A stretch of 64,000 nt of DNA from an uncultured Gammaproteobacteria bacterium (GTDB taxonomy: Bacteria; Pseudomonadota; Gammaproteobacteria; Steroidobacterales; Woeseiaceae), in the NCBI GenBank assembly GCA_937899415.1, contig CALBPI010000059.1:62001-126000 (forward strand), in the 5' to 3' direction. The notes below the pieces were generated by a model. That model did not search any database. It saw only the letters and a program-made list of their open reading frames with translations, and was not told the DNA's origin. The position numbers were made by a program, and so were the translations under genes. Positions 1 to 64,000 of this stretch are shown here, piece by piece (positions within the stretch are counted from its first letter, which is position 1; every line of letters starts with the position of its first letter).

Positions 1-291
1 GAACACTGGGTGTCCGTCGCCAAGCTGCTCGAGCCCTACGGCGTTGCGAAATCCGATGTGCACCATCTGCCCGGCAACCCACGCATGGTGCTGCCGGGTT
101 TCGTGGCTGAGCAGAAGATCGACCTCATGGTCATGGGCGCAGTCTCACGAGGCTTTCTCGAGCGCACCTTCATCGGCAACACCGCAGAGCAAGTGCTCGA
201 CCGCATGCCTTGCGACCTGCTGATCATCAAGCCGGCCAGTTTCGAATGCACCGTGAAGGCGGATTCGCGGCACCGCTTCCACCCGCAGTAG
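1..291 (+). CDS. Universal stress protein, C-terminal part (5' end outside window)
   Basis: The reading frame is open from the first base, so the gene begins upstream of the window; an in-frame GTG at position 10 is probably internal. The visible 96 residues resemble the last alpha/beta half of a UspA domain. They include a strand ending in VMGA, a following glycine-rich stretch (IGNTAE) of the kind that binds the ATP phosphates in the UspFG group, and a final strand (CDLLIIKP) that ends the fold. Usp proteins are cytoplasmic stress-response nucleotide-binding proteins whose exact partners are usually unknown. A second, double-domain Usp lies at 1724-2536 on the other strand, with a cardiolipin synthase between them. 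The domain identity is secure; whether the full protein has one or two Usp domains cannot be seen. Confidence 0.85.
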   Translation, partial: EHWVSVAKLLEPYGVAKSDVHHLPGNPRMVLPGFVAEQKIDLMVMGAVSRGFLERTFIGNTAEQVLDRMPCDLLIIKPASFECTVKADSRHRFHPQ

Positions 292-304
292 CCGCGCCCA
301 GACT

Positions 305-1699
305 CTACAGATAAGGCATAAACAGGCTGCAAAAGGCGTTGCGCAATCGAACGGGCAAGGACGCGCCAGTGAGTTCGGCGGGATCGAGCGCGTCCGCGTC
401 CGCAAGCCGGGCGTCAAAGTAGCCGTCGAGGTCGTGAGCGAGGTGCTCGCTCCAGGCCTCGACCACCACCTCGAAATTCAGCCGCAGGCTGCGCGGGTCA
501 ATGTTGGCAGAACCGACGACGCTGAAGCGCTCATCCACGCGCAGCAGTTTGCTGTGATCGAAACTGCCGCGCTGGTAGGACACGCGCACCCCGTACTGCA
601 ACAACTGCGGCAGCAGGTGCCGCGTGGCCCAGTGCACAAACGGCAGGTTATTGCGCGCGGGCAGCACGATGTCCACGACGACGCCGCGCAGCGTGGCGGC
701 CTGCAGGGCCGACACGATTTCGCGCGGCGGCAGGAAGTACGGCGTCATGATGCGAACGCGTTCGCGCGCACTCGAAATAGCGGTCTGCAACACAAGGGTC
801 AGCAGGTCCACACGGTTGTCGGGCCCATCAATGGTCACGCGACAGCGCGCATCGCCCGCAGTCTCGTCCGCCGTTGCCGGCGTCAGCGGTAGCAGCGTGT
901 TCGTTGTCAGGTACCAGTCGTCGCGAAACACGGCCGCCAGTGACTGCACGACAGGCCCCATAAATCGAAAGTGACTGTCCTTGATCTTCGCGGGCGCCGC
1001 TGCGTCCTCAGGCACGTAACCGGGGCGAATGTTCATGCCGCCCGTGAATGCCACCGCACCGTCAACGACAAGGATTTTGCGGTGGTTGCGCAGGTTGGCG
1101 GCCCACTGAAACGGAATCAGCCGGGGTGGCGCGAACATCGCGACCTCGACACCAAGCGCCGTCAGCGCACGGCGCGTACTGCCCCGTGCGTACAAGGCAC
1201 CCACGCCGTCGAGTAGCACGCGCACGCGAGCGCCCCGCGCCGCGGCCGCGCCCAGCGCGTCGATGAACTGCGTACCGACCCCGCGCTTCTCGAAAATGTA
1301 CTGCGACAACCAGACCGTCTCGCGCGCACCTGCGATCGCCGCAAGCATCGCCTCGTAGGCATCGGGGCCATTGAGATAGGTCTCGATCGCATTGCCTTCG
1401 AGCGGGTCGGGCGCTACGTGCACGGGCGCGTCGCCGAGCACCTGGTAACGCCCGTCGTCAACGGGTGACTCGCCCAGCGCCTTGAGCTTGCGCGCACGGC
1501 GCCGCGCGCGATTGACGCCCAGCAGGAAGTAGAAGAACGCGCCGACTAGCGGCACGAACAGACACACCGCAATCCAGCCGACGGCCGAGCGCGGATCACG
1601 TTTGTTGAGCAGCGCATGCCCCGCGCTCAGGATCGAGACGAGCGCAATAAAGCCACCCCACAGCCAGGCCGTGACGAGCGAGATGTCGAAGCTGATCAT
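305..1699 (-). CDS. cls: Cardiolipin synthase (phospholipase D family)
   Basis: This 464-residue protein has the bacterial ClsA layout. Two N-terminal membrane segments (about residues 7-25 and 38-60, the PLDc_N region) are followed by two PLD catalytic domains. The first HKD motif begins at His206 (HRKILVVDG) and the second at His382 (HSKLLRVDE); each is followed by the usual glycine/serine-asparagine signature (GGMN, GSANIDPRS). Cls transfers a phosphatidyl group between two phosphatidylglycerol molecules, or uses phosphatidylethanolamine, to make cardiolipin in the inner membrane. The gene starts 24 bases after the Usp gene on the same strand, so the two are probably cotranscribed. A second PLD-family gene at 16862-18424 is a lipoprotein of the ClsC type, so this one is the best candidate for the main synthase. 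Confidence 0.92.
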   Translation of the reverse strand: MISFDISLVTAWLWGGFIALVSILSAGHALLNKRDPRSAVGWIAVCLFVPLVGAFFYFLLGVNRARRRARKLKALGESPVDDGRYQVLGDAPVHVAPDPLEGNAIETYLNGPDAYEAMLAAIAGARETVWLSQYIFEKRGVGTQFIDALGAAAARGARVRVLLDGVGALYARGSTRRALTALGVEVAMFAPPRLIPFQWAANLRNHRKILVVDGAVAFTGGMNIRPGYVPEDAAAPAKIKDSHFRFMGPVVQSLAAVFRDDWYLTTNTLLPLTPATADETAGDARCRVTIDGPDNRVDLLTLVLQTAISSARERVRIMTPYFLPPREIVSALQAATLRGVVVDIVLPARNNLPFVHWATRHLLPQLLQYGVRVSYQRGSFDHSKLLRVDERFSVVGSANIDPRSLRLNFEVVVEAWSEHLAHDLDGYFDARLADADALDPAELTGASLPVRLRNAFCSLFMPYL

Positions 1700-1723
1700 G
1701 ACCGGACCCGGCCGGCGCGGGCC

Positions 1724-2536
1724 CTAGCGGTGGAGCATGATCGCCGGCACCGAGGTCTTGTTGACCACGTAGTCGGTGAAGCCACCGAATACGCGCTCAC
1801 GCCAGCGCGGGCGGCTGTAGGCACCCATGAGCAGCAGGTCGCTGTCGGTCTCCTCATAGGCCTGACGAATCTCCGACTCCGTATCGAGACCGCGTGTGGC
1901 GATGCGCTTCGCCTTGATGCCGTGGTGACGCAGGTACTGCTGCAAGTGCGTGCTCTTCGAGCCCGTCGCATCCTCGGGTCCCGACGTGACGATCGTGACG
2001 GCATCCGCCGCCTTGAGCAGCGGCACGGTGGCTTTGACCGCCGTGGCCGCCTCAATGGACTGGTTCCAGCAGATCAGCACGCGCCGCCCGATGGATTTGG
2101 GCTTGCGCGACGGCAGCATCAGTACGGGCGTGCCCGTGTCCATGAGCGCGGCCTGCTGAAACTGACTCGCAGTCACCGACTTTGTGTTCTTGGGCCGCGA
2201 CACGACAATGAGGTCTGACATCGGACCGATGAACGGGAAGCATTTTTGCGGGCTGCCCGTAAGTTCGCGCCAGAGCGCCTGACCGCCGTCTTCGCTGTAG
2301 CGGTGGCGTTTGTGCAGCTCCATGCCGTGCTCGGCCGTGGTCCGATTGAACAGCTCATGAGCCGCCTTGCTGGCCATGTCCATGCGCTTGCCGTCAGCCT
2401 TGCTCTTTTCGAGCTTGTGCGGTCGCAGGTGGTAACCCAGGACATCAAGCGACAGGCGGTCGGCCAGGTCGAACGCCACGGATAGCGCGACGGCACATTC
2501 GGGTCGATCGGCCACGGGAATCAGGACAGTACGCAT
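1724..2536 (-). CDS. Universal stress protein with two Usp domains
   Basis: The 270-residue product carries two tandem UspA folds, as in UspE. The first starts at MRTVLIPVA; the second starts near residue 150 (RVLICWNQS) and ends with LMGAYSR, a glycine pair and VPAIML. I chose the ATG at 2536 over an upstream in-frame ATG at 2581. The protein then begins directly with the first beta strand, and an AGAGG ribosome-binding site lies about seven bases upstream. The glycine-rich ATP-binding stretch is recognisable in the second domain and weaker in the first. Such tandem proteins bind nucleotides and help survival under stress; the precise role is unknown. It is followed on the same strand by cls and lies divergent from the glutathione transferase gene. 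Confidence 0.9.
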   Translation of the reverse strand: MRTVLIPVADRPECAVALSVAFDLADRLSLDVLGYHLRPHKLEKSKADGKRMDMASKAAHELFNRTTAEHGMELHKRHRYSEDGGQALWRELTGSPQKCFPFIGPMSDLIVVSRPKNTKSVTASQFQQAALMDTGTPVLMLPSRKPKSIGRRVLICWNQSIEAATAVKATVPLLKAADAVTIVTSGPEDATGSKSTHLQQYLRHHGIKAKRIATRGLDTESEIRQAYEETDSDLLLMGAYSRPRWRERVFGGFTDYVVNKTSVPAIMLHR

Positions 2537-2640
2537 GCGATACCTCTTCGCGAAGGGTTCCTGCAAGTGAGGTTGCGGCATGGCGGGCGTCGTTGCAATC
2601 GGGGAAAGCCCCTACCCGACCGCGCGCGCAGCGTGCCCGC

Positions 2641-2670
2641 TATACTGGGCCACCCGCGACGGCCCGGAGA
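2641..2670 (+). promoter_or_regulatory. Probable -10 box and ribosome-binding site of the GST gene
   Basis: TATACT at 2641-2646 matches the sigma-70 -10 consensus at five of six positions. It is followed by a short leader with a GGAGA ribosome-binding site at 2666-2670, just before the ATG at 2676. No good -35 hexamer is visible 16-18 bases upstream. The site supports choosing the ATG at 2676 rather than the longer in-frame start at 2580. Confidence 0.45.
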
Positions 2671-2675
2671 CCCCG

Positions 2676-3356
2676 ATGATTACCCTGCACCACCTCGAGA
2701 ATTCTCGCTCACAGCGCATCCTGTGGTTGCTCGAAGAACTCGGCGTCGAGTACGAGATCGAGCGCTACCAGCGCGACCCCGTGACGAGCCTCGCACCGCA
2801 GGCGCTCAAGGACATCCACCCGCTCGGCAAATCGCCCGTCATCACGGACGGCGACGTGACGGTGGCCGAGTCGGGCGCGATCATCGACTACCTCGTCGAA
2901 AACTACGACGACACGGGCCGACTCCAGCCCGACCCCGACGACGCCCAGGGGCTGCGCGACTACCGCTACTTCATGCACTACGCCGAGGGCACCGTCATGC
3001 CCCTGCTCATTGTCGCCTTGCTCATGCGCCGCGTCGACGAAGCCAAGATGCCCTTTTTTGTGAAACCCATTGCGAAGGGCATCACGGGCAAGATCCGCTC
3101 GGGTTACCTCGACCCGAACCTGGGCAACAATCTGGCCTTTATGGAGTCCGAGCTCACGCGCAAGCCCTGGTTTGCGGGCAACCGGTTCACGGCGGCCGAC
3201 ATTCAGATGAGCTTTATCGCCGAGGGGCTCAATGTCAGCGTCGACCTCGCGAGCCAGTTCCCGAAGCTCGCCGCCTTCCTGGCCAAGTGCCACGCCACGC
3301 CCACCTACCAGCGCGCGCTTGAGCGCGGCGGCCCGTTCCAGCTCGGCGCGCGCTGA
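2676..3356 (+). CDS. Glutathione S-transferase family protein
   Basis: The 226-residue product has the cytosolic GST layout. An N-terminal thioredoxin-like domain (residues 1-80) begins MITLHHLENSRSQRIL, and an all-helical C-terminal domain follows. The cis-proline motif (KSPVI) and the ES pair that binds the glutathione gamma-glutamyl group (VAESGAIIDYL) are present near residue 65. The start at 2676 is set by a GGAGA ribosome-binding site and by alignment with the family N-terminus. GSTs conjugate or reduce electrophilic compounds with glutathione. The substrate cannot be told from sequence, and the subclass resembles the plant- and bacterial-type GSTs with a serine near the N-terminus. It lies divergent from the two-domain Usp gene and convergent with the sortase gene. 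Confidence 0.9.
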   Translation: MITLHHLENSRSQRILWLLEELGVEYEIERYQRDPVTSLAPQALKDIHPLGKSPVITDGDVTVAESGAIIDYLVENYDDTGRLQPDPDDAQGLRDYRYFMHYAEGTVMPLLIVALLMRRVDEAKMPFFVKPIAKGITGKIRSGYLDPNLGNNLAFMESELTRKPWFAGNRFTAADIQMSFIAEGLNVSVDLASQFPKLAAFLAKCHATPTYQRALERGGPFQLGAR

Positions 3357-3372
3357 CCGCACCGGACGGCCA

Positions 3373-4032
3373 TCAGGGCGCCATGGCGGCACTCGTGACG
3401 CGCTCTGCGCTGACCACGTAGCGCAGCGGCCCGCCAGGCTGCGGCGTGTCAAACGGGTAGCAGGTGATCAAGGTCAGCCGCGGCACCGCCGTGTCGAGCG
3501 TGACGGTCGCACGACTCACATCGACAACGTCGAGAGAGGTCACCGCGAACGCGTGACGCTGACCATCCTCGCGGTCGATCGTCAGCAGGTCACCCGTGTT
3601 CAATTCCGCCAGAAATCGGAAGTGCGTGTCGCGATGCCCGAGGATCACGCTGTTGCCCACCTCGCCAGGCAGCGCGCTCGAGGCCAGGTGGCCCGGACCA
3701 AACGCCAGCGTGCGACCACTCGCACCCGACAACACGAACAACTCCTCATCCGTGGCGTCCGTCGTGAGGCGCGCGATCGGATAGGTATCAGCCCAGGGCC
3801 AGGGTCGACCCGGCGTGCCGGTGTCGGGCTGTTCGCCGCGTTGCCAGGCGCGCTGCACGAGATGCTGCGCAAAGGCCGCCTTCGCGGGCATATAGAGTCC
3901 GGCACCCAGTTCGATGGCACCAACGGCAAGCAGTACGGTCATGGCAAAAACTCCTGGCCAGCCGCGGATCAGGCGCGACACGTCGCGACGTCCGCTTGGG
4001 GTCGAAACACGCGCCTGAGTACGGCGAGCCAC
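3373..4032 (-). CDS. Class GN sortase of the proteobacterial dedicated sortase system
   Basis: The 219-residue protein has one N-terminal membrane segment (about residues 25-45) and a sortase beta-barrel. All three catalytic residues are visible: His133 (GHRDTH), Cys191 (LITCYPF) and Arg204 (LRYVV). This fits the Gram-negative sortase family known as class GN or marine sortase (TIGR03784 type), which anchors usually a single dedicated target. Its GTG start lies 64 bases inside the 3' end of the target gene, so the two are translationally linked. Other possible starts are the GTG at 3981 and the ATG at 3942, the latter cutting into the membrane segment. With the target gene and the divergent response regulator and kinase it forms a complete four-gene module. 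Confidence 0.93.
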   Translation of the reverse strand: MARRTQARVSTPSGRRDVSRLIRGWPGVFAMTVLLAVGAIELGAGLYMPAKAAFAQHLVQRAWQRGEQPDTGTPGRPWPWADTYPIARLTTDATDEELFVLSGASGRTLAFGPGHLASSALPGEVGNSVILGHRDTHFRFLAELNTGDLLTIDREDGQRHAFAVTSLDVVDVSRATVTLDTAVPRLTLITCYPFDTPQPGGPLRYVVSAERVTSAAMAP

Positions 4033-6101
4033 AGGGCCAGCGCCAGGGCGAGTCCGCCGATCAGCCGCTGCAGGGGCGCGCTGGTGCCCGTTGCTGTGAA
4101 CTGACCCAGCGGCGTCGCGCCGCGAGGTGCCAGACCCGGCACAGCGCTACTTTGAACGGGCCCGGCGGTGCGCACGGGCATTTGCTCGACGGCCACGAGG
4201 CTCGTGACCTCACTGACGATGTGGTGAGACAGCGCCACCTCGAGCATGGCCGCTCGTGCCAGCTCATCGGGTAGCCCCGCACGGCGCGCATCGTCCAGCG
4301 CCTCGAGCTTGTCGCGCGCCCAGGTCACGGCCACGCCATGGCGACTGCGGTCCCGGGCACCCGCGAGCGTAATCTCGTGCGCCCAGGGCATGCCGACGCC
4401 GCCCGCCCACTGCGTACCCGAGACTGAAACGCGCGCGGGCGCCACGCCATCGAAACGGGCGCTGACCTCAATGGGCTCGCCCGCGTAAAGATCCGCTATG
4501 TGCGTGGGATACGCCTCGACGCTCGCACCACCCCAGTCAAATGTCACATCCGTCAGTACAGGCTGCGCCATACGCTCGAACAAGGCGCCCATGCCTTCGG
4601 TGACGCCGCCGGCGTTGCCAATGAGCACGAAGCTGCCGCGGCCGCACTCGGCGGCCTTGCGCATGAACCAGCCATTGGGCGCCGCGCCAATCCCGACCGT
4701 GAACAGGCGGCTCGCACCGATCCAGCCCTCGATGTCGCGGAACAGATCGGCTTCGTTGCCGACAGCGCCATCGGTGACGAAGATTACTTGGCGCAGGTAG
4801 CCGTCGGGCTGGGCACCGCGCAACGCCGCCATGAGCGCGGGCCGCATCTCGGTCCCGCCGTCAGCGCGCTGCGTCTTGAGCCACCGCAGCGCCTCGGTGC
4901 GGTTCTCGGGTGTCGCCATGCGCGGCGCCTTGAACAGTTGCTGCGTGGCGTTATCGAAGGCGATGAGGTTGAAGCGGTCGACGGGGCGCAGCGCATCGAT
5001 GGCGTGGGTCACAGCCGCAACCGCCTCGATGATCGACGCGCCCTGCATGCTGCCCGACGTGTCGAGCACCAGGATGAGTTCGCGCGGTGGCGCCAAATTA
5101 GCGTCCACCGTCATGGGCGGCACCAGTTGAACGAGCGCGTAGCCCGCCTCCCCAGTGGTATGCCCAAACGCGGCGACCTGCGCGTCGGCTGCGCCGTGCG
5201 GCTGCCACTCCAGAATAAAGTCGGCATCGAGCCGCGCCTCACCCGCGACGGTCACGTGCTGGGCTGTGCCTGCGCCGCGCGTCACATCGATGCGGTGGTG
5301 GCGACTCACAATATCGGCGAGCGGCAAACCGACATCGAGGTCGATATTGACGAACAAGGCGTGGCTGCCCGGCGCCAGGTTGGCGGCCGGGACCGCCGTC
5401 GTTGCGGCAGTTGCGACCTTGTGCACTTTGAATTCGCCCGTGCGTGGTGCCGGTTCATAGCGCGGTGTCACGGCTGTCGGGACACGCAGCCGATAACGTT
5501 CACCCTCGCGCGCGATACGCTGCTGGTACTCGATCTCGACAGTAACCACCTCGCCAGGCCCGATATTGGCGAGCGCAGTGGTGAACAGATTGGCGCGCAC
5601 CGTCGAAACGAGCGCAGCGCGTTTGCCGGCGGCGCGGGCCTTGCGGTATGCCTTGCGCGCCTTTTCACGCTCACGAATCTCGCCGACGATGCGGCGCCCG
5701 CCCGCTTCGACCGTCAGGTGATCGACCGCCGCGTCATCGGGCAACGGAAACCGGTACACGGCCTCGATGAAGTCCGCGCTCGTATTCCGAAAGCGCTGCT
5801 TGAGCGTCGTGCGCGCGATGGGTCCGGACACCGTGATGTCGAAGGTGGCATCCAGATGCGGCAGCGGCTGCTCGCCCGACTCGGTACGCATCATGAGCGA
5901 CCCCGTCGTGGGCGTGTCTGACGCCCGGGCGTCGGGCACGGGTGTCGCCACACCCGCAGCAACCACAAGGAGTGCAACCGAACCGCGCGCCAGCGCGCGT
6001 AGTCGCGCCCGAAACCGCGCACCGGGCACCGTCGATGGTGTCCAGAATGTCAGCGCCCGTGCTTTGCGCGCCGTGTTGCGTTGCCTCAGCCAGTCCTGCA
6101 T
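3969..6101 (-). CDS. Sortase target protein with VIT and von Willebrand A domains
   Basis: The 710-residue exported protein has a long basic N-region with a signal segment near residues 40-55. A VIT domain (about 65-195) and a von Willebrand A domain with an intact MIDAS motif, DTSGS at 347-351, follow. The C-terminus holds a hydrophobic anchor (about 677-695) and an Arg-containing tail (RRVFR). This is the TIGR03788-type target, the usual sole substrate of a class GN sortase. I chose the ATG at 6101, preceded by GAGGGAG, over a TTG at 6119. The sorting signal is odd: where an LPxTG-like motif is expected, the protein reads TPLGQFTATG (663-672). The sortase gene overlaps its 3' end. MIDAS domains bind metal ions and protein ligands, so a surface adhesion or sensing role is plausible but unproven. 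Confidence 0.92.
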   Translation of the reverse strand: MQDWLRQRNTARKARALTFWTPSTVPGARFRARLRALARGSVALLVVAAGVATPVPDARASDTPTTGSLMMRTESGEQPLPHLDATFDITVSGPIARTTLKQRFRNTSADFIEAVYRFPLPDDAAVDHLTVEAGGRRIVGEIREREKARKAYRKARAAGKRAALVSTVRANLFTTALANIGPGEVVTVEIEYQQRIAREGERYRLRVPTAVTPRYEPAPRTGEFKVHKVATAATTAVPAANLAPGSHALFVNIDLDVGLPLADIVSRHHRIDVTRGAGTAQHVTVAGEARLDADFILEWQPHGAADAQVAAFGHTTGEAGYALVQLVPPMTVDANLAPPRELILVLDTSGSMQGASIIEAVAAVTHAIDALRPVDRFNLIAFDNATQQLFKAPRMATPENRTEALRWLKTQRADGGTEMRPALMAALRGAQPDGYLRQVIFVTDGAVGNEADLFRDIEGWIGASRLFTVGIGAAPNGWFMRKAAECGRGSFVLIGNAGGVTEGMGALFERMAQPVLTDVTFDWGGASVEAYPTHIADLYAGEPIEVSARFDGVAPARVSVSGTQWAGGVGMPWAHEITLAGARDRSRHGVAVTWARDKLEALDDARRAGLPDELARAAMLEVALSHHIVSEVTSLVAVEQMPVRTAGPVQSSAVPGLAPRGATPLGQFTATGTSAPLQRLIGGLALALALWLAVLRRVFRPQADVATCRA

Positions 6102-6133
6102 CGTTGTGCTCCCTCTCAACCTGGGAACGATTA

Positions 6134-6154
6134 GGCCGCCGGGCCATGGCGGCC
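6134..6154. promoter_or_regulatory. Inverted repeat in the divergent sortase-system promoter region
   Basis: A perfect 7-base inverted repeat, GGCCGCC and GGCGGCC around a 7-base centre, lies in the roughly 97-base interval between the target/sortase operon and the response regulator/kinase operon. It is placed where a shared operator for the response regulator could sit. GC-rich palindromes are common in such a genome and OmpR-type regulators usually bind direct repeats, so this is only a candidate. Confidence 0.28.
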
Positions 6155-6198
6155 ACGTGCGACAGCGATGGCCGAATCAAGAACAATCATGGCGAATT

Positions 6199-6909
6199 GT
6201 GGCGGTGGCTCCATTGGCTGACGCACAACACGTCGTTATCGTCGAGGACGACGCCGCACTCGGCGCCAACTATCGAGAGGCACTCACACGCCAGGGCTAC
6301 GCCGTGTCGCTGTATGTCGACCGCGCAAGCGCGCGCGACGGTATGGCCCACACGCCGCCCGACCTTGTGATCATCGACGTCAACCTGGGCACCGACATCG
6401 AGGGTGGCTTCGAGCTGTGCCGGGAGCTGCGCGCGCAGTCGGCCGTCCTGCCGATCATGTTCCTGACCGCACGCGACAGCGAGTTCGACGCGGTCTCAGG
6501 CCTGCGACTCGGTGCCGACGACTACCTGAGCAAGGACGTGAGCCTTGAGCACTTGATGGCCCGCGTCGCGGCGCTGTTCCGACGCCAGGCGGCACTGGCG
6601 GGCGGCGGCGCCGAACGCCGCTTCACGCGCGGCGCACTGGCCGTCGACGAAGACCGGTTTGCTGTGACCTGGCAGGAGCAGCCCGTCGAGCTCACGCTCA
6701 CGGAGTACTGGCTGGTGCATGCACTCGCGCGCCACCCGGGGCATGTGAAGAGCCGCCAGCAACTCATGGATGCCGCGAACACGGTGCTCGACGACAACAC
6801 AATCACCTCACACGTCAAACGCATCCGCCGAAAATTCGTCGGTATCGACGCCAACTTTGATGCCATCGAGACGGTGTACGGCATGGGTTACCGCTGGCGG
6901 GCGCACTAG
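6199..6909 (+). CDS. pdsR: Response regulator of the dedicated sortase system (OmpR type)
   Basis: The 236-residue product has a receiver domain with the acidic pair after VVIVEDD, the phospho-acceptor Asp60 (LVIIDVN) and the conserved lysine (YLSKD). A C-terminal OmpR/PhoB winged helix ends in the typical VYGMGYRW. Together with the adjacent kinase this matches the response regulator that accompanies class GN sortases (TIGR03787 type). The start is uncertain: GTG 6199, GTG 6205 and TTG 6214 are all in frame just before the receiver domain and none has a strong ribosome-binding site. The kinase gene follows after ten bases. The regulator probably controls the divergent target/sortase genes; that is an inference from arrangement. 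Confidence 0.9.
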   Translation: MAVAPLADAQHVVIVEDDAALGANYREALTRQGYAVSLYVDRASARDGMAHTPPDLVIIDVNLGTDIEGGFELCRELRAQSAVLPIMFLTARDSEFDAVSGLRLGADDYLSKDVSLEHLMARVAALFRRQAALAGGGAERRFTRGALAVDEDRFAVTWQEQPVELTLTEYWLVHALARHPGHVKSRQQLMDAANTVLDDNTITSHVKRIRRKFVGIDANFDAIETVYGMGYRWRAH

Positions 6910-6919
6910 CGCGCACGAC

Positions 6920-8860
6920 GTGCGATTCGGACTGCGACGGCAGCTGCTCGCCATCGGGCTCGTCACGCTCGCGTTGCCGATCGCAAGCGCACTGTACCTG
7001 CGCGAAACCGAACAGGCGTTGCGCAGCGCACAGGCCGGCTTTCTCAATGACCTGGCGCGCGGGCTCGCGCCGCTTATGCCCGCCGTGGACAACCTGTCCC
7101 CGCCCGGGCGCGCCGATGAGGCGCTGTACGCGCACCCGCTGTCTGTGACGCCAACGCTCGATGGCTTCAGCGCGGACTGGCGCCTGCGCGTCGCACCCGT
7201 GCCCGCGGCGGTCGGTGGCGACCAGCTCGGCGTGCTCGTCGGCGAGCGCGACGGCACACTATGGCTTGCGGCCGAGGCGCAACACGCAGCGACGGACGCA
7301 CCACGTTTCGATGTCGCCTGCGGCGACGACCAGGGCGGCCTCGTGCTCACGACGATCGCGCCGATTGCGCCGGGTGCCGTGCTGCCCGCGACCACCGCGT
7401 CGGGCTTCGGCGGACGTATTCGCGGTGACTGGCAACCGACCGCTGACGGCTCGCGGCTCGAGCTGCGACTACCTGCCGGCCTTTGCCATAATCGACTGGG
7501 CCTCGCGGTTCGGTCCGGCGACCGCAGCGCCCGCACGTACCGAGACAGCATCCCCGGTGCGCTGATTCGCATTAACGCGAAGTTGCGCGACACCTTGGCG
7601 AAGAACGCACTGCCGGGCATCGAGACCTTCGCCATCAACCAGTTCGGTTACCGCATCACGCCCGTCATCGGTTCACGCGCGGGCGGGGCCGAGGCGCCGC
7701 GCAAAGGCTTCGCGCAACGGCTCATCGCCGGCCTCATGGGCGGCGATGCGGACGCGGACAGGGCGGTCTTCGAAGCGCAGGCGCATCGACCCGTGGCCGG
7801 TGCGCTCGATGGCGCGCTGGCGGGCAACACGGTGGCGGCACGCTACGCGGCACCGGGCGGCGGTTTGCTGCTCGTCGACGCACGACCACTCGCCGGCGGC
7901 GCGCTGGTGCTCGTGCAGGACGCCGAAGCCATCCTCACACTCGCCAATCCGTCGTTGCAGCGACTGACCACGGCGATCATCGTCACGACGCTGGCCGTCG
8001 TGCTGTTGCTGCTGGCTTATGCGAGCTGGTTGTCGTGGCGCGTGCGGCGACTGGCCCGACACGCGAGCCGTGCGGTCGACGCGCACGGCCAGATCCAGGA
8101 CGTACCGCCGGATACGGCGGCCGGCGACGAGATCGGCGACCTCGCACGCGACATGCGCCAGATGCTGCGGCGTACCGCCGAACAGCAACGGTGGCTCGCC
8201 GCCATGGCCGACACGTTGTCGCACGAGCTGCGCACGCCGCTGGCCGTCGTGCAGTCTTCGCTCGACAATCTTGAGCAGGGATCACTGGATGCCGATCAGA
8301 AGCAGCTCACTGATCGCGCCGCCGACGGCGTCCTGCGCCTGCGGGCGATCCTGAATGCGGTTTCCAACGCGAGCCGCGCCGAACAGGCGGCGCGAACGGC
8401 CGACACGGCGTCCGTTGCACTCGCACCGCTTGTCGCTCAGCTCAGGGACGCCTATGCGGCGACGTTCCCGAGCCACGCCTTCGAACTCCTGAGCAATGCG
8501 ACACCGACCGTCAATGGTACGGCCGAACTCCTCGTGCAGGCGCTCGACAAGCTCGTCGAAAACGCCGTGCGCTTCGCCCCCGAGGGCTCCGCCATCCAGC
8601 TCGAACTGGAGACGCACGACGCCCACGCGGTCGTGCAGGTTCGCAACCAGGGACCGGCGCTGCCCGAGGGCGACCCGGCACGGCTGTTCGACTCCTTCGT
8701 GTCGACGGGGGGCACAGGCAGCTCCCACCTCGGGTTCGGCCTGTACATCGCACGACTCATCGTCGAGGCGCATGGTGGCGGTGCAGCAGCCGCTGACTGG
8801 CACGACGATGCCGCATCGGGCGTGGTGGTCACGCTGCGCCTGCCGCTTGTCGAAAGCTGA
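6920..8860 (+). CDS. pdsS: Sensor histidine kinase of the dedicated sortase system
   Basis: The 646-residue kinase has membrane segments at about residues 9-27 and 349-373 flanking a roughly 320-residue periplasmic sensor region. A HAMP linker follows, then an H-box with the phospho-acceptor His435 (LSHELRTPL), an N-box with Asn548 (LVENAVRF) and a glycine box near 604-620 (GFGLYIARL). This is the kinase type (TIGR03785) found with proteobacterial sortases. The GTG at 6920 is chosen because the protein then begins VRFGLRRQLL, directly before the first membrane segment. It partners with the preceding response regulator. The large periplasmic region suggests sensing of an envelope signal, perhaps the state of the sorted protein, but the ligand is unknown. 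Confidence 0.9.
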   Translation: MRFGLRRQLLAIGLVTLALPIASALYLRETEQALRSAQAGFLNDLARGLAPLMPAVDNLSPPGRADEALYAHPLSVTPTLDGFSADWRLRVAPVPAAVGGDQLGVLVGERDGTLWLAAEAQHAATDAPRFDVACGDDQGGLVLTTIAPIAPGAVLPATTASGFGGRIRGDWQPTADGSRLELRLPAGLCHNRLGLAVRSGDRSARTYRDSIPGALIRINAKLRDTLAKNALPGIETFAINQFGYRITPVIGSRAGGAEAPRKGFAQRLIAGLMGGDADADRAVFEAQAHRPVAGALDGALAGNTVAARYAAPGGGLLLVDARPLAGGALVLVQDAEAILTLANPSLQRLTTAIIVTTLAVVLLLLAYASWLSWRVRRLARHASRAVDAHGQIQDVPPDTAAGDEIGDLARDMRQMLRRTAEQQRWLAAMADTLSHELRTPLAVVQSSLDNLEQGSLDADQKQLTDRAADGVLRLRAILNAVSNASRAEQAARTADTASVALAPLVAQLRDAYAATFPSHAFELLSNATPTVNGTAELLVQALDKLVENAVRFAPEGSAIQLELETHDAHAVVQVRNQGPALPEGDPARLFDSFVSTGGTGSSHLGFGLYIARLIVEAHGGGAAAADWHDDAASGVVVTLRLPLVES

Positions 8861-8920
8861 CGCTGCGCGGCGGCCGCGCTATGGTTTGGGCACGGTGCCG
8901 ACACGCAACGACAACGCAAG

Positions 8921-9967
8921 GTGAGTAACAGCGCGTCCCAACTCAATGGCGTGATCGCACACGTCAACCTCGCCCGCGGCTACCGTGGCGGCGAACGCCA
9001 GACGGAGCTGCTCATTCGTGAGCTCGCGAAGCGCGGCGTGCGCCAACGGCTCGTCGCGCGCACGGGGGAACCACTCATTGTGCGGCTGGCCGACGAAGCG
9101 ACGCTGGATCGACGTGCCGTCGGTGGCATCGTCGGCGCGGCACGGGCGCTCAAGGGCGCGAGCCTCGCGCACGCGCACGAAGGCCGCTGCGTGCAGGCCA
9201 CGGCCCTGGCGCGGTGGCTATCGGGCGTGCCCTACATCATCACCCGGCGTGTCGTGCGCCCCATCAGCGACAACCTCATCATGCGACGCGTCTACGGCAA
9301 GGCAGCTGCGCGCGTGGGTATTTCCTCGAGCATTGCCGATGCCATGGAGGCCTATGTGCCCGGGCCAAAGCCGCACGTGATTCCGAGCGCGGTGACACCC
9401 GTGGCGCCAGACAAAACCCACGTTCGGGCACTGCGCGAGCGCTGGGGCACAAAGCCGGTCGTCGGCCATGTCGGCGCACTCATCGGCTACCAGAAAGGTC
9501 AGCCGCTGCTCATCGAGGCCGCACGTACCCGACCCGGAGTCGCTTTCGTGTTCGTCGGCTCGGGGCCCGACGAAGACGACCTGCGCGCGCAGGCAGCGGG
9601 TCTCGACAACGTGCACTTCACGGGGCAGGTCGACGATGTCGCGAGTCACCTCGCGAGTTTTGACCTGTTCGCCTTTCCCTCGCTGTTCGAGGGTCTCGGG
9701 TCCATCCTGCTCGACGCCATGTTCCTCGAGCTGCCGATCGTCGCCGCGCGCACGGGTGGCATTCCTGACATCATTAAGCATGATAACAATGGCTTGCTGG
9801 TACCGACCGACGATGCCCCGGCACTCGGAGCCGCCATCGACCGACTACTCGGCGACGCGGAACTGCAGACGCGGTTCGCCCAGGCCAACCGCGAGGCCAT
9901 CGGCGATTACTCGGCGTCGCGCATGGCAGACCGCTACCTGGCCCTCTACACGGAGTTGATGGCATGA
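8921..9967 (+). CDS. Glycosyltransferase family 4 protein
   Basis: The 348-residue protein has the GT-B fold of family 4. The N-terminal half contains the glycine-rich acceptor loop (RGYRGGERQ). The C-terminal half has VGHVGALIGYQKG at the domain boundary, a VFVGSGP strand and FPSLFEGLGSILLDAM. The usual EX7E catalytic pair therefore reads E-X7-D, a conservative change. It probably transfers a sugar from a nucleotide-sugar to a lipid or saccharide acceptor, as in lipopolysaccharide core synthesis. No other glycan genes are nearby, so the product cannot be named. The start is a GTG without a strong ribosome-binding site. Its stop overlaps the start of the next gene by four bases, so the two are coupled. 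Confidence 0.87.
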   Translation: MSNSASQLNGVIAHVNLARGYRGGERQTELLIRELAKRGVRQRLVARTGEPLIVRLADEATLDRRAVGGIVGAARALKGASLAHAHEGRCVQATALARWLSGVPYIITRRVVRPISDNLIMRRVYGKAAARVGISSSIADAMEAYVPGPKPHVIPSAVTPVAPDKTHVRALRERWGTKPVVGHVGALIGYQKGQPLLIEAARTRPGVAFVFVGSGPDEDDLRAQAAGLDNVHFTGQVDDVASHLASFDLFAFPSLFEGLGSILLDAMFLELPIVAARTGGIPDIIKHDNNGLLVPTDDAPALGAAIDRLLGDAELQTRFAQANREAIGDYSASRMADRYLALYTELMA

Positions 9968-10746
9968 GACACACGCTGATCGTCGCCACGGCATTGCTGG
10001 CCGGTGTCGCACACGGTGACGCACTGCCCACACTCATGCCAACGGAGCCAGCGCTCGACGCGAGCACCATCGTGCAGCGCGCGCACGATGCGGCGGGCGG
10101 CGCGCAGTGGGTGCGACCCGTATCACTCTCACTCTCGGGCTACGCCGTGTTCTACCGCGACGGCGTCGCCACGCGACACGAGCGGCACAACATGTGGCGC
10201 ATCTACGACTCGGGTAAACGCCAGGCGCATCGCGCCGACGGCAAGGTCCGCATTGAGTCGATCCGCGAGGACACCGCCGTCATCGACTTGAGCTTCGACG
10301 GCACCTACACCTACACGCACGCAGGGCGCTCGGAGCCGACCATCGGCGATTCGCGCTGGTCGTCGAGCTTCGGCTTCGGCGTCATCCGGCACGCCCTCGA
10401 CGAGGGTTACCTCCTGCAACGCCTGCCCGACGACCTCGTCGACGGCCGCGCGACCTACGTCATCAATGTTCTCGACCCCTACGCCGGCGAGACGCGATTC
10501 GCCATCGCGTACGACGACTACGCCATCCTCCGCGTCGGTTTTGACACACCACGCGGCTGGCACGAGCGCATTTACTCCGACTTCTTCTCGAACGAGGGTG
10601 AGCGCTGGCGCCAGCCCGCACGGGTGCGGCTTTATTACGATGGCGTCAAGGCCAACGAAGTCATCTGGACGGCCTACGCCATCAACGAGACACTGCCTGA
10701 CTGCCTGTTTGTGCTGCCCGAGGCGACCGACTGCCGTGATGACTAG
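9964..10746 (+). CDS. Exported protein of unknown function (LolA/LolB-like fold possible)
   Basis: The 260-residue product starts with a signal peptide (about residues 1-18, cleavage near VAHG-DA). It then has alternating polar strands rich in Tyr, Trp and Asp, with phrases such as RIYSDFFSNEG and RLYYDGVKANEVIW. These recall the curved beta-sheet proteins of the LolA/outer-membrane lipoprotein-sorting superfamily. I do not recognise a specific family. The ATG overlaps the glycosyltransferase stop (ATGA), so the two genes are probably translated together, and the gene for the TPR membrane protein begins 12 bases after its stop. An envelope or periplasmic location is supported by the signal peptide; any function is unknown. 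Confidence 0.75.
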   Translation: MRHTLIVATALLAGVAHGDALPTLMPTEPALDASTIVQRAHDAAGGAQWVRPVSLSLSGYAVFYRDGVATRHERHNMWRIYDSGKRQAHRADGKVRIESIREDTAVIDLSFDGTYTYTHAGRSEPTIGDSRWSSSFGFGVIRHALDEGYLLQRLPDDLVDGRATYVINVLDPYAGETRFAIAYDDYAILRVGFDTPRGWHERIYSDFFSNEGERWRQPARVRLYYDGVKANEVIWTAYAINETLPDCLFVLPEATDCRDD

Positions 10747-10758
10747 CGAGATGACCGC

Positions 10759-12870
10759 ATGAGCTTTTTCTCAGAGCTGCGACGACGCAACGTCTACCGC
10801 GTCGCGACGGCCTACATCATCGTGAGCTGGCTCATCATGCAGGTGGTCGACGTCATGCAACCGGCCCTGCTGCTGCCTGAGTGGATCGCGCGGCTGTTTG
10901 CCGTAGTGCTGTTGATCGGCTTCCCCATCGCCATGGTCCTGGCCTGGATCTTCGACATCACACCCGAAGGCATTGTACGCACCGATGCCGAGCCCGCCGA
11001 CGCCGCGGCCCGGCAACACGCGAGCCGTCGACTTGACCTCACCATCGTGATCGGCCTCGTGCTCGTCGCCGGCCTCATTGTCTGGCAGCAACTTCGTCCC
11101 GCAGACGACCCGCGCCTGTCGTTGGCGCCCGACATCGCGGTGCTGCCTTTCGAAGACCTGTCACCACAAGGTGACCAACAGTACTTCGCGGACGGCGTCT
11201 CTGAGGAGATTCTCAATCTGCTCGCGCGCCAACCCGACCTTCGCGTCACAGGCCGTACCTCGTCATTCTCATTCCGCGGCAGCGACAAGACGCTAAGAGA
11301 CATTGGCAACGCGCTGGGCGTGTCCGCCATCCTCGAGGGGTCTGTTCGCAAACAGGGCAACCAGGTTCGCATTCTGGCGCGACTCGTCATGGCGAATGAC
11401 GGATCGACACTCTGGAACGAGACCTACGAAGCCGAGCTTGTAGACATCTTCGCCGTGCAGGACCGCATCGCCGAAGCGGTGTTCGCTGCCATGGCGACGC
11501 AGCTCGATGATGACGGCACGACAGACGCACAGGCGCCGTCGTTTGAAGTCTACGATCGCTACCTGCGTGCGCGGGAGCTCATTACCTCGAGGCAGGTCGA
11601 TAGTATCGAGGAGGCTCAGGATCTCCTCCTGAGCGTGGTGGCCATCGAGCCTGATTATGCGGCGCTCTGGGCCCAGTTGGCACTGAGCGAACGGCTCCTG
11701 TCGCTCGCACCGGGTGGCGGGGGTACGCGGCCGATCGAGGAGAGCTACGGCAGAGCGATCAACTATGTCGAGCGAGCGCTGGAGCTGGACAGCGGGCTTG
11801 CCGACGCGCACGCGGTGCGCGGTCTGCTGTACCTCGATGACAAAGATCTGCCGCAGGCGGAAGCCGCGCTGCGACGCGCCCTGGAGATCAACCCCGCACA
11901 TACCAATGCGCGACTGTGGCTCGGGTTGTGTCTCAACGCAGCCACGCGTTACCGCGACGCGGCCAATGAAATGCAGGCACTGTTTGAGGTCGACCCACTG
12001 TTCCCCCCGGTTGCCGGCAATCTGGTCAGTGTCTCTATTGGTATCGGTGATCTGGAGCGAGCACGGCAAGTTTTTGAGCGCCTGCAGCGCATTGAGGCGT
12101 CCGCTGCGAATATCGCTGGGGCGCGGTCACGCTACGATGAAGGGACGGGCAATCTCGCGAGCGCCATTCGCCGCATGCAGCGCAGCATGGAGGACAGCCC
12201 AACCACGAGCGCCGCGGCACCGACCGCACTCATGCAATTGCGCCTGGGCGACGTCACCAGCACGCGCTTTCAGGCCTTGCCGTTCGTACCGATTCGTACT
12301 GCGCTTCTCGAGGGGCGCGGCGAGGACGCAGCCGCACGCGCAGCGACGATCCTTGCGCGCAGCGACGACTACTATGTCTTCCAGGTCGAGTACATTCGCA
12401 CCCTCGCCGACGCGGGTTTGGACGAACGACTGATCGCCTATTACCAGGACACGTTCGGCAACATCGAAGCGTACGAGCGAAGCTTGTTCTGGGCGTTCGA
12501 TCCTGTGATGCCGCCTTTCTGGGCGCTCGCCTATGCCATGCACCGTTCTGGCGCAGACGCAGAATTAGACACCGTGATGACACGCTGGCGGCAGGCGATC
12601 GACATCGCCAGAGCCAATGGCGCCGACAACTACGACGTCGATCTCAACGAGGCGCAATGGTACGCAATCAAAGGTGAAACCGAGGACGCGGTCGCGTATC
12701 TTGAGCGTGCAGCGGGGCACGGTCGTGGATTGCTCGAAGCCCGTCTGCTGAATGACTATCTGAACACGCTGCTCGGCGGCCATCCCGGCTTCGAGGAGCT
12801 TATGGCAAACAACATTCGGCGCATCAACGAGGAACGCGCGGCGCTCGACCTGGACGCCCTCGCTCTCTGA
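10759..12870 (+). CDS. Membrane protein with TolB/FlgO-like domain and TPR repeats
   Basis: The 703-residue product starts MSFFSELRRRNVYRVA, a signature of a large family of proteobacterial regulatory membrane proteins. It has three predicted membrane segments (about residues 18-36, 46-68 and 95-112). A FlgO/TolB-like domain (about 123-250) carries AVLPFEDLS and FADGVSEEIL, and a long TPR-containing region follows. Related proteins often start with an adenylate/guanylate cyclase or winged-helix domain; neither is present here. The segment ILEGSVRK is typical of this group. The protein probably scaffolds other proteins at the inner membrane; no reaction is implied. It follows the exported protein by 12 bases and is likely in the same operon. 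Confidence 0.85.
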   Translation: MSFFSELRRRNVYRVATAYIIVSWLIMQVVDVMQPALLLPEWIARLFAVVLLIGFPIAMVLAWIFDITPEGIVRTDAEPADAAARQHASRRLDLTIVIGLVLVAGLIVWQQLRPADDPRLSLAPDIAVLPFEDLSPQGDQQYFADGVSEEILNLLARQPDLRVTGRTSSFSFRGSDKTLRDIGNALGVSAILEGSVRKQGNQVRILARLVMANDGSTLWNETYEAELVDIFAVQDRIAEAVFAAMATQLDDDGTTDAQAPSFEVYDRYLRARELITSRQVDSIEEAQDLLLSVVAIEPDYAALWAQLALSERLLSLAPGGGGTRPIEESYGRAINYVERALELDSGLADAHAVRGLLYLDDKDLPQAEAALRRALEINPAHTNARLWLGLCLNAATRYRDAANEMQALFEVDPLFPPVAGNLVSVSIGIGDLERARQVFERLQRIEASAANIAGARSRYDEGTGNLASAIRRMQRSMEDSPTTSAAAPTALMQLRLGDVTSTRFQALPFVPIRTALLEGRGEDAAARAATILARSDDYYVFQVEYIRTLADAGLDERLIAYYQDTFGNIEAYERSLFWAFDPVMPPFWALAYAMHRSGADAELDTVMTRWRQAIDIARANGADNYDVDLNEAQWYAIKGETEDAVAYLERAAGHGRGLLEARLLNDYLNTLLGGHPGFEELMANNIRRINEERAALDLDALAL

Positions 12871-12891
12871 GCCACACGCACAGACTCACCC

Positions 12892-14178
12892 ATGAACGAA
12901 CGCATCATCGTGGTCGGCGGCGGCGCCGGCGGCCTGGAACTCGCTGTCCGCCTGGGCCGCAAGTACAAGCGCCGCAAGAACGTCGAAGTCATGCTCATCG
13001 ACAAGAATCCCACGCACATCTGGAAGCCGCTCTTCCACGAGGTGGCGACGGGTTCTCTGAACAGTTATCACGACGAGGCCAGCTACCTGATGCTGGCGCG
13101 AAAGCACAAGTTCAACTTCACCTTGGGTCGGGTCACGACGATCGACAGTAACGCGCGCACAGTGACCATCGACGCGCTTAAGGACGACGACCTTGAGATC
13201 GTGCCCGAGCGAGAATTTCACTTCGACACACTCGTGGTCGCCGTCGGCGCGTTGTCGAACGACTTTGGTATTCCCGGCGTTCGCGAATTCAGTCGCTACC
13301 TCGACTCGCGCGAACAGGCCGAACGCTTTCACAAGCACTTCGCAACACAGCTGCAGCGCACCAACCTCTCCAGCACCTCGGAAACGCTGACGGTCGGCAT
13401 CGTCGGCGGTGGCGCCACAGGCGTCGAGCTCGCAGCCGATATGCACAACGTGGTGCAGCGGCTCCGTGAGTATGGTTTCGAGCATTTCGGCAAGGAGCGA
13501 CTCAGCGTCACGTTGGTTGAGGCCGCCCCCGAGCTGCTACCCCGCCTGCCTGAACGTATCGGCGTGTCCGTACGCGAGGAGCTGGGGCGCATTGGTGTTG
13601 CCGTGCGCGTCGACACGCGCGTGTCTGAAGTTCGCAAGCATTGCGTTGTCACCAGCGACGGGGAAGCGATTCCGGCGCAGATCAGTGTCTGGGCCGCGGG
13701 CGTGCGCGCGCCCGAGTGGCTCGAGACCTGCGGCTTGCCCGTTGACAATCTCGGCCGCATCGAGGTGAACGACGACCTGACCGTCAAGGATTGCCCGAGT
13801 GTCTACGCGATCGGTGACTGCGCGGCGGCCCGCAACGCGGATGGCAGCGAGATCCCGCCCCGCGCGCAGGCAGCCCATCAGATGGCCACGGTCGCGGCCA
13901 AGAACATCGTGGCGCAGCGCCGCGGCAAGCGCACGCGTGCCTTCAAGTACCGCGATTTCGGCAGCCTCGTGAGCCTCAGCAAGTACTCAACCGTCGGCAA
14001 TCTCATGGGCAACCTCGTGCGCGGGACGATCTTCGTCGAGGGCTGGATTGCGCGGCTCGTCTACCTGTCGCTCTACCGTATGCACCAGGCCACGGTGCAC
14101 GGTCGGTTCTCCACCCTGCTGATCATGCTCGGCGACCGCATCTACAAAGCCACGCGCGCCTCAGTGAAATTGCACTGA
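12892..14178 (+). CDS. ndh: Type II NADH dehydrogenase (NDH-2 family)
   Basis: This 428-residue flavoprotein has two Rossmann signatures: VGGGAGGLE near residue 7 for FAD and VGGGATGVE near 170 for NADH. The family phrases HIWKPLFHEVATG and YAIGDCAA are also present. A C-terminal amphipathic segment could attach it to the inner face of the cytoplasmic membrane. NDH-2 passes electrons from NADH to quinone without pumping protons. The gene is preceded by a 21-base gap after the TPR protein and followed by the promoter of the speD operon. The related sulfide:quinone oxidoreductases share the fold, but this N-terminus and the C-terminal helix fit NDH-2 better. Confidence 0.9.
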   Translation: MNERIIVVGGGAGGLELAVRLGRKYKRRKNVEVMLIDKNPTHIWKPLFHEVATGSLNSYHDEASYLMLARKHKFNFTLGRVTTIDSNARTVTIDALKDDDLEIVPEREFHFDTLVVAVGALSNDFGIPGVREFSRYLDSREQAERFHKHFATQLQRTNLSSTSETLTVGIVGGGATGVELAADMHNVVQRLREYGFEHFGKERLSVTLVEAAPELLPRLPERIGVSVREELGRIGVAVRVDTRVSEVRKHCVVTSDGEAIPAQISVWAAGVRAPEWLETCGLPVDNLGRIEVNDDLTVKDCPSVYAIGDCAAARNADGSEIPPRAQAAHQMATVAAKNIVAQRRGKRTRAFKYRDFGSLVSLSKYSTVGNLMGNLVRGTIFVEGWIARLVYLSLYRMHQATVHGRFSTLLIMLGDRIYKATRASVKLH

Positions 14179-14193
14179 GCGCCGGCCGACCGC

Positions 14194-14221
14194 TTGTGTT
14201 CTCGCGCGAAGCCACTACAAT
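14194..14221 (+). promoter_or_regulatory. Probable sigma-70 promoter of the speD operon
   Basis: TTGTGT at 14194-14199 and TACAAT at 14216-14221 are separated by 16 bases. The -10 matches the consensus at five of six positions and the -35 at the first three. A start near 14228 would give a leader of about 110 bases before speD. Confidence 0.45.
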
Positions 14222-14239
14222 CGCGCGCACCCGAAATTC

Positions 14240-14302
14240 AGAGGCCTGTATGTCCTCCAGCTAACGGCGCGTTGGCCAGCCCCGGCGGTACAGCGCGTTA
14301 GC
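14240..14302 (+). promoter_or_regulatory. speD leader: four-codon upstream ORF inside a hairpin
   Basis: An AGAGG ribosome-binding site at 14240-14244 stands five bases before ATG TCC TCC AGC TAA (14250-14264), which would encode Met-Ser-Ser-Ser. The stop codon lies in the 5' arm (14260-14270) of a ten-pair hairpin with one bulged G, closed by 14293-14302. The speD ribosome-binding site GAAGG at 14325-14329 lies outside the hairpin. A ribosome stopping at the UAA would cover the 5' arm, so translation and folding could be linked. No T-run follows, so this is not a simple terminator. It could also be chance. Confidence 0.3.
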
Positions 14303-14337
14303 CACAACGTGTTCCACTGCTTGCGAAGGTTGTTGCC

Positions 14338-14820
14338 ATGCCTTTCGATGCCGTTGCCCTGAACCCAGGCCCCGAGTGGCCCGTTCACGACCAGGCTTCA
14401 TCTCCCGATCGCGTCCCCCAGGACGGCGTCACCCAGGACCACTTCGTCGTCCGTGACGGTGTCGAGTTTGCGGGCACGCACGTGATTATCGATCTCTGGG
14501 ACGCGGCGCGGCTCGACGATCTCGAGCGCATGGAGCGGGCGTTCCACGAGGTCATAGAAACCTGCGGCGCAACGCTGCTGCACATCCACCTGCACCACTT
14601 CACGCCCAACGACGGCATCTCGGGCGTGGCCGTACTCGCCGAGTCACACATCAGCGTCCACACCTGGCCCGAGCGCGGCTTCGCGGCCTTCGACGTGTTC
14701 ATGTGTGGCGATGCCCGCCCGGAGCTTGCAGCCGACGTGCTGGCCCGCCACTTCGCACCGGGTCGACTCGAGGTGCACGACTTGCGGCGCGGCACCGTGA
14801 CGCCCCGGACCGGGGGCTGA
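14338..14820 (+). CDS. speD: S-adenosylmethionine decarboxylase proenzyme
   Basis: This 160-residue proenzyme of the bacterial class 1 type cleaves itself between Glu102 and Ser103 in the ESHISVHTWPE motif, turning the serine into the catalytic pyruvoyl group. It makes decarboxylated S-adenosylmethionine, the aminopropyl donor for spermidine synthase. The conserved CGxxLLHIHLHHF-like strand and FMCG phrase are also present. The first 30 or so residues are an extension compared with the short Thermotoga and Bacillus type. The start at 14338 has a GAAGG ribosome-binding site eight bases upstream. speE follows after six bases. Confidence 0.95.
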   Translation: MPFDAVALNPGPEWPVHDQASSPDRVPQDGVTQDHFVVRDGVEFAGTHVIIDLWDAARLDDLERMERAFHEVIETCGATLLHIHLHHFTPNDGISGVAVLAESHISVHTWPERGFAAFDVFMCGDARPELAADVLARHFAPGRLEVHDLRRGTVTPRTGG

Positions 14821-14826
14821 TTCGTC

Positions 14827-15675
14827 ATGGCTGATTTCGAAGAGACCCTCTACGACGCCGTCGCCCAGAAGTTTCGAATCGACAAGCTCTACTTCGAAAA
14901 CAAAACCGACCACCAGCACCTCATGATCTTCCACAACGCGGCACTGGGTCGGGTCATGACGCTCGACGGCATTGTACAGACCACGGAAGCCGACGAGTTC
15001 GTCTACCACGAGATGATGGCGCATGTGCCGCTGGTGGCGCATGGTGCGCCTCAGCACGTTCTGATCATCGGCGGCGGCGACGGCGGCATGTTGCGTGAGG
15101 TGGCAAAACACGCCGTCGAATCCATAACCCAGGTTGAGATCGACGCGGCTGTGGTCGAGATGGCTAAGACCTATCTGCCCAACCACTCGGCGGGCGCTTA
15201 CGACGATCCGCGGCTGCAGCTCGTCATCGATGACGGCTTTGCCTTCGTACGCGACGACACGCGCCACTACGATGTCATCATCGTCGACAGCACGGACCCG
15301 ATCGGACCCGGCGAGGTGCTCTTCAGCGAGGACTTTTACGCGCACGCCAAGACGCGGCTCGCGCCCGGCGGCGTCGTCGTCACCCAGAATGGCGTGCCGT
15401 TCTTCCAGCCCGATGAAGTGACAACCACGCACCGACGTCTGGCGCGCCACTTCGCCGACGCCACGTTCTACTGCGCACCTGTGCCCACCTACTACGGCGG
15501 CTTCATGACCTTTGGCTGGGCGACCGATGCCACGGAGCTGCGTGGTCTGGCGCCCGCCATCATCCGTGATCGCGTCGAGCGGGCCGAGCTCAATACGCGC
15601 TATTACAACGCCGACATGCATGGCGCCGCGTTTGCACTGCCGCAGTACGTGCGCGCGGCCATGCAGGGCGAATGA
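14827..15675 (+). CDS. speE: Spermidine synthase
   Basis: This 282-residue aminopropyltransferase has the family signature [11 protein letters not shown] near residue 82, which binds decarboxylated S-adenosylmethionine. It also has the catalytic-region phrase [14 protein letters not shown] near 157. It joins the aminopropyl group to putrescine to give spermidine and works in the cytoplasm as a dimer. The length equals that of the E. coli-type enzyme. It sits between speD (six bases upstream) and the decarboxylase gene (four-base ATGA overlap downstream), so the three are almost certainly one operon. Enzymes of this family may accept other diamines; the sequence resembles ordinary SpeE. Confidence 0.96.
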
Positions 15676-16817
15676 CCCAACGCCACGTCACGATCGGCGC
15701 GCCGGCCGAGACGGCCGCGCATTACGAGGACCTCGTAAACCGCCACGGCTCACCGCTGCTCGTCTACGACCCCGCAGTCGTGCGACAGCGCTACGCCGAA
15801 CTGCAACGCGCACTGCCTGGCGTGTCGCTCTACTACGCCGTCAAGGCGCTGCCCAGCGCGCACGTCATTCGCACCATCGACGCGCTGGGCGGCGGTTTTG
15901 ATATCGCCTCGGGCGGCGAGACCGAGCTGCTGTTACGCGAAGACGTGTTTGGCCGCCGCACGATCCACACGCATCCGATCAAAAAAGACGCCGAGATCCG
16001 CAGTGCGCTGCGCTACGGCGCCACGACCTTTGTCGTTGACAATGACTACGAGCTCACGAAGTTCGTGCCCTACCGAAGCCGTGTTGGCATCCTGCTGCGC
16101 GTGAGCTTTCGCGCCAGCGGCGCCGCCGTCGATCTGTCACGAAAATTTGGCTGCGCGTTCGATGAGCTGCCAGGCCTGCTCGACCGCGCCGCGGCACTCG
16201 GCATCCATGTGAAGGGTCTGAGCTTCCACGTAGGCTCGCAGTGCGCGGACGCCGCGAAACACGTCGAGGCCATCGAGCAGTGCGCTGCACTCATGCAGGC
16301 GCGCGCCGAAACCGACCCCACGCCCATGAGTGTGCTCGATATCGGCGGTGGCTTCCCGGCCGCCTACCACCGCACGGGGCTAGACCTTGAGGCCTGGTGC
16401 GCCCCGGTTCGCGCGGCGCTGGGCCGCGTGCCCGACGACTGGCAGTGCATCGCCGAGCCCGGTCGCGTGCTCGTGGCCCCCGCCGTCACCTGCGTCACAA
16501 CCGTCGTGGGCACATCCCGTCGTGACGGCGTTCGCTGGTACTACCTCGACGACGGCGTCTACGGCTCCTTCTCAGGACAGCTCTTCGACCATGCCGTCTA
16601 CCCGTTGCAGGTGCTGCGCGAAGGACCCGTCGAGCCCAGTATCCTCGCAGGCCCGACCTGCGACTCCATCGACATCGTGGCCGAGCAGATCGCCTTGCCC
16701 GAGCTCGAGCCTGGTGATCTCGTGATCGGCCATGAGATGGGCGCCTACACAGCGGCCACACGGACGCGCTTCAACCTGTTGCCCGACGCGCAGTTCATCA
16801 GTCTCGAACCTGCGTAG
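15672..16817 (+). CDS. Ornithine/lysine decarboxylase-like enzyme (fold type III, PLP)
   Basis: This 381-residue PLP enzyme has the alanine-racemase fold used by eukaryotic-type ornithine decarboxylases. Lys58 (YYAVKA) would form the Schiff base, the HVGSQ loop binds the cofactor, and Cys330-Asp331 in GPTCDSID are the catalytic pair from the partner subunit. It decarboxylates ornithine, lysine or both; the specificity helix cannot be judged by eye. Placed directly after speD and speE it most likely makes putrescine for spermidine synthesis. A carboxynorspermidine decarboxylase is less likely because the GPTCDS motif and length fit the ODC/LDC group. The gene overlaps speE by four bases. Confidence 0.9.
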
Positions 16818-16826
16818 AGACGTCTT

Positions 16827-16855
16827 TCGACACGGCGCGACCAGCCGGTTACGCT
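16827..16855 (+). promoter_or_regulatory. Promoter that would give a leaderless PLD-family mRNA
   Basis: TCGACA at 16827-16832 (five of six matches to the -35) is separated by 17 bases from TACGCT at 16850-16855 (a TAnnnT -10). Six bases after the -10 comes the ATG at 16862, exactly where RNA synthesis would start. No ribosome-binding site precedes the ATG. A downstream TTG at 16916 is an alternative translation start that would leave a normal leader. Confidence 0.45.
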
Positions 16856-16861
16856 CGGGCC

Positions 16862-18424
16862 ATGACCGGGCGCTGTAAGTCTCTGGAACACGCCGGGCGG
16901 CGCAATCGTTCGCGGTTGCGTCATGCCGTGATTGCAACGGCACTGCTCTCCCTCGCGGGCTGCGTCTCGGTCCCGCTAGACCAACCGAAGACGCAAACCA
17001 TGGCGCTTGCCGACAACACGCATACGGAGCTCGGACAGCTCGAGCAGGGGTGGATGGCCATCAACGGCGATGCCTCTGGCTTCTACCCACTCGTCAACGG
17101 CATCGACGCACTCGGCGTGCGGCTTGAGCTGGTCGAACGCGCCGAAGCCACCATCGATCTGCAGTACTTTCTCATGAAGGGCGATACCGCTGGCGCGCTT
17201 TTGGCAGACGCGCTCTGGAAGGCGGCGGATCGCGGCGTGCGCGTACGCTTTCTACTTGATGACGTGTTTACCTCCGCACCCGACAGTGGCCTGCACGCAC
17301 TCGACAGCCACCCCAATATCGAGGTTCGGCTGTTCAACCCGATCTCGCGGCGCGGCCTTCACGCGCTCAATTTCCTGGGACACTTTCGGCGCGCGAACCG
17401 GCGCATGCACAACAAGTCGTTTACGGTCGACAACGCTGTGGGCATCGTCGGCGGGCGCAATATCGCCGACGAGTACTTCGCGCTTCGCGATGACGCGGTC
17501 TTTGCCGACTTCGATGTGGTCGCATTCGGCCCCGTGATTCGTGAGGTGTCGGCGTCGTTCGACAGCTACTGGAGTCACGAGCTTGCAGTGCCCATCGACC
17601 AGCTACTCTCGGAACGCGAGAAGGCCGAAGCGCGCGAGCGCCTGGGCAACTGGCAATCGCCGCCCGAACTCCAGGCGATTTACCACCGCGCGAGAGATGC
17701 CGCACTCGTGCGTGAGCTCGCGTCGGGCGACACGAAGATGTACGTGGCCAAGGCACGGGTGATCTCCGATGATCCCGGGAAGCTGGAACGCAGGGTTAGC
17801 AAAGACAACCGGCCACTGATCACCGATCTCGGGCAACTGCTGCTCGCGGCAGAAGAAGAGCTTGTATTCATCACGCCCTACTACGTGCCCGGCAAGGACG
17901 GAATCCAGTTCGTGCGCGACCGCGTCGCAAGGGGCGTTCGCGTACGCGTCCTGACCAATTCGCTGGCCTCGAACAACCACATCCCCGTGCACTCGGCTTA
18001 CGCGAGCTACCGGCGCCGCGTGCTCGACGCCGGCGCCGAGCTCTTTGAGGCGCGCGCCGACGCGGGCAAGACGACAGCTGGCCCCGACGCGCCGTCGGCC
18101 CTGACCATGCATACCAAGCTGATCGTGATCGACCGGCGCTACGTGTTCGTGGGCTCTCTAAACCTCGATCCGCGCTCGATCGACATCAATGCAGAGATGG
18201 GCTTGCTCATCGACTCGCCCGGGCTCGCGACTCGAATTGTGGACGGTCTCGATGCGGCACTGCCCGAGGCCACCTACCAGGTTGTTGCGCGCGATGGACG
18301 CTTCATGGAGTGGCACACCCGGATCGACGGCCAGACCATCGTCGAGCACAACGAACCGCTGAGCTCACGCTGGCGGCGCTTCAAGGCCTGGGTGCTGCGG
18401 ATCGCGCCCGAGAGTCAGCTCTAG
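16862..18424 (+). CDS. Phospholipase D-family lipoprotein (ClsC-like)
   Basis: The 520-residue product has a lipoprotein signal peptide with lipobox LAGC (Cys34) after a rather long basic N-region, then two PLD domains. HKD motifs begin at His183 (HNKSFTVD) and His417 (HTKLIVID), each followed by the GG/GS-N signature (GGRNIADEYF, GSLNLDPRS). The closest well-known relative is E. coli ClsC (YmdC), a cardiolipin synthase that uses phosphatidylethanolamine. The sequence alone does not prove the reaction. Valine after the lipidated cysteine suggests the outer membrane or the periplasmic face. The gene stands alone behind a promoter that abuts its ATG. A TTG at 16916 would shorten the N-region to a more usual length. 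Confidence 0.88.
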   Translation: MTGRCKSLEHAGRRNRSRLRHAVIATALLSLAGCVSVPLDQPKTQTMALADNTHTELGQLEQGWMAINGDASGFYPLVNGIDALGVRLELVERAEATIDLQYFLMKGDTAGALLADALWKAADRGVRVRFLLDDVFTSAPDSGLHALDSHPNIEVRLFNPISRRGLHALNFLGHFRRANRRMHNKSFTVDNAVGIVGGRNIADEYFALRDDAVFADFDVVAFGPVIREVSASFDSYWSHELAVPIDQLLSEREKAEARERLGNWQSPPELQAIYHRARDAALVRELASGDTKMYVAKARVISDDPGKLERRVSKDNRPLITDLGQLLLAAEEELVFITPYYVPGKDGIQFVRDRVARGVRVRVLTNSLASNNHIPVHSAYASYRRRVLDAGAELFEARADAGKTTAGPDAPSALTMHTKLIVIDRRYVFVGSLNLDPRSIDINAEMGLLIDSPGLATRIVDGLDAALPEATYQVVARDGRFMEWHTRIDGQTIVEHNEPLSSRWRRFKAWVLRIAPESQL

Positions 18425-18436
18425 CTCCGGCGCTCA

Positions 18437-19066
18437 TCACCGCTTCGCGGCGGGCGTGTCGAGCTGCTCGATCACCTGTCGAAGCCGCTCTGTATTCGCA
18501 TAGCGGTCCACGACGATCAGCGCATTGGCATTACCTTGTGCAGCCAGGTGCGCACTCGTGGGCATGAGCGGCCGCAGAACCGGTACCAGCTGCGGCGCCG
18601 GTAGGTGCTGCAATGCGAACACCCGAGTAACCCATGCGCCGGGCGCAGCGGTCTCACCGTCCTTGAGCACCGGGATTGCGGCTTGCCGCACGCCCTTTTT
18701 GGGTAAAACCGTAACGTAGTCGCCAGTAGTCACAGCCGCCAAGTCGTTGTTGTCGAGGACGCTCAGAAACGCGTCGTATTCCATATCCGCGAAGCCCGTC
18801 GGCCCCACGACGATGCCGTTAGGTACGCGATAGTCGAGCAGGAAGCGCTGGCCGCTGTTAGCGGTTACCTCTTTGATCACACTTGTGATCGGTGTCGTGC
18901 GGCGCAGTCGCGCGGAACGCGTCTTGCCTTGTGTGGTGGCTGTCTGGCGCGATTCCTTCGTCGCGCTCGAGGGCGCTTCCGGCGCCGACTGTGCCACGGC
19001 GCACGCGGATGTGAACGACACCAGAAAAACGATAGCCAGAACGGTAACGAGTCGCGACTGCAGCAT
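18437..19066 (-). CDS. Orphan exported protein made of secretin N0/N1-like domains
   Basis: The 209-residue product has a signal peptide (about residues 1-25) and a short polar linker. Two small domains resembling GspD N0 and N1 follow: ITSVIKEVTANSGQRFLLDYRV with YDAFLSVLDNNDLAAV near 60-115, then VFALQHLPAPQLVPVLRPLM with NALIVVDRYANTERLRQVIEQL near 150-205. It ends there; the multimeric secretin barrel and further N-domains are absent. Secretin N-domains assemble periplasmic rings and contact inner-membrane partners of type II secretion or type IV pili. The gene has a GGAGA ribosome-binding site nine bases before its ATG and follows gltD on the same strand after 74 bases. I see no secretion genes beside it. 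It may be a domain relic or a working periplasmic accessory protein. Confidence 0.8.
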   Translation of the reverse strand: MLQSRLVTVLAIVFLVSFTSACAVAQSAPEAPSSATKESRQTATTQGKTRSARLRRTTPITSVIKEVTANSGQRFLLDYRVPNGIVVGPTGFADMEYDAFLSVLDNNDLAAVTTGDYVTVLPKKGVRQAAIPVLKDGETAAPGAWVTRVFALQHLPAPQLVPVLRPLMPTSAHLAAQGNANALIVVDRYANTERLRQVIEQLDTPAAKR

Positions 19067-19140
19067 CAGGTCATCTCCACCAGGTCCTGATGCTGTGTGA
19101 CCTTGCGCGGCGCCCGACGTTCCCGGCGGCGTTCTACGGA

Positions 19141-25027
<5,887 letters not shown>

Positions 25028-25435
25028 GTTGTCCGAGTGTCTCCCCCGTTTCTGGTCGCCGCTTGCCGCGGGCGTGGTGCGTTGCGTTTTGTGTGGCCGT
25101 CACGAACGCGGCAGGCCGAGGGACTCGGCGCCGCGGTGTCGCGGTACTACGCGGGTACGCCGGTCGCGGATTGTGGCTGCCGAAGCCTCGTTTAGAGGGG
25201 GCGCCGGTGCGTTAGCGTCAGAGCTTTATGCCATCAAATGATGCGGTGCGACAAACGTCCGGGGCCCTGATCGCGTGTCGGGAGCAGCCCGAAGCTTCGA
25301 AATGACCCGAAATCCCATGAAAGTAATGGCTTTCGCGCTAAAACGCGGCGAACAGACGCGATTTGCGACACAGTCTCGACGAGCCGGTGCGGGCTCGGTT
25401 GCGCGCGTAACTAACTGCGTGGTTAAGCCCGCGAT
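25028..25435. other. Intergenic region upstream of gltB (408 bases)
   Basis: No convincing gene lies here. The region is less GC-rich than its surroundings and has several AT-containing patches, so it probably carries the gltBD promoter on the minus strand. A hairpin GAGCC/GGCTC around 25381-25397 has no T-run on either side. A 40-codon frame at 25317-25439 (plus strand) lacks a ribosome-binding site and resembles nothing I know. Confidence 0.6.
25225..25254 (-). promoter_or_regulatory. gltB: Candidate gltBD promoter
   Basis: On the minus strand TTGTCG (25254-25249) is followed after 18 bases by CATAAA (25230-25225). Each hexamer matches the sigma-70 consensus at four of six positions. Transcription would begin near 25218 and leave a leader of roughly 190 bases. 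The match is weak and a different promoter, for example sigma-54, is not excluded. Confidence 0.25.
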
Positions 25436-25885
25436 CTAACGCGGCTCATCGTCCCCCGGCGCCCAGCGTGCACTGACGATGCGCCAGTCACCACCGTCGC
25501 GCTCGAAGGTAACCAGGAAGGTGTAGACGGCGGTTTCCAGCGCAAACCGCTCCAGGCTGGCACCTGCAAACCGGGTTCTGACACGGGCCTCGGCGAGGTC
25601 GTCGGTGATCAGCGTGACCTGCTGTACGTCGGGGAACACGCCCAGACTGCCCCCCGTGCGCAACATGACACCCCGCACGATCATGAGCGCCTGGCGCCGG
25701 TCGTTGCCCCGGAGATCGGCGTAGTCATCCGCGATCGCGTCGCCGAACGGCGCGATCGCGCCGTCCTCGGCCGCCTCGGCGAGTGCTGCGATCTGGGCGC
25801 GGATCTTCTCCTCGGGACCTTCGCTGCCGCCGCAGGCAGCCAGCACGAAACACAGGGCCAAGGTCAACGCCGTCACGAAACGCAT
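25436..25885 (-). CDS. Small lipoprotein with an NTF2-like domain
   Basis: The 149-residue product has a compact lipoprotein signal peptide with lipobox LAAC (Cys18). A domain of helices followed by beta strands starts EEKIRAQIAALAEAAEDG and ends WRIVSARW. This pattern is typical of small NTF2-like/SnoaL-type lipoproteins of unknown role that are common in Gammaproteobacteria. The ATG at 25885 is preferred over the upstream in-frame start at 26302 because the signal peptide begins exactly there. A promoter lies immediately before it, so the mRNA may be leaderless. The gene is divergent from the DUF924 gene. Confidence 0.8.
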   Translation of the reverse strand: MRFVTALTLALCFVLAACGGSEGPEEKIRAQIAALAEAAEDGAIAPFGDAIADDYADLRGNDRRQALMIVRGVMLRTGGSLGVFPDVQQVTLITDDLAEARVRTRFAGASLERFALETAVYTFLVTFERDGGDWRIVSARWAPGDDEPR

Positions 25886-25891
25886 GCGCAC

Positions 25892-25920
25892 AGTATCCCA
25901 CCGCCGCACCGATCTGTCAG
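25892..25920 (-). promoter_or_regulatory. Near-consensus promoter giving a leaderless lipoprotein mRNA
   Basis: On the minus strand CTGACA (25920-25915, five of six matches) is followed after exactly 17 bases by GATACT (25897-25892, four of six matches). Only six bases then separate the -10 from the ATG at 25885, so the first transcribed base should be the A of the start codon or very close to it. There is no ribosome-binding site. Confidence 0.55.
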
Positions 25921-25957
25921 AATCCCTCGGCAAAGGAAGTGCAAAACGGAGCGCGCC

Positions 25958-26593
25958 GTGGCGGCTGAGCTGAGTCCCGAAGACAACAAAGACATCCAGG
26001 CCGTACTCGACCTGTGGTTCAAACCGCGTGCCCATGACATGCCCGGCGTCGATGCGCGAATGGACTTCTGGTTCGGGGAAGACCGGGAGCTCGACATCCA
26101 GCTCCGCCACCGATTTGGCGGCCTCATCAAACGTGCCGCTGCCGCCGAGCTCGAGCACTGGGCCACGATTCCGCTGGGTCGTCTTGCGCTGATCATTGTC
26201 ATCGACCAGTTCCGCCGCAACGTCTACCGCGGTAAACCCGAGGCCTTCAGCCACGATCGCGCCGCGCTCAAGCTGACCGTTGAGGGCGCCATCGCCAAGC
26301 ACGACAAGTCACTGGACCTGGTGCAGCGCGCGTTTTTCTTCATGCCGATGCAGCACGTCGAGTCGCGCAAGGTGCAGAACAAATCGGTTGCCGTATATCA
26401 GGGGCTTATCAAGAAGGCGAGCGAGGCCGAACGCAGCACGTTCGAGACCTTCGCGCACTTCGCAGAACTGCACCGTGACATCGTCGAGCAGTTTGGTCGC
26501 TTCCCGCACCGCAATGCGATCCTGGGCCGGGAGAACACGGCGCTCGAAGCCGAGTATCTGTCCGACGACGCGCCCAGTTTCGGGCAGGGCTGA
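25958..26593 (+). CDS. DUF924 family protein
   Basis: The 211-residue protein matches the DUF924 family, an all-helical TPR-like fold. Typical phrases are VLDLWFKP near residue 15, MDFWFGED, the central IVIDQFRRNVYRGKPEAF near 80-97, and YMPxQHxES-like FFMPMQHVES. The final FGRFPHRNAILGRENTALE is the most conserved segment of the family. No enzymatic function is established. It starts with GTG about six bases after ACGGAG. Its stop lies three bases from the stop of the convergent MATE gene. The neighbouring minus-strand lipoprotein shares the upstream interval. Confidence 0.92.
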   Translation: MAAELSPEDNKDIQAVLDLWFKPRAHDMPGVDARMDFWFGEDRELDIQLRHRFGGLIKRAAAAELEHWATIPLGRLALIIVIDQFRRNVYRGKPEAFSHDRAALKLTVEGAIAKHDKSLDLVQRAFFFMPMQHVESRKVQNKSVAVYQGLIKKASEAERSTFETFAHFAELHRDIVEQFGRFPHRNAILGRENTALEAEYLSDDAPSFGQG

Positions 26594-26596
26594 GGC

Positions 26597-27982
26597 TCAG
26601 GCTCTCGAGAAGCGCTGCAAGCGCGCGGTCTGGCGCGACGACCACGCGAAGCGCGAAACGAGCAACACCGCCGAGATGGTCAGACCGACCACGAATCCAC
26701 CCCAGATCATCGCGGGCGACAGCTTGAAGTGCAGCGCCGCGGCATAGGCCAGCGGAAAGGCAATCACCCAATAGGAGAACGTGGTCAGGAACATCGGCAC
26801 GCGCGTGTCATGCAAACCGCGCAGCGCGCCCGACGCACCCACCTGGATGCCATCGGAGACCTGGAAGATGGCGGCGACGAACAGCAGCGACAGTGCAATT
26901 GCCTGAACGCTCGTGTCGTCCGTGTAGAAGCCCACGATCTGGTCGCGGAACAGCAGCAAGGCCACGGCCGACACGGTCATAAAGATCGCGCAGGCCCCAA
27001 TACCGAGCCAGCCGCGTATGCGCGCCAGCGCCACATCACCGGCGCCCAGAGAACGGCTCACAAGAACGGTGGTTGCCGAGTTGAGCCCCATGGGAATCAT
27101 GAACATGGTCGAGGCGTAACTGAGCGCCACCTGGTGAGCTGCCGCAATGTTGGCCGACAGCTTGCCCATGAGCAGTGACACCGCGCTGAACAGACCGGCC
27201 TCGGCAATAATCGACACCATGATGGGCAAGCCAAGCGCGAGAATCTCCCGCATCTCGGCCCACTGCGGACCGCGGCCCAGCCTGAATATTTCGTAAGGCT
27301 TGTAGCGTGGATTCACGAGCATGTAGGTGAGCAGGCTCGCGAACATGAAGTACATCGTGATGGCACTGGCGACGCCCGCACCGACGGCGCCCATTTCCGG
27401 CGCCCCCAGGTTGCCGAACATGAACACCCAGTTGCCGAACACGTTGACGACGAGCGCGCCAATCGACACGTACATCACGGGCCGCGTCCAACCGATGCCT
27501 TCCGTCGTGTAGCGCAGCACCAGATAGGCAAACGCGGCCGGCGCACCCCACACGATGACGCGCATGTAATCGACGGTGATCTGCCGAAACTCCTCGTCGA
27601 TGCCAATGGCCTCGAGTGCACCCTGAGCGCCCAGGCGGATCGTCGCCAGAACTGCGGCCGAGATGATCAGGCTCAGCCAGAAGCCCTGGCGGGCATAGCG
27701 GCCCATGAGATGACCTTCACCACGCCCCACGTAGCGCGACCCGATGGGCGAGATCGCCATGAGCACGCCCAGGGCAAACAGAAAGAACAACATCCAGGCA
27801 CTGCTGCCCACAGCGACTGCGGCCAGCGCCGGTGCGGAGATCTTGCCCGACATGACGGTATCGGCCAGACCCATCCCGGCGATCGCGAGGTTGTTGACGA
27901 TGAGCGGCGACGCCAGGCGTACCAGCCCGACAAACTCGGACTTGAGTCCGGGCTTCGGGATGTCGAGGACGTCCGTGGTCAT
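26597..27982 (-). CDS. MATE family multidrug/sodium antiporter
   Basis: The 461-residue protein has about twelve membrane segments and the two-lobed MATE layout. The N-lobe begins LVRLASPLIVNNLAIAGMG and includes DTVMSGK; the C-lobe repeats the pattern with MVSIIAEAGLFS. MATE transporters expel cationic drugs or dyes in exchange for Na+ or H+; the NorM-like group fits best. The ATG at 27982 is chosen because an extension to 28099 has no hydrophobic or conserved content. A GGAAC box lies upstream. The gene is divergent from the thiolase gene and convergent with DUF924. The substrate is unknown. Confidence 0.93.
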   Translation of the reverse strand: MTTDVLDIPKPGLKSEFVGLVRLASPLIVNNLAIAGMGLADTVMSGKISAPALAAVAVGSSAWMLFFLFALGVLMAISPIGSRYVGRGEGHLMGRYARQGFWLSLIISAAVLATIRLGAQGALEAIGIDEEFRQITVDYMRVIVWGAPAAFAYLVLRYTTEGIGWTRPVMYVSIGALVVNVFGNWVFMFGNLGAPEMGAVGAGVASAITMYFMFASLLTYMLVNPRYKPYEIFRLGRGPQWAEMREILALGLPIMVSIIAEAGLFSAVSLLMGKLSANIAAAHQVALSYASTMFMIPMGLNSATTVLVSRSLGAGDVALARIRGWLGIGACAIFMTVSAVALLLFRDQIVGFYTDDTSVQAIALSLLFVAAIFQVSDGIQVGASGALRGLHDTRVPMFLTTFSYWVIAFPLAYAAALHFKLSPAMIWGGFVVGLTISAVLLVSRFAWSSRQTARLQRFSRA

Positions 27983-28097
27983 GGCAGTTCCGGCTGGCGC
28001 CACCAAATGGCAGCAGGCGAGCGTATCACGCGCGCGTGAACAGCCGTGGGATTTGGTACGCTCGCGGCACCACCGCACACCCTGGAGTGTTTGCCTC

Positions 28098-29384
28098 ATG
28101 CTTCACAACGGCACCTCGCGCCGCGTCGCCATCGTCGGCGGCGTGCGCATCCCGTTCGCACGCTCGCACACGGCTTACCGTGATGCTTCCAACCTCGACA
28201 TGATGACGGCCACCCTCAAGGCACTCGTCGAGCGTTACGACCTTAGCGGCCAGACGCTTGGTGACGTCTCCCTGGGCGCGGTCATCAAGCACTCGCGCGA
28301 CTGGAACCTCGCCCGCGAGGCCGTGCTCGGCAGCGGGCTCTCGCGGCAGACGCCGGCGTTCGATCTACAACGCGCCTGCGGCACGAGCCTCTCGGGCTGC
28401 GTGATGGTCGCCAACAAGATCGCACTGGGTCAGATCGACGCGGGCATCGGCGCGGGCACGGACACGGTCAGCGATCCGCCGATCGTCTACCCCGACGACT
28501 ACCGCAAGCTCATGATGGCGAGCTACCGCGGGCGGAGCTTCGGTCAGCGCGCGAAGCCCTGGCTCGGACTTCGGCCCCGCCACTTCAAACCCGTTCTGCC
28601 AGGTGTGGAAGAACCGCGAACCGGCCTGTCTATGGGGCAGAGCACCGAGCTCACGGCCAAGGCCTGGAACATCGATCGTGAGTCGCAGGACGCGCTCGCG
28701 CTGGCCAGCCACCAGAATGCGCACGTGGCGTGGGAGGCCGGCTTCTATGACGACCTCGTGGTGCCGTTCGCCGGTCTGGAGCGCGACAACAATATGCGCG
28801 CCGACTCCTCGATGGAGAAACTCGCCAAGTTGAAGCCCGCGTTTGACCGGAGCCCCACAGGCACGATGACAGCGGGCAACTCGACGCCGCTCACGGACGG
28901 CGCCTCATCGGTGCTGCTGGCGTCCGAAGACTGGGCCCGCGAACGCGGCCTGCCCGTGCTCGCCTACCTCGACTTCTGCAAGGCCGCCGCCGTCGACTTC
29001 ATCGACGACGAGGGATTGCTCATGGCGCCCGTATACGCCGTTTCCGACATGCTCAAGGACGCGGGCTTGAGCTTCGACGACATTGACCTGTTCGAGATCC
29101 ATGAAGCCTTTGCCGCCCAGGCACTGGCCACAATGAAAGCCTGGGCCGACCCAGAGTTTTGCCGCGACCGGCTGGGCCGCGACGCAGCGTTGGGCGAGGT
29201 GCCGCGCGAAAAACTCAACCTCAAGGGCGGCAGCCTCGCCGCGGGCCACCCGTTCGCGGCCACGGGTGGGCGTATCGTCGCAACGCTGGCCAAGATGCTG
29301 CACGAACGCGGCAGCGGGCGCGGCCTGATCTCGATTTGCACCGCCGGCGGCATGGGCGTCACAGCGATTCTGTCCGCCACCTGA
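28098..29384 (+). CDS. FadI-like acetyl-CoA acyltransferase (thiolase)
   Basis: The 428-residue thiolase has the full active site: nucleophile Cys94 (RACGTSLSG), His335 (EIHEAFAAQ), the GHPFAATG loop near 392, and Cys414 (CTAGGMG). HEAFAAQALA and the GGSLAAGHPFAATGGR region resemble FadI, the thiolase of beta-oxidation that works with FadJ, more than the acetyl-CoA acetyltransferase AtoB. No fadJ lies beside it. It may cleave 3-ketoacyl-CoA in fatty acid breakdown. The ATG at 28098 is preceded by GGAG twelve bases upstream; a longer in-frame extension to 27744 runs antisense to the MATE gene and is rejected. Confidence 0.93.
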   Translation: MLHNGTSRRVAIVGGVRIPFARSHTAYRDASNLDMMTATLKALVERYDLSGQTLGDVSLGAVIKHSRDWNLAREAVLGSGLSRQTPAFDLQRACGTSLSGCVMVANKIALGQIDAGIGAGTDTVSDPPIVYPDDYRKLMMASYRGRSFGQRAKPWLGLRPRHFKPVLPGVEEPRTGLSMGQSTELTAKAWNIDRESQDALALASHQNAHVAWEAGFYDDLVVPFAGLERDNNMRADSSMEKLAKLKPAFDRSPTGTMTAGNSTPLTDGASSVLLASEDWARERGLPVLAYLDFCKAAAVDFIDDEGLLMAPVYAVSDMLKDAGLSFDDIDLFEIHEAFAAQALATMKAWADPEFCRDRLGRDAALGEVPREKLNLKGGSLAAGHPFAATGGRIVATLAKMLHERGSGRGLISICTAGGMGVTAILSAT

Positions 29385-29429
29385 CGAAGCGGGCCACGGC
29401 GCTGCCGTGACAGAGCGGCGCCGGCGGTC

Positions 29430-29438
29430 TGCTATAGT
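29430..29438 (+). promoter_or_regulatory. Extended -10 promoter upstream of the AGCS symporter
   Basis: TGCTATAGT is an extended -10 (TGn followed by TATAGT, five of six matches). A GTGACA hexamer lies 20 bases upstream, too far for an ideal -35, but an extended -10 needs little -35 contact. The predicted leader is about 115 bases. Confidence 0.45.
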
Positions 29439-29559
29439 CTGGCGCTTTGTCGCGCCGGCCCAGCCTGCGCACACGTTATGACAAGGCTGCCGCACGACGC
29501 CGGGGGGCGCGAGAGAAGCAGCCCTGTGTGCTGATCAAAACTGAATCACGGGGATCCGT

Positions 29560-31254
29560 ATGGAAGGTCTGAGCAATTTCCTGGCTGCGTCGAACGCGGT
29601 TCTTTGGGCAGAGCCTGTGCTCATCACGCTGCTCCTGACAGGCGTGCTGTTCACGATCTGGAGTGGCTTTGCCCAGTACCGCGCACTGACGCATGGCGTC
29701 AGCGTGGTTCGCGGCAAATTCGACCACGAGGACGATCCCGGTGCCATCAGCCACTTTCAGGCGCTTTCCGCCGCGCTCTCAGCCACGGTCGGGCTTGGCA
29801 ACATCGGGGGTGTTGCCCTGGCCATTGCGCTGGGCGGCCCGGGCGCCGTGTTCTGGATGTGGGTCGTGGGCCTCATCGGCATGGCGATCAAGATCACCGA
29901 AGTCACGCTGTCGATGCTCTACCGCAACACGGACGACCCCGACAACCCGCACGGCGGTCCCATGTGGGTCATCAGCAAAGGCCTGCCCGGCATCGCGCCG
30001 AAGCTTGCCGGCGTCGGCAAAACGATCGGCGTCATCTTCTGCCTGACGCTGCTTATCTCAACGGCCACGGGCGGCAACATGTTCCAGGCCTGGAACGTCG
30101 GCGAAATCACGCACGCCTATTTCGGTGTGCCGAGCATCGTCACAGGCATCGTGCTGGCCGTGATCGTGGGCGCCGTCATCATCGGCGGCATCAAGCGCAT
30201 CGGCCGCGTGGCCGGCACGCTCGTGCCGTTCATGGTGGCGCTCTACCTGATCGCGGGCATTTACGTGCTGGTTGTGAACTACGACAAGATTCCGGAGATG
30301 TTTGCGCTCATCGTCAAGGGGGCCATCAGCCCGCAGAACGCGACGGGCGCCTTTATCGGCGGCACCGTCGGCTATGCCTTTCTCATCGGCATGAAGCGCG
30401 CGCTGTTCTCGAACGAAGCCGGCCAGGGCAGCTCGCCCATCGCCCACTCGGCGGCACGCACCAAAGAGCCCGTGCGTGAGGGCATCGTCGCCGGTCTTGA
30501 GCCCTTTATCGACACGATTGTGGTGTGCACGTTTACGGCACTCATCATCCTGTCTACGGGCGTTTGGAACCGCGACGCGACGGCGGTGCTCGACGTCGAG
30601 CCCAACATCACGAAGCTGGCTGATGGCAGCTGGCAGGTCGAAACGGTTAACGCGCCCGAGTCGGACGAATTGCCTATCGGCGAGAGCGTCTACCTCATCG
30701 TTGAGGCCGATCCGAACGAAAACACTGGCAACAACTTGCACAAGCTCAATGGCACGGTGATTGCGGCAGAGGACGGTACCAAGCAGATCCAGTGGTCGCC
30801 GCTCGTCACCTCGGGCGGGCCGGCCATGACCGATCTTGGGGTCTACCCGAACTACGTGGGCGCGACGATGACGGCCAAGGCGTTCGACAGTGTGCAACCC
30901 GGGCTCGGGATGTGGCTCGTCACGCTGGCGTCCTGGCTGTTCGCGATCTCAACGATGATCTCGTGGAGCTACTACGGTGAGCAGGGCATGGTCTATCTCG
31001 CGGGCGAGAAGTCCGTGCTGCCTTACAAGCTCGTGTTCTGCGGGCTCATCATCCTGGCCACGTTCGGGCTCATCGAGACGGACACTGATCTCGACAACAT
31101 GACGGGCGTCGGCACGGGTGTGATGCTGTTCGCCAACGTGCCCATCATGTGGATCATGGGTTACCAGGCCATGCGTGCCTACAAGGCTTACATCGCGCGC
31201 CTCAAGGGCGGCGAGTTCGACGCCGAGGCGGCCGAGGTCAATGCCGGCAAGTAG
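29560..31254 (+). CDS. Alanine/glycine:cation symporter (AGCS family) with a large insert
   Basis: The 564-residue protein has the AGCS signatures GNIGGVALAIALGGPGAVFWMW near residue 85 and SNEAGQGSSPIAHS near 287, with about eleven membrane segments. Family members import alanine or glycine with Na+. Unusual here is a hydrophilic segment of about 95 residues (roughly 337-432), rich in Asp, Glu, Thr and Val. It sits between the helix ending IILSTGVW and the next conserved stretch, where typical members have only a short loop. Its start codon follows GGGGA. A strong terminator lies 21 bases after the stop, so the gene ends a single transcription unit. Confidence 0.92.
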   Translation: MEGLSNFLAASNAVLWAEPVLITLLLTGVLFTIWSGFAQYRALTHGVSVVRGKFDHEDDPGAISHFQALSAALSATVGLGNIGGVALAIALGGPGAVFWMWVVGLIGMAIKITEVTLSMLYRNTDDPDNPHGGPMWVISKGLPGIAPKLAGVGKTIGVIFCLTLLISTATGGNMFQAWNVGEITHAYFGVPSIVTGIVLAVIVGAVIIGGIKRIGRVAGTLVPFMVALYLIAGIYVLVVNYDKIPEMFALIVKGAISPQNATGAFIGGTVGYAFLIGMKRALFSNEAGQGSSPIAHSAARTKEPVREGIVAGLEPFIDTIVVCTFTALIILSTGVWNRDATAVLDVEPNITKLADGSWQVETVNAPESDELPIGESVYLIVEADPNENTGNNLHKLNGTVIAAEDGTKQIQWSPLVTSGGPAMTDLGVYPNYVGATMTAKAFDSVQPGLGMWLVTLASWLFAISTMISWSYYGEQGMVYLAGEKSVLPYKLVFCGLIILATFGLIETDTDLDNMTGVGTGVMLFANVPIMWIMGYQAMRAYKAYIARLKGGEFDAEAAEVNAGK

Positions 31255-31274
31255 CCTCGTCGCAGCGTCGACAG

Positions 31275-31303
31275 AAAGGCCCGGCCTCGGTCGGGCCTTT
31301 TTT
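31275..31303 (+). terminator. Rho-independent terminator after the AGCS gene
   Basis: A nine-base perfect stem, AAAGGCCCG (31275-31283) and CGGGCCTTT (31292-31300), encloses an eight-base loop and runs into six T residues (31298-31303). It sits 21 bases after the symporter stop. Confidence 0.92.
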
Positions 31304-31333
31304 ATTGGCGCGCGCGACCGCACTATTGCACGC

Positions 31334-32137
31334 ATGAGACGGACCACCCCCACGCTGCTGCTCGCGCTGCTGTGCTCAGTCACGGCGCGCGCCGATATCC
31401 CGGGCTTCGCGCCCGACAACACGGCCGAGGCCAATGGCCTCGCCATCGCCCAGGAGGCCGACCGTCGCGGCCAGGGCTTCGGCGACTCGCGCTCAACACT
31501 GACCATGACACTCTACGACGGCCGTGGTAACTCGGCGACGCGCGAGATGTCAGGCAAGACACTCGAGATGCCCGAAGACGGCGACCGCACGCTGTTGTTC
31601 TTCGAGAATCCGCGCGATGTCGCGGGCACCGCGTTTCTCACGCACAGCCACGGCGAGCGCGACGACGACCAGTGGCTCTACCTGCCTGCACTCAAGCGCA
31701 TCAAGCGCATCGCCTCGAGCAACCGCTCGGGCGCATTTATGGGCAGTGAGTTTTCCTACGAGGACCTGGGCAACGACGACGTCGAGAAGTACAACCACCG
31801 CTACCTGGGTGAGGCAGACATTGACGGCGTCGCCACCTACCAGCTCGAACGCACGCCCAGGCTGAAGTCTGGCTACTCGAAGCAGATCGTCTGGCTCGAC
31901 CAGGCCGAGCTGCGCGCCTGGCGCATCGAGTACTACGATCGCGGCGGCCGGCTGCTCAAGACACTCTACCCGAGCAACTACGAGCAATACCTCGAGCGTT
32001 TCTGGCGCCCGCTGACCATGGAAATGATCAACCACCAAAACGGACGCCGCACCGTGCTCGAGTGGGCCGACTATGTGTTCGGGCTCGAACTGCCCGCGCG
32101 CGATTTCGAGCGCGATGCGCTGCGCGACATTCGCTAG
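31334..32137 (+). CDS. Outer-membrane lipoprotein-sorting-like (LolA-fold) exported protein
   Basis: The 267-residue product has a signal peptide (about 1-21, TARA-DI). It continues with the LolA-like domain typical of COG2834: FFENPRDVAGTAFL, WLYLPALKRIKRIASSNRSGAFMGSEFSYEDL and the later YDRGGRLLKTL. The central LPALKR-ASSNR-MGSEFSYEDL stretch is diagnostic of this group. These proteins are often encoded beside an MMPL/RND exporter and may carry lipid-like cargo across the periplasm. Here only the outer-membrane barrel gene follows, overlapping by 23 bases. I chose the ATG at 31334 because the signal peptide begins there; the extension to 31175 overlaps the terminator. Confidence 0.87.
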   Translation: MRRTTPTLLLALLCSVTARADIPGFAPDNTAEANGLAIAQEADRRGQGFGDSRSTLTMTLYDGRGNSATREMSGKTLEMPEDGDRTLLFFENPRDVAGTAFLTHSHGERDDDQWLYLPALKRIKRIASSNRSGAFMGSEFSYEDLGNDDVEKYNHRYLGEADIDGVATYQLERTPRLKSGYSKQIVWLDQAELRAWRIEYYDRGGRLLKTLYPSNYEQYLERFWRPLTMEMINHQNGRRTVLEWADYVFGLELPARDFERDALRDIR

Positions 32138-33314
32138 CCTGCTCGTCGTCGCGGGCACCGCGGCGGGCAGTGACTGGGAAGTCGACGCGAAAGTCGAACT
32201 CTCGGCGCGCTACTTCCTGCAGGAGACCGACGATCCGCGCCAGGACCAGTTCGCAGCTGACCTCTACGGACAGGTTGATGCCTTCCGCGACTGGGACCAG
32301 GGCCGCCAACGGTTCGCCGTGTCGGTCAACGCGCGCGGCGATTCCGACGACGGCGAACGCAGCCGCTTCGATGTGCAGGAGCTGTATTGGCGTTATCGCT
32401 GGGCGCGCGCCGAAGTCGCCGTCGGCGTCGACCGCGTGTTCTGGGGCGTCACTGAGGCGCTGCACCTCGTCGACATCATTAACCAGACGGACCTCGCGGC
32501 CAGCCCCGACACCGAAGACAAACTCGGACAGCCTATGTTGCGCCTTACGCTGCGGCCGCGCTGGGGCACGATCGACGCGTACGTGCTGCCGCGATTTCGC
32601 GAACGGCGGTTTCCGGGTACCGCAGGTCGACTGCGCGGCCCTGTCGAAATCGTGACGGATGCAGCCCGGTTCGAATCCGGCGATGGCCGTAGCCATGTCG
32701 ACTTCGCGCTGCGCTACAGCCACTACCTGGGGCCCGTCGAGTTTGCGCTGTCGCAATTCACGGGCACAGCGCGCACACCCGCCTTCGAACTCATCGGCCT
32801 TGCACCGGTGCCGCAAATCGCGCCCGTTTACTTCCAGACCGACCAGACGGGGCTCGAACTGACCTACGTGCAGGGCAACTGGCTCTGGAAGCTCGAAGCC
32901 GTCTCGGCGCGCGACCCCGCGCAGCGCTACCACGCGGCCACCGGCGGCTTCGAGTACACGTGGTCGAGCGTGTTCGGCAACGCCGACCTCGGCCTGATCA
33001 CCGAGTACCAGTACGACAGCCGCAACCCCGGCGAGGTGCTCGCGTTCGACAACGCGGGCCTCTTCAATGACGACTTTGTTGTGGGCGCGCGGCTTGGGCT
33101 CAACGACTTCGCGGGCAGCGAACTGTTGCTGCTCGCCACGCGCGACCGCGACAACGCTGGCCGAGTCGTTACCGTGGAGGCGTCGCGGCGATTGGGTTCG
33201 CGGTGGCGGCTGGCGCTCGAGGGGCAGCATTTCTCAGCCGGCGATGAGGCCGACCTGCTGACGATCCTCGCGCGCGAGGACTACTGGCGACTGTCGCTGA
33301 CGCGTTACTTCTGA
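32115..33314 (+). CDS. Outer-membrane beta-barrel protein (porin-like)
   Basis: The 399-residue product has a signal peptide (about 1-17, VAGTAAG). Repeated amphipathic strands with aromatic ends follow, such as DVQELYWRYRWARAEVAVG and LELTYVQGNWLWKLEAVS. The C-terminal LSLTRYF ends in phenylalanine, the usual signal for the BAM assembly machinery. The pattern resembles DUF1302/alginate-export-like barrels, although I cannot name the family firmly. It overlaps the LolA-like gene by 23 bases, so the two probably act together in moving a lipid or hydrophobic compound through the envelope. The ATG at 32115 is preferred to one at 32073. Its last ten bases overlap tpm on the other strand. Confidence 0.85.
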   Translation: MRCATFASLLVVAGTAAGSDWEVDAKVELSARYFLQETDDPRQDQFAADLYGQVDAFRDWDQGRQRFAVSVNARGDSDDGERSRFDVQELYWRYRWARAEVAVGVDRVFWGVTEALHLVDIINQTDLAASPDTEDKLGQPMLRLTLRPRWGTIDAYVLPRFRERRFPGTAGRLRGPVEIVTDAARFESGDGRSHVDFALRYSHYLGPVEFALSQFTGTARTPAFELIGLAPVPQIAPVYFQTDQTGLELTYVQGNWLWKLEAVSARDPAQRYHAATGGFEYTWSSVFGNADLGLITEYQYDSRNPGEVLAFDNAGLFNDDFVVGARLGLNDFAGSELLLLATRDRDNAGRVVTVEASRRLGSRWRLALEGQHFSAGDEADLLTILAREDYWRLSLTRYF

Positions 33315-33970
33315 TCGGACCGAACGAGCTGCCAGGCGCACTCGCGCATGGCGGTGACGCCGCGCGAGCGAAACTTGGGCTCTTCGTCGAGAACATCCGT
33401 CTTCTGCAAGTCCGTGATCGCGAAGTCGGCCGCGAACAGCCTCTCGACCTCGTCGCTCATCACGGCGAATGGCGGTCCCGACATTTCCAGCTGCGCGTAC
33501 TCGACGGTGACCAGCAACGTGCTACTGCCCGCGGGCAGCAGGGCCGCGAGTGTCGCTGCATAACGCCGGCGCGTCTCGGCGTCGAGCGCGACCAGCGCCG
33601 CACGGTCGTAGCAGGTCGTGACGCCTTGAAGATGCTCTGTATGCAGTGCGAAGACGTCGCCGCAATACAAGCGAATGTTGCCGTGTTCGAGGTAGTCGAT
33701 ACCGGCTTCGCAGCCTGTCGTGGCCTCGAGCCCTGCTTCCTCGAAGAACGCCTCGACAGCGACACGGCTCAGCTCGATGCCGACGACGCGATGCCCCTGC
33801 GCGGCAAGCCAGTGCATGTCGAGACTTTTGCCCGCAAGGGGCACGAATACCGTCGCGCCCGCCGCGACGCCGGCCGTCGGCCAGTGCGCCGCGAGCATGG
33901 GGTGGATGTCGGAGCGGTGGAAGCCGATGCGGTCGTCGCGCCAGCGCGCGTGCCAATCCGCGTCAGCCAC
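33305..33970 (-). CDS. tpm: Thiopurine S-methyltransferase
   Basis: The 221-residue class I methyltransferase matches the Tpm family. WHARWRDDRIGFH opens it, VFVPLAGKSLDMHWL forms the AdoMet strand, and VVGIELSRVAVEAFF and CYDRAALVALDAETRRRY follow. The family methylates thiopurines and, in bacteria, selenium and tellurium compounds, which confers metalloid tolerance. The start is a GTG whose G overlaps the stop of the DUF427 gene (TAGTG), so the two are translationally coupled. It converges with the outer-membrane barrel gene, overlapping it by ten bases. Membership is firm; the physiological substrate is not known. Confidence 0.93.
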   Translation of the reverse strand: MADADWHARWRDDRIGFHRSDIHPMLAAHWPTAGVAAGATVFVPLAGKSLDMHWLAAQGHRVVGIELSRVAVEAFFEEAGLEATTGCEAGIDYLEHGNIRLYCGDVFALHTEHLQGVTTCYDRAALVALDAETRRRYAATLAALLPAGSSTLLVTVEYAQLEMSGPPFAVMSDEVERLFAADFAITDLQKTDVLDEEPKFRSRGVTAMRECAWQLVRSDQK

Positions 33971-34527
33971 TACCAGTGCCCCGTGCCGGGCGCGCCTTTG
34001 ATCGGGCCCGTAAGCTCGGGCGTGACCCAGCCACCGTAGAATCCGCCGGGCTGCGGTGTCACCCGATACTCACCCACCCAGCAGGCGTCGACGCGCTGCG
34101 GCATGAAGGCAATCCAGCCCGCGATGCGATCGAACTCGGGGTAGGGCTTCGGGTAGCACCACGCCGCAGCCGCCGAACGCGCACCACCAACCACCACATC
34201 GAAGTACGCGGCCTCGCCCTTCCACTCGCAGTGGCTCGACTGGTTCAGGGGCAAGAGCAGGTCCATGTCGACATCGTCGGTGGGCAGGTAGTAGGTCGGC
34301 GCGCTGGCCGTTTCGCACACACGCTGCGCACGCAGCGAATCGGCAATCTGTGCGCCCGCGTGCTCGACGCGAATACGCCGGGACACTGTCTCCAGGCGCG
34401 GTGGTCGCGGGTAGTCCCAGACCGATTCCTGGCCCGGACCGGGCACCTCGATGTGGTCGGGACGCGGAGACCGTTCCCAGGCGCGCCGTGCGGCCAGGAT
34501 CCAGTCAGGTGCTCGGCGATCAGGCAT
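33970..34527 (-). CDS. DUF427 domain protein
   Basis: The 185-residue protein has the family phrases: WERSPRPDHIEV near residue 17, PTYYLPTDDVDMDLL near 78, CEWKGEAAYFDV near 100, AAWCYPKPYPEFDRIAGWIAFMP near 120 and a C-terminal GGWVTPELTGPIKG. DUF427 (NTP_transf_9) is a small beta-rich domain of unknown function. I chose the ATG at 34527; the long extension upstream runs through the neighbouring gene in another frame. It overlaps the upstream gene by eight bases and tpm by one base, making a tight three-gene operon. No reaction should be assumed. Confidence 0.9.
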   Translation of the reverse strand: MPDRRAPDWILAARRAWERSPRPDHIEVPGPGQESVWDYPRPPRLETVSRRIRVEHAGAQIADSLRAQRVCETASAPTYYLPTDDVDMDLLLPLNQSSHCEWKGEAAYFDVVVGGARSAAAAWCYPKPYPEFDRIAGWIAFMPQRVDACWVGEYRVTPQPGGFYGGWVTPELTGPIKGAPGTGHW

Positions 34528-34981
34528 CCGTTTTGTCGGTGTCGGCGGGCGCGTTCTTGCCGTTCTTGCCGCGCGCACCGCGCAGTCCCAACGCGCGTTC
34601 AATTCGATCACGCGCCGCCTCGAACCGCTCGCCCTGCGCTTCGCGCCGCACGTAGCTTTCAACGTCGCTGACGAGACTGTCGAGATCGGGATCGTCGTGG
34701 TCGTCGTCGCGGCCCAGACGATCGGCAGCACCGAACAGGTTGATGGCCTTCTCGGTGCGCCGGCCGAAGGCAACGACCTCGTAGAACTCGCTGCCTGACT
34801 TCGCGCCGGGCTTGAAGAGGCTGATCCCCGTCGCAATTAACGAGACCGGTATGAGGATGAAGTCGCGCAGTCCGTCAACGATGAGCTTGATCTGGAACAC
34901 GATCGCATCGCGCACCATCTCGCTCTTGGTGACGTCAACTGTGGCTTCTTCGGCTGTGGCATTTTCGACGGAATCAGACAT
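34520..34981 (-). CDS. Uncharacterised protein with one hydrophobic segment
   Basis: The 153-residue product has an acidic N-terminus (VENATAEEATVDVT) and a hydrophobic stretch at about residues 24-55 (FQIKLIVDGLRDFILIPVSLIATGISLF). A charged C-terminal half follows, containing RREAQGERFEAARDRIERALGL, possibly a short coiled coil. I do not recognise a named family, though similar small proteins occur in Gammaproteobacteria. The ATG at 34981 is the natural start, although no ribosome-binding site is clear. It is the first gene of a three-gene operon with DUF427 and tpm, and is divergent from hemH. A membrane-associated location is likely. Confidence 0.72.
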   Translation of the reverse strand: MSDSVENATAEEATVDVTKSEMVRDAIVFQIKLIVDGLRDFILIPVSLIATGISLFKPGAKSGSEFYEVVAFGRRTEKAINLFGAADRLGRDDDHDDPDLDSLVSDVESYVRREAQGERFEAARDRIERALGLRGARGKNGKNAPADTDKTDA

Positions 34982-35053
34982 GGGGGGTGCTTGCTGGCCT
35001 GTCGTGGATGTCACTGATACTGTAACGAATTCTTTGGGCAGACAGTAACAGCG

Positions 35054-36160
35054 ATGGCGCGCTATTCCGGCGATGCAGACTTCGACCACGGCAAGCCCCA
35101 GACGATTGGGCTGCTTGTGGTCAATCTCGGCACACCTGACGATCCTTCGACAGGTGCTGTACGCCGCTACCTGAAACAGTTTCTCTGGGACCCGCGCGTC
35201 GTCGAGCAGCCGCGCTGGCTCTGGTGGCTGATCCTCAACCTGATCATCTTGCGTATTCGGCCGTCTCGCTCAGCCGCGGCTTACCAGAAAATCTGGACCG
35301 ATAAAGGCTCACCGCTGTTGCTCTACAGCCAGTCGATTGCCGACAAGGTGGGCGCCGCTTTGGCTGAAGCCACGGGCAGCCCCGTTGTGACCGAGCTCGG
35401 CATGTCTTACGGCTCGCCGTCGATACCCGACGCAATTGAGCGGCTGCGTGCCAAGAATGCGCGCCGACTCGTCGTGCTGCCGCTCTACCCGCAGTACTCG
35501 GCTACGACCACGGCCACGGTGTTCGACCAGGTGACCGAAACGCTGCGTCGTCAGCGTTGGGTACCCGAGCTGCGGTTCATCAATCAGTACCATGACCGCC
35601 CGCGCTTCATCACGGCACTGGCCGACAGCGTGCGCGCGCACTGGCAGGAACACGGCCGCGGCGAGCGTCTTCTGTTTTCGTTCCACGGTATCCCGCAGCG
35701 CTACTTCCGCGCCGGCGACCCCTACCACTGCCAGTGCCAGAAAACGGCGCGACTCGTTGCCGACGCACTGAGCCTCGAGAAGGGCAGCTGGCAGGTCAGC
35801 TTCCAGTCCCGCGTCGGCCGCGAACCCTGGCTCATGCCCTACACCGACTACACGCTCGAAGACTGGGGCGCCGAGAAGCTCGGCAATGTGGACGTGATCT
35901 GCCCAGGCTTTGCCGCAGACTGTCTCGAGACGCTCGAGGAGATTGCGCTCGAGAATGGCGAAGCCTTTGTCGAGGCCGGCGGCGGCGCGCTTCGATACAT
36001 CCCCTCACTCAACGACGGTGACGACCAGGTCGCCACCTTGTCAGACCTTGTGCTTGAGCAAACGGCCGGTTGGCATGACGCCTTGAAAACCGACAACGCG
36101 CAGATCGGCGACAGTGCTCGCCGTGCCGAGGCGCTGGAGCAACACGCGGCGGCATCATGA
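35054..36160 (+). CDS. hemH: Ferrochelatase
   Basis: The 368-residue enzyme inserts ferrous iron into protoporphyrin IX, the last step of haem synthesis. Signatures are LLVVNLGTPDDPS near residue 20, the active-site FSFHGIPQRY near 203, the cysteine-containing DPYHCQCQKT, and VICPGFAADCLETLEEI near 283 with its metal-binding glutamate. The ATG at 35054 lies just after AT-rich sequence that probably contains the divergent promoters; the ribosome-binding site is weak. Its stop overlaps the start of the VOC protein gene by four bases. hemF lies at 58365 but far away, so the haem genes are scattered. Confidence 0.96.
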   Translation: MARYSGDADFDHGKPQTIGLLVVNLGTPDDPSTGAVRRYLKQFLWDPRVVEQPRWLWWLILNLIILRIRPSRSAAAYQKIWTDKGSPLLLYSQSIADKVGAALAEATGSPVVTELGMSYGSPSIPDAIERLRAKNARRLVVLPLYPQYSATTTATVFDQVTETLRRQRWVPELRFINQYHDRPRFITALADSVRAHWQEHGRGERLLFSFHGIPQRYFRAGDPYHCQCQKTARLVADALSLEKGSWQVSFQSRVGREPWLMPYTDYTLEDWGAEKLGNVDVICPGFAADCLETLEEIALENGEAFVEAGGGALRYIPSLNDGDDQVATLSDLVLEQTAGWHDALKTDNAQIGDSARRAEALEQHAAAS

Positions 36161-36870
36161 GCGCCCGGTTTCTCGAGATCAGTGTCACGTCTCATGATCT
36201 CCCTGCGTCACTGAACTTCTACCGGTCCCTGGGCTTCACCGAGCTCACGACGGCCGATACCTGGCCGCACCCCTATGCCGTCGTCACCGACGGCCAGGTC
36301 ACGATTGGCCTGCACGGGCACGCCTTCGAAGCGCCGCGTATCGCGCTGTCCCTGCCCGACCTGCAGCGCACCGCGCTCCAGCTTGGTGACAACCCCAGGC
36401 TGCAGTCGATGCGCATCGATCCCGAGAGCTTTCACGAGGTGCTACTCGCTGACGAGGACCACCACGCGCTCTGGCTGCTTGAGGCGCGCACCTACTCGCC
36501 CGCAAGCGAAACGCCCCCGCGCTCACAGCTGGGTTCCGTGCTCGAGTGGACCCTGCCGGTGCGCGACGCGCTGGCCAGTGCACAATTCTGGGCGCCCTAC
36601 TCCAATGCCTCGCTGGCCGTCATTGAGCGCCCGAGCATGCATATGCGCCTGGCCATCGACAGCCTGCCGGTCGGCCTGTCCGAGCAGGCGCGCGGGCGCG
36701 ACCCCATGTTGTCCTGGCGTGTCGATGACCTCGCAACGCTGGGCGTCACACTCAACCGCATCGGCCACCCGCTGCAACGCTGCGGCATCGGCATCGACGG
36801 CTGCTACGGGCTCGTCACCACGCCCGAGGGATTGGGGTTCTCTGTCTTCGGCGTGGACTTCGCTGACTAG
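36157..36870 (+). CDS. VOC-superfamily (glyoxalase-like) protein, two domains
   Basis: The 237-residue product begins FLEISVTSHDLPASLNFYRSLGFTEL, the classical first strand and helix of the vicinal oxygen chelate fold. The second half (from about residue 125, LEWTLPVRDALASAQFW) resembles a degenerate second copy and ends in a GYGLVTTPEGLGFSVFGVD-like strand. Most metal-binding residues of glyoxalases are not obvious, so this may be a binding or regulatory protein. It overlaps hemH by four bases (ATGA), which implies coupled translation. Nothing in the sequence indicates a substrate. An inverted repeat (CGCGCCT/AGGCGCG) lies between its stop and the convergent gene. Confidence 0.8.
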   Translation: MSARFLEISVTSHDLPASLNFYRSLGFTELTTADTWPHPYAVVTDGQVTIGLHGHAFEAPRIALSLPDLQRTALQLGDNPRLQSMRIDPESFHEVLLADEDHHALWLLEARTYSPASETPPRSQLGSVLEWTLPVRDALASAQFWAPYSNASLAVIERPSMHMRLAIDSLPVGLSEQARGRDPMLSWRVDDLATLGVTLNRIGHPLQRCGIGIDGCYGLVTTPEGLGFSVFGVDFAD

Positions 36871-36873
36871 CGA

Positions 36874-36895
36874 CGCGCCTGAAACCTAAGGCGCG
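36874..36895. terminator. Hairpin between two convergent genes
   Basis: A seven-base perfect inverted repeat, CGCGCCT (36874-36880) and AGGCGCG (36889-36895), spans the junction between the VOC gene and the minus-strand gene that ends at 36886. There is no T-run on either strand, so its role as a bidirectional terminator is only suggested by position. Confidence 0.3.
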
Positions 36896-37566
36896 CCCAG
36901 CTTCTTTTCGTAAAACGAGACGTTCGAGAGGTAAGCGTCGACGACAGCCTCATCCGCCTGCACCGTGATTTGCGCCTGAATGCCTGACACGGGCAGGAGC
37001 GTCGCCAAGTCTTCGAGTGTCGGGTGGAAATCACCACCTTCCTCGAGCGTGAAGCGGATAAGGCAGTTGCCGCTGCGACAATCGATGAGCGCGGGCTCGA
37101 TCTCAACGCCCGCACCGGCCAGCTGCGCCATAGCACCCGTCATGCGCTGTTCCATATCGGAACGCCAGGCCGGATCCACGGCTTCAGACGAAAACTTCTG
37201 ATACGTCGCCAGGCGCTCGGCCTCGGTGACCGTTCGCGTGGTGTTCCTGTTGGGGTCGGCCATTACGGCGCGCGCGATCATCGCCTCCTCCCACTGGCGC
37301 AGTCCCTGCTTGGCAAGCGCATCGGTGTCGACCGAGCAATCGGTACCCTGCCCGCAATCGTCGCTGACCATGGCGCGCTCGGCCGCCGCAACGGAGGCCT
37401 CGAGAGCGGGAACCTCGTCGGGAATGGCACTCGCCGGTGCTTCGGTCGCCGCCGACGGCACCCGTATTTCCGCCGGAGGTGCCTGGGGTGTCGCTAGAAA
37501 CACGCGGTACAACAGGCCGCCGACAATGACGCCCAGAAAGAACGGCAGCGCACGAGCGAGCGTCAC
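36886..37566 (-). CDS. Uncharacterised membrane-anchored protein
   Basis: The 226-residue product starts with one membrane segment (about residues 5-24, ALPFFLGVIVGGLLYRVFL). A proline/alanine-rich linker follows, then an alpha-helical and finally a beta-rich region with FTLEEGGDFHPTLEDLATLL. A Cys pair (DDCGQGTDCSVD near 70) and another (DCRSGNCLIRF near 163) could form disulfides if the domain faces the periplasm. I do not recognise a family. The GTG start overlaps the exonuclease stop (GTGA), so the two genes are coupled, although a functional link is not evident. Confidence 0.72.
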   Translation of the reverse strand: MTLARALPFFLGVIVGGLLYRVFLATPQAPPAEIRVPSAATEAPASAIPDEVPALEASVAAAERAMVSDDCGQGTDCSVDTDALAKQGLRQWEEAMIARAVMADPNRNTTRTVTEAERLATYQKFSSEAVDPAWRSDMEQRMTGAMAQLAGAGVEIEPALIDCRSGNCLIRFTLEEGGDFHPTLEDLATLLPVSGIQAQITVQADEAVVDAYLSNVSFYEKKLGAP

Positions 37567-38459
37567 GCGTCAACGCCCACAAGATCGCAGAGCCGCTCGC
37601 CCTGCCGCCGGAATGACGGCCCGAAGCCGGCTTCATCGCACAGATGATTCAGCGCACCAAGGTCGGGCGCGCGCCGGTGCAGGTCCGTGGCATCGAAGTC
37701 GAGTGGCACGTCGGTCGGGATGCGTGTGAGCTCGCGTGAAATCATGGCGATGTCGCGGTGCGTCTCGAGCTTCTCGCCGAGCTTCGCAGCACCACGCACG
37801 TTGACCTCGGCCACCTGGTCGAGGTTCGCATAAACGACATCAAGACTGCCAAAGTGGTTGAGCAGCGCAGCCGCCGTCTTGCGACCCACCCCCGGCACGC
37901 CCGGAATGTTGTCGACGGCGTCGCCCGCGAGCGCCAGCAGGTCGGCGATTTGTTCAGGAAACACGCCGAAGGCACCGGGGATGTCGTCGTAGCCGAGTTT
38001 CTTGTTGCCTGCGAAATCCCAGAACGTATCGACGGGCGTCAAGAGCTGCATGAGGTCCTTGTCGCGGCTCACGATCGTGCAGGGCACACCGTGGCTGCGC
38101 GCGTCGACCGCGAGCGTGCCAATGATGTCATCGGCCTCATACAGGTCGCTGGCGGCTTCGCGCAGCCCCAGCGCGCGTGCCATGCGCCGGCACTGCTTGA
38201 ACTGGCGGTCGAGCTCGGGTGGTGCCGGGTCGCGATTGGCCTTGTAGTCGGGGTAGATTTCGTTGCGGTAGGAACTCGCGAGGCTTTCATCGAAGGCCAC
38301 GGCGATCTGGTCCGGCGACACGTACTCCAGGAAGTCCGCGAGAAAGCGCGTGAAGCCGTAAAGCGCATTGGTCGGGTTGCCGTCGCCGTCCGTCATGTCG
38401 TCGGGCACCGAGAACCACGCGCGGAACACGTAGACGCTGGCGTCTATGAGGTAAACCAT
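37563..38459 (-). CDS. 5'-3' exonuclease (XNI/Pol I exonuclease-domain type)
   Basis: The 298-residue protein is a stand-alone version of the DNA polymerase I 5'-nuclease domain. It opens VYLIDASVYVFRAWF and has acidic metal-binding residues in AFDESLASSYR and YEADDIIGTLA near 105, and IVSRDKDLMQLL near 130. The helix-hairpin-helix motif is DAVDNIPGVPGVGRKTAA near 178-195. E. coli Xni is the familiar parallel and acts on flapped or branched DNA. The N-terminus fits an ATG at 38459. A TAGAAT -10-like box sits only seven bases before the ATG. The next gene overlaps its stop by four bases. Confidence 0.92.
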   Translation of the reverse strand: MVYLIDASVYVFRAWFSVPDDMTDGDGNPTNALYGFTRFLADFLEYVSPDQIAVAFDESLASSYRNEIYPDYKANRDPAPPELDRQFKQCRRMARALGLREAASDLYEADDIIGTLAVDARSHGVPCTIVSRDKDLMQLLTPVDTFWDFAGNKKLGYDDIPGAFGVFPEQIADLLALAGDAVDNIPGVPGVGRKTAAALLNHFGSLDVVYANLDQVAEVNVRGAAKLGEKLETHRDIAMISRELTRIPTDVPLDFDATDLHRRAPDLGALNHLCDEAGFGPSFRRQGERLCDLVGVDA

Positions 38460-38466
38460 GCCCCGA

Positions 38467-38472
38467 ATTCTA
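38467..38472 (-). promoter_or_regulatory. -10-like box placed for a leaderless exonuclease mRNA
   Basis: On the minus strand TAGAAT (five of six matches) ends seven bases before the ATG at 38459, with no ribosome-binding site between. The -35 region is poor. It would put the transcript start at or next to the start codon. Confidence 0.3.
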
Positions 38473-38482
38473 ACAGCGCGTG

Positions 38483-39130
38483 CTAGCAGAGGTCGGCAGC
38501 CGTTGCGGCGGTGTTGCTCTCGAGGTGGATGCGCAGGCGTTTGTGCAACGGGCTCTTTCGCGGGAAGTGTGCGAGCAGGTATTCCATCTGGTCGGCGAGC
38601 ACGCGACGACCTTTGAGGTAGATGTATTCGGCGTAGGTGGGTGTGAACGGCACGGCGATGAGCTCCATGCCGGCCTGCTCGGGCGTTCTGCCGCCCTTGT
38701 GGTTATTGCAGCGTCGACATGCCGTTGCAACGTTGGTCCAGCGGTCCTCACCCTGCTGCGAGATCGGTGTGATGTGATCGCGCGTGAGCTCCGAGTTCAA
38801 AAAGCGGTTGCCGCAGTAGAGACAGATATTGGCGTCACGCTTGAACAGCGTGCGGTTGTTCAGGGGTGGCACGTAGGCGTCGCGCAGTTCGGCGAGGCCC
38901 TGGTGGGTGCCGTGGGTGGCGATGATCGAGTTGACCTCGATGACGCTGCGCAGACCGGTTAGCGCGCTGTAGCCGCCACGAACGCGAAACAGCGGCGTGC
39001 CGCACGCATAAGCGACTTGCTCAGCGTGATAGAGACGGACAGCTTCGCGGTAGTCGATCCACTCGAGTGGCATGCCCGCGACATCCGTTCGGAGTACTTG
39101 TTGGGAAATCCGAACGCCCAGGTCAACCAT
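38483..39130 (-). CDS. HNH endonuclease
   Basis: The 215-residue protein has a zinc-binding HNH motif: CLYCGNRFLNSELTRDHITPISQQGED near residues 104-130, then ACRRCNNHKGGRTPEQ near 138-152. The CxxC pairs and the DH..H/N core are intact. The N-terminal third (residues 1-80) is conserved in a family of chromosomal HNH proteins in Gammaproteobacteria rather than in phages. The substrate is unknown; there is no restriction methylase, toxin or mobile-element gene nearby. The ATG at 39130 is preceded by GGGGGA. It is divergent from priA across a 398-base region with regulatory sites. Confidence 0.85.
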   Translation of the reverse strand: MVDLGVRISQQVLRTDVAGMPLEWIDYREAVRLYHAEQVAYACGTPLFRVRGGYSALTGLRSVIEVNSIIATHGTHQGLAELRDAYVPPLNNRTLFKRDANICLYCGNRFLNSELTRDHITPISQQGEDRWTNVATACRRCNNHKGGRTPEQAGMELIAVPFTPTYAEYIYLKGRRVLADQMEYLLAHFPRKSPLHKRLRIHLESNTAATAADLC

Positions 39131-39339
39131 GCAGTCCCCCGTTTATGCTGCGGATCGCGGCGACCCGCTGTCGGTCGAAATCTTGCAGAACGCGGACCGA
39201 AAATCAACGCCTTGCAAGTGCGCCACCGGGACCGGCATGATTACCGGCCCGCGAGCCCGGTTCGGCGCACGTTGTGGAAGGTCTCCGGTCCCTTCGATCT
39301 CCACCCTGGCTGAGGGCTACGCCCCGCTGTCAGCAGCAC

Positions 39340-39348
39340 TTATACACA
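39340..39348 (+). promoter_or_regulatory. DnaA-box sequence
   Basis: TTATACACA matches the E. coli DnaA-box consensus TTWTNCACA exactly. It lies 17 bases upstream of the CRP-type palindrome. One nine-base match can arise by chance. Confidence 0.35.
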
Positions 39349-39364
39349 CCGAGGATCACGGTGT

Positions 39365-39380
39365 TGTGACAAGCGTCACA
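39365..39380. promoter_or_regulatory. Exact CRP/Clp-type binding palindrome
   Basis: TGTGA-N6-TCACA matches the CRP core consensus exactly, and the inner bases extend it to TGTGAC/GTCACA. Its centre lies about 60 bases before the start predicted from the TATAAT at 39420, close to the class I activation position. A CRP or Xanthomonas Clp-like regulator is the natural ligand. Confidence 0.55.
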
Positions 39381-39419
39381 GCGCCCCGCCCGCTACGATA
39401 ATGCGTGTAAGCCTCTGTT

Positions 39420-39425
39420 TATAAT
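39420..39425 (+). promoter_or_regulatory. priA: Consensus -10 box upstream of priA
   Basis: TATAAT matches the sigma-70 -10 consensus perfectly. The bases 17 upstream are not a -35, as expected for an activator-dependent promoter with the CRP-type site upstream. The leader to priA would be about 100-130 bases. Confidence 0.45.
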
Positions 39426-39504
39426 AGAGATTCAGGGCCCCGGCTTCGATAATGCACTGCAAGCGGTCCGTTGGACGTGCAAAATGACCGGCCGCGCGTC
39501 GAAA

Positions 39505-39525
39505 TAATCCACAAACTTATCCACA
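39505..39525 (+). promoter_or_regulatory. priA: Paired DnaA-box sequences abutting priA
   Basis: TAATCCACA (39505-39513, one mismatch) and TTATCCACA (39517-39525, perfect) lie twelve bases apart, about one helical turn, and in the same direction. The second ends three bases before the GTG start of priA. DnaA at these boxes could affect expression of the replication-restart gene. Confidence 0.4.
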
Positions 39526-39528
39526 GCC

Positions 39529-41745
39529 GTGCCGCAAACCGCACAAAAACAAAGAGATACCGATTTGAGGCGTGTCGCGGTGGCCGTCGATGTGCCGCTC
39601 AGAAGGCTGTTTGAATACCGAGTACCGGACGCATTTCCGCTGCCGGAATCGGGTTCACGCGTGCAGGTTCCCTTCGGTCGGCGCACGCTCACGGGGCTGG
39701 TCTGGTCACACCCGGCCGCAGACACCGATGCACCCGCCAGACTGCGCGATGTCATCGCGGTGCTCGACAGCGCGCCGTTGTTTTCGCGCGACGACCTGGC
39801 GCTCATTCAGTTCGCCGCGGACTACTACCACCATCCGCAGGGTGAGGTGGTCGCCGCGGCGCTGGCGCCCGGCATGCGAGCCGGCGGCGACGCGCGCGCC
39901 GCTCAGCCCTATTGGTCGCTCACGGACGCGGGCCGCGAAGTCGATCGCGATGCGCTCGCGCGGCGCGCGAAGAAACAGGTGGCGCTTATCGACGCGCTGG
40001 CCGAGCGCGGCGCGCTCGATGCGGCGGCCCTCAATGCGGCGCTCAAGGACTGGCGTCGCGTGGCAGGCACCCTCGTCGAACGCGGCTGGATCAACGTCGA
40101 GGAACGAGACACGGATGGCCACTGGCCCGAACCGTTCGACGCCACCCCGGGCCCCGAACTCGGCGATGCGCAACGCGAGGCGCTGGCCAACATCACGGCA
40201 CAGCGCGGCTTTGGGGTCACCCTCATCGATGGCGTCACGGGCAGCGGCAAGACCGAGGTTTACCTTCACGCGATCCGCGAGTGCCTCGCGCGCGGACAAC
40301 AGGCGCTCGTGCTCGTGCCCGAGATCGGCCTCACGCCGCAGCTGGCGCGGCGCTTCGAGCGCCGACTGGGTCGCCATGTGGCGCTGCTACACAGCGAGCT
40401 CAGCGACGGCGAACGCACCCGCAACTGGCTCGCCGCACGCAGCGGCGCAGCCGACGTTGTCCTGGGCACACGCTCGGCTGTGTTCGCACCGCTGATGCGC
40501 CCGGGCCTTATCATCGTCGACGAGGAGCACGACGCCTCACTCAAGCAGCACGAGGGCTTCCGCTACCACGCGCGCGATCTCGCCGTCTGGCGCGCGCGCC
40601 GTCTCGACGTGCCGGCCGTATTGGGCAGTGCAACGCCCTCGCTCGAATCGCTCGATAACGCGCGCGCGGGCCGTTACCACCGGGCGGTCATGGCCGATCG
40701 TGCGGGCGGTGCGCAGGCGCCCGCAATTCGCGTGGTCGACCTGAACCGCCACGTGGTCGATGACGGCTTGAGTCATCCCGCGCGCACCGCCGTCGCGGCA
40801 CACCTCGATGCCGGCCAGCAGGTCCTCGTCTACATCAACCGCCGCGGCTTCGCGCCGACGCTGATCTGCACGGGCTGCGGCAAGATGGCCGAGTGCAATT
40901 ACTGCGATGCCCGTGTCACGCTGCACCTGGGCCGCAACATCATGCAATGTCACCACTGCGGCGCCGTCCAGGCGGTACCCAAGGTGTGCGATGCCTGTGG
41001 CGAACCCTACCGTGCGCTGGGCGAAGGTACGGAGCGTGTCGAGCAGGCTCTGGCGACTGCCTTCCCGGGCGTGGGGATCGCGCGCATAGACAGTGACACG
41101 ACCCAGGCCAAGGGCAGCCGCGACGCGCTGCTCGAATCGGCGCGCCGCGGTGACGCCCGGCTGCTCGTTGGCACCCAGATGCTCGCCAAGGGGCACCACC
41201 TGCCCGACCTCACGCTCGTCGTCATCGTCAATGCGGACCAGGGGTTTTTCGCGAGCGACTTCCGTGCCGCGGAGCGCCTCGCGCAGTCCGTGTTGCAGGT
41301 CGCCGGTCGCGCGGGTCGCGCCGAGGTGCCCGGCGAAGTCCTCATCCAGAGCCATTTCCCCCAGCATCCGCTGCTCACAACACTCGTCAATGCGGGCTAC
41401 GGCGCGTTTGCAGACGCCGCGCTCGAGGAGCGCTCGCAGGCCGGCTGGCCACCCTACAGCCACCTGGCCGTGGTGCATGCCGCGGCCCGCGAACCCGCGA
41501 CGGCGCAGGCGTTCCTGGAGCGGCTGAAGCCTGCGGCACAGGCGCCCGGCGTTACCGTGTTGGGACCAGCCCCGGCCAACATGCAGCGTCGCGCGGGGCT
41601 ACACCGCTTCCAGCTGCTGCTGCAGTCGCCTGAGCGCGGCCCGCTGCACGGACTCTTGCACCGCCTCGCACCCGTACTAGAAGCGGCGAAGACGCCCAAA
41701 GGTCTGCGCTGGTCGATCGATGTCGACCCGCAGGCCGAGCTTTGA
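39529..41745 (+). CDS. priA: Primosomal protein N' (replication restart helicase)
   Basis: The 738-residue protein is a 3'-5' helicase that reloads the replisome at stalled forks. It has the N-terminal DNA-binding domain (VDVPLRRLFEYRVP), Walker A with Lys241 (GVTGSGKTEVYL) and the Walker B IIVDEEHDASLKQ. The zinc-binding insertion with its eight cysteines runs from about 450 to 492 (CTGCGKMAECNYC to CDACGEPY), and the helicase motif VAGRAGRAEVPGEV is present. Two starts are possible. The GTG at 39529 lies against a DnaA box. The TTG at 39565 has an AGAG ribosome-binding site eight bases upstream and begins directly before the conserved N-terminal strand, so the first 12 residues may not be made. 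Confidence 0.96.
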   Translation: MPQTAQKQRDTDLRRVAVAVDVPLRRLFEYRVPDAFPLPESGSRVQVPFGRRTLTGLVWSHPAADTDAPARLRDVIAVLDSAPLFSRDDLALIQFAADYYHHPQGEVVAAALAPGMRAGGDARAAQPYWSLTDAGREVDRDALARRAKKQVALIDALAERGALDAAALNAALKDWRRVAGTLVERGWINVEERDTDGHWPEPFDATPGPELGDAQREALANITAQRGFGVTLIDGVTGSGKTEVYLHAIRECLARGQQALVLVPEIGLTPQLARRFERRLGRHVALLHSELSDGERTRNWLAARSGAADVVLGTRSAVFAPLMRPGLIIVDEEHDASLKQHEGFRYHARDLAVWRARRLDVPAVLGSATPSLESLDNARAGRYHRAVMADRAGGAQAPAIRVVDLNRHVVDDGLSHPARTAVAAHLDAGQQVLVYINRRGFAPTLICTGCGKMAECNYCDARVTLHLGRNIMQCHHCGAVQAVPKVCDACGEPYRALGEGTERVEQALATAFPGVGIARIDSDTTQAKGSRDALLESARRGDARLLVGTQMLAKGHHLPDLTLVVIVNADQGFFASDFRAAERLAQSVLQVAGRAGRAEVPGEVLIQSHFPQHPLLTTLVNAGYGAFADAALEERSQAGWPPYSHLAVVHAAAREPATAQAFLERLKPAAQAPGVTVLGPAPANMQRRAGLHRFQLLLQSPERGPLHGLLHRLAPVLEAAKTPKGLRWSIDVDPQAEL

Positions 41746-41750
41746 GCGCG

Positions 41751-41779
41751 CTGACCGCGCGCGTCGCACAGGTTAGAAT
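41751..41779 (+). promoter_or_regulatory. argS: Probable argS promoter
   Basis: CTGACC (41751-41756, four of six matches) and TAGAAT (41774-41779, five of six matches) are separated by exactly 17 bases. The transcript would start near 41786 and leave a leader of about 29 bases before the TTG start of argS. Confidence 0.5.
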
Positions 41780-41814
41780 CCCGCGCCTGCCTCTGACACC
41801 CGCCGGTATCCCCG

Positions 41815-43557
41815 TTGAAAGACCAGATTGTTGAACTGCTCGAACGCGCGCTCGACGCGCTCGAAGGCGTTGAAGATCGCGCTGCATTGCCCGCGCCCGA
41901 GATTGAGCGCACGCGCGATGCCGCGCACGGCGACTACGCGAGCAACATCGCGATGCAGCTCGCGCGCCCGCTGCGTCAATCGCCCCGGGACATTGCCGCG
42001 GCCATCGTCGCGGCGCTGCCCGAGAACGCGCTGATCGAGCGCACCGACATCGCCGGCCCGGGTTTCATCAACTTCTTTTTGAGCGATGCCTCGACAACGG
42101 CCGTTGTCGGCCGCGTGCTCGACGCAGGCGAGCGCTACGGCCATGCCGAGGCACCGACGGGCCGCAAGGTGCTCGTCGAATTCGTGTCAGCCAACCCGAC
42201 GGGCCCGCTGCACGTGGGCCATGGACGCCACGCCGCCTACGGCGCGAGCCTGGCCAACCTGCTGCGCGCCGCTGGCGATGACGTAACGGCCGAGTACTAC
42301 GTCAACGACGCGGGCCGGCAGATGGAGATCCTTGCCGCCAGCGTGCTCGTGCGTGCGCTGCAGGTTGATAACGGCGCACTGCCGCTGCCCTCGGCGGGCT
42401 ACCGCGGCGACTACATCCGCGACATCGCGACCGACTGGCGCAAAGACAACGCAGACACGTTGCCCGACCCGGGCGACCTGTTCGACGGCCTGCCCGAAGA
42501 CGGTCCCGATGCCGGCGACGCCTACATCGACGCCATGATCGCGCGCGCCGAAACACTCATGGGCGGGGCGTTCCTCGTACTCAAGCAGTTCTCGACGACG
42601 GCGATCCTCGACGATATTCGCGACGACCTGGGCGGCATGGGTGTGACGTTCGACCGCTTCTACTCAGAGGCCTCGCTCGCGACCGAGGGCCGTATTGATG
42701 ACGCGCTCAATGTACTGCGCGACAACGGCGTCGTCGACGACCGCGACGGCACACTCTGGTTTCGCGCCACGGACTTCGGTGACGAGAAGGACCGCGTCGT
42801 CGTTCGCGACAACGGCAAGAAGACCTACTTCGCCTCCGACATCGCCTACCACCTCGACAAGCGTCGGCGGGGGTTTGACCTGCTGCTCGATGTGCTGGGC
42901 GCCGATCACCACGGCTACGTGGCACGCATACGCGCAGGCCTCGAGGCCATGGGCGAGCCACCCGAATCACTCGAGGTTCGGCTCGTGCAGTTCGTATCAC
43001 TGTTCCGCGGTGGCGAGAAAGTCGCCATGGGCACGCGCTCGGGCAACTTTGTGTCGTTGCGCGAGCTGCGCGACGAGGTCGGTAACGACGCGGCGCGCTT
43101 GTTCTACATCATGCGCAGTAATGATCAGCACCTCGATTTCGATCTTGAGCTGGCGACGTCGACGTCCAACGAGAATCCCGTCTACTACATCCAGTACGCG
43201 CACGCGCGCATCGCAGGTGTGTTCAAGCAGCTTGCCGGGCAGGGGCTCACCTGGGACCCCGCCGCGGGACGTGGCGCGTTGGGCACGCTCGACAATGAGC
43301 ATGCCGCAGCACTCATGACTCGCCTGGACCGGTTTCCGGAAACCGTGCGCAATGCGGCAGAACGGCGCGCGCCCAACGTGATCGTCAACTACCTGCGGGA
43401 CCTCGCGACCGATTTGCACCGCTTCTATAACGAGTACAAGTTTCTCGTAGACGACACTGACTCACGCAACGCCCGCCTCACCCTGGCCGCGGCCACGGGC
43501 CAGGTGCTGCGCAATGGCTTGGCCATTCTCGGTGTCAGTGCACCGGAGCACATGTAG
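41815..43557 (+). CDS. argS: Arginyl-tRNA synthetase
   Basis: The 580-residue class I synthetase attaches arginine to its tRNA. Signatures are the N-terminal additional domain (LLERALDALE), the HIGH-type motif HVGH at residues 133-136 in ANPTGPLHVGHGRHAAYG, and the ArgRS-specific EYYVNDAGRQ near 161. The usual arginyl variant of the KMSKS loop (KVAMGTRSGNFVSLREL) also fits. The C-terminal anticodon-binding domain contains KYLRDL-like NYLRDLATDLHRFYNE. The start is TTG at 41815, preceded by a clear promoter. The SPOR-domain gene follows with no gap. Confidence 0.97.
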   Translation: MKDQIVELLERALDALEGVEDRAALPAPEIERTRDAAHGDYASNIAMQLARPLRQSPRDIAAAIVAALPENALIERTDIAGPGFINFFLSDASTTAVVGRVLDAGERYGHAEAPTGRKVLVEFVSANPTGPLHVGHGRHAAYGASLANLLRAAGDDVTAEYYVNDAGRQMEILAASVLVRALQVDNGALPLPSAGYRGDYIRDIATDWRKDNADTLPDPGDLFDGLPEDGPDAGDAYIDAMIARAETLMGGAFLVLKQFSTTAILDDIRDDLGGMGVTFDRFYSEASLATEGRIDDALNVLRDNGVVDDRDGTLWFRATDFGDEKDRVVVRDNGKKTYFASDIAYHLDKRRRGFDLLLDVLGADHHGYVARIRAGLEAMGEPPESLEVRLVQFVSLFRGGEKVAMGTRSGNFVSLRELRDEVGNDAARLFYIMRSNDQHLDFDLELATSTSNENPVYYIQYAHARIAGVFKQLAGQGLTWDPAAGRGALGTLDNEHAAALMTRLDRFPETVRNAAERRAPNVIVNYLRDLATDLHRFYNEYKFLVDDTDSRNARLTLAAATGQVLRNGLAILGVSAPEHM

Positions 43558-44148
43558 GTGGCCAAGCGGCGCAAACGGCGCAGCACGCGGCGCAAGAAGC
43601 AGGACAGCGGCAAGCTTGGCGCCATGCTGTTTGGTGTCTTCGTCGGCATCGCGATTGCGGCCACGGCCTTGTGGTTCCTGACGCCGGCCGGTGAACGGCC
43701 CGCGCTGCCCGTGGCCGAGCGCGAGGCGCCGCAAGCCGAACCCGAGGCCAAGGCGCCCGACAAGAAACCGCCCGAGCCCATCGAACCCAGCGGCAAGGGC
43801 TACGATTTCTACGACATGTTGCCCGAGCAGGAAGTGCTGATCGACGAGGGCGAAGCGACCGAGACGACCGGGACCGGCAGTTCGCCACGCGCGTCCCGCG
43901 ACGCGCTCGTGGAAGAAGGCCTGTACATGCTGCAGGCCGGTTCGTTTCGCAACGCCGACGGCGCCGAGCGCATCAAGGCGCAGCTGGCGCTGCAGGGCAT
44001 CGTGGCGCGCGTGCGGCCTGTCCCGAGCGACAGAGGCACGCTGCACCAGGTTCGTGTCGGGCCTGTGGATCGCGACACCGCGAATGACTACCTGCGCCGT
44101 GTGCGCAACGCCGGCATCGATGTAAGCGTATTCCGGGCGCGGCCCTAG
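43558..44148 (+). CDS. SPOR-domain cell-division protein (FtsN-like)
   Basis: The 196-residue product has a very basic N-terminus (KRRKRRSTRRKK), one membrane segment (about 20-43), a proline/glutamate-rich linker, and a C-terminal SPOR domain (about 118-196) of the form YMLQAGSFRNADGAERIKAQL. SPOR domains bind denuded peptidoglycan at the septum. Placement after argS is a familiar gammaproteobacterial arrangement, often annotated as FtsN or a SPOR protein. The GTG start comes immediately after the argS stop, so expression depends on argS transcription. Its stop codon shares CTAG with the convergent ACT-domain gene. Confidence 0.92.
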   Translation: MAKRRKRRSTRRKKQDSGKLGAMLFGVFVGIAIAATALWFLTPAGERPALPVAEREAPQAEPEAKAPDKKPPEPIEPSGKGYDFYDMLPEQEVLIDEGEATETTGTGSSPRASRDALVEEGLYMLQAGSFRNADGAERIKAQLALQGIVARVRPVPSDRGTLHQVRVGPVDRDTANDYLRRVRNAGIDVSVFRARP

Positions 44149-44522
44149 CCGCCCGCGCTCAAGGCCTCAAGCGCCTGCATCGCCCGCGCCACGTCAGCCG
44201 CGGGCACAAATACGTGATCATGGTGGGCGGCCGCGACAACGTTGGCCGAGACACCCGTGTCCGTCAGGGCGCGGCTGAATGCCGCCGTAAAGCCAACCGC
44301 CTCGAGGTCCGAGTGCACCCGCAGGGTGATGCGACGAAACCTGGGTGAGGCGTCGTCATCGCGCGCCGGTCGGATGAATGTCGTCGCCTCAGACTCACGA
44401 AACATCATGAGCGCATTCTCTGGCACGGCCGTGCCTTTCGCCGCCGTTTCAAAAACGTAGTCGACGGGGTCCGCGGCCGGCGACATGTTCGCCAGCAGCG
44501 TCGCAAGTTCGCGCTCGGGCAC
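44145..44522 (-). CDS. ACT-domain protein (DUF2241-like)
   Basis: The 125-residue protein has two short ACT-like halves. The second, from about residue 65 (ITLRVHSDLEAVGFTAAFSRAL to HDHVFVPAADVARAMQAL), is the typical beta-alpha-beta pattern that senses small ligands. Similar proteins of the COG3602 group are uncharacterised. The GTG at 44522 follows the ntrX stop by five bases, so it belongs to the ntrYX operon. The gene ends at a four-base CTAG shared with the SPOR gene. No amino-acid ligand can be inferred from the sequence. Confidence 0.82.
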   Translation of the reverse strand: MPERELATLLANMSPAADPVDYVFETAAKGTAVPENALMMFRESEATTFIRPARDDDASPRFRRITLRVHSDLEAVGFTAAFSRALTDTGVSANVVAAAHHDHVFVPAADVARAMQALEALSAGG

Positions 44523-44527
44523 CGCGC

Positions 44528-45889
44528 TCAGTCGTCGCCCGATTGCGCCTGGCGAAAGTCGACGCCCAGCGACCGCAGCTTGCGGTAGAGGTGCGTGCGC
44601 TCCATGCCGACGCGTTTCGAGAGTTTGCCAACCTTGCCGTCGCAGAGCATGAGCTGCTGTGTCAGGTAGGCGCGCTCGAATTGTTCGCGCGCCTCGCGCA
44701 GCGGCAGCGCCAGCAGATCCTGTTTCACGAGCGGCTCGGCGGGCGCGGCGGCTTCGGCCAACTCAGCCTCGATCTCCTCGAGCGAGACCTCTTCGTCGCC
44801 TCCCGCGAGCAGGCAACGCTGCACGAGGTTACGCAGGCCGCGCAGATTGTTGGGCCAGGGGTAGTTGCGGAGCCGGTTCTGCGAAGCAATGCCGAAACGC
44901 CGGAACGGCAGGTCCTCAGCATCGACGAGCACGTCGACGTAGTAGCGCAACAGGTCCGGCACGTCCTCGGCGTACTCGCGCAGCGCGGGCACCTTGAGAC
45001 CCAGCACATTGATGGTCGACACGAGGTCGCGGCGCAAGATGCCGTCGTTCACGAGACGCTCGTAGTCGGCGCGCACCGAGGCCACGACGCGTATCGACAA
45101 CGGCTGGTCGCGTGTGTCACCGAGACGCCGGAACGCGCCTTGCTGCAAGGAGCCCGCGAGCAGCTTCTGTGCCTCGGCGCCGAGATCGGCCAGTTCAGAG
45201 ACGAACAGCGTGCCGCCCGATGCTTGTTCGAGCAGACCGGCGCTGTCGCCTTCGCCGAACAGACGCGCAGGTGCCGCGTCGTCGCTGAGCAAGCCACCCG
45301 CAATAGCGACGAATGGCGCCGAGTCGCCGGGACCCCGAGCGTGTACGAATCGCGCCACGGCCTCACGGCCCGAGCCGGCCTCACCCGCAATAAGCAGGTT
45401 GGCGCTGTTTTGTGCGATCTGCGCCGCGCGCTCGCGCAGCTGGCGCGTCAGTGGGCTGCGACCCACGGGCTCGATGGCCGAGCGCAAGGTCGCGGCACCG
45501 TCTTGCCGCGGCCGGTGACGGGCGCCGGCGAGTGCCCCCTCAACAGAGCGCAGCAGCTTGGCGAGCGAAATCGGTTTTTCGATGAAGTCGATGGCGCCGA
45601 GTCGCGTCGCCTCAACGGCCGTGTCGACGGTGCCGTGGCCCGACATCATGACGACGGGACACAAGGAGCGACCCTCGGCGGACCACTCGCGCAACAGGCT
45701 GATACCGTCCGTATCGGGCATCCAGATATCGAGCAGCACGAGGTCGGGATCCACGGCGTCGCGTGCTTCTCTTGCCGCGGCCGCGTCCGCCGCCACGGTG
45801 ACGTCGTAGCCCTCTTCCGACAAGATTTCCTGGATCAGTGTGCGGATGTCGGACTCATCGTCGACGACCAAAATCCGGGGCGCTGTCAT
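44528..45889 (-). CDS. ntrX: NtrX-type response regulator with a degenerate AAA+ domain
   Basis: The 453-residue protein has a receiver domain with the phospho-acceptor Asp54 (LVLLDIWMPD), an AAA+-like domain (about 140-375) and a Fis-type helix-turn-helix (KVGKLSKRVGMERTHLYRKL) at the C-terminus. Its partner kinase precedes it with an ATGA overlap. The AAA+ region is odd. The Walker A reads GEAGSGRE (169-176) with Arg in place of the catalytic Lys. The GAFTGA loop is missing between residues 210 and 226. The Walker B LFLDE is LFVSE (228-232). The protein therefore should not hydrolyse ATP or remodel sigma-54 and probably regulates sigma-70 promoters directly. Confidence 0.92.
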   Translation of the reverse strand: MTAPRILVVDDESDIRTLIQEILSEEGYDVTVAADAAAAREARDAVDPDLVLLDIWMPDTDGISLLREWSAEGRSLCPVVMMSGHGTVDTAVEATRLGAIDFIEKPISLAKLLRSVEGALAGARHRPRQDGAATLRSAIEPVGRSPLTRQLRERAAQIAQNSANLLIAGEAGSGREAVARFVHARGPGDSAPFVAIAGGLLSDDAAPARLFGEGDSAGLLEQASGGTLFVSELADLGAEAQKLLAGSLQQGAFRRLGDTRDQPLSIRVVASVRADYERLVNDGILRRDLVSTINVLGLKVPALREYAEDVPDLLRYYVDVLVDAEDLPFRRFGIASQNRLRNYPWPNNLRGLRNLVQRCLLAGGDEEVSLEEIEAELAEAAAPAEPLVKQDLLALPLREAREQFERAYLTQQLMLCDGKVGKLSKRVGMERTHLYRKLRSLGVDFRQAQSGDD

Positions 45890-48117
45890 GCCCTCTCCCT
45901 CCGTGTTTCGAGTCGGCGGTGCTCGCGCGTGAGCATGAGTTCACGCGCGTGTTCATCGAGCGGCAGCGTGACGGTCACCCGCGCGCCCCCTTCGTTGCGG
46001 TTGCCCGCGTCTATCGTACCAGCATGTTCCTCGACGAGTTTTCGCACGATGGCGAGACCCAGTCCGGTGCCCTTGGGCTTCGAGGTTACGTAGGGATCAA
46101 ACACCTGTTCGAGCCGGCCCGCCTGAAAACCGGGCCCGTTGTCTTCGACCGTGATGCGAATGAAATCGGCGCCGAATCGCTCGTGCTGCGAGACCCCGAC
46201 GTCGATCTCACCCTCATCGCGATCGGCCAGGGCTTCGACGGCGTTGCGCAGCAGGTTGTGTAGCAGCTGACGCACGCGGCCGTTGTCGGCTTCGAGGATG
46301 GGGTCAGCGTCGGCGAGGTCCACGGTAATCGCGAGATGGTGCCCCTCCGCACGATAGAGCTCGACGACCTCGGTGACGAGTCGGTTGATGGGGAACTGGG
46401 TGATCTGCATGTCGGGCGCACGTGCGTAGTCCGAGAAGGCGTTGACCATCTCCTTCATCGCCTCGACCTGCGTGACGATGGTGTGTGTGGCGCGGTCGAG
46501 CACCTGCGCGTCTTCGGGCGGCAGGCTGTCGAGGTAACGCCGTCGCAGTCGCTCCGCCGAGAGCTGGATCGGCGTCAGCGGGTTCTTGATCTCGTGCGCG
46601 AGACGACGTGCCACTTCACCCCAGGCCGCGTCGCGTTGCGCCTCGAGCAAGGTGGTGATGTCGTCAAACACGATGACGTAGCCGGGTGCCTCGGGATCCT
46701 CGCCGGGCAACGAGGTGCAGGCGCAAGTCAACACGCGCCGACCCACCTCTTCGCGCAGCATGACCTGCTCACGCCACTCGGTCTGCCCTGCCGCAAAGTG
46801 GGCCTCCGCGACGTCCACAAGTTGCTCCAGAAGCGGCTGTCCAAGGGCAACATCCGCGAGCGACTCGCCTGTGCGCTCGTCGAGGTCGGCGCCCAGGATA
46901 TCGGCTGCCGCCGTGTTGGCCGTGCGGATGTCGCGCTCGGCCGTGAGCGCAATGACGCCCGTCGACAGGCGCGCGAGGATGGTCTCGAGGTTGCCGCGTT
47001 CGGCCTCCACCTGCGCGCGAATCTGCTGCGCCTCGTCACGCGCAGAGCGCAAGCGCCGCGTCATGTCATTAAATGAACTGACCAGGACCCCAATCTCATC
47101 CCGAGGTGGCGGCGCCAGCTCGGTTTCGAGGTCGCCGCGCGCGACCGCCACCGTACCCGCAACGAGCTGCTGGATGGGCGCGACAAGCCTGCGCGAGAAA
47201 AAGAACGCACCGTAAACCGCACCGAGTGCCGACACGAGCAGGACCACCGTCAGTGACAACGTGAACGTGCTCTTGAGCGGTCCGCGCAGCAGCACGAGCC
47301 GCTGGTAGTCGGTGTAGGACTGGTCGACGTTGGCCGCCATGCCCGCCAGGCGCTGTGTCACGGGGTAGACGACCTGCAGCATGCGCAGCGAGGGTGTGGC
47401 CGTGGTGTTGGCCAGGACCACCACCGTGCGCACCTCGAAGCGCTCGGCATCGATCGTATCGAGACTCACGTAGGGCCGCCCCGCACGAAGCTGCAGCATG
47501 ACCTCTTCAGTAGGCGCGATGGGCACCTCGTCCATGGCGCGCGACGAACTGAGCGCAAGGATGCGGCTGTTGGGCGCGAACACGACGACTTCGAGGGCAC
47601 CCGCATTGCGCCGCTCGTCGGCAAGACGCGGGAGCAGATCGGAATCATCGCCACGTGCCAGGCGCCGTGCCATGGCTTCCGTTCGAATCAGGCCGTTGCG
47701 CATTTGAATCTCGAGCGCGGCGCGCGACAGCTCGAGCGCATCACTCAGGCCTTCCTCAACCTGCACGCTGAACCAGCTGTCGATGCCCCGGTTCAGAAAC
47801 TGCAGCGAGAAGTAGTAGACGACAGACAGCGGTAACAGGGCGAGACCGACAAACGCGGCCACCATGCGGCCCTTGAGACGCGCGCCGGGCACGCCGCGCC
47901 GCAGATCGCGGATCAGGCGAATGATGTTGCCCATGAGCAGCACGAACAGGATCGCGATGCCCGCGCCATTGATCACAAGCGTGAGCTGCGACAGCCGCGC
48001 CAGCTCCTCGGAGTTGTTTGAGGTTTTGGCGAGCAGCACCAGCGCACTGAGCGCCAGCACGAGCCCGACCGCGGCCAGGCCCGTGTAGAAGAGATTTCTT
48101 AGCGGACGAGCGGCCAT
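45886..48117 (-). CDS. ntrY: NtrY-type sensor histidine kinase
   Basis: The 743-residue kinase has several N-terminal membrane segments (about residues 10-30, 45-65 and 88-108), a periplasmic region and another segment near 285-305. A HAMP domain, a PAS domain and the catalytic core follow, with His508 in LAHEIKNPLTPI, the N-box (LLRNAVEAL) and the glycine box (GTGLGLAIVRKLVEEH). The typical NtrY/NtrX pair responds to nitrogen or redox state. Transcription continues from the DUF4390 gene, which it overlaps by 19 bases, and into ntrX (ATGA). The kinase core looks intact, in contrast with NtrX. Confidence 0.94.
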   Translation of the reverse strand: MAARPLRNLFYTGLAAVGLVLALSALVLLAKTSNNSEELARLSQLTLVINGAGIAILFVLLMGNIIRLIRDLRRGVPGARLKGRMVAAFVGLALLPLSVVYYFSLQFLNRGIDSWFSVQVEEGLSDALELSRAALEIQMRNGLIRTEAMARRLARGDDSDLLPRLADERRNAGALEVVVFAPNSRILALSSSRAMDEVPIAPTEEVMLQLRAGRPYVSLDTIDAERFEVRTVVVLANTTATPSLRMLQVVYPVTQRLAGMAANVDQSYTDYQRLVLLRGPLKSTFTLSLTVVLLVSALGAVYGAFFFSRRLVAPIQQLVAGTVAVARGDLETELAPPPRDEIGVLVSSFNDMTRRLRSARDEAQQIRAQVEAERGNLETILARLSTGVIALTAERDIRTANTAAADILGADLDERTGESLADVALGQPLLEQLVDVAEAHFAAGQTEWREQVMLREEVGRRVLTCACTSLPGEDPEAPGYVIVFDDITTLLEAQRDAAWGEVARRLAHEIKNPLTPIQLSAERLRRRYLDSLPPEDAQVLDRATHTIVTQVEAMKEMVNAFSDYARAPDMQITQFPINRLVTEVVELYRAEGHHLAITVDLADADPILEADNGRVRQLLHNLLRNAVEALADRDEGEIDVGVSQHERFGADFIRITVEDNGPGFQAGRLEQVFDPYVTSKPKGTGLGLAIVRKLVEEHAGTIDAGNRNEGGARVTVTLPLDEHARELMLTREHRRLETRRERA

Positions 48118-48677
48118 GTGTACCAGTTGCTGGCGACGCGCCAGTCATCGCGCCAGAACAGCAGGTACTTCAATGACAGGGGATAGTCCGCGATGCTGAC
48201 CTGTGCACGCAGTCGCACGGTGTGGTCCGCGTCCTCGCGCAACAGCGAGGCATCAACCAGAGGCACGGCGTCGATGCGGCCCAGCGCGTTGAGCGCTGCG
48301 AAGATCGTCGCGAACGAGATTTGCTGGCCCGTGTTGATGTTGCGCAGCGTGTAGCGCTCGGTGACCGTGTTGTAGCGCAGCGTGTAGGTCAGGCTCACGG
48401 CAGCTTCGCGTGGATCGGGCAGAAACCGTCGGGTCCGATAGATTTCGAAGTCGAGCGCAATCTGCAGCGCGATACCGTTGGCCAGCGCCTCCTCGACGCG
48501 GCTCGAGAGCTGGTACTGCACGCGAACCGATGCCTGGTGCACACCGTCGACGAGCTGGCTCTCGGCCGAGCGAATCTCGACGCGACCGTCGGCCGCAGCG
48601 TTCGGGCTGAAGAGCACCAGGGCACACGCGAAAGCAGCCATGGCCGATGCGCGTTTAAGTGATCCCGTCAGTCCCAT
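48099..48677 (-). CDS. DUF4390 family exported protein
   Basis: The 192-residue protein has a signal peptide (about residues 1-29, NAAA-DG) and a beta-rich domain. Typical phrases are VRVQYQLSSRVEEALANGIALQIALDFEIYR near 52-82, RFLPDPREA and SYxLKYLLFWRDDWRVxSNWYxWPL at the end. DUF4390 genes are found between rsmB and ntrY in many Gammaproteobacteria, as here. Function is unknown; a periplasmic role next to an NtrY sensor is suggestive only. The stop overlaps ntrY by 19 bases, so the two are coupled. Confidence 0.92.
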   Translation of the reverse strand: MGLTGSLKRASAMAAFACALVLFSPNAAADGRVEIRSAESQLVDGVHQASVRVQYQLSSRVEEALANGIALQIALDFEIYRTRRFLPDPREAAVSLTYTLRYNTVTERYTLRNINTGQQISFATIFAALNALGRIDAVPLVDASLLREDADHTVRLRAQVSIADYPLSLKYLLFWRDDWRVASNWYTWPLVR

Positions 48678-48712
48678 GCCCTTGCCGTGTCATGCGCCCA
48701 ACGGGTGCAAGG

Positions 48713-50044
48713 TCAGCCTCCGTCCTTGTGCAGGATGGAAAAGAAAAACCCGTCGCCGTCATCGCCGCCGGGCAAGCGCTGGAGGCCCAGCGACTCGGTT
48801 CGCATTACACCGTTTATGTTGCCAACGCGCAACTCGTTATTCCCGCGTACACCCGCCTGTTTGTCGCAGAAAGCGGACACCACATTGTGATTCTCGATGC
48901 GAAAAATCGAGCATGTTGCATAAACCAAACAACCACCTGGCGCCAGCAGCGGCCACAGCCCCTGCAGCAAATCGCTTTGCCGGCGGGCAAATGCTTCGAG
49001 GTCATCGCGACGCCGCAACACCTTGATGTCGGGGTGGCGCCGCACGACTCCCGACCCCGAACACGGGGCGTCAATGAGGATGCGGTCAAACGGCTTGCCG
49101 TCCCACCAATCGTCGGGCCGGCCGGCGTCGGCCGCGACGCATTGCGCGACATAATCGAGCCGGTCCAGGGTTTCACGGACGCGCGCAAGACGGTCTGCAT
49201 CGCTGTCGAGCGCCACGAGATCAAGCGCACCGCCGGCGCACTCGAGCAGGTGGCCTGTCTTGCCGCCGGGTGCGGCACAGGCGTCCAGCACACGCATGCC
49301 GGGCGCCACATCGACGGCCGCCGCAACAGCTTGTGCGGCCACGTCCTGGACGGACACGGCGCCAGCATCGAAGCCCGGCAGTCGGGTCACAGGAACCGGC
49401 GCGTGCAGCCGCAGCGCCGACGGGCAGTCAGGCGACGGGCTCGACTCGAGCCCGAGCGCCTCGAGCTCTGCCGTGTAGGCCTCGCGTGTCGTCCGGTCAA
49501 GATTGACCCGCAGCCACATGGGCGCGCGCGCATTTCCGGCGGCCAGCACGTCGTCTGCGTCGTCGGGCCAGTCCGCAGCCACAACCTCGACGAACCAGTC
49601 GGGGTAGTTGTGGCGTACGGATCGCGAGTCACTCAGCGCTGCGATGAGCGTTTCGCGTTCGCGGCCGAATCGACGAAGCACGGCATTCACAAGGCCTTTG
49701 AGCCGCGACTTGCCGAGCGCCACACAGGCGTTGACGGCCTCTGCGACGGCGGCATGCGCGGGTGTGTCGTGTTGCCAGCGATCGAGCAGAGCGGCCATGA
49801 GCAGCGCGTGCACCAGCGACTCACGCTTCGGCAGCGGTCGGTCGAGCAGTTGATCCAGCAGGCCATCGAGCTGGCGGTAGTAGCGCAAGGCACCGTACGC
49901 GAGTGCCGCCGCAAGCGGCCGTGCCGACTCCGTCAGGTCACTCGTGGCCTGGGCCAGGCTGTCATCCAGCGAACGACCGTGGCGGCGAACGCCGTCAATG
50001 GCGCGTGCCGCGGCGGCGCGTGCCGCAGCAGAACTCGCGGTCAC
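48713..50044 (-). CDS. rsmB: 16S rRNA (cytosine-967-C5) methyltransferase
   Basis: The 443-residue product combines an N-terminal NusB-like RNA-binding domain (about 1-140) with a Rossmann methyltransferase domain. Motifs include the AdoMet-binding DACAAPGGKTGHLLE near 260, DAPCSGSGVVRRHPDIK near 327 with the cysteine that releases product, and the nucleophile Cys in ATCSIFRIEN near 388. It methylates C967 of 16S rRNA. The start is the GTG at 50044, which overlaps the fmt stop (GTGA) and gives the expected N-terminus. DUF4390 begins 35 bases downstream of its stop. Confidence 0.95.
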   Translation of the reverse strand: MTASSAAARAAAARAIDGVRRHGRSLDDSLAQATSDLTESARPLAAALAYGALRYYRQLDGLLDQLLDRPLPKRESLVHALLMAALLDRWQHDTPAHAAVAEAVNACVALGKSRLKGLVNAVLRRFGRERETLIAALSDSRSVRHNYPDWFVEVVAADWPDDADDVLAAGNARAPMWLRVNLDRTTREAYTAELEALGLESSPSPDCPSALRLHAPVPVTRLPGFDAGAVSVQDVAAQAVAAAVDVAPGMRVLDACAAPGGKTGHLLECAGGALDLVALDSDADRLARVRETLDRLDYVAQCVAADAGRPDDWWDGKPFDRILIDAPCSGSGVVRRHPDIKVLRRRDDLEAFARRQSDLLQGLWPLLAPGGCLVYATCSIFRIENHNVVSAFCDKQAGVRGNNELRVGNINGVMRTESLGLQRLPGGDDGDGFFFSILHKDGG

Positions 50045-50988
50045 GGCGCGTCGCCGAGACGTTCGCCTGCGAGCGCCTGTTGACGCGATAGCGCCTCGGG
50101 TGTGATGCGTCCGCGACCTGGGCGCTGCACTTCGGTCACACAGACGACGCCCTCGCCTGCAGCAACGTACATGCCGCTGTCGTCGACGGACAGCACCGTG
50201 CCCGGTGCGGCATCGTTCGCGTCGACATCGGCGGCAAGCCGAGAACGCCAAAGCTTGAGCGGCTCGTCGCCGAGCGTGGCCACGCATCCCGGGTAGGGAT
50301 TGAAAGCACGAATCCTGCGGTCGATGTCTTCGGCCGGCCACTCCCATTCAATGCGGCCGTCGTCACGTGACAATTTGCGGGCGTAGGTAGCAAGCGTGTC
50401 GTCCTGCATCTGAGCATCGCGCTCGCCCGCGAGGATCGGACCGAGTTCCTGCACGAGCAGGTCACCGCCCAGCTGCGCGAGCCGGTTGTGCAGCTCAACG
50501 GCGGTTTCGCGGGACTCGATGGGCGTCGCCTGGCTGGCCAGCACCGGGCCCGTATCCAGCCCGGCCTCCATCTGCATGAGGCAGACGCCGGACTGCGCGT
50601 CGCCCGAGGCGATGGCCCAGGGGATCGGTGCGGCACCACGCCAGCGGGGCAATAGCGACGCATGCACGTTGAGGCAGCCCGCGCGCGGCGCGTCGAGTAC
50701 GGCCTGCGGCAGGATGAGGCCGTAGGCTGCAACGATGAGCGTATCGAGCTCAGCAAGGCCCAATGGATCGACGGTCTCTGCGCGTTTGAGCGACACGGGT
50801 TGCTCGACGCGCAGACCCTCATCGAGGGCCAGCGTCTTCACGGGGCTTGCTGTCAGTTTGCGGCCGCGACCGGCGGGGCGATCGGGTTGCGTGAGCACGA
50901 GCTCAGGCCGGTAACCCGCTGCAAGCAAGTGACGCAGGATGGTTGCGGCGAATTCAGGCGTGCCCGCGAAGCCCAGGCGCAGGCCCAA
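50041..50988 (-). CDS. fmt: Methionyl-tRNA formyltransferase
   Basis: The 315-residue enzyme formylates initiator methionyl-tRNA with 10-formyltetrahydrofolate. It opens RLGFAGTPEFAA and contains the folate-binding HASLLPRWRGAAPI near residue 108 and QMEAGLDTGPVL near 140. A C-terminal OB fold follows (FNPYPGCVAT and beyond). The length equals the E. coli enzyme if translation starts at TTG 50988. That codon lies one base after the def stop and is preferred over the ATG at 51093, which would lie deep inside def in another frame. The coupled def-fmt-rsmB order is common. Confidence 0.95.
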   Translation of the reverse strand: MGLRLGFAGTPEFAATILRHLLAAGYRPELVLTQPDRPAGRGRKLTASPVKTLALDEGLRVEQPVSLKRAETVDPLGLAELDTLIVAAYGLILPQAVLDAPRAGCLNVHASLLPRWRGAAPIPWAIASGDAQSGVCLMQMEAGLDTGPVLASQATPIESRETAVELHNRLAQLGGDLLVQELGPILAGERDAQMQDDTLATYARKLSRDDGRIEWEWPAEDIDRRIRAFNPYPGCVATLGDEPLKLWRSRLAADVDANDAAPGTVLSVDDSGMYVAAGEGVVCVTEVQRPGRGRITPEALSRQQALAGERLGDAP

Positions 50989-50989
50989 G

Positions 50990-51523
50990 TCAGTGTCCGG
51001 CAGCTTGGGCCTCGGGCTCGGACTGGCGCTGCTTCTGGTCCTTGAGCAGCCGCTTCCGGATGCGCTGACGCTTAAGCTGCGACAGGTAGTCAACGAACAG
51101 CTTGCCGTCGAGGTGGTCGATTTCGTGCTGGATGCACACGGCCAGCAGGCCGTCGGTCTCGAGCGTCTGCTCGTTGCCGTCGCGGTCGAGGAAGCGGACG
51201 ACGATCGAATCGGCCCGCGCCACCTTCTCGTAGTACCCGGGCACCGACAGGCAGCCCTCTTCCATGACCTCGACGCCGTCTTTGCTCAGAATCTCGGGGT
51301 TCACGAGCGCCAGCGGCTGGGATTTGTCCTCAGACACGTCCGTCACCAGCACGCGCCGGTGCACGTCGACCTGCGTGGCCGCCAGCCCGATGCCCGGGGC
51401 CGCGTACATCGTCTCTAGCAGGTTATCGATGAGCGTACGGATTTCGTCGTCGACCTCAGCGACGGGTGTCGCCTTGGTGCGCAGACGGGGGTCCGGGAAT
51501 TCGAGGATCTTGAGCAGGGCCAT
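50990..51523 (-). CDS. def: Peptide deformylase
   Basis: The 177-residue enzyme removes the formyl group from nascent proteins. The three deformylase motifs are clear: GIGLAATQ near residue 45, EGCLSVPG near 90 with a metal-binding cysteine, and QHEIDHLDG near 133 with the two histidines. A basic tail ([10 protein letters not shown]) follows. The ATG at 51523 gives the normal N-terminus [11 protein letters not shown]; a GGAACGG box lies upstream. It heads an operon with fmt and rsmB. The divergent gene across 256 bases is the TsaP-like protein, the same order as in Pseudomonas. Confidence 0.97.
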
Positions 51524-51779
51524 GATTACCGTTCCGGGGCCTGTGGCGGGCCAGGGGCCCAGCCCGTGCCAGCGTTCACAGTTCCCCTTATAAAAGAGGT
51601 GTAAAGTTTTGACTTGACACGGGACGATGCACACAATGCCTGCCCATTGGGGGCGGAAAAACCGTCCGGGGGCCATATTGTGACGCACTTGGCAGTTAGT
51701 GCACCGCCACGCCGTCATAGTATATGACAAATATAAGGCCCTTCAGGCCATTCACAACCCGTACGGAGTCTGCTCGATC
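51524..51779. promoter_or_regulatory. Divergent promoter region between def and the TsaP-like gene
   Basis: The 256-base interval contains an AT-rich patch at 51581-51620 with a minus-strand TATAAG (51592-51587) suitable for def. An exact TTGACA at 51614-51619 on the plus strand lacks a matching -10. An AT-rich stretch at 51715-51736 could serve the TsaP-like gene. No promoter is complete enough to name with confidence. Confidence 0.35.
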
Positions 51780-52967
51780 ATGCTTCCGAGAGCGCACACC
51801 CGCACAGCGAAGCTGGCCCTGGCCGGCGCGCTGGCTGCACTGACTGCCGGCTGCAGTCTGAATCCCTTCGGCGGTTCCGACGAGGAGCCCGTGCCCGTGA
51901 CCCGTGCCGGTCAGGAGGCCACGCAGCCCGTTTCGATCGCGCGCTCGTCGCGCCAGCCCGTCCAGTCGGGCCCGATCATCACGACGACCGAGGAAGTCCC
52001 GATCGCGGACAACGCGCCGGACACCTACATCGTCAAGCGTGGCGACACGCTCTGGGACATCTCGGCGATGTTCCTGCGCGACCCGTGGTTCTGGCCCGAA
52101 ATCTGGCAGGTGAACCCGCAGGTCGAGAACCCGCACCTCATTTTCCCCGGTGACCGCCTGTCGCTCATCTATGTCGACGGCCGGCCCCAGCTCATCCTCG
52201 AGCGCGGCTCGAGCATGGCGCGTATGTCTCCGGGTGTCCGCGTGATTCCGCTCGAAGACGCGATCACGACGATCCCCTACGAACAGATTGCTGCGTTCCT
52301 GACGCGCGCCGCCGTGCTTGAGCGGGAACAGGTCGATGGCCTGCCCTACGTGCTCAAGTCGCGCGGTGACCACCTGATCTCAAGTGCGGGCGTCTCGCTG
52401 TACGCCCGCGGCGACATCGACGGTATCGGCGCCCGCTACAGCGTCGTGCACATCGGCGGTCCGCTGCGCGACCCCGACGACAACAAAGTCGTGGGTTACG
52501 AAGCGCTCTACGTGGGTGACGGCACCGTCCGCCGCGAAGGTGACCCGTCGACGCTGTTCATCAACCAGTCGTCGCGCGAGATCCTGAACGGTGACCGCCT
52601 GCTGAGCCAGGACGTGGTGATCCCGCTCAACTTCTTCCCGAAAGCACCGGCCCGCCAGGTCGACGGCCGCATCATTTCGGTGGTCGATGGCGTATCGCGC
52701 ATCGGTCAGTTCCAGGTCGTGGTCATCAACCGCGGCGAACGCGACGGCCTCGCAACAGGCGACGTCCTCGACGTCGAACGCGCGGGTGATGTCGTGCTCG
52801 ACTACTTCTCGGATAACAAGCTGATTGGCGCGGAAAGCGTGCAGTTGCCGTCTGAAAAGTCGGGTAACCTGATGCTGTTTAAAACCTATGACCGCATCGC
52901 CTACGGCCTGATCATGACGGCGCAGAGCGACATTCGCGTCGGCGACCTCGTCACGAACCCGGAGTAA
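51780..52967 (+). CDS. LysM-domain lipoprotein, TsaP-like (type IV pilus secretin-associated)
   Basis: The 395-residue product has a lipobox LTAGC (Cys25). A LysM peptidoglycan-binding domain (TYIVKRGDTLWDISAMFL to NPHLIFPGDRLSLI) lies near residues 80-130. A long beta-rich C-terminal region follows, with IIPLNFFPKAP-like strands. The domain layout and the position between def and dprA match Pseudomonas PA0020, assigned to the TsaP family that ties the type IV pilus secretin to peptidoglycan. The match is from architecture and neighbours, not an alignment. The ATG at 51780 has GGAG eleven bases upstream. A hairpin pair separates it from dprA. No pilus genes are in the window. Confidence 0.83.
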   Translation: MLPRAHTRTAKLALAGALAALTAGCSLNPFGGSDEEPVPVTRAGQEATQPVSIARSSRQPVQSGPIITTTEEVPIADNAPDTYIVKRGDTLWDISAMFLRDPWFWPEIWQVNPQVENPHLIFPGDRLSLIYVDGRPQLILERGSSMARMSPGVRVIPLEDAITTIPYEQIAAFLTRAAVLEREQVDGLPYVLKSRGDHLISSAGVSLYARGDIDGIGARYSVVHIGGPLRDPDDNKVVGYEALYVGDGTVRREGDPSTLFINQSSREILNGDRLLSQDVVIPLNFFPKAPARQVDGRIISVVDGVSRIGQFQVVVINRGERDGLATGDVLDVERAGDVVLDYFSDNKLIGAESVQLPSEKSGNLMLFKTYDRIAYGLIMTAQSDIRVGDLVTNPE

Positions 52968-52979
52968 ATCCAGAGTCAT

Positions 52980-53030
52980 TCGCGACGAATCTGTCGCGAC
53001 GCGGGCGCCCTTCACGGGCGCCTTGTCGTT
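52980..53030 (+). terminator. Tandem hairpins between the TsaP-like gene and dprA
   Basis: Two seven-base inverted repeats follow each other: TCGCGAC/GTCGCGA (52980-52999, six-base loop) and GGCGCCC/GGGCGCC (53004-53022, five-base loop). The second is followed by the T-containing stretch TTGTCGTT. Together they probably end or attenuate transcription after the TsaP-like gene. Confidence 0.55.
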
Positions 53031-53076
53031 TGTACCCGACCGTGCCGCTGTCTGTTGCGGCACGCGGGTAAGAGAC

Positions 53077-54210
53077 ATGTCCGACCCACAACCGGCCACC
53101 GCCGACACCGGCAGCGACGAATGGCTGCGCTTGATTTGCGCCGACCTTGGCAATGCTGCGCGCTCGAAACTGCTCAGCGCACTCGGCGCACCCGAGCACA
53201 TTCTGAGCGCCAGCCCGGCGACGTTGCGCGGGGCCGGCGCCCAACCTGCTGATCTCGATGCCCTGTCGCAGATCGACGATGTCCGCGTTCGCAACGCAAC
53301 CGCCTGGCTCGCAGCACCCAATCACCACCTGCTGACCTGCAACGGACCATTCTGGCCCGAAGCGCTTCGCAACATCCCGGACGCACCCGTGGCGCTGTTT
53401 GTCGACGGCGACCCGGGCCTGCTGGCCATGCCCGCGCTAGCCATCGTCGGCAGCCGCAACCCGACGCCGCAAGGTGCAGACAACGCACAACAGTTCGCGC
53501 GCTATCTCGCAGGACACGGCCTCGCCATCGTCAGTGGTCTTGCGACAGGCATCGATGCGAGCGCCCACCGCGGCGCGCTCGCAGCCAACGGCGCCACCGT
53601 CGCCGTGCTGGGCACGGGCATCGACCAGTGCTATCCCCCGGCCAATCGAGACTTGCAGACCGAGATCGCTCGTGCCGGTTGCGTGGTCAGCGAATACGCG
53701 CCGGGTCGCCCCGCCGTCGCCGGACAGTTTCCAGCCCGCAATCGCATCATCAGCGGGCTGGCGCTCGGCACGCTCGTCGTCGAGGCGACGCGCCGTTCGG
53801 GCTCTTTGATCACTGCCCGACTGGCCGGTGAGCAGGGCCGCTCGGTGTTCGCGATCCCGGGCTCGATCCACAACCCACTGTCCCGTGGGTGCCATCAGTT
53901 GATTCGACAAGGCGCGCTGCTTGTGGAGTCAGCGGATGACATATTCTCGGACATCGGTCCGCGCCTGAGCCAGGTGTCGGCCGCCGCGAAGAACGCCCCC
54001 GGGAAGCCAGAAAGCAAGGCGGATCAGGCACCTGACGCAGACTACCAGCGCGTACTCGACGCTCTGGGCTGGGACCCGCAGGGCATTGATATCCTGGCTG
54101 AACGGACTGCATTGACGCCTGCAGAGCTTTCCTCCATGCTCCTGATCATGGAGCTGGACGGCCTGGTCGCAAAGGCGCCAGGCGGCGGCTACATCCGCGG
54201 CAGGCGTTGA
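53077..54210 (+). CDS. dprA: DNA-processing protein DprA (Smf)
   Basis: The 377-residue protein loads RecA onto incoming single-stranded DNA during natural transformation. An N-terminal helical domain (about 1-100) is followed by the Rossmann-like core: LAIVGSRNPTPQGADNAQ near 130, IVSGLATGIDASAHRGAL near 155, and GTGIDQCYPPANRDL near 180. The C-terminal winged-helix domain (DALGWDPQGIDILAERTAL) binds DNA. The ATG at 53077 has a TAAGAG ribosome-binding site; an earlier in-frame start lies inside the terminator. The smg gene starts ten bases after its stop. Its presence suggests possible competence, together with the upstream TsaP-like gene. Confidence 0.95.
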   Translation: MSDPQPATADTGSDEWLRLICADLGNAARSKLLSALGAPEHILSASPATLRGAGAQPADLDALSQIDDVRVRNATAWLAAPNHHLLTCNGPFWPEALRNIPDAPVALFVDGDPGLLAMPALAIVGSRNPTPQGADNAQQFARYLAGHGLAIVSGLATGIDASAHRGALAANGATVAVLGTGIDQCYPPANRDLQTEIARAGCVVSEYAPGRPAVAGQFPARNRIISGLALGTLVVEATRRSGSLITARLAGEQGRSVFAIPGSIHNPLSRGCHQLIRQGALLVESADDIFSDIGPRLSQVSAAAKNAPGKPESKADQAPDADYQRVLDALGWDPQGIDILAERTALTPAELSSMLLIMELDGLVAKAPGGGYIRGRR

Positions 54211-54219
54211 GGACAAGCC

Positions 54220-54696
54220 ATGAAAGAGAACGTGCTCGACGTACTCATGTACCTGTTCGAGACCTACGTTGACGCGGAAGATCAGGCCGATTCTGACGAG
54301 GCCGAACTGCGCGAAGAACTCTCTCGCGCCGGATTCCACGACACCGAAATCGAACACGCCCTGAGCTGGCTCGACGGCTTATCGGCCAACAACGACCTCA
54401 TTTCGCACAACGCACAGACAGAGCGTGGCACCCGGGTCTTCACCGATCTCGAGTGCGCACGCATCGACGTAGATGGCCGAGGCTACTTGCTGTACCTGGA
54501 ACAAATCGGCATCCTCCTGCCCGAGCAACGCGAGCTGGTCGTAGACCGACTGCTGGCACTCGAGGCCCCCGAGATCGACATTGAGCAGATCAAATGGGTG
54601 GTCATGATGGTGCTGTTCAGTCAGCCCGGTCAGGAACAGGCGTTTTCGCGCATGGAAGACCTCGTGTTCGAGGAATGCGAAGGCGCGCTGCACTGA
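54220..54696 (+). CDS. smg: Smg protein (DUF494)
   Basis: The 158-residue acidic, mostly alpha-helical protein matches the Smg/DUF494 family: MKENVLDVLMYLFETY at the start, ELSRAGFHDTEIEHALSWLDGL near 30, and a C-terminal IKWVVMMVLFSQPGQEQAF near 128. The gene order dprA-smg-topA is a hallmark of the gammaproteobacterial chromosome. No biochemical function is known. It starts ten bases after dprA and is followed by topA after 93 bases. The absence of enzyme motifs agrees with a protein-protein or regulatory role, which remains unproven. Confidence 0.94.
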   Translation: MKENVLDVLMYLFETYVDAEDQADSDEAELREELSRAGFHDTEIEHALSWLDGLSANNDLISHNAQTERGTRVFTDLECARIDVDGRGYLLYLEQIGILLPEQRELVVDRLLALEAPEIDIEQIKWVVMMVLFSQPGQEQAFSRMEDLVFEECEGALH

Positions 54697-54789
54697 TCAC
54701 TGCGCCAGTCACGGCGTCACCAAAGACAACCATGGGTCCCGCACCGCTTCTGCGGAAGCTTGCGGGTGTCCCGAAACCTGACGGACGAC

Positions 54790-57282
54790 ATGTCACAAAA
54801 CCTCGTCATCGTTGAATCGCCGGCCAAGGCCAAGACCATCGAGAAATACCTGGGCAAGGATTTCTCGGTGCTGGCGTCCTATGGCCACGTCCGCGACCTG
54901 ATCCCCAAGGAAGGCGCCGTTGACCCCACGCACGGCTACCGGATGGACTACCAGGTCATCGACCGCAACGAAAAACATGTCAACGCGATTGTGCGCGCAC
55001 TCAAGAAGGCCGACGCGCTGTACCTCGCGACTGACCCCGACCGCGAGGGCGAGGCCATTTCGTGGCACTTGTACGAGTTGCTGCGCGAGCGTGGCGTGCT
55101 CGACACCAAGCCCGTGCACCGCATCGTCTTCTACGAGATCACCAAGCAGGCCGTGAAGGACGCCATCGAGCAACCGCGGCCGCTGTCCAATGAACTCGTC
55201 AACGCGCAGCAGGCGCGTCGCGCGCTCGACTACCTCGTGGGCTTCAACCTGTCGCCGCTGCTGTGGCGCAAAGTGCAGCCCGGCCTGTCCGCCGGTCGCG
55301 TGCAAAGCCCGGCGCTGCGCATGATCGTGGAGCGCGAACTCGAGATCGAGGCGTTCAAGCCGCGTGAATACTGGACACTCGAAGCCGACGTCACGCGTTC
55401 CGAGCAGCCGTTCATGGCGCGTCTTACAGAATACGCGGGCGAGAAAGTCGAGCAGTTCTCCTTTGAGAACGAAACGACAGCCACGGCCGCGCAGCAGGCG
55501 CTGATCAACGCTGCGGGCGGCAAGCTGCACGTCACCTCGATTACGCGCAAGCAGCGTCGCCGTAATCCGGCCGCACCGTTCACAACATCGACGCTGCAGC
55601 AGGAAGCCTCGCGCAAGCTCGGCTTCAACACGCAACGCACAATGCGCACGGCGCAGAAGCTCTATGAGGGTATCGAGATCCCGGGCGAAGGCACCGTGGG
55701 CCTCATCACCTACATGCGTACGGACTCGACCTCGATTGCGCAGGTCGCCATCGATGAGATCCGCGAGGTCATCGTCGAACGCTTCGGGCGCGACAACCTT
55801 CCGGAGCAGCAGCGCGAGTACAAGACAAAGTCCAAGAACGCACAGGAAGCGCACGAGGCCATTCGCACCACGTCGTCCATGCGCCATCCCGACGACCTCA
55901 AGAGCTCGCTCGAGGAAGATCAGTACAAGCTCTACAACCTGATCTGGCAGCGCAGCATCGCCTCGCAGATGGTGCCCGCTGTGTTCGACACAGTTGCCGC
56001 CGACCTGGCGCCCGGCACCGCCGACGGCGAGCTGGCCGCGACGGGTCGCTTCCGCGCCAACGGTTCCATCCTCGTGCACCCGGGATTCATGGCCGTCTAC
56101 AAGGAAGGCCGTGACGACAAGAAGGGCAACGACGACAACGACCGCCGCCTGCCCGAGATGGACGAAGGCGACATCATTGAGCTCACTGAGCTGCGTGCCG
56201 ACCAGCACTTCACGGAGCCACCGCCGCGCTACTCGGAAGCGAGCCTCGTCAAAACGCTCGAGGAATACGGCATCGGCCGCCCGTCGACCTACGCGAGCAT
56301 TATCTCGACACTCAAAAACCGCGAGTACGTCGAAATGGACGGCAAGCGTTTCATCCCGACGGATGTGGGCCGCATCGTCAACGGCTTCCTGACCGACCAC
56401 TTCACGCAGTACGTGGACTACGAATTCACGGCACGCATGGAAGACGACCTGGACGCCGTCTCGCGCGGCGACCGTGACTGGGTGCCGCTGCTCGATGAGT
56501 TCTGGCAGCCGTTTTCGCAGCAGGTCGAAGAGAAAGACAAATCGGTCACGCGCGAGCAGGTCGCACAGGCACGCGAGCTCGGCACCGACCCGAAATCGGG
56601 CAAGCCCGTGATCGTGCGCATGGGCCGCTTCGGTCCCTTTGTACAGATCGGCAGCAAGGACGACGAAGAGAAGCCCAAGTTCGCCGGCTTGCGCCCTGGC
56701 CAGAAGATGGGCGACATCGACCTCGAAGCCGCGCTCGAGCTGTTCAAGCTGCCGCGCAAACTCGGCGAAACGCCCGAGGGCGAACCCGTCTCCGCGAGCG
56801 TTGGCCGGTTTGGGCCGTACGTGCGCTACGGCGACAAGTTTGTCTCCATTCGCGGCGACGATGATCCCTACACAATCACGCTCGAACGCGCGCTCGAAGT
56901 GATCGCCGAGAAGAAGATCGCCGACGCCAACCGGCTCATCCTCGATTTCCCGGACGTGGGCATCCAGGTACTCAACGGCCGCTATGGTCCCTACATCACC
57001 AACAAGCAGAAAAACGCCAAGGTGCCCAAGGACCGCGATCCGAAGTCGCTGACGCAGGAAGAATGCGAAGCCCTCATTGCCGCCGCACCCGAACGCGGGC
57101 GCCGGGGCAAGAAAAAAGCCGCCAAGAAGACGGCTGAGAAAAAGGCGCCTGCAAAGAAGGCCGCGAAGAAAAAGACGACCAAGAAGAAAACCAAGAAAAA
57201 AGCCGCCAAAAAGAAAGTGACCAAGAAAAAGACCACCAAGAAAAAGGTGGCCAAGAAGAAAACGGGCACAGACGACGCCTAA
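54790..57282 (+). CDS. topA: DNA topoisomerase I with a lysine-rich tail and no zinc fingers
   Basis: The 830-residue type IA topoisomerase relaxes negative supercoils. It has the TOPRIM domain (LVIVESPAKAKTIEKYLGK, DPDREGEAISWHL), the catalytic Tyr308 in GLITYMRTDSTS, and three or more C-terminal repeats of the GRFGPYV type (near 610-740). Instead of the tetracysteine zinc ribbons of E. coli TopA, the protein ends in a lysine/alanine/threonine-rich tail (about residues 773-825) resembling histone H1. Such tails are best known from actinobacterial TopA. The ATG at 54790 is chosen to start at the TOPRIM strand. A very long frame on the opposite strand is a codon-usage shadow. Confidence 0.95.
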   Translation: MSQNLVIVESPAKAKTIEKYLGKDFSVLASYGHVRDLIPKEGAVDPTHGYRMDYQVIDRNEKHVNAIVRALKKADALYLATDPDREGEAISWHLYELLRERGVLDTKPVHRIVFYEITKQAVKDAIEQPRPLSNELVNAQQARRALDYLVGFNLSPLLWRKVQPGLSAGRVQSPALRMIVERELEIEAFKPREYWTLEADVTRSEQPFMARLTEYAGEKVEQFSFENETTATAAQQALINAAGGKLHVTSITRKQRRRNPAAPFTTSTLQQEASRKLGFNTQRTMRTAQKLYEGIEIPGEGTVGLITYMRTDSTSIAQVAIDEIREVIVERFGRDNLPEQQREYKTKSKNAQEAHEAIRTTSSMRHPDDLKSSLEEDQYKLYNLIWQRSIASQMVPAVFDTVAADLAPGTADGELAATGRFRANGSILVHPGFMAVYKEGRDDKKGNDDNDRRLPEMDEGDIIELTELRADQHFTEPPPRYSEASLVKTLEEYGIGRPSTYASIISTLKNREYVEMDGKRFIPTDVGRIVNGFLTDHFTQYVDYEFTARMEDDLDAVSRGDRDWVPLLDEFWQPFSQQVEEKDKSVTREQVAQARELGTDPKSGKPVIVRMGRFGPFVQIGSKDDEEKPKFAGLRPGQKMGDIDLEAALELFKLPRKLGETPEGEPVSASVGRFGPYVRYGDKFVSIRGDDDPYTITLERALEVIAEKKIADANRLILDFPDVGIQVLNGRYGPYITNKQKNAKVPKDRDPKSLTQEECEALIAAAPERGRRGKKKAAKKTAEKKAPAKKAAKKKTTKKKTKKKAAKKKVTKKKTTKKKVAKKKTGTDDA

Positions 57283-57310
57283 GCGCGTCGCCGCCCGCAT
57301 CCAGAGGGCG

Positions 57311-57344
57311 TAGAATCCGGGGTTTCCGCCGGCCGCAGGCCGGC
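57311..57344 (+). promoter_or_regulatory. -10 box and 5' hairpin before the methyltransferase lipoprotein gene
   Basis: TAGAAT (57311-57316) matches the -10 consensus at five of six positions. A seven-base inverted repeat, GCCGGCC/GGCCGGC with a GCA loop (57328-57344), follows in the presumed leader. No good -35 is seen. Confidence 0.35.
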
Positions 57345-57364
57345 TCGCAGAGGGAGACCCGCGA

Positions 57365-58288
57365 ATGAAGTACTGGATCACTCTGGCCACACTGCTGCTC
57401 GTTGCAGGCTGTGGCGACAAAACGGCCACGGATGCGGCCGAAACCACCACTGAACCCGAGGCGCAAGCCTCAGCGCCCGCCGACGATGCAGCCAGCGCTG
57501 ACGCCATGTCACCGTTGCAGGCGGCTCTCGACGCGCAGCCCGAAGAAGCGCAGGCCCGATACGACCAGCGCCACCCGGGCGAGACGCTCGAGTTCTTCGG
57601 CATCGAGCCTGGCATGACGGTTATGGAAGGCCTGCCTGGCGGCGGCTGGTACACGAAGATTCTGCTGCCCTACCTGGGCAGTGACGGCACGGTCATCGGT
57701 GTCGACTACGCGCTCGACATGTTCCCACTGTTCGGTTTTTTCTCCGAAGAGCGACTCGAAGCGAAGAAGACCTGGACGACGGACTGGGTGGCCCAGGCCG
57801 AGGGTTGGCGTGGCGACCATGACGCAAGCGTCGAAGCCTTCGTCTTCGGCTCGCGCGACGCCGGGCAGTTCGATGGCCGCGCCGATGCCGTCCTCATGGT
57901 GCGCGCCCTGCACAACCTCGCGCGTTTCGAGAGCGAAGGCGGCTATCTGACGGCCGCCATGGCCGATGCGCACGCCGTGCTCAAGAGTGGCGGCGTGCTC
58001 GGCGTCGTGCAGCACGAAGCACGCGCGGAAATGGCCGATGAATGGGCCGGCGGACAGAATGGCTACCTGAAGCGTGACTTTGTGATTGCGGCCGCAGAAG
58101 CCGCAGGTTTCGAGTTTGTCGAGGCCAGCGACATCAACGCCAACCCGGCAGACCAGCCGACGGCCGAAGAGTTTGTCTGGCGACTGCCGCCCACGCTCAA
58201 CGGTGCCCGCGACAACCCCGAGCTGCGCGACGCCATGGTCGCCATCGGTGAGTCGAACCGGATGACGCTCAAGTTTGTGAAGCCCTGA
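57365..58288 (+). CDS. Lipoprotein with a class I methyltransferase fold
   Basis: The 307-residue product has a lipoprotein signal peptide with lipobox LVAGC (Cys17) and an Ala/Asp-rich linker. A methyltransferase-like domain follows from about residue 65, with GMTVMEGLPGGGWYTKILLPYLG near 80, GVDYALDMF near 110, and an AVLMVRALHNLARFE strand near 180. The group resembles the predicted methyltransferases of COG4798. A periplasmic or outer-membrane location is unusual because AdoMet is cytoplasmic, and the glycine motif is not the classic GxGxG. The protein may have lost or changed its reaction. Confidence 0.8.
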   Translation: MKYWITLATLLLVAGCGDKTATDAAETTTEPEAQASAPADDAASADAMSPLQAALDAQPEEAQARYDQRHPGETLEFFGIEPGMTVMEGLPGGGWYTKILLPYLGSDGTVIGVDYALDMFPLFGFFSEERLEAKKTWTTDWVAQAEGWRGDHDASVEAFVFGSRDAGQFDGRADAVLMVRALHNLARFESEGGYLTAAMADAHAVLKSGGVLGVVQHEARAEMADEWAGGQNGYLKRDFVIAAAEAAGFEFVEASDINANPADQPTAEEFVWRLPPTLNGARDNPELRDAMVAIGESNRMTLKFVKP

Positions 58289-58298
58289 ATCACGTTGT

Positions 58299-58319
58299 GG
58301 CGGGCCGATCAGGCCCGCC
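58299..58319 (+). terminator. Hairpin after the methyltransferase-like gene
   Basis: An eight-base perfect inverted repeat, GGCGGGCC (58299-58306) and GGCCCGCC (58312-58319) with a GATCA loop, starts 11 bases after the stop codon. It lacks a T-run, so termination may be weak or rely on Rho. Confidence 0.4.
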
Positions 58320-58328
58320 GCAGCGCGC

Positions 58329-58334
58329 TACAAT
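58329..58334 (+). promoter_or_regulatory. hemF: -10 box before hemF
   Basis: TACAAT matches the -10 consensus at five of six positions. Transcription would start about 24 bases before the hemF ATG, which also has an AAGG ribosome-binding site. No -35 stands out. Confidence 0.38.
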
Positions 58335-58352
58335 AGCGCCGGGGACGAATAA

Positions 58353-59312
<960 letters not shown>

Positions 59313-59316
59313 TCGC

Positions 59317-59745
59317 ATGCCGCGCCCCTTCCACCTGGCACTGCCTGTCGACGACCTCGGTCCGACGCGGGTGTTCTACACAGAGCTGCTGGGTTGTGCC
59401 ACGGGCCGCGAGGACACACGCTGGGTCGATCTCGATTTCTACGGCCACCAGGTGACACTGCATCTCGTCGACGCGTCCGATGGACCGGCGACGACGAACC
59501 CCGTGGATGGAGACGCCGTACCCGCGCGGCACTTCGGCATCATTCTCGAACCGGCCGACTGGCAGACGCTGGCGCATCGGCTCGAGGCGCAGAACGCCGA
59601 TTTCATCATTCGGCCGCGCACCCGCTTTGCGGGCAGCCCGGGTGAACAATCCACGCTATTCGTGCGGGACCCGTCCGGCAACGCGCTTGAGTTTAAGAGC
59701 TTCGCCGACGACGCCCAGATTTTCGCCACGGAGGCCAGCGCATGA
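59317..59745 (+). CDS. VOC-superfamily (glyoxalase-like) protein
   Basis: The 142-residue single-copy VOC protein begins FHLALPVDDLGPTRVFYTELLG and ends with FVRDPSGNALEFKSF, the two hallmark segments of the fold. A central HQVTLHLVD strand and PARHFGIIL carry metal-ligand-like histidines, and the glutamate in LEFKSF could be the fourth ligand. It resembles dioxygenase-like VOC proteins seen after hemF in related genomes. The substrate is unknown. The ATG at 59317 follows hemF by four bases, and its stop overlaps the alpha/beta hydrolase start (ATGA), so the three genes form one operon. Confidence 0.88.
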   Translation: MPRPFHLALPVDDLGPTRVFYTELLGCATGREDTRWVDLDFYGHQVTLHLVDASDGPATTNPVDGDAVPARHFGIILEPADWQTLAHRLEAQNADFIIRPRTRFAGSPGEQSTLFVRDPSGNALEFKSFADDAQIFATEASA

Positions 59746-60455
59746 AACCCACCGCACCGCCGCAACTTGAAGCCCCGTCGCGACTGGCCACGATGGCCGA
59801 GCTTCGCGCCCCGCTCGACGCCATCACGCTGGCGCTCAACTTCCCGCGCCTCGTGCACGCACCGCGTGGCGACGGTCGCCCCATTCTGCTGTTGCCGGGC
59901 TACCGCGCAGACGCCAATTCGATGCTGCCACTGCGCGGCTTCCTGCGTCGGCTGGGCTATGACGCCCGTGACTGGGAGCTTGGGCGCAACACGGGCAATG
60001 TCGACAAGCTCACGGCGCGAATGCGCGAGGTCGTCGATGCCCTGTTCGAAGAACGCGGTGGTGATTCGATCACGCTCATCGGCTGGAGCCTGGGCGGTAT
60101 TGTGGCCCGCGAGCTGGCCCGCCTTGAGCCTGAGCGCGTGCGCGAGGTCATCACGATGGGGTCGCCCATTGTCGGTGGTCCGAAGTACACAGCTGTCGGC
60201 CGTCGCTTTGCCGACAGCAATGCGCTGGACCTCGACGCTTTCGAACACCAGATCCACGAGCGCAACAGCCTGGGCTTTGATCAACCCGTCACCTCGATCT
60301 ACAGCCGCTTCGACGGCGTTGTCGGCTGGCAGGCCAGTGTCGATGTCTACAACCCGCAGGCCCGCAACATCGAGGTCGCGTCATCGCATTTCGGGCTGGG
60401 CTTCAATGGCGCCGTGTGGCGGATCATCGCGGAGACACTGGCCCGCGACGACTAG
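59742..60455 (+). CDS. Alpha/beta hydrolase (lipase/esterase-like)
   Basis: The 237-residue product has the alpha/beta-hydrolase core with nucleophile Ser116 (GWSLGGIVAR), Asp191 (SRFDGVVGW) and His216 (SSHFGLG), in the expected order. The oxyanion-loop phrase LLLPGYRADANSM is near residue 50. No signal peptide is present, so it acts in the cytoplasm. The family includes esterases and PGAP1-like lipases; the substrate cannot be named. It overlaps the VOC gene by four bases. The next gene has its own promoter-like sequence 37 bases downstream. Confidence 0.88.
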   Translation: MKPTAPPQLEAPSRLATMAELRAPLDAITLALNFPRLVHAPRGDGRPILLLPGYRADANSMLPLRGFLRRLGYDARDWELGRNTGNVDKLTARMREVVDALFEERGGDSITLIGWSLGGIVARELARLEPERVREVITMGSPIVGGPKYTAVGRRFADSNALDLDAFEHQIHERNSLGFDQPVTSIYSRFDGVVGWQASVDVYNPQARNIEVASSHFGLGFNGAVWRIIAETLARDD

Positions 60456-60477
60456 GACATTTCTTTACAGTTCGCTG

Positions 60478-60486
60478 TGGAATAAT
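60478..60486 (+). promoter_or_regulatory. Extended -10 that would start a leaderless protease mRNA
   Basis: TGG followed by AATAAT (60481-60486, five of six matches) is an extended -10. Six bases later comes the ATG at 60493, at the position where transcription should begin. No ribosome-binding site is present. The -35 region is weak. Confidence 0.42.
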
Positions 60487-60492
60487 TGCCCC

Positions 60493-63400
60493 ATGCGACG
60501 TCTCGCGTGCATCGCCCTCGTGTCGCTGCTTTTTGCAGCGCCGGCCGCGGCAGAAATCTCCGCCCTGGGCCCCCAGGCCACGGCCGTGGGCGCCGACGGG
60601 CGCGCCATGTACATCGTGCAGCTCGCGGCCCCCGCCGCACTTGCACGGTCGGGTCGGGCCCCGCGTGACGGCCAGCTGCCCCTCAAGCCCGGTGCTGATG
60701 CGCCTGAACCGCGCAAGGACGGCCGCGTCGCCAGCGCCGCCGCAGCGGTCGAGTCGGAGCAGCAGGCGCTACTGCGCAGCGCGGGCATCACGAGCACGAC
60801 GCTGCATCACTACCGCTACGTGTTCAACGGCTTCGCGGTCCGCCTGACACCGGGCGAAGCGGCGCGGCTGCGCGGACAAGCGGGCGTTACGGCCGTGTTC
60901 GCCGATGCCTCGCGCCCCGTGGCAACCAACGCTAGCCCGTCGTGGCTCGGCTTGTTCGACAACACGGACGGCTTGTCGGGTGCCAACGGGCTCACGGGCG
61001 AAGGCGTCGTTATTGGCATCGTGGATTCCGGCATCACACCTGATGCCGAGAGCTTCAGAGATACGCGTGAGGCCGACCGACCCCGCGCCTGCCGGTCTGA
61101 GTGGGCGCGCGCCTCGTTGCTGGGCCAATGGCTCTGCGCCCGTTACCGCCGCCGTCCTCCCGTGCTCTTTTTCGAACCGCCCGAGAACTGGGGTGGCGCC
61201 TGCATTGCCGGCGAGCGATTCACGGCCGACAACTGCAACAACAAGCTCATTGGCGCGCGGTTCTACCCCGAAGGTGCACAAGCCACGGGACAGCTCGATG
61301 CCGGCGAGATTCTCTCGGCGCGCGATGCCGATGGCCACGGCACCCATATCGCCGCCACAGCTGCGGGCAACCCCGTGCGCGCGATTCTCAACGGCAGCGA
61401 CGTCGACGGCATCCGCGGCATCGCACCCCGCGCGCGGATTGCAGCGTACAAGGCCTGCTGGCTGCGCCCCGGTGCCACGCGCGCCAGTTGCCAGGTGTCC
61501 GACCTCGTGCGCGCGATCGACGACGCTGTGGCCGACGGCGTCGACATCATCAACTACTCGATCGGGACCAACACGGAAACTCTCGCCAATGCCGATGACG
61601 TCGCCTTGCTCGAGGCTACGCGCGCCGGCGTACTCGTCGTCGTGGCTGCCGGCAACAACGGACCATTGCTGGGCACCGTGGGTTCGCCGGCGGCGTCGCC
61701 CTGGGTGATCTCTGTCGCCGCAACCAGCCGCACGGGCTCGCGCTTTCGCGAAGCCAGCGAAGTCCTCACGCCGCTCTCGCTCGCGGGCCGTTACGCGAGC
61801 CTCGAAGCGCAGTTCACGCCGCAACTGGCCGACACGGGAAGTATCACGGCCAACGTCGTGCGCGTCGACGACGGTGACACGAGTTCACCCGCGGGTGAGG
61901 CAGGCAGCATTCGCGACGGCTGTCAGGCCCTGACGAACGCCAACGAGGTCGACGGTCGCATCGCACTGATCGCACGTGGCGCCTGTACGTTCGACGAGAA
62001 AATCACGAACGCGGAAGCGGCGGGCGCCGTCGCCGCCATCGTCTTCAATACCACGGGCGACCCCGTACTCATGGTCGGGGACGGCACCGACATCAACATC
62101 CCCGCAGTATCCATCGGCGCCGCCGACGCGACACTGATCGTCGACGCACTCGCCGACGGTGAGGTCGTACAGGCGACGCTGGCCGCCGGCCTGTTCCTCT
62201 CGGAAGCCGACCCCGGCAATCGCGTGGCCAATTTCTCGTCACGGGGGCCGTCACTGGCAGCGCAAGCCGTGCTCAAGCCGGATGTGGCCGCACCGGGCGT
62301 GGACATCCTCTCAGCGTTTTCGCCTGACGTTGCCAACGGCACCGCGGGCCAGCGCTATGGTTACCTCTCGGGTACGTCCATGGCGGCACCGCACGTGGCA
62401 GGCGTCGCCGCACTGCTCGCCGAGGCGAACCCCGAGTGGACGCCGGACATGCTGCGTTCCGCCCTCATGACCACGGCACGCCAGGACATCATGACGGCCG
62501 ATGGCCTGAGCGAAGCCACGGCGTTCGACATTGGCGCCGGTCACATCGTGCCCAACGCGGCGCGCACGCCGGGGCTTGTCTACGCGGCGACCGGCGCAGA
62601 CTACGACGCCTTTGTGTGCGGCATCGAGGACTACCCGATCGATGCAGCGCGCTGTGACGTGCTGGCAGACGCGGGGGCGAGCTTCGATCCGCAGGCGCTC
62701 AACCAGCCTGCTGTTGCGATCCCGGAACTGACGGGCTCGCGGACCATTACGCGGACGGTAACCGCCACACGCGCTGGCAACTGGCGCGCCCGGCTGCTTG
62801 TCCCGATCGGCTTCACGGCCAGCGTAACCCCGGGCACCTTGAACCTGGCCGCGGGTGAATCCGCGCAGTACAACGTCACACTGACGGCTGTCGACGCGGC
62901 ACCGGGCCCCTGGTATGCGGGCGCCGTCGAGTGGATCGACAGCGACGATGCCCTGACACGGATTCCGCTCGTCGCGAGGCCTGTTGAGATCTCTGCACCG
63001 CGCGAACTGAGTGGCGCCGGTGGCAGCGGCAGTGTCGACTTCGACCTCTCGTTTGGTTTCTCTGGTGGCTATTCCGCCAGCGTATTCGGGCTCAAACCGG
63101 CGACGTTGACCACCGACAGTGTGGCCAATGACCCCACGCGCACGTTCACGCCGCGTAACGGCAGTGGTGTCGTTGGCTACTCGCTGAATGTCCCTGTTGG
63201 CTCGCTGTACCTGCGGCTGGGCTTGTTCGACAGCGACACCGATGGCGACGACGACCTCGACCTGTACCTCTTCTTCTGCCCCACGCCCGGCAATTGCGAG
63301 CGCGTCGACGAGAGTGGCAGCGCCACCTCTGCGGAGCAGATCGACGTTGCGGGGCCAGCGCCCGGCGCTTACGAGGTGTATGTGCACGGGTTCGAGACGG

Positions 63401-63636
63401 ATGAGGTCAGCGGCGGGCCCGGCGCGAACTTCACGTTGTCGACGTGGCTTGTGACCAACACCGACCAACCCGGCAACCTGACCATCAACGGGCCCAGCCT
63501 CGTCAGTCGGGGCACGACGGAGACCTTCAGCGCCGACTGGCAGACACTGGTCTCCGGCAATCGTTACTTCGGCATCGTGGTCCACGAAGCCAACGACGAG
63601 GCCGTTGCGCTGACTCGCATCCAGGTCACGAACTAG
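60493..63636 (+). CDS. Secreted subtilisin-like (S8) serine protease with PA domain
   Basis: The 1047-residue product has a signal peptide (about residues 1-21) and an inhibitor I9-like propeptide region (about 30-140). The S8 catalytic domain follows with Asp178 (GIVDSGITPD), His282 (DGHGTHIAA) and Ser629 (SGTSMAAPHVAG). A protease-associated domain is inserted at roughly residues 475-555 (ALIARGACTFDEKI to PAVSIG). After the catalytic domain comes a fibronectin-III-like module and a beta-rich C-terminal region with DSDTDGDDDLDLYLF, possibly calcium-binding. No sortase or T9SS signal is visible at the end. The start at 60493 is chosen because the signal peptide begins there; the extension to 59767 runs through another gene. 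Confidence 0.94.
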   Translation: MRRLACIALVSLLFAAPAAAEISALGPQATAVGADGRAMYIVQLAAPAALARSGRAPRDGQLPLKPGADAPEPRKDGRVASAAAAVESEQQALLRSAGITSTTLHHYRYVFNGFAVRLTPGEAARLRGQAGVTAVFADASRPVATNASPSWLGLFDNTDGLSGANGLTGEGVVIGIVDSGITPDAESFRDTREADRPRACRSEWARASLLGQWLCARYRRRPPVLFFEPPENWGGACIAGERFTADNCNNKLIGARFYPEGAQATGQLDAGEILSARDADGHGTHIAATAAGNPVRAILNGSDVDGIRGIAPRARIAAYKACWLRPGATRASCQVSDLVRAIDDAVADGVDIINYSIGTNTETLANADDVALLEATRAGVLVVVAAGNNGPLLGTVGSPAASPWVISVAATSRTGSRFREASEVLTPLSLAGRYASLEAQFTPQLADTGSITANVVRVDDGDTSSPAGEAGSIRDGCQALTNANEVDGRIALIARGACTFDEKITNAEAAGAVAAIVFNTTGDPVLMVGDGTDINIPAVSIGAADATLIVDALADGEVVQATLAAGLFLSEADPGNRVANFSSRGPSLAAQAVLKPDVAAPGVDILSAFSPDVANGTAGQRYGYLSGTSMAAPHVAGVAALLAEANPEWTPDMLRSALMTTARQDIMTADGLSEATAFDIGAGHIVPNAARTPGLVYAATGADYDAFVCGIEDYPIDAARCDVLADAGASFDPQALNQPAVAIPELTGSRTITRTVTATRAGNWRARLLVPIGFTASVTPGTLNLAAGESAQYNVTLTAVDAAPGPWYAGAVEWIDSDDALTRIPLVARPVEISAPRELSGAGGSGSVDFDLSFGFSGGYSASVFGLKPATLTTDSVANDPTRTFTPRNGSGVVGYSLNVPVGSLYLRLGLFDSDTDGDDDLDLYLFFCPTPGNCERVDESGSATSAEQIDVAGPAPGAYEVYVHGFETDEVSGGPGANFTLSTWLVTNTDQPGNLTINGPSLVSRGTTETFSADWQTLVSGNRYFGIVVHEANDEAVALTRIQVTN

Positions 63637-64000
63637 GTTCTTAACGCCTCGCCCATTTCGGCGCACACGGCGTAGCGCGGGCAATCCACGACGTGGTCGT
63701 TGACCATGCCCACGGCCTGCATGAATGCGTACATCGTGGTCGACCCGACAAACTTGAAGCCGCGTCGCTTGAGATCTTTCGAGAAGGCGTCCGACAGGGG
63801 CGAGGTCGCGGGGCAATCCGACTGGATGCGCCAGGCATTTTGCACAGGACGGCCATCGACGAAGTCCCAGACATAGTTGGCGAAGCTGCCCATCGTGGCC
63901 TGCACCTCCAGAAACGCACGCGCATTGCCGATCGTCGATTCGATCTTGGCGCGATTGCGGACGATGCCCGCGTCCTCGCGCAAGCGCGCCACGTCGTCGT
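63633..64000 (-). CDS. tag: DNA-3-methyladenine glycosylase I, 3' part (start outside window)
   Basis: The visible 121 or so C-terminal residues match the Tag glycosylase that removes 3-methyladenine from DNA. The family phrases are DVARLREDAGIVRNRAKIESTIGNARAF, NYVWDFVDGRP and SKDLKRRGFKFVGSTTMYAFMQAVGMVNDHVVDC. The His-x3-Cys pair (HVVDC) corresponds to two of the four zinc ligands of E. coli Tag; the other two lie in the missing N-terminus. The reading frame is open to the window edge. The stop shares CTAG with the stop of the protease gene, a convergent end. Confidence 0.95.
   Translation of the reverse strand, partial: DDVARLREDAGIVRNRAKIESTIGNARAFLEVQATMGSFANYVWDFVDGRPVQNAWRIQSDCPATSPLSDAFSKDLKRRGFKFVGSTTMYAFMQAVGMVNDHVVDCPRYAVCAEMGEALRT

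Follow-up and report, generated by a model that had tools for sequence, protein, structure and literature searches.

The Pds system, in which a Gram-negative sortase is dedicated to its own substrate, is already known, and is made up of a class GN sortase (TIGR03784), a VIT/VWA-domain target (TIGR03788), a response regulator (TIGR03787) and a histidine kinase (TIGR03785). One report describes the part that sortases play in Gram-negative bacteria as unknown (PMC10581121), and among the matches listed in a search of the open-access literature on class GN or Gram-negative sortases and on PdsO there was no study of the mechanism of this enzyme or of its kinase sensor. Contacts with position P3 of the sorting signal are described for other sortases in two papers: in S. 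pyogenes SrtA bound to LPATS, A140 packs against P3 (PMC9520033), and in the class E enzyme SrtE1 the same is reported for Ala249 of strand β4, while a tyrosine of the β3/β4 loop is suggested to form a bond with the P3 amide, a group missing from Pro (PMC5148588).

The locus considered here occupies positions 3373–8860 of a 64 kb stretch of DNA (the whole of which is referred to as the window), on contig C59 of a 3.94 Mb, 98.4% complete genome of the family Woeseiaceae, and is a class GN dedicated-sortase (Pds) module with a sortase, a single VIT/VWA target and a regulator plus kinase. An initial annotation had described it as a divergent module, and the arrangement is real, the target lying head-to-head with the regulator/kinase pair. 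The sortase (3373–4032, minus strand, GTG start at 4032 with an alternative GTG at 3979–3981) scores 210 bits against a cut-off of 158 for TIGR03784 ‘class GN sortase’, and alignment places its catalytic residues His133 (3634–3636), Cys191 (3460–3462) and Arg204 (3421–3423), all on the minus strand, exactly where they had been assigned in this open reading frame. The TIGR03788-type target of 716 residues (3969–6119 with its stop, minus strand, TTG at 6119 and ATG at 6099–6101) reaches 634 bits against a cut-off of 552, carries VIT (PF08487) and VWA domains, retains the MIDAS motif DTSGS, and is indeed the one VIT/VWA target that had been proposed. Next to it, a PdsR-type response regulator of 234 residues (6205–6909, plus strand, starting at GTG 6205 or TTG 6214) scores 354 bits, above the TIGR03787 cut-off of 336. 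The PdsS-type histidine kinase that follows (646 residues, 6920–8860, plus strand) starts near GTG 6920 rather than at the ORF start 6770, and its best match is TIGR03785, at 374 bits against a cut-off of 612, a value that all six of the relatives’ kinases tested also fall short of (469–597). Thus, of the suggested matched regulator and kinase, the regulator and its head-to-head layout stand, whereas the kinase appears PdsS-like by position and best match and is not filed as a TIGR03785 member.

Between the divergently oriented target and regulator genes, positions 6120–6204 (no strand) are presumed from their location to be a shared control region. In 124 of the 210 relatives’ loci having at least 700 bases upstream, a regulator similar to that of the window stands head-to-head with the target; this number is a lower bound, since the query was the window’s own regulator and some stretches are cut, and 46 further loci were too short to judge. 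The reported lack of PdsO extends to the whole genome, where no protein reaches the TIGR03789 cut-off of 152.2 bits, the best, on contig C55, scoring 118.9. This best PdsO-like match is an OmpA-like protein (L264, G000:C55:66768-67412) encoded far from the sortase and aligning to PdsO positions 30–242 of 243. Beyond the sortase, at 305–3353, are ordinary neighbours, namely a phospholipase-D-type protein, a universal stress protein and a glutathione S-transferase; there is no tRNA in the 64 kb window, and no over-threshold Rfam match in it. Elsewhere, plasmid records (H1, H4, H5, H6, H9, H11, H12 and H22–H25 in all) carry related genes, annotated as class GN sortase in Rhizobium, Novosphingobium and Phyllobacterium and as pdsS in Salinivibrio.

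The sortase is the only PF04203 match in the genome, which has one over-cut-off target and one convincing tail, and these together point to one enzyme for one substrate. The search of the whole genome for a second protein with the same tail, which the initial annotation had recommended, was run with a profile of 23 tails and finds just the target (E 2.8e-12), the next match having E 0.017 and a stop in frame. Among ORFs of at least 80 aa in the 64 kb window, a motif-plus-helix rule fits none except the target. A second VIT/VWA protein, scoring about 490–510 bits, is present in several genomes (G009:C6, G016:C5, G005:C75, G008:C1:3389362), its match ending before the model tail; family members with GlyGly-CTERM or PEP-CTERM tails are described in the literature (PMC3237569).

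That the target lacks LPxTG, as had been noted, is literally true, but this appears to be mostly an alignment matter. The targets of relatives end in [FLY]PxTAT, followed by a hydrophobic helix and then basic residues, and the window segment QFTATGTSAPLQRLIG aligns without gaps to GFPATATSAPVQRLIG of locus L008, through the motif and into the anchor. The putative sorting signal, assigned by this alignment, is FTATGT (residues 674–679, P4–P2′, 4083–4100, minus strand), which falls opposite the FPATAT or FPATGT of relatives and is followed by a C-terminal anchor of hydrophobic helix and basic tail (3972–4082, minus strand). The Ala-to-Gly change in its core is shared with L038 and L044 (both FPATGT), so that the ‘TATG’ singled out in the initial annotation would be the normal core carrying this substitution. 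Whether that motif is standard in close relatives had been posed as a check, and the answer is divided: the T-[AG]-T core is indeed standard (TAT in 167 and TGT in 7 of the 210 target/sortase pairs defined below), but Thr in place of Pro occurs in only two. Helix, tail and x-T-G-T core are all present in the window target while Pro is replaced by Thr, and, going by the aligned sequences, this Thr at P3 is the sole unusual residue of the signal. Over the 211 targets with a motif found, P1 is Thr in 192, P1′ is Ala in 195 and Gly in 9, and P2′ is Thr in 195. The scissile Thr that sortase signals have at P1 gives way to Gly in 18 of the 211, as in YPAGAT or LPQGAT (L041, L043, L081, L089, L115, L129). 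Were FTATGT not the processing site, the true signal would lie elsewhere, for instance nearer to TPLGQ; taken as a bare string the motif stands out little, its score being reached in 132 of 5000 shuffles of the segment before the anchor, but the ungapped match to relatives running through the motif into the anchor makes such a misplacement highly improbable.

The pair set was drawn from 256 loci with a target, less 23 duplicates, 19 loci without a sortase in the stretch, two cut or short targets and one cut sortase, leaving 211 plus the window; removal of L079, for which a sortase core could not be located, and of L226, for which a motif could not, then gave 210 pairs including the window. For L091 the motif copy closest to the anchor was chosen manually, and 38 plasmid sortase records were left out. 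Catalytic His and Cys are found in 210 of 210 sortases, partly by construction as the rule for cutting out the core requires both, and Arg in 210 of 210 without such a requirement; an earlier alignment made without the core rule recovered His for 209 and Cys for 203 of 212, the others showing gaps or wrongly picked segments. At P3, Pro is found in 180 pairs, Ala in 22, Val in three, Leu in two, Thr in two and Gly in one. The 30 pairs without Pro are scattered over the sortase tree, so that its loss recurs and is not by itself a sign of decay.

Thr at P3 is confined to the window and L005, and it is in these two pairs that the sortase departs from its relatives at a position expected to touch P3. 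Two positions ahead of the catalytic His, the residue is Ala in 140 of the 210 sortases, Ser in 40, Gly in 23, Thr in three and Val in two, the remaining two being Leu in the window (Leu131, codon CTC, 3640–3642, minus strand) and Met in L005 (codon ATG), each two base changes away from Ala. Leu/Met at this site and Thr at P3 therefore coincide in the same two of 210 pairs and in no other. In the predicted structure of the window sortase (pLDDT 91.5), to which the SrtA complex 7s4o aligns with Z 15.6 and an rmsd of 2.9 over 138 residues, strand 127–131 ends at Leu131. It is also the only sortase column in which the window and L005 both carry residues unseen elsewhere; as a control, such a column arises between the window and 6 of 208 other sortases, and between L005 and 2 of 208. 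The sisters of L005 (L013 and L030) combine FPATAT with Ala, with 100/99 support in a target tree built without the tail, indicating that the L005 change is recent and its own. The sister of the window in the sortase tree is L038, with FPATGT and Ala, and the window stands apart from L005 in both trees, although these do not agree on where it belongs: the sortase tree, from a quick search, gives its position an SH-aLRT of 84, and in the target tree it sits on a very long branch beyond the remaining members of the family. With L005 placed among Pro/Ala sisters, the two co-changes look independent. Dependent evolution fits better than independent evolution (LR 21.2, p 3e-4), on a quickly built tree in which many branches are weak. 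When 107 genomes of the family, not all of which carry the system, were scanned with a DNA pattern that places a bulky residue ahead of [GA]HRDTHF, just G000 and G033 matched, and the same pattern yields no third Leu/Met case in two other orders (0 of 54 and 0 of 24 genomes).

Taken at the level of aligned residues, the window and L005 look like pairs with a co-adapted S3 pocket, re-tuned rather than broken, in a sample of two that was noticed after the fact. The initial annotation had left the choice between changed specificity and decay, and changed specificity is the better option, since the P3 Thr goes with a sortase change at the P3-contact residue that is seen in one other pair only, while decay finds no support. 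The reading we favour, at a probability of roughly 0.5, is therefore that of an intact Gram-negative dedicated-sortase module in which the enzyme and its single substrate have changed together.

A serious competitor, to which we would give somewhat less than even odds, is a tolerant enzyme: class GN sortases might depend chiefly on the T-A-T core and on a hydrophobic residue at P4, with P3 drifting freely and Leu131 an unrelated neutral change. Pro is, after all, missing from 30 of 210 pairs and replaced by five different residues, most of these pairs being without a bulky residue at the contact site, and SrtE1 is reported to cut both LAETG and LPETG (PMC5148588). Specifically, the non-Thr losses to Val (three), Leu (two), Ala (22) and Gly (one) pair with Ala, Ser or Thr at the contact site, so that a bulky residue there is at most one solution and is not needed for the loss of Pro. 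Free drift does not, however, account readily for Leu/Met at the contact site being absent from all 208 other pairs and falling exactly on the two Thr targets, and the retention of Pro in 180 of 210 suggests that it is under selection.

A general link between Pro loss and the residue two before His was considered and rejected: Ser there accompanies non-Pro targets more often than Pro targets (14 of 30, against 26 of 180) but ranks 55th of 525 traits on the tree. In this tree scan for association with Pro loss, which ranked 525 of 673 planned traits against an inflated background, Ala104 came first, Asn116 second and Asp104 eighth, with unrelated columns scoring nearly as high, so that the association with positions 104 and 116 is a lead only. 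Before tree correction, Asp104 accompanied 14 of 30 non-Pro and 13 of 180 Pro targets, and Asn116 8 of 30 and 2 of 179, respectively; an independent-pairs test found four supported pairs, giving it no power, and 20 pairs on an unsupported best tree. Both positions fall in the β3/β4 loop of the sortase model, the window itself having Ala104 and Leu116, and by analogy with the loop tyrosine of SrtE1, Asp104 and Asn116 could likewise bond the freed P3 amide. A broader and more speculative proposal, which we regard as rather doubtful as a whole, is that class GN sortases hold a natural record of P3-specificity change, in which Pro would have been lost repeatedly, S3 would have been refitted by a β4 Leu/Met for Thr (window, L005) or by Asp104/Asn116 elsewhere, and a CBM9-Cache sugar-sensing kinase would decide when the system is made.

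The opposite possibility, a module no longer in use whose target signal is drifting, draws on the divergence of two of its proteins. The target has the lowest over-cut-off TIGR03788 score among family-mates with complete matches, and its end branch in the target tree with the tail left out is 2.75 against a median of 0.26, a rate of change that leans towards loosened constraint. The kinase sensor, too, is more divergent from those of relatives (about 25% mean identity) than these are from each other (35%). Nonetheless, all four reading frames remain open, the three catalytic residues are in place, MIDAS is kept, the regulator is above its cut-off, and the sortase, unlike its very divergent target, is ordinary, with two private residues where the family median is 1 and the maximum 9. 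We thus consider decay improbable, and return to an intact, re-tuned pair as the preferred reading.

What the large periplasmic domain of the kinase senses, a question also raised in the initial annotation, can be approached through its predicted fold. The region shares 20–30% identity with those of 36 relatives, and appears to consist of a CBM9-like sugar-binding fold (residues 67–218, 7118–7573, plus strand), assigned by fold and profile matches, followed by a membrane-proximal Cache-like domain (residues about 220–335, 7577–7924, plus strand), assigned by a fold match to 5wbf. A profile of 37 kinase regions finds the CBM9 modules of xylanases (7nwn, E 1.3e-4; 1i82, E 0.013), and the model of the window region (pLDDT 82.3) resembles 7nwn with Z 14.9 and an rmsd of 2.5 over 144 residues, and 1i82 with Z 14.7, both across residues 67–219. 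After the CBM9 rows, the three next entries have Z 11.2–12.9 over the same region and the rest at most 8.9; Foldseek agrees on CBM9 (E 2.1e-5). The double Cache structure 5wbf matches kinase model residues 26–340 with a middling Z of 8.7. Pfam found neither CBM9_1 (PF06452) nor dCache_1 in the window’s own kinase region (0 families), and among the 37 members CBM9_1 in seven (weakly, best E 0.0017) and dCache_1 in nine. Given this combination of CBM9-like and Cache-like folds, the best guess for the kinase cue is a carbohydrate.

A working model of the module may be put forward along these lines. The VIT/VWA protein would be exported and stay anchored in the inner membrane through its C-terminal helix, and the sortase, as inferred from sortases in general, would cut FTAT|GT after Thr via Cys191 and pass the protein to an amine acceptor. 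Leu131, replacing the usual Ala, Ser or Gly at the end of strand β4, would refit the S3 pocket that normally touches Pro to the Thr found here at P3. The divergent regulator/kinase pair probably sets expression, with the kinase reading a carbohydrate through its CBM9-like and Cache-like sensor. Such a model bears on sortase engineering, in which moving an enzyme off Pro at P3 is hard: as related in the SrtE1 study, turning SrtA towards LAxTG took 11 mutations, and one guided mutation abolished recognition of either signal (PMC5148588). Two natural cases of a paired shift, at a single position of the enzyme and a single position of its substrate, would offer a small and directly testable template, and a predicted sugar-sensing kinase beside the sortase gene would provide a first clue to the conditions under which the system is used.

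Comparison with known systems sets these features in context. Among solved folds the window sortase is closest to the class D enzyme 4d70 (Z 20.3), and among solved sequences, by profile, to 2ln7 (E 1.6e-21); NF058671 ‘LPxTATN-specific’ also matches it (85 bits), and a T-A-T type core is common to both the class GN signals and those of class D (LPxTA/LPxTATN type). It nevertheless stays short of the cut-offs for class D, with 85 bits where 140 are required and 84 where 165 are, and belongs to a Gram-negative bacterium with a single target. With the class E enzyme SrtE1 (LAxTG) it would share acceptance of a non-Pro P3 that packs on the residue two before His, but in SrtE1 this residue is Ala and the β3/β4-loop Tyr is the proposed determinant (PMC5148588), whereas in the window the residue itself is altered; the class E profile NF033747 gives 48 of 160 bits. 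The kinase sensor resembles CBM9 modules by fold and by profile, and differs from them in being predicted within a sensor kinase rather than a xylanase, and in having no Pfam match in the window’s own sequence. With the Pds system the window has in common all four parts, adjacent to one another, and one target per genome, and it departs from that system in its P3 Thr, its sortase Leu131, a kinase below the family cut-off and the lack of an over-cut-off PdsO. What this locus would add to the Pds system as known is the pairing of a P3 Thr with Leu131 and a kinase sensor read as CBM9 plus Cache, neither of which appeared among the matches listed in the open-access literature.
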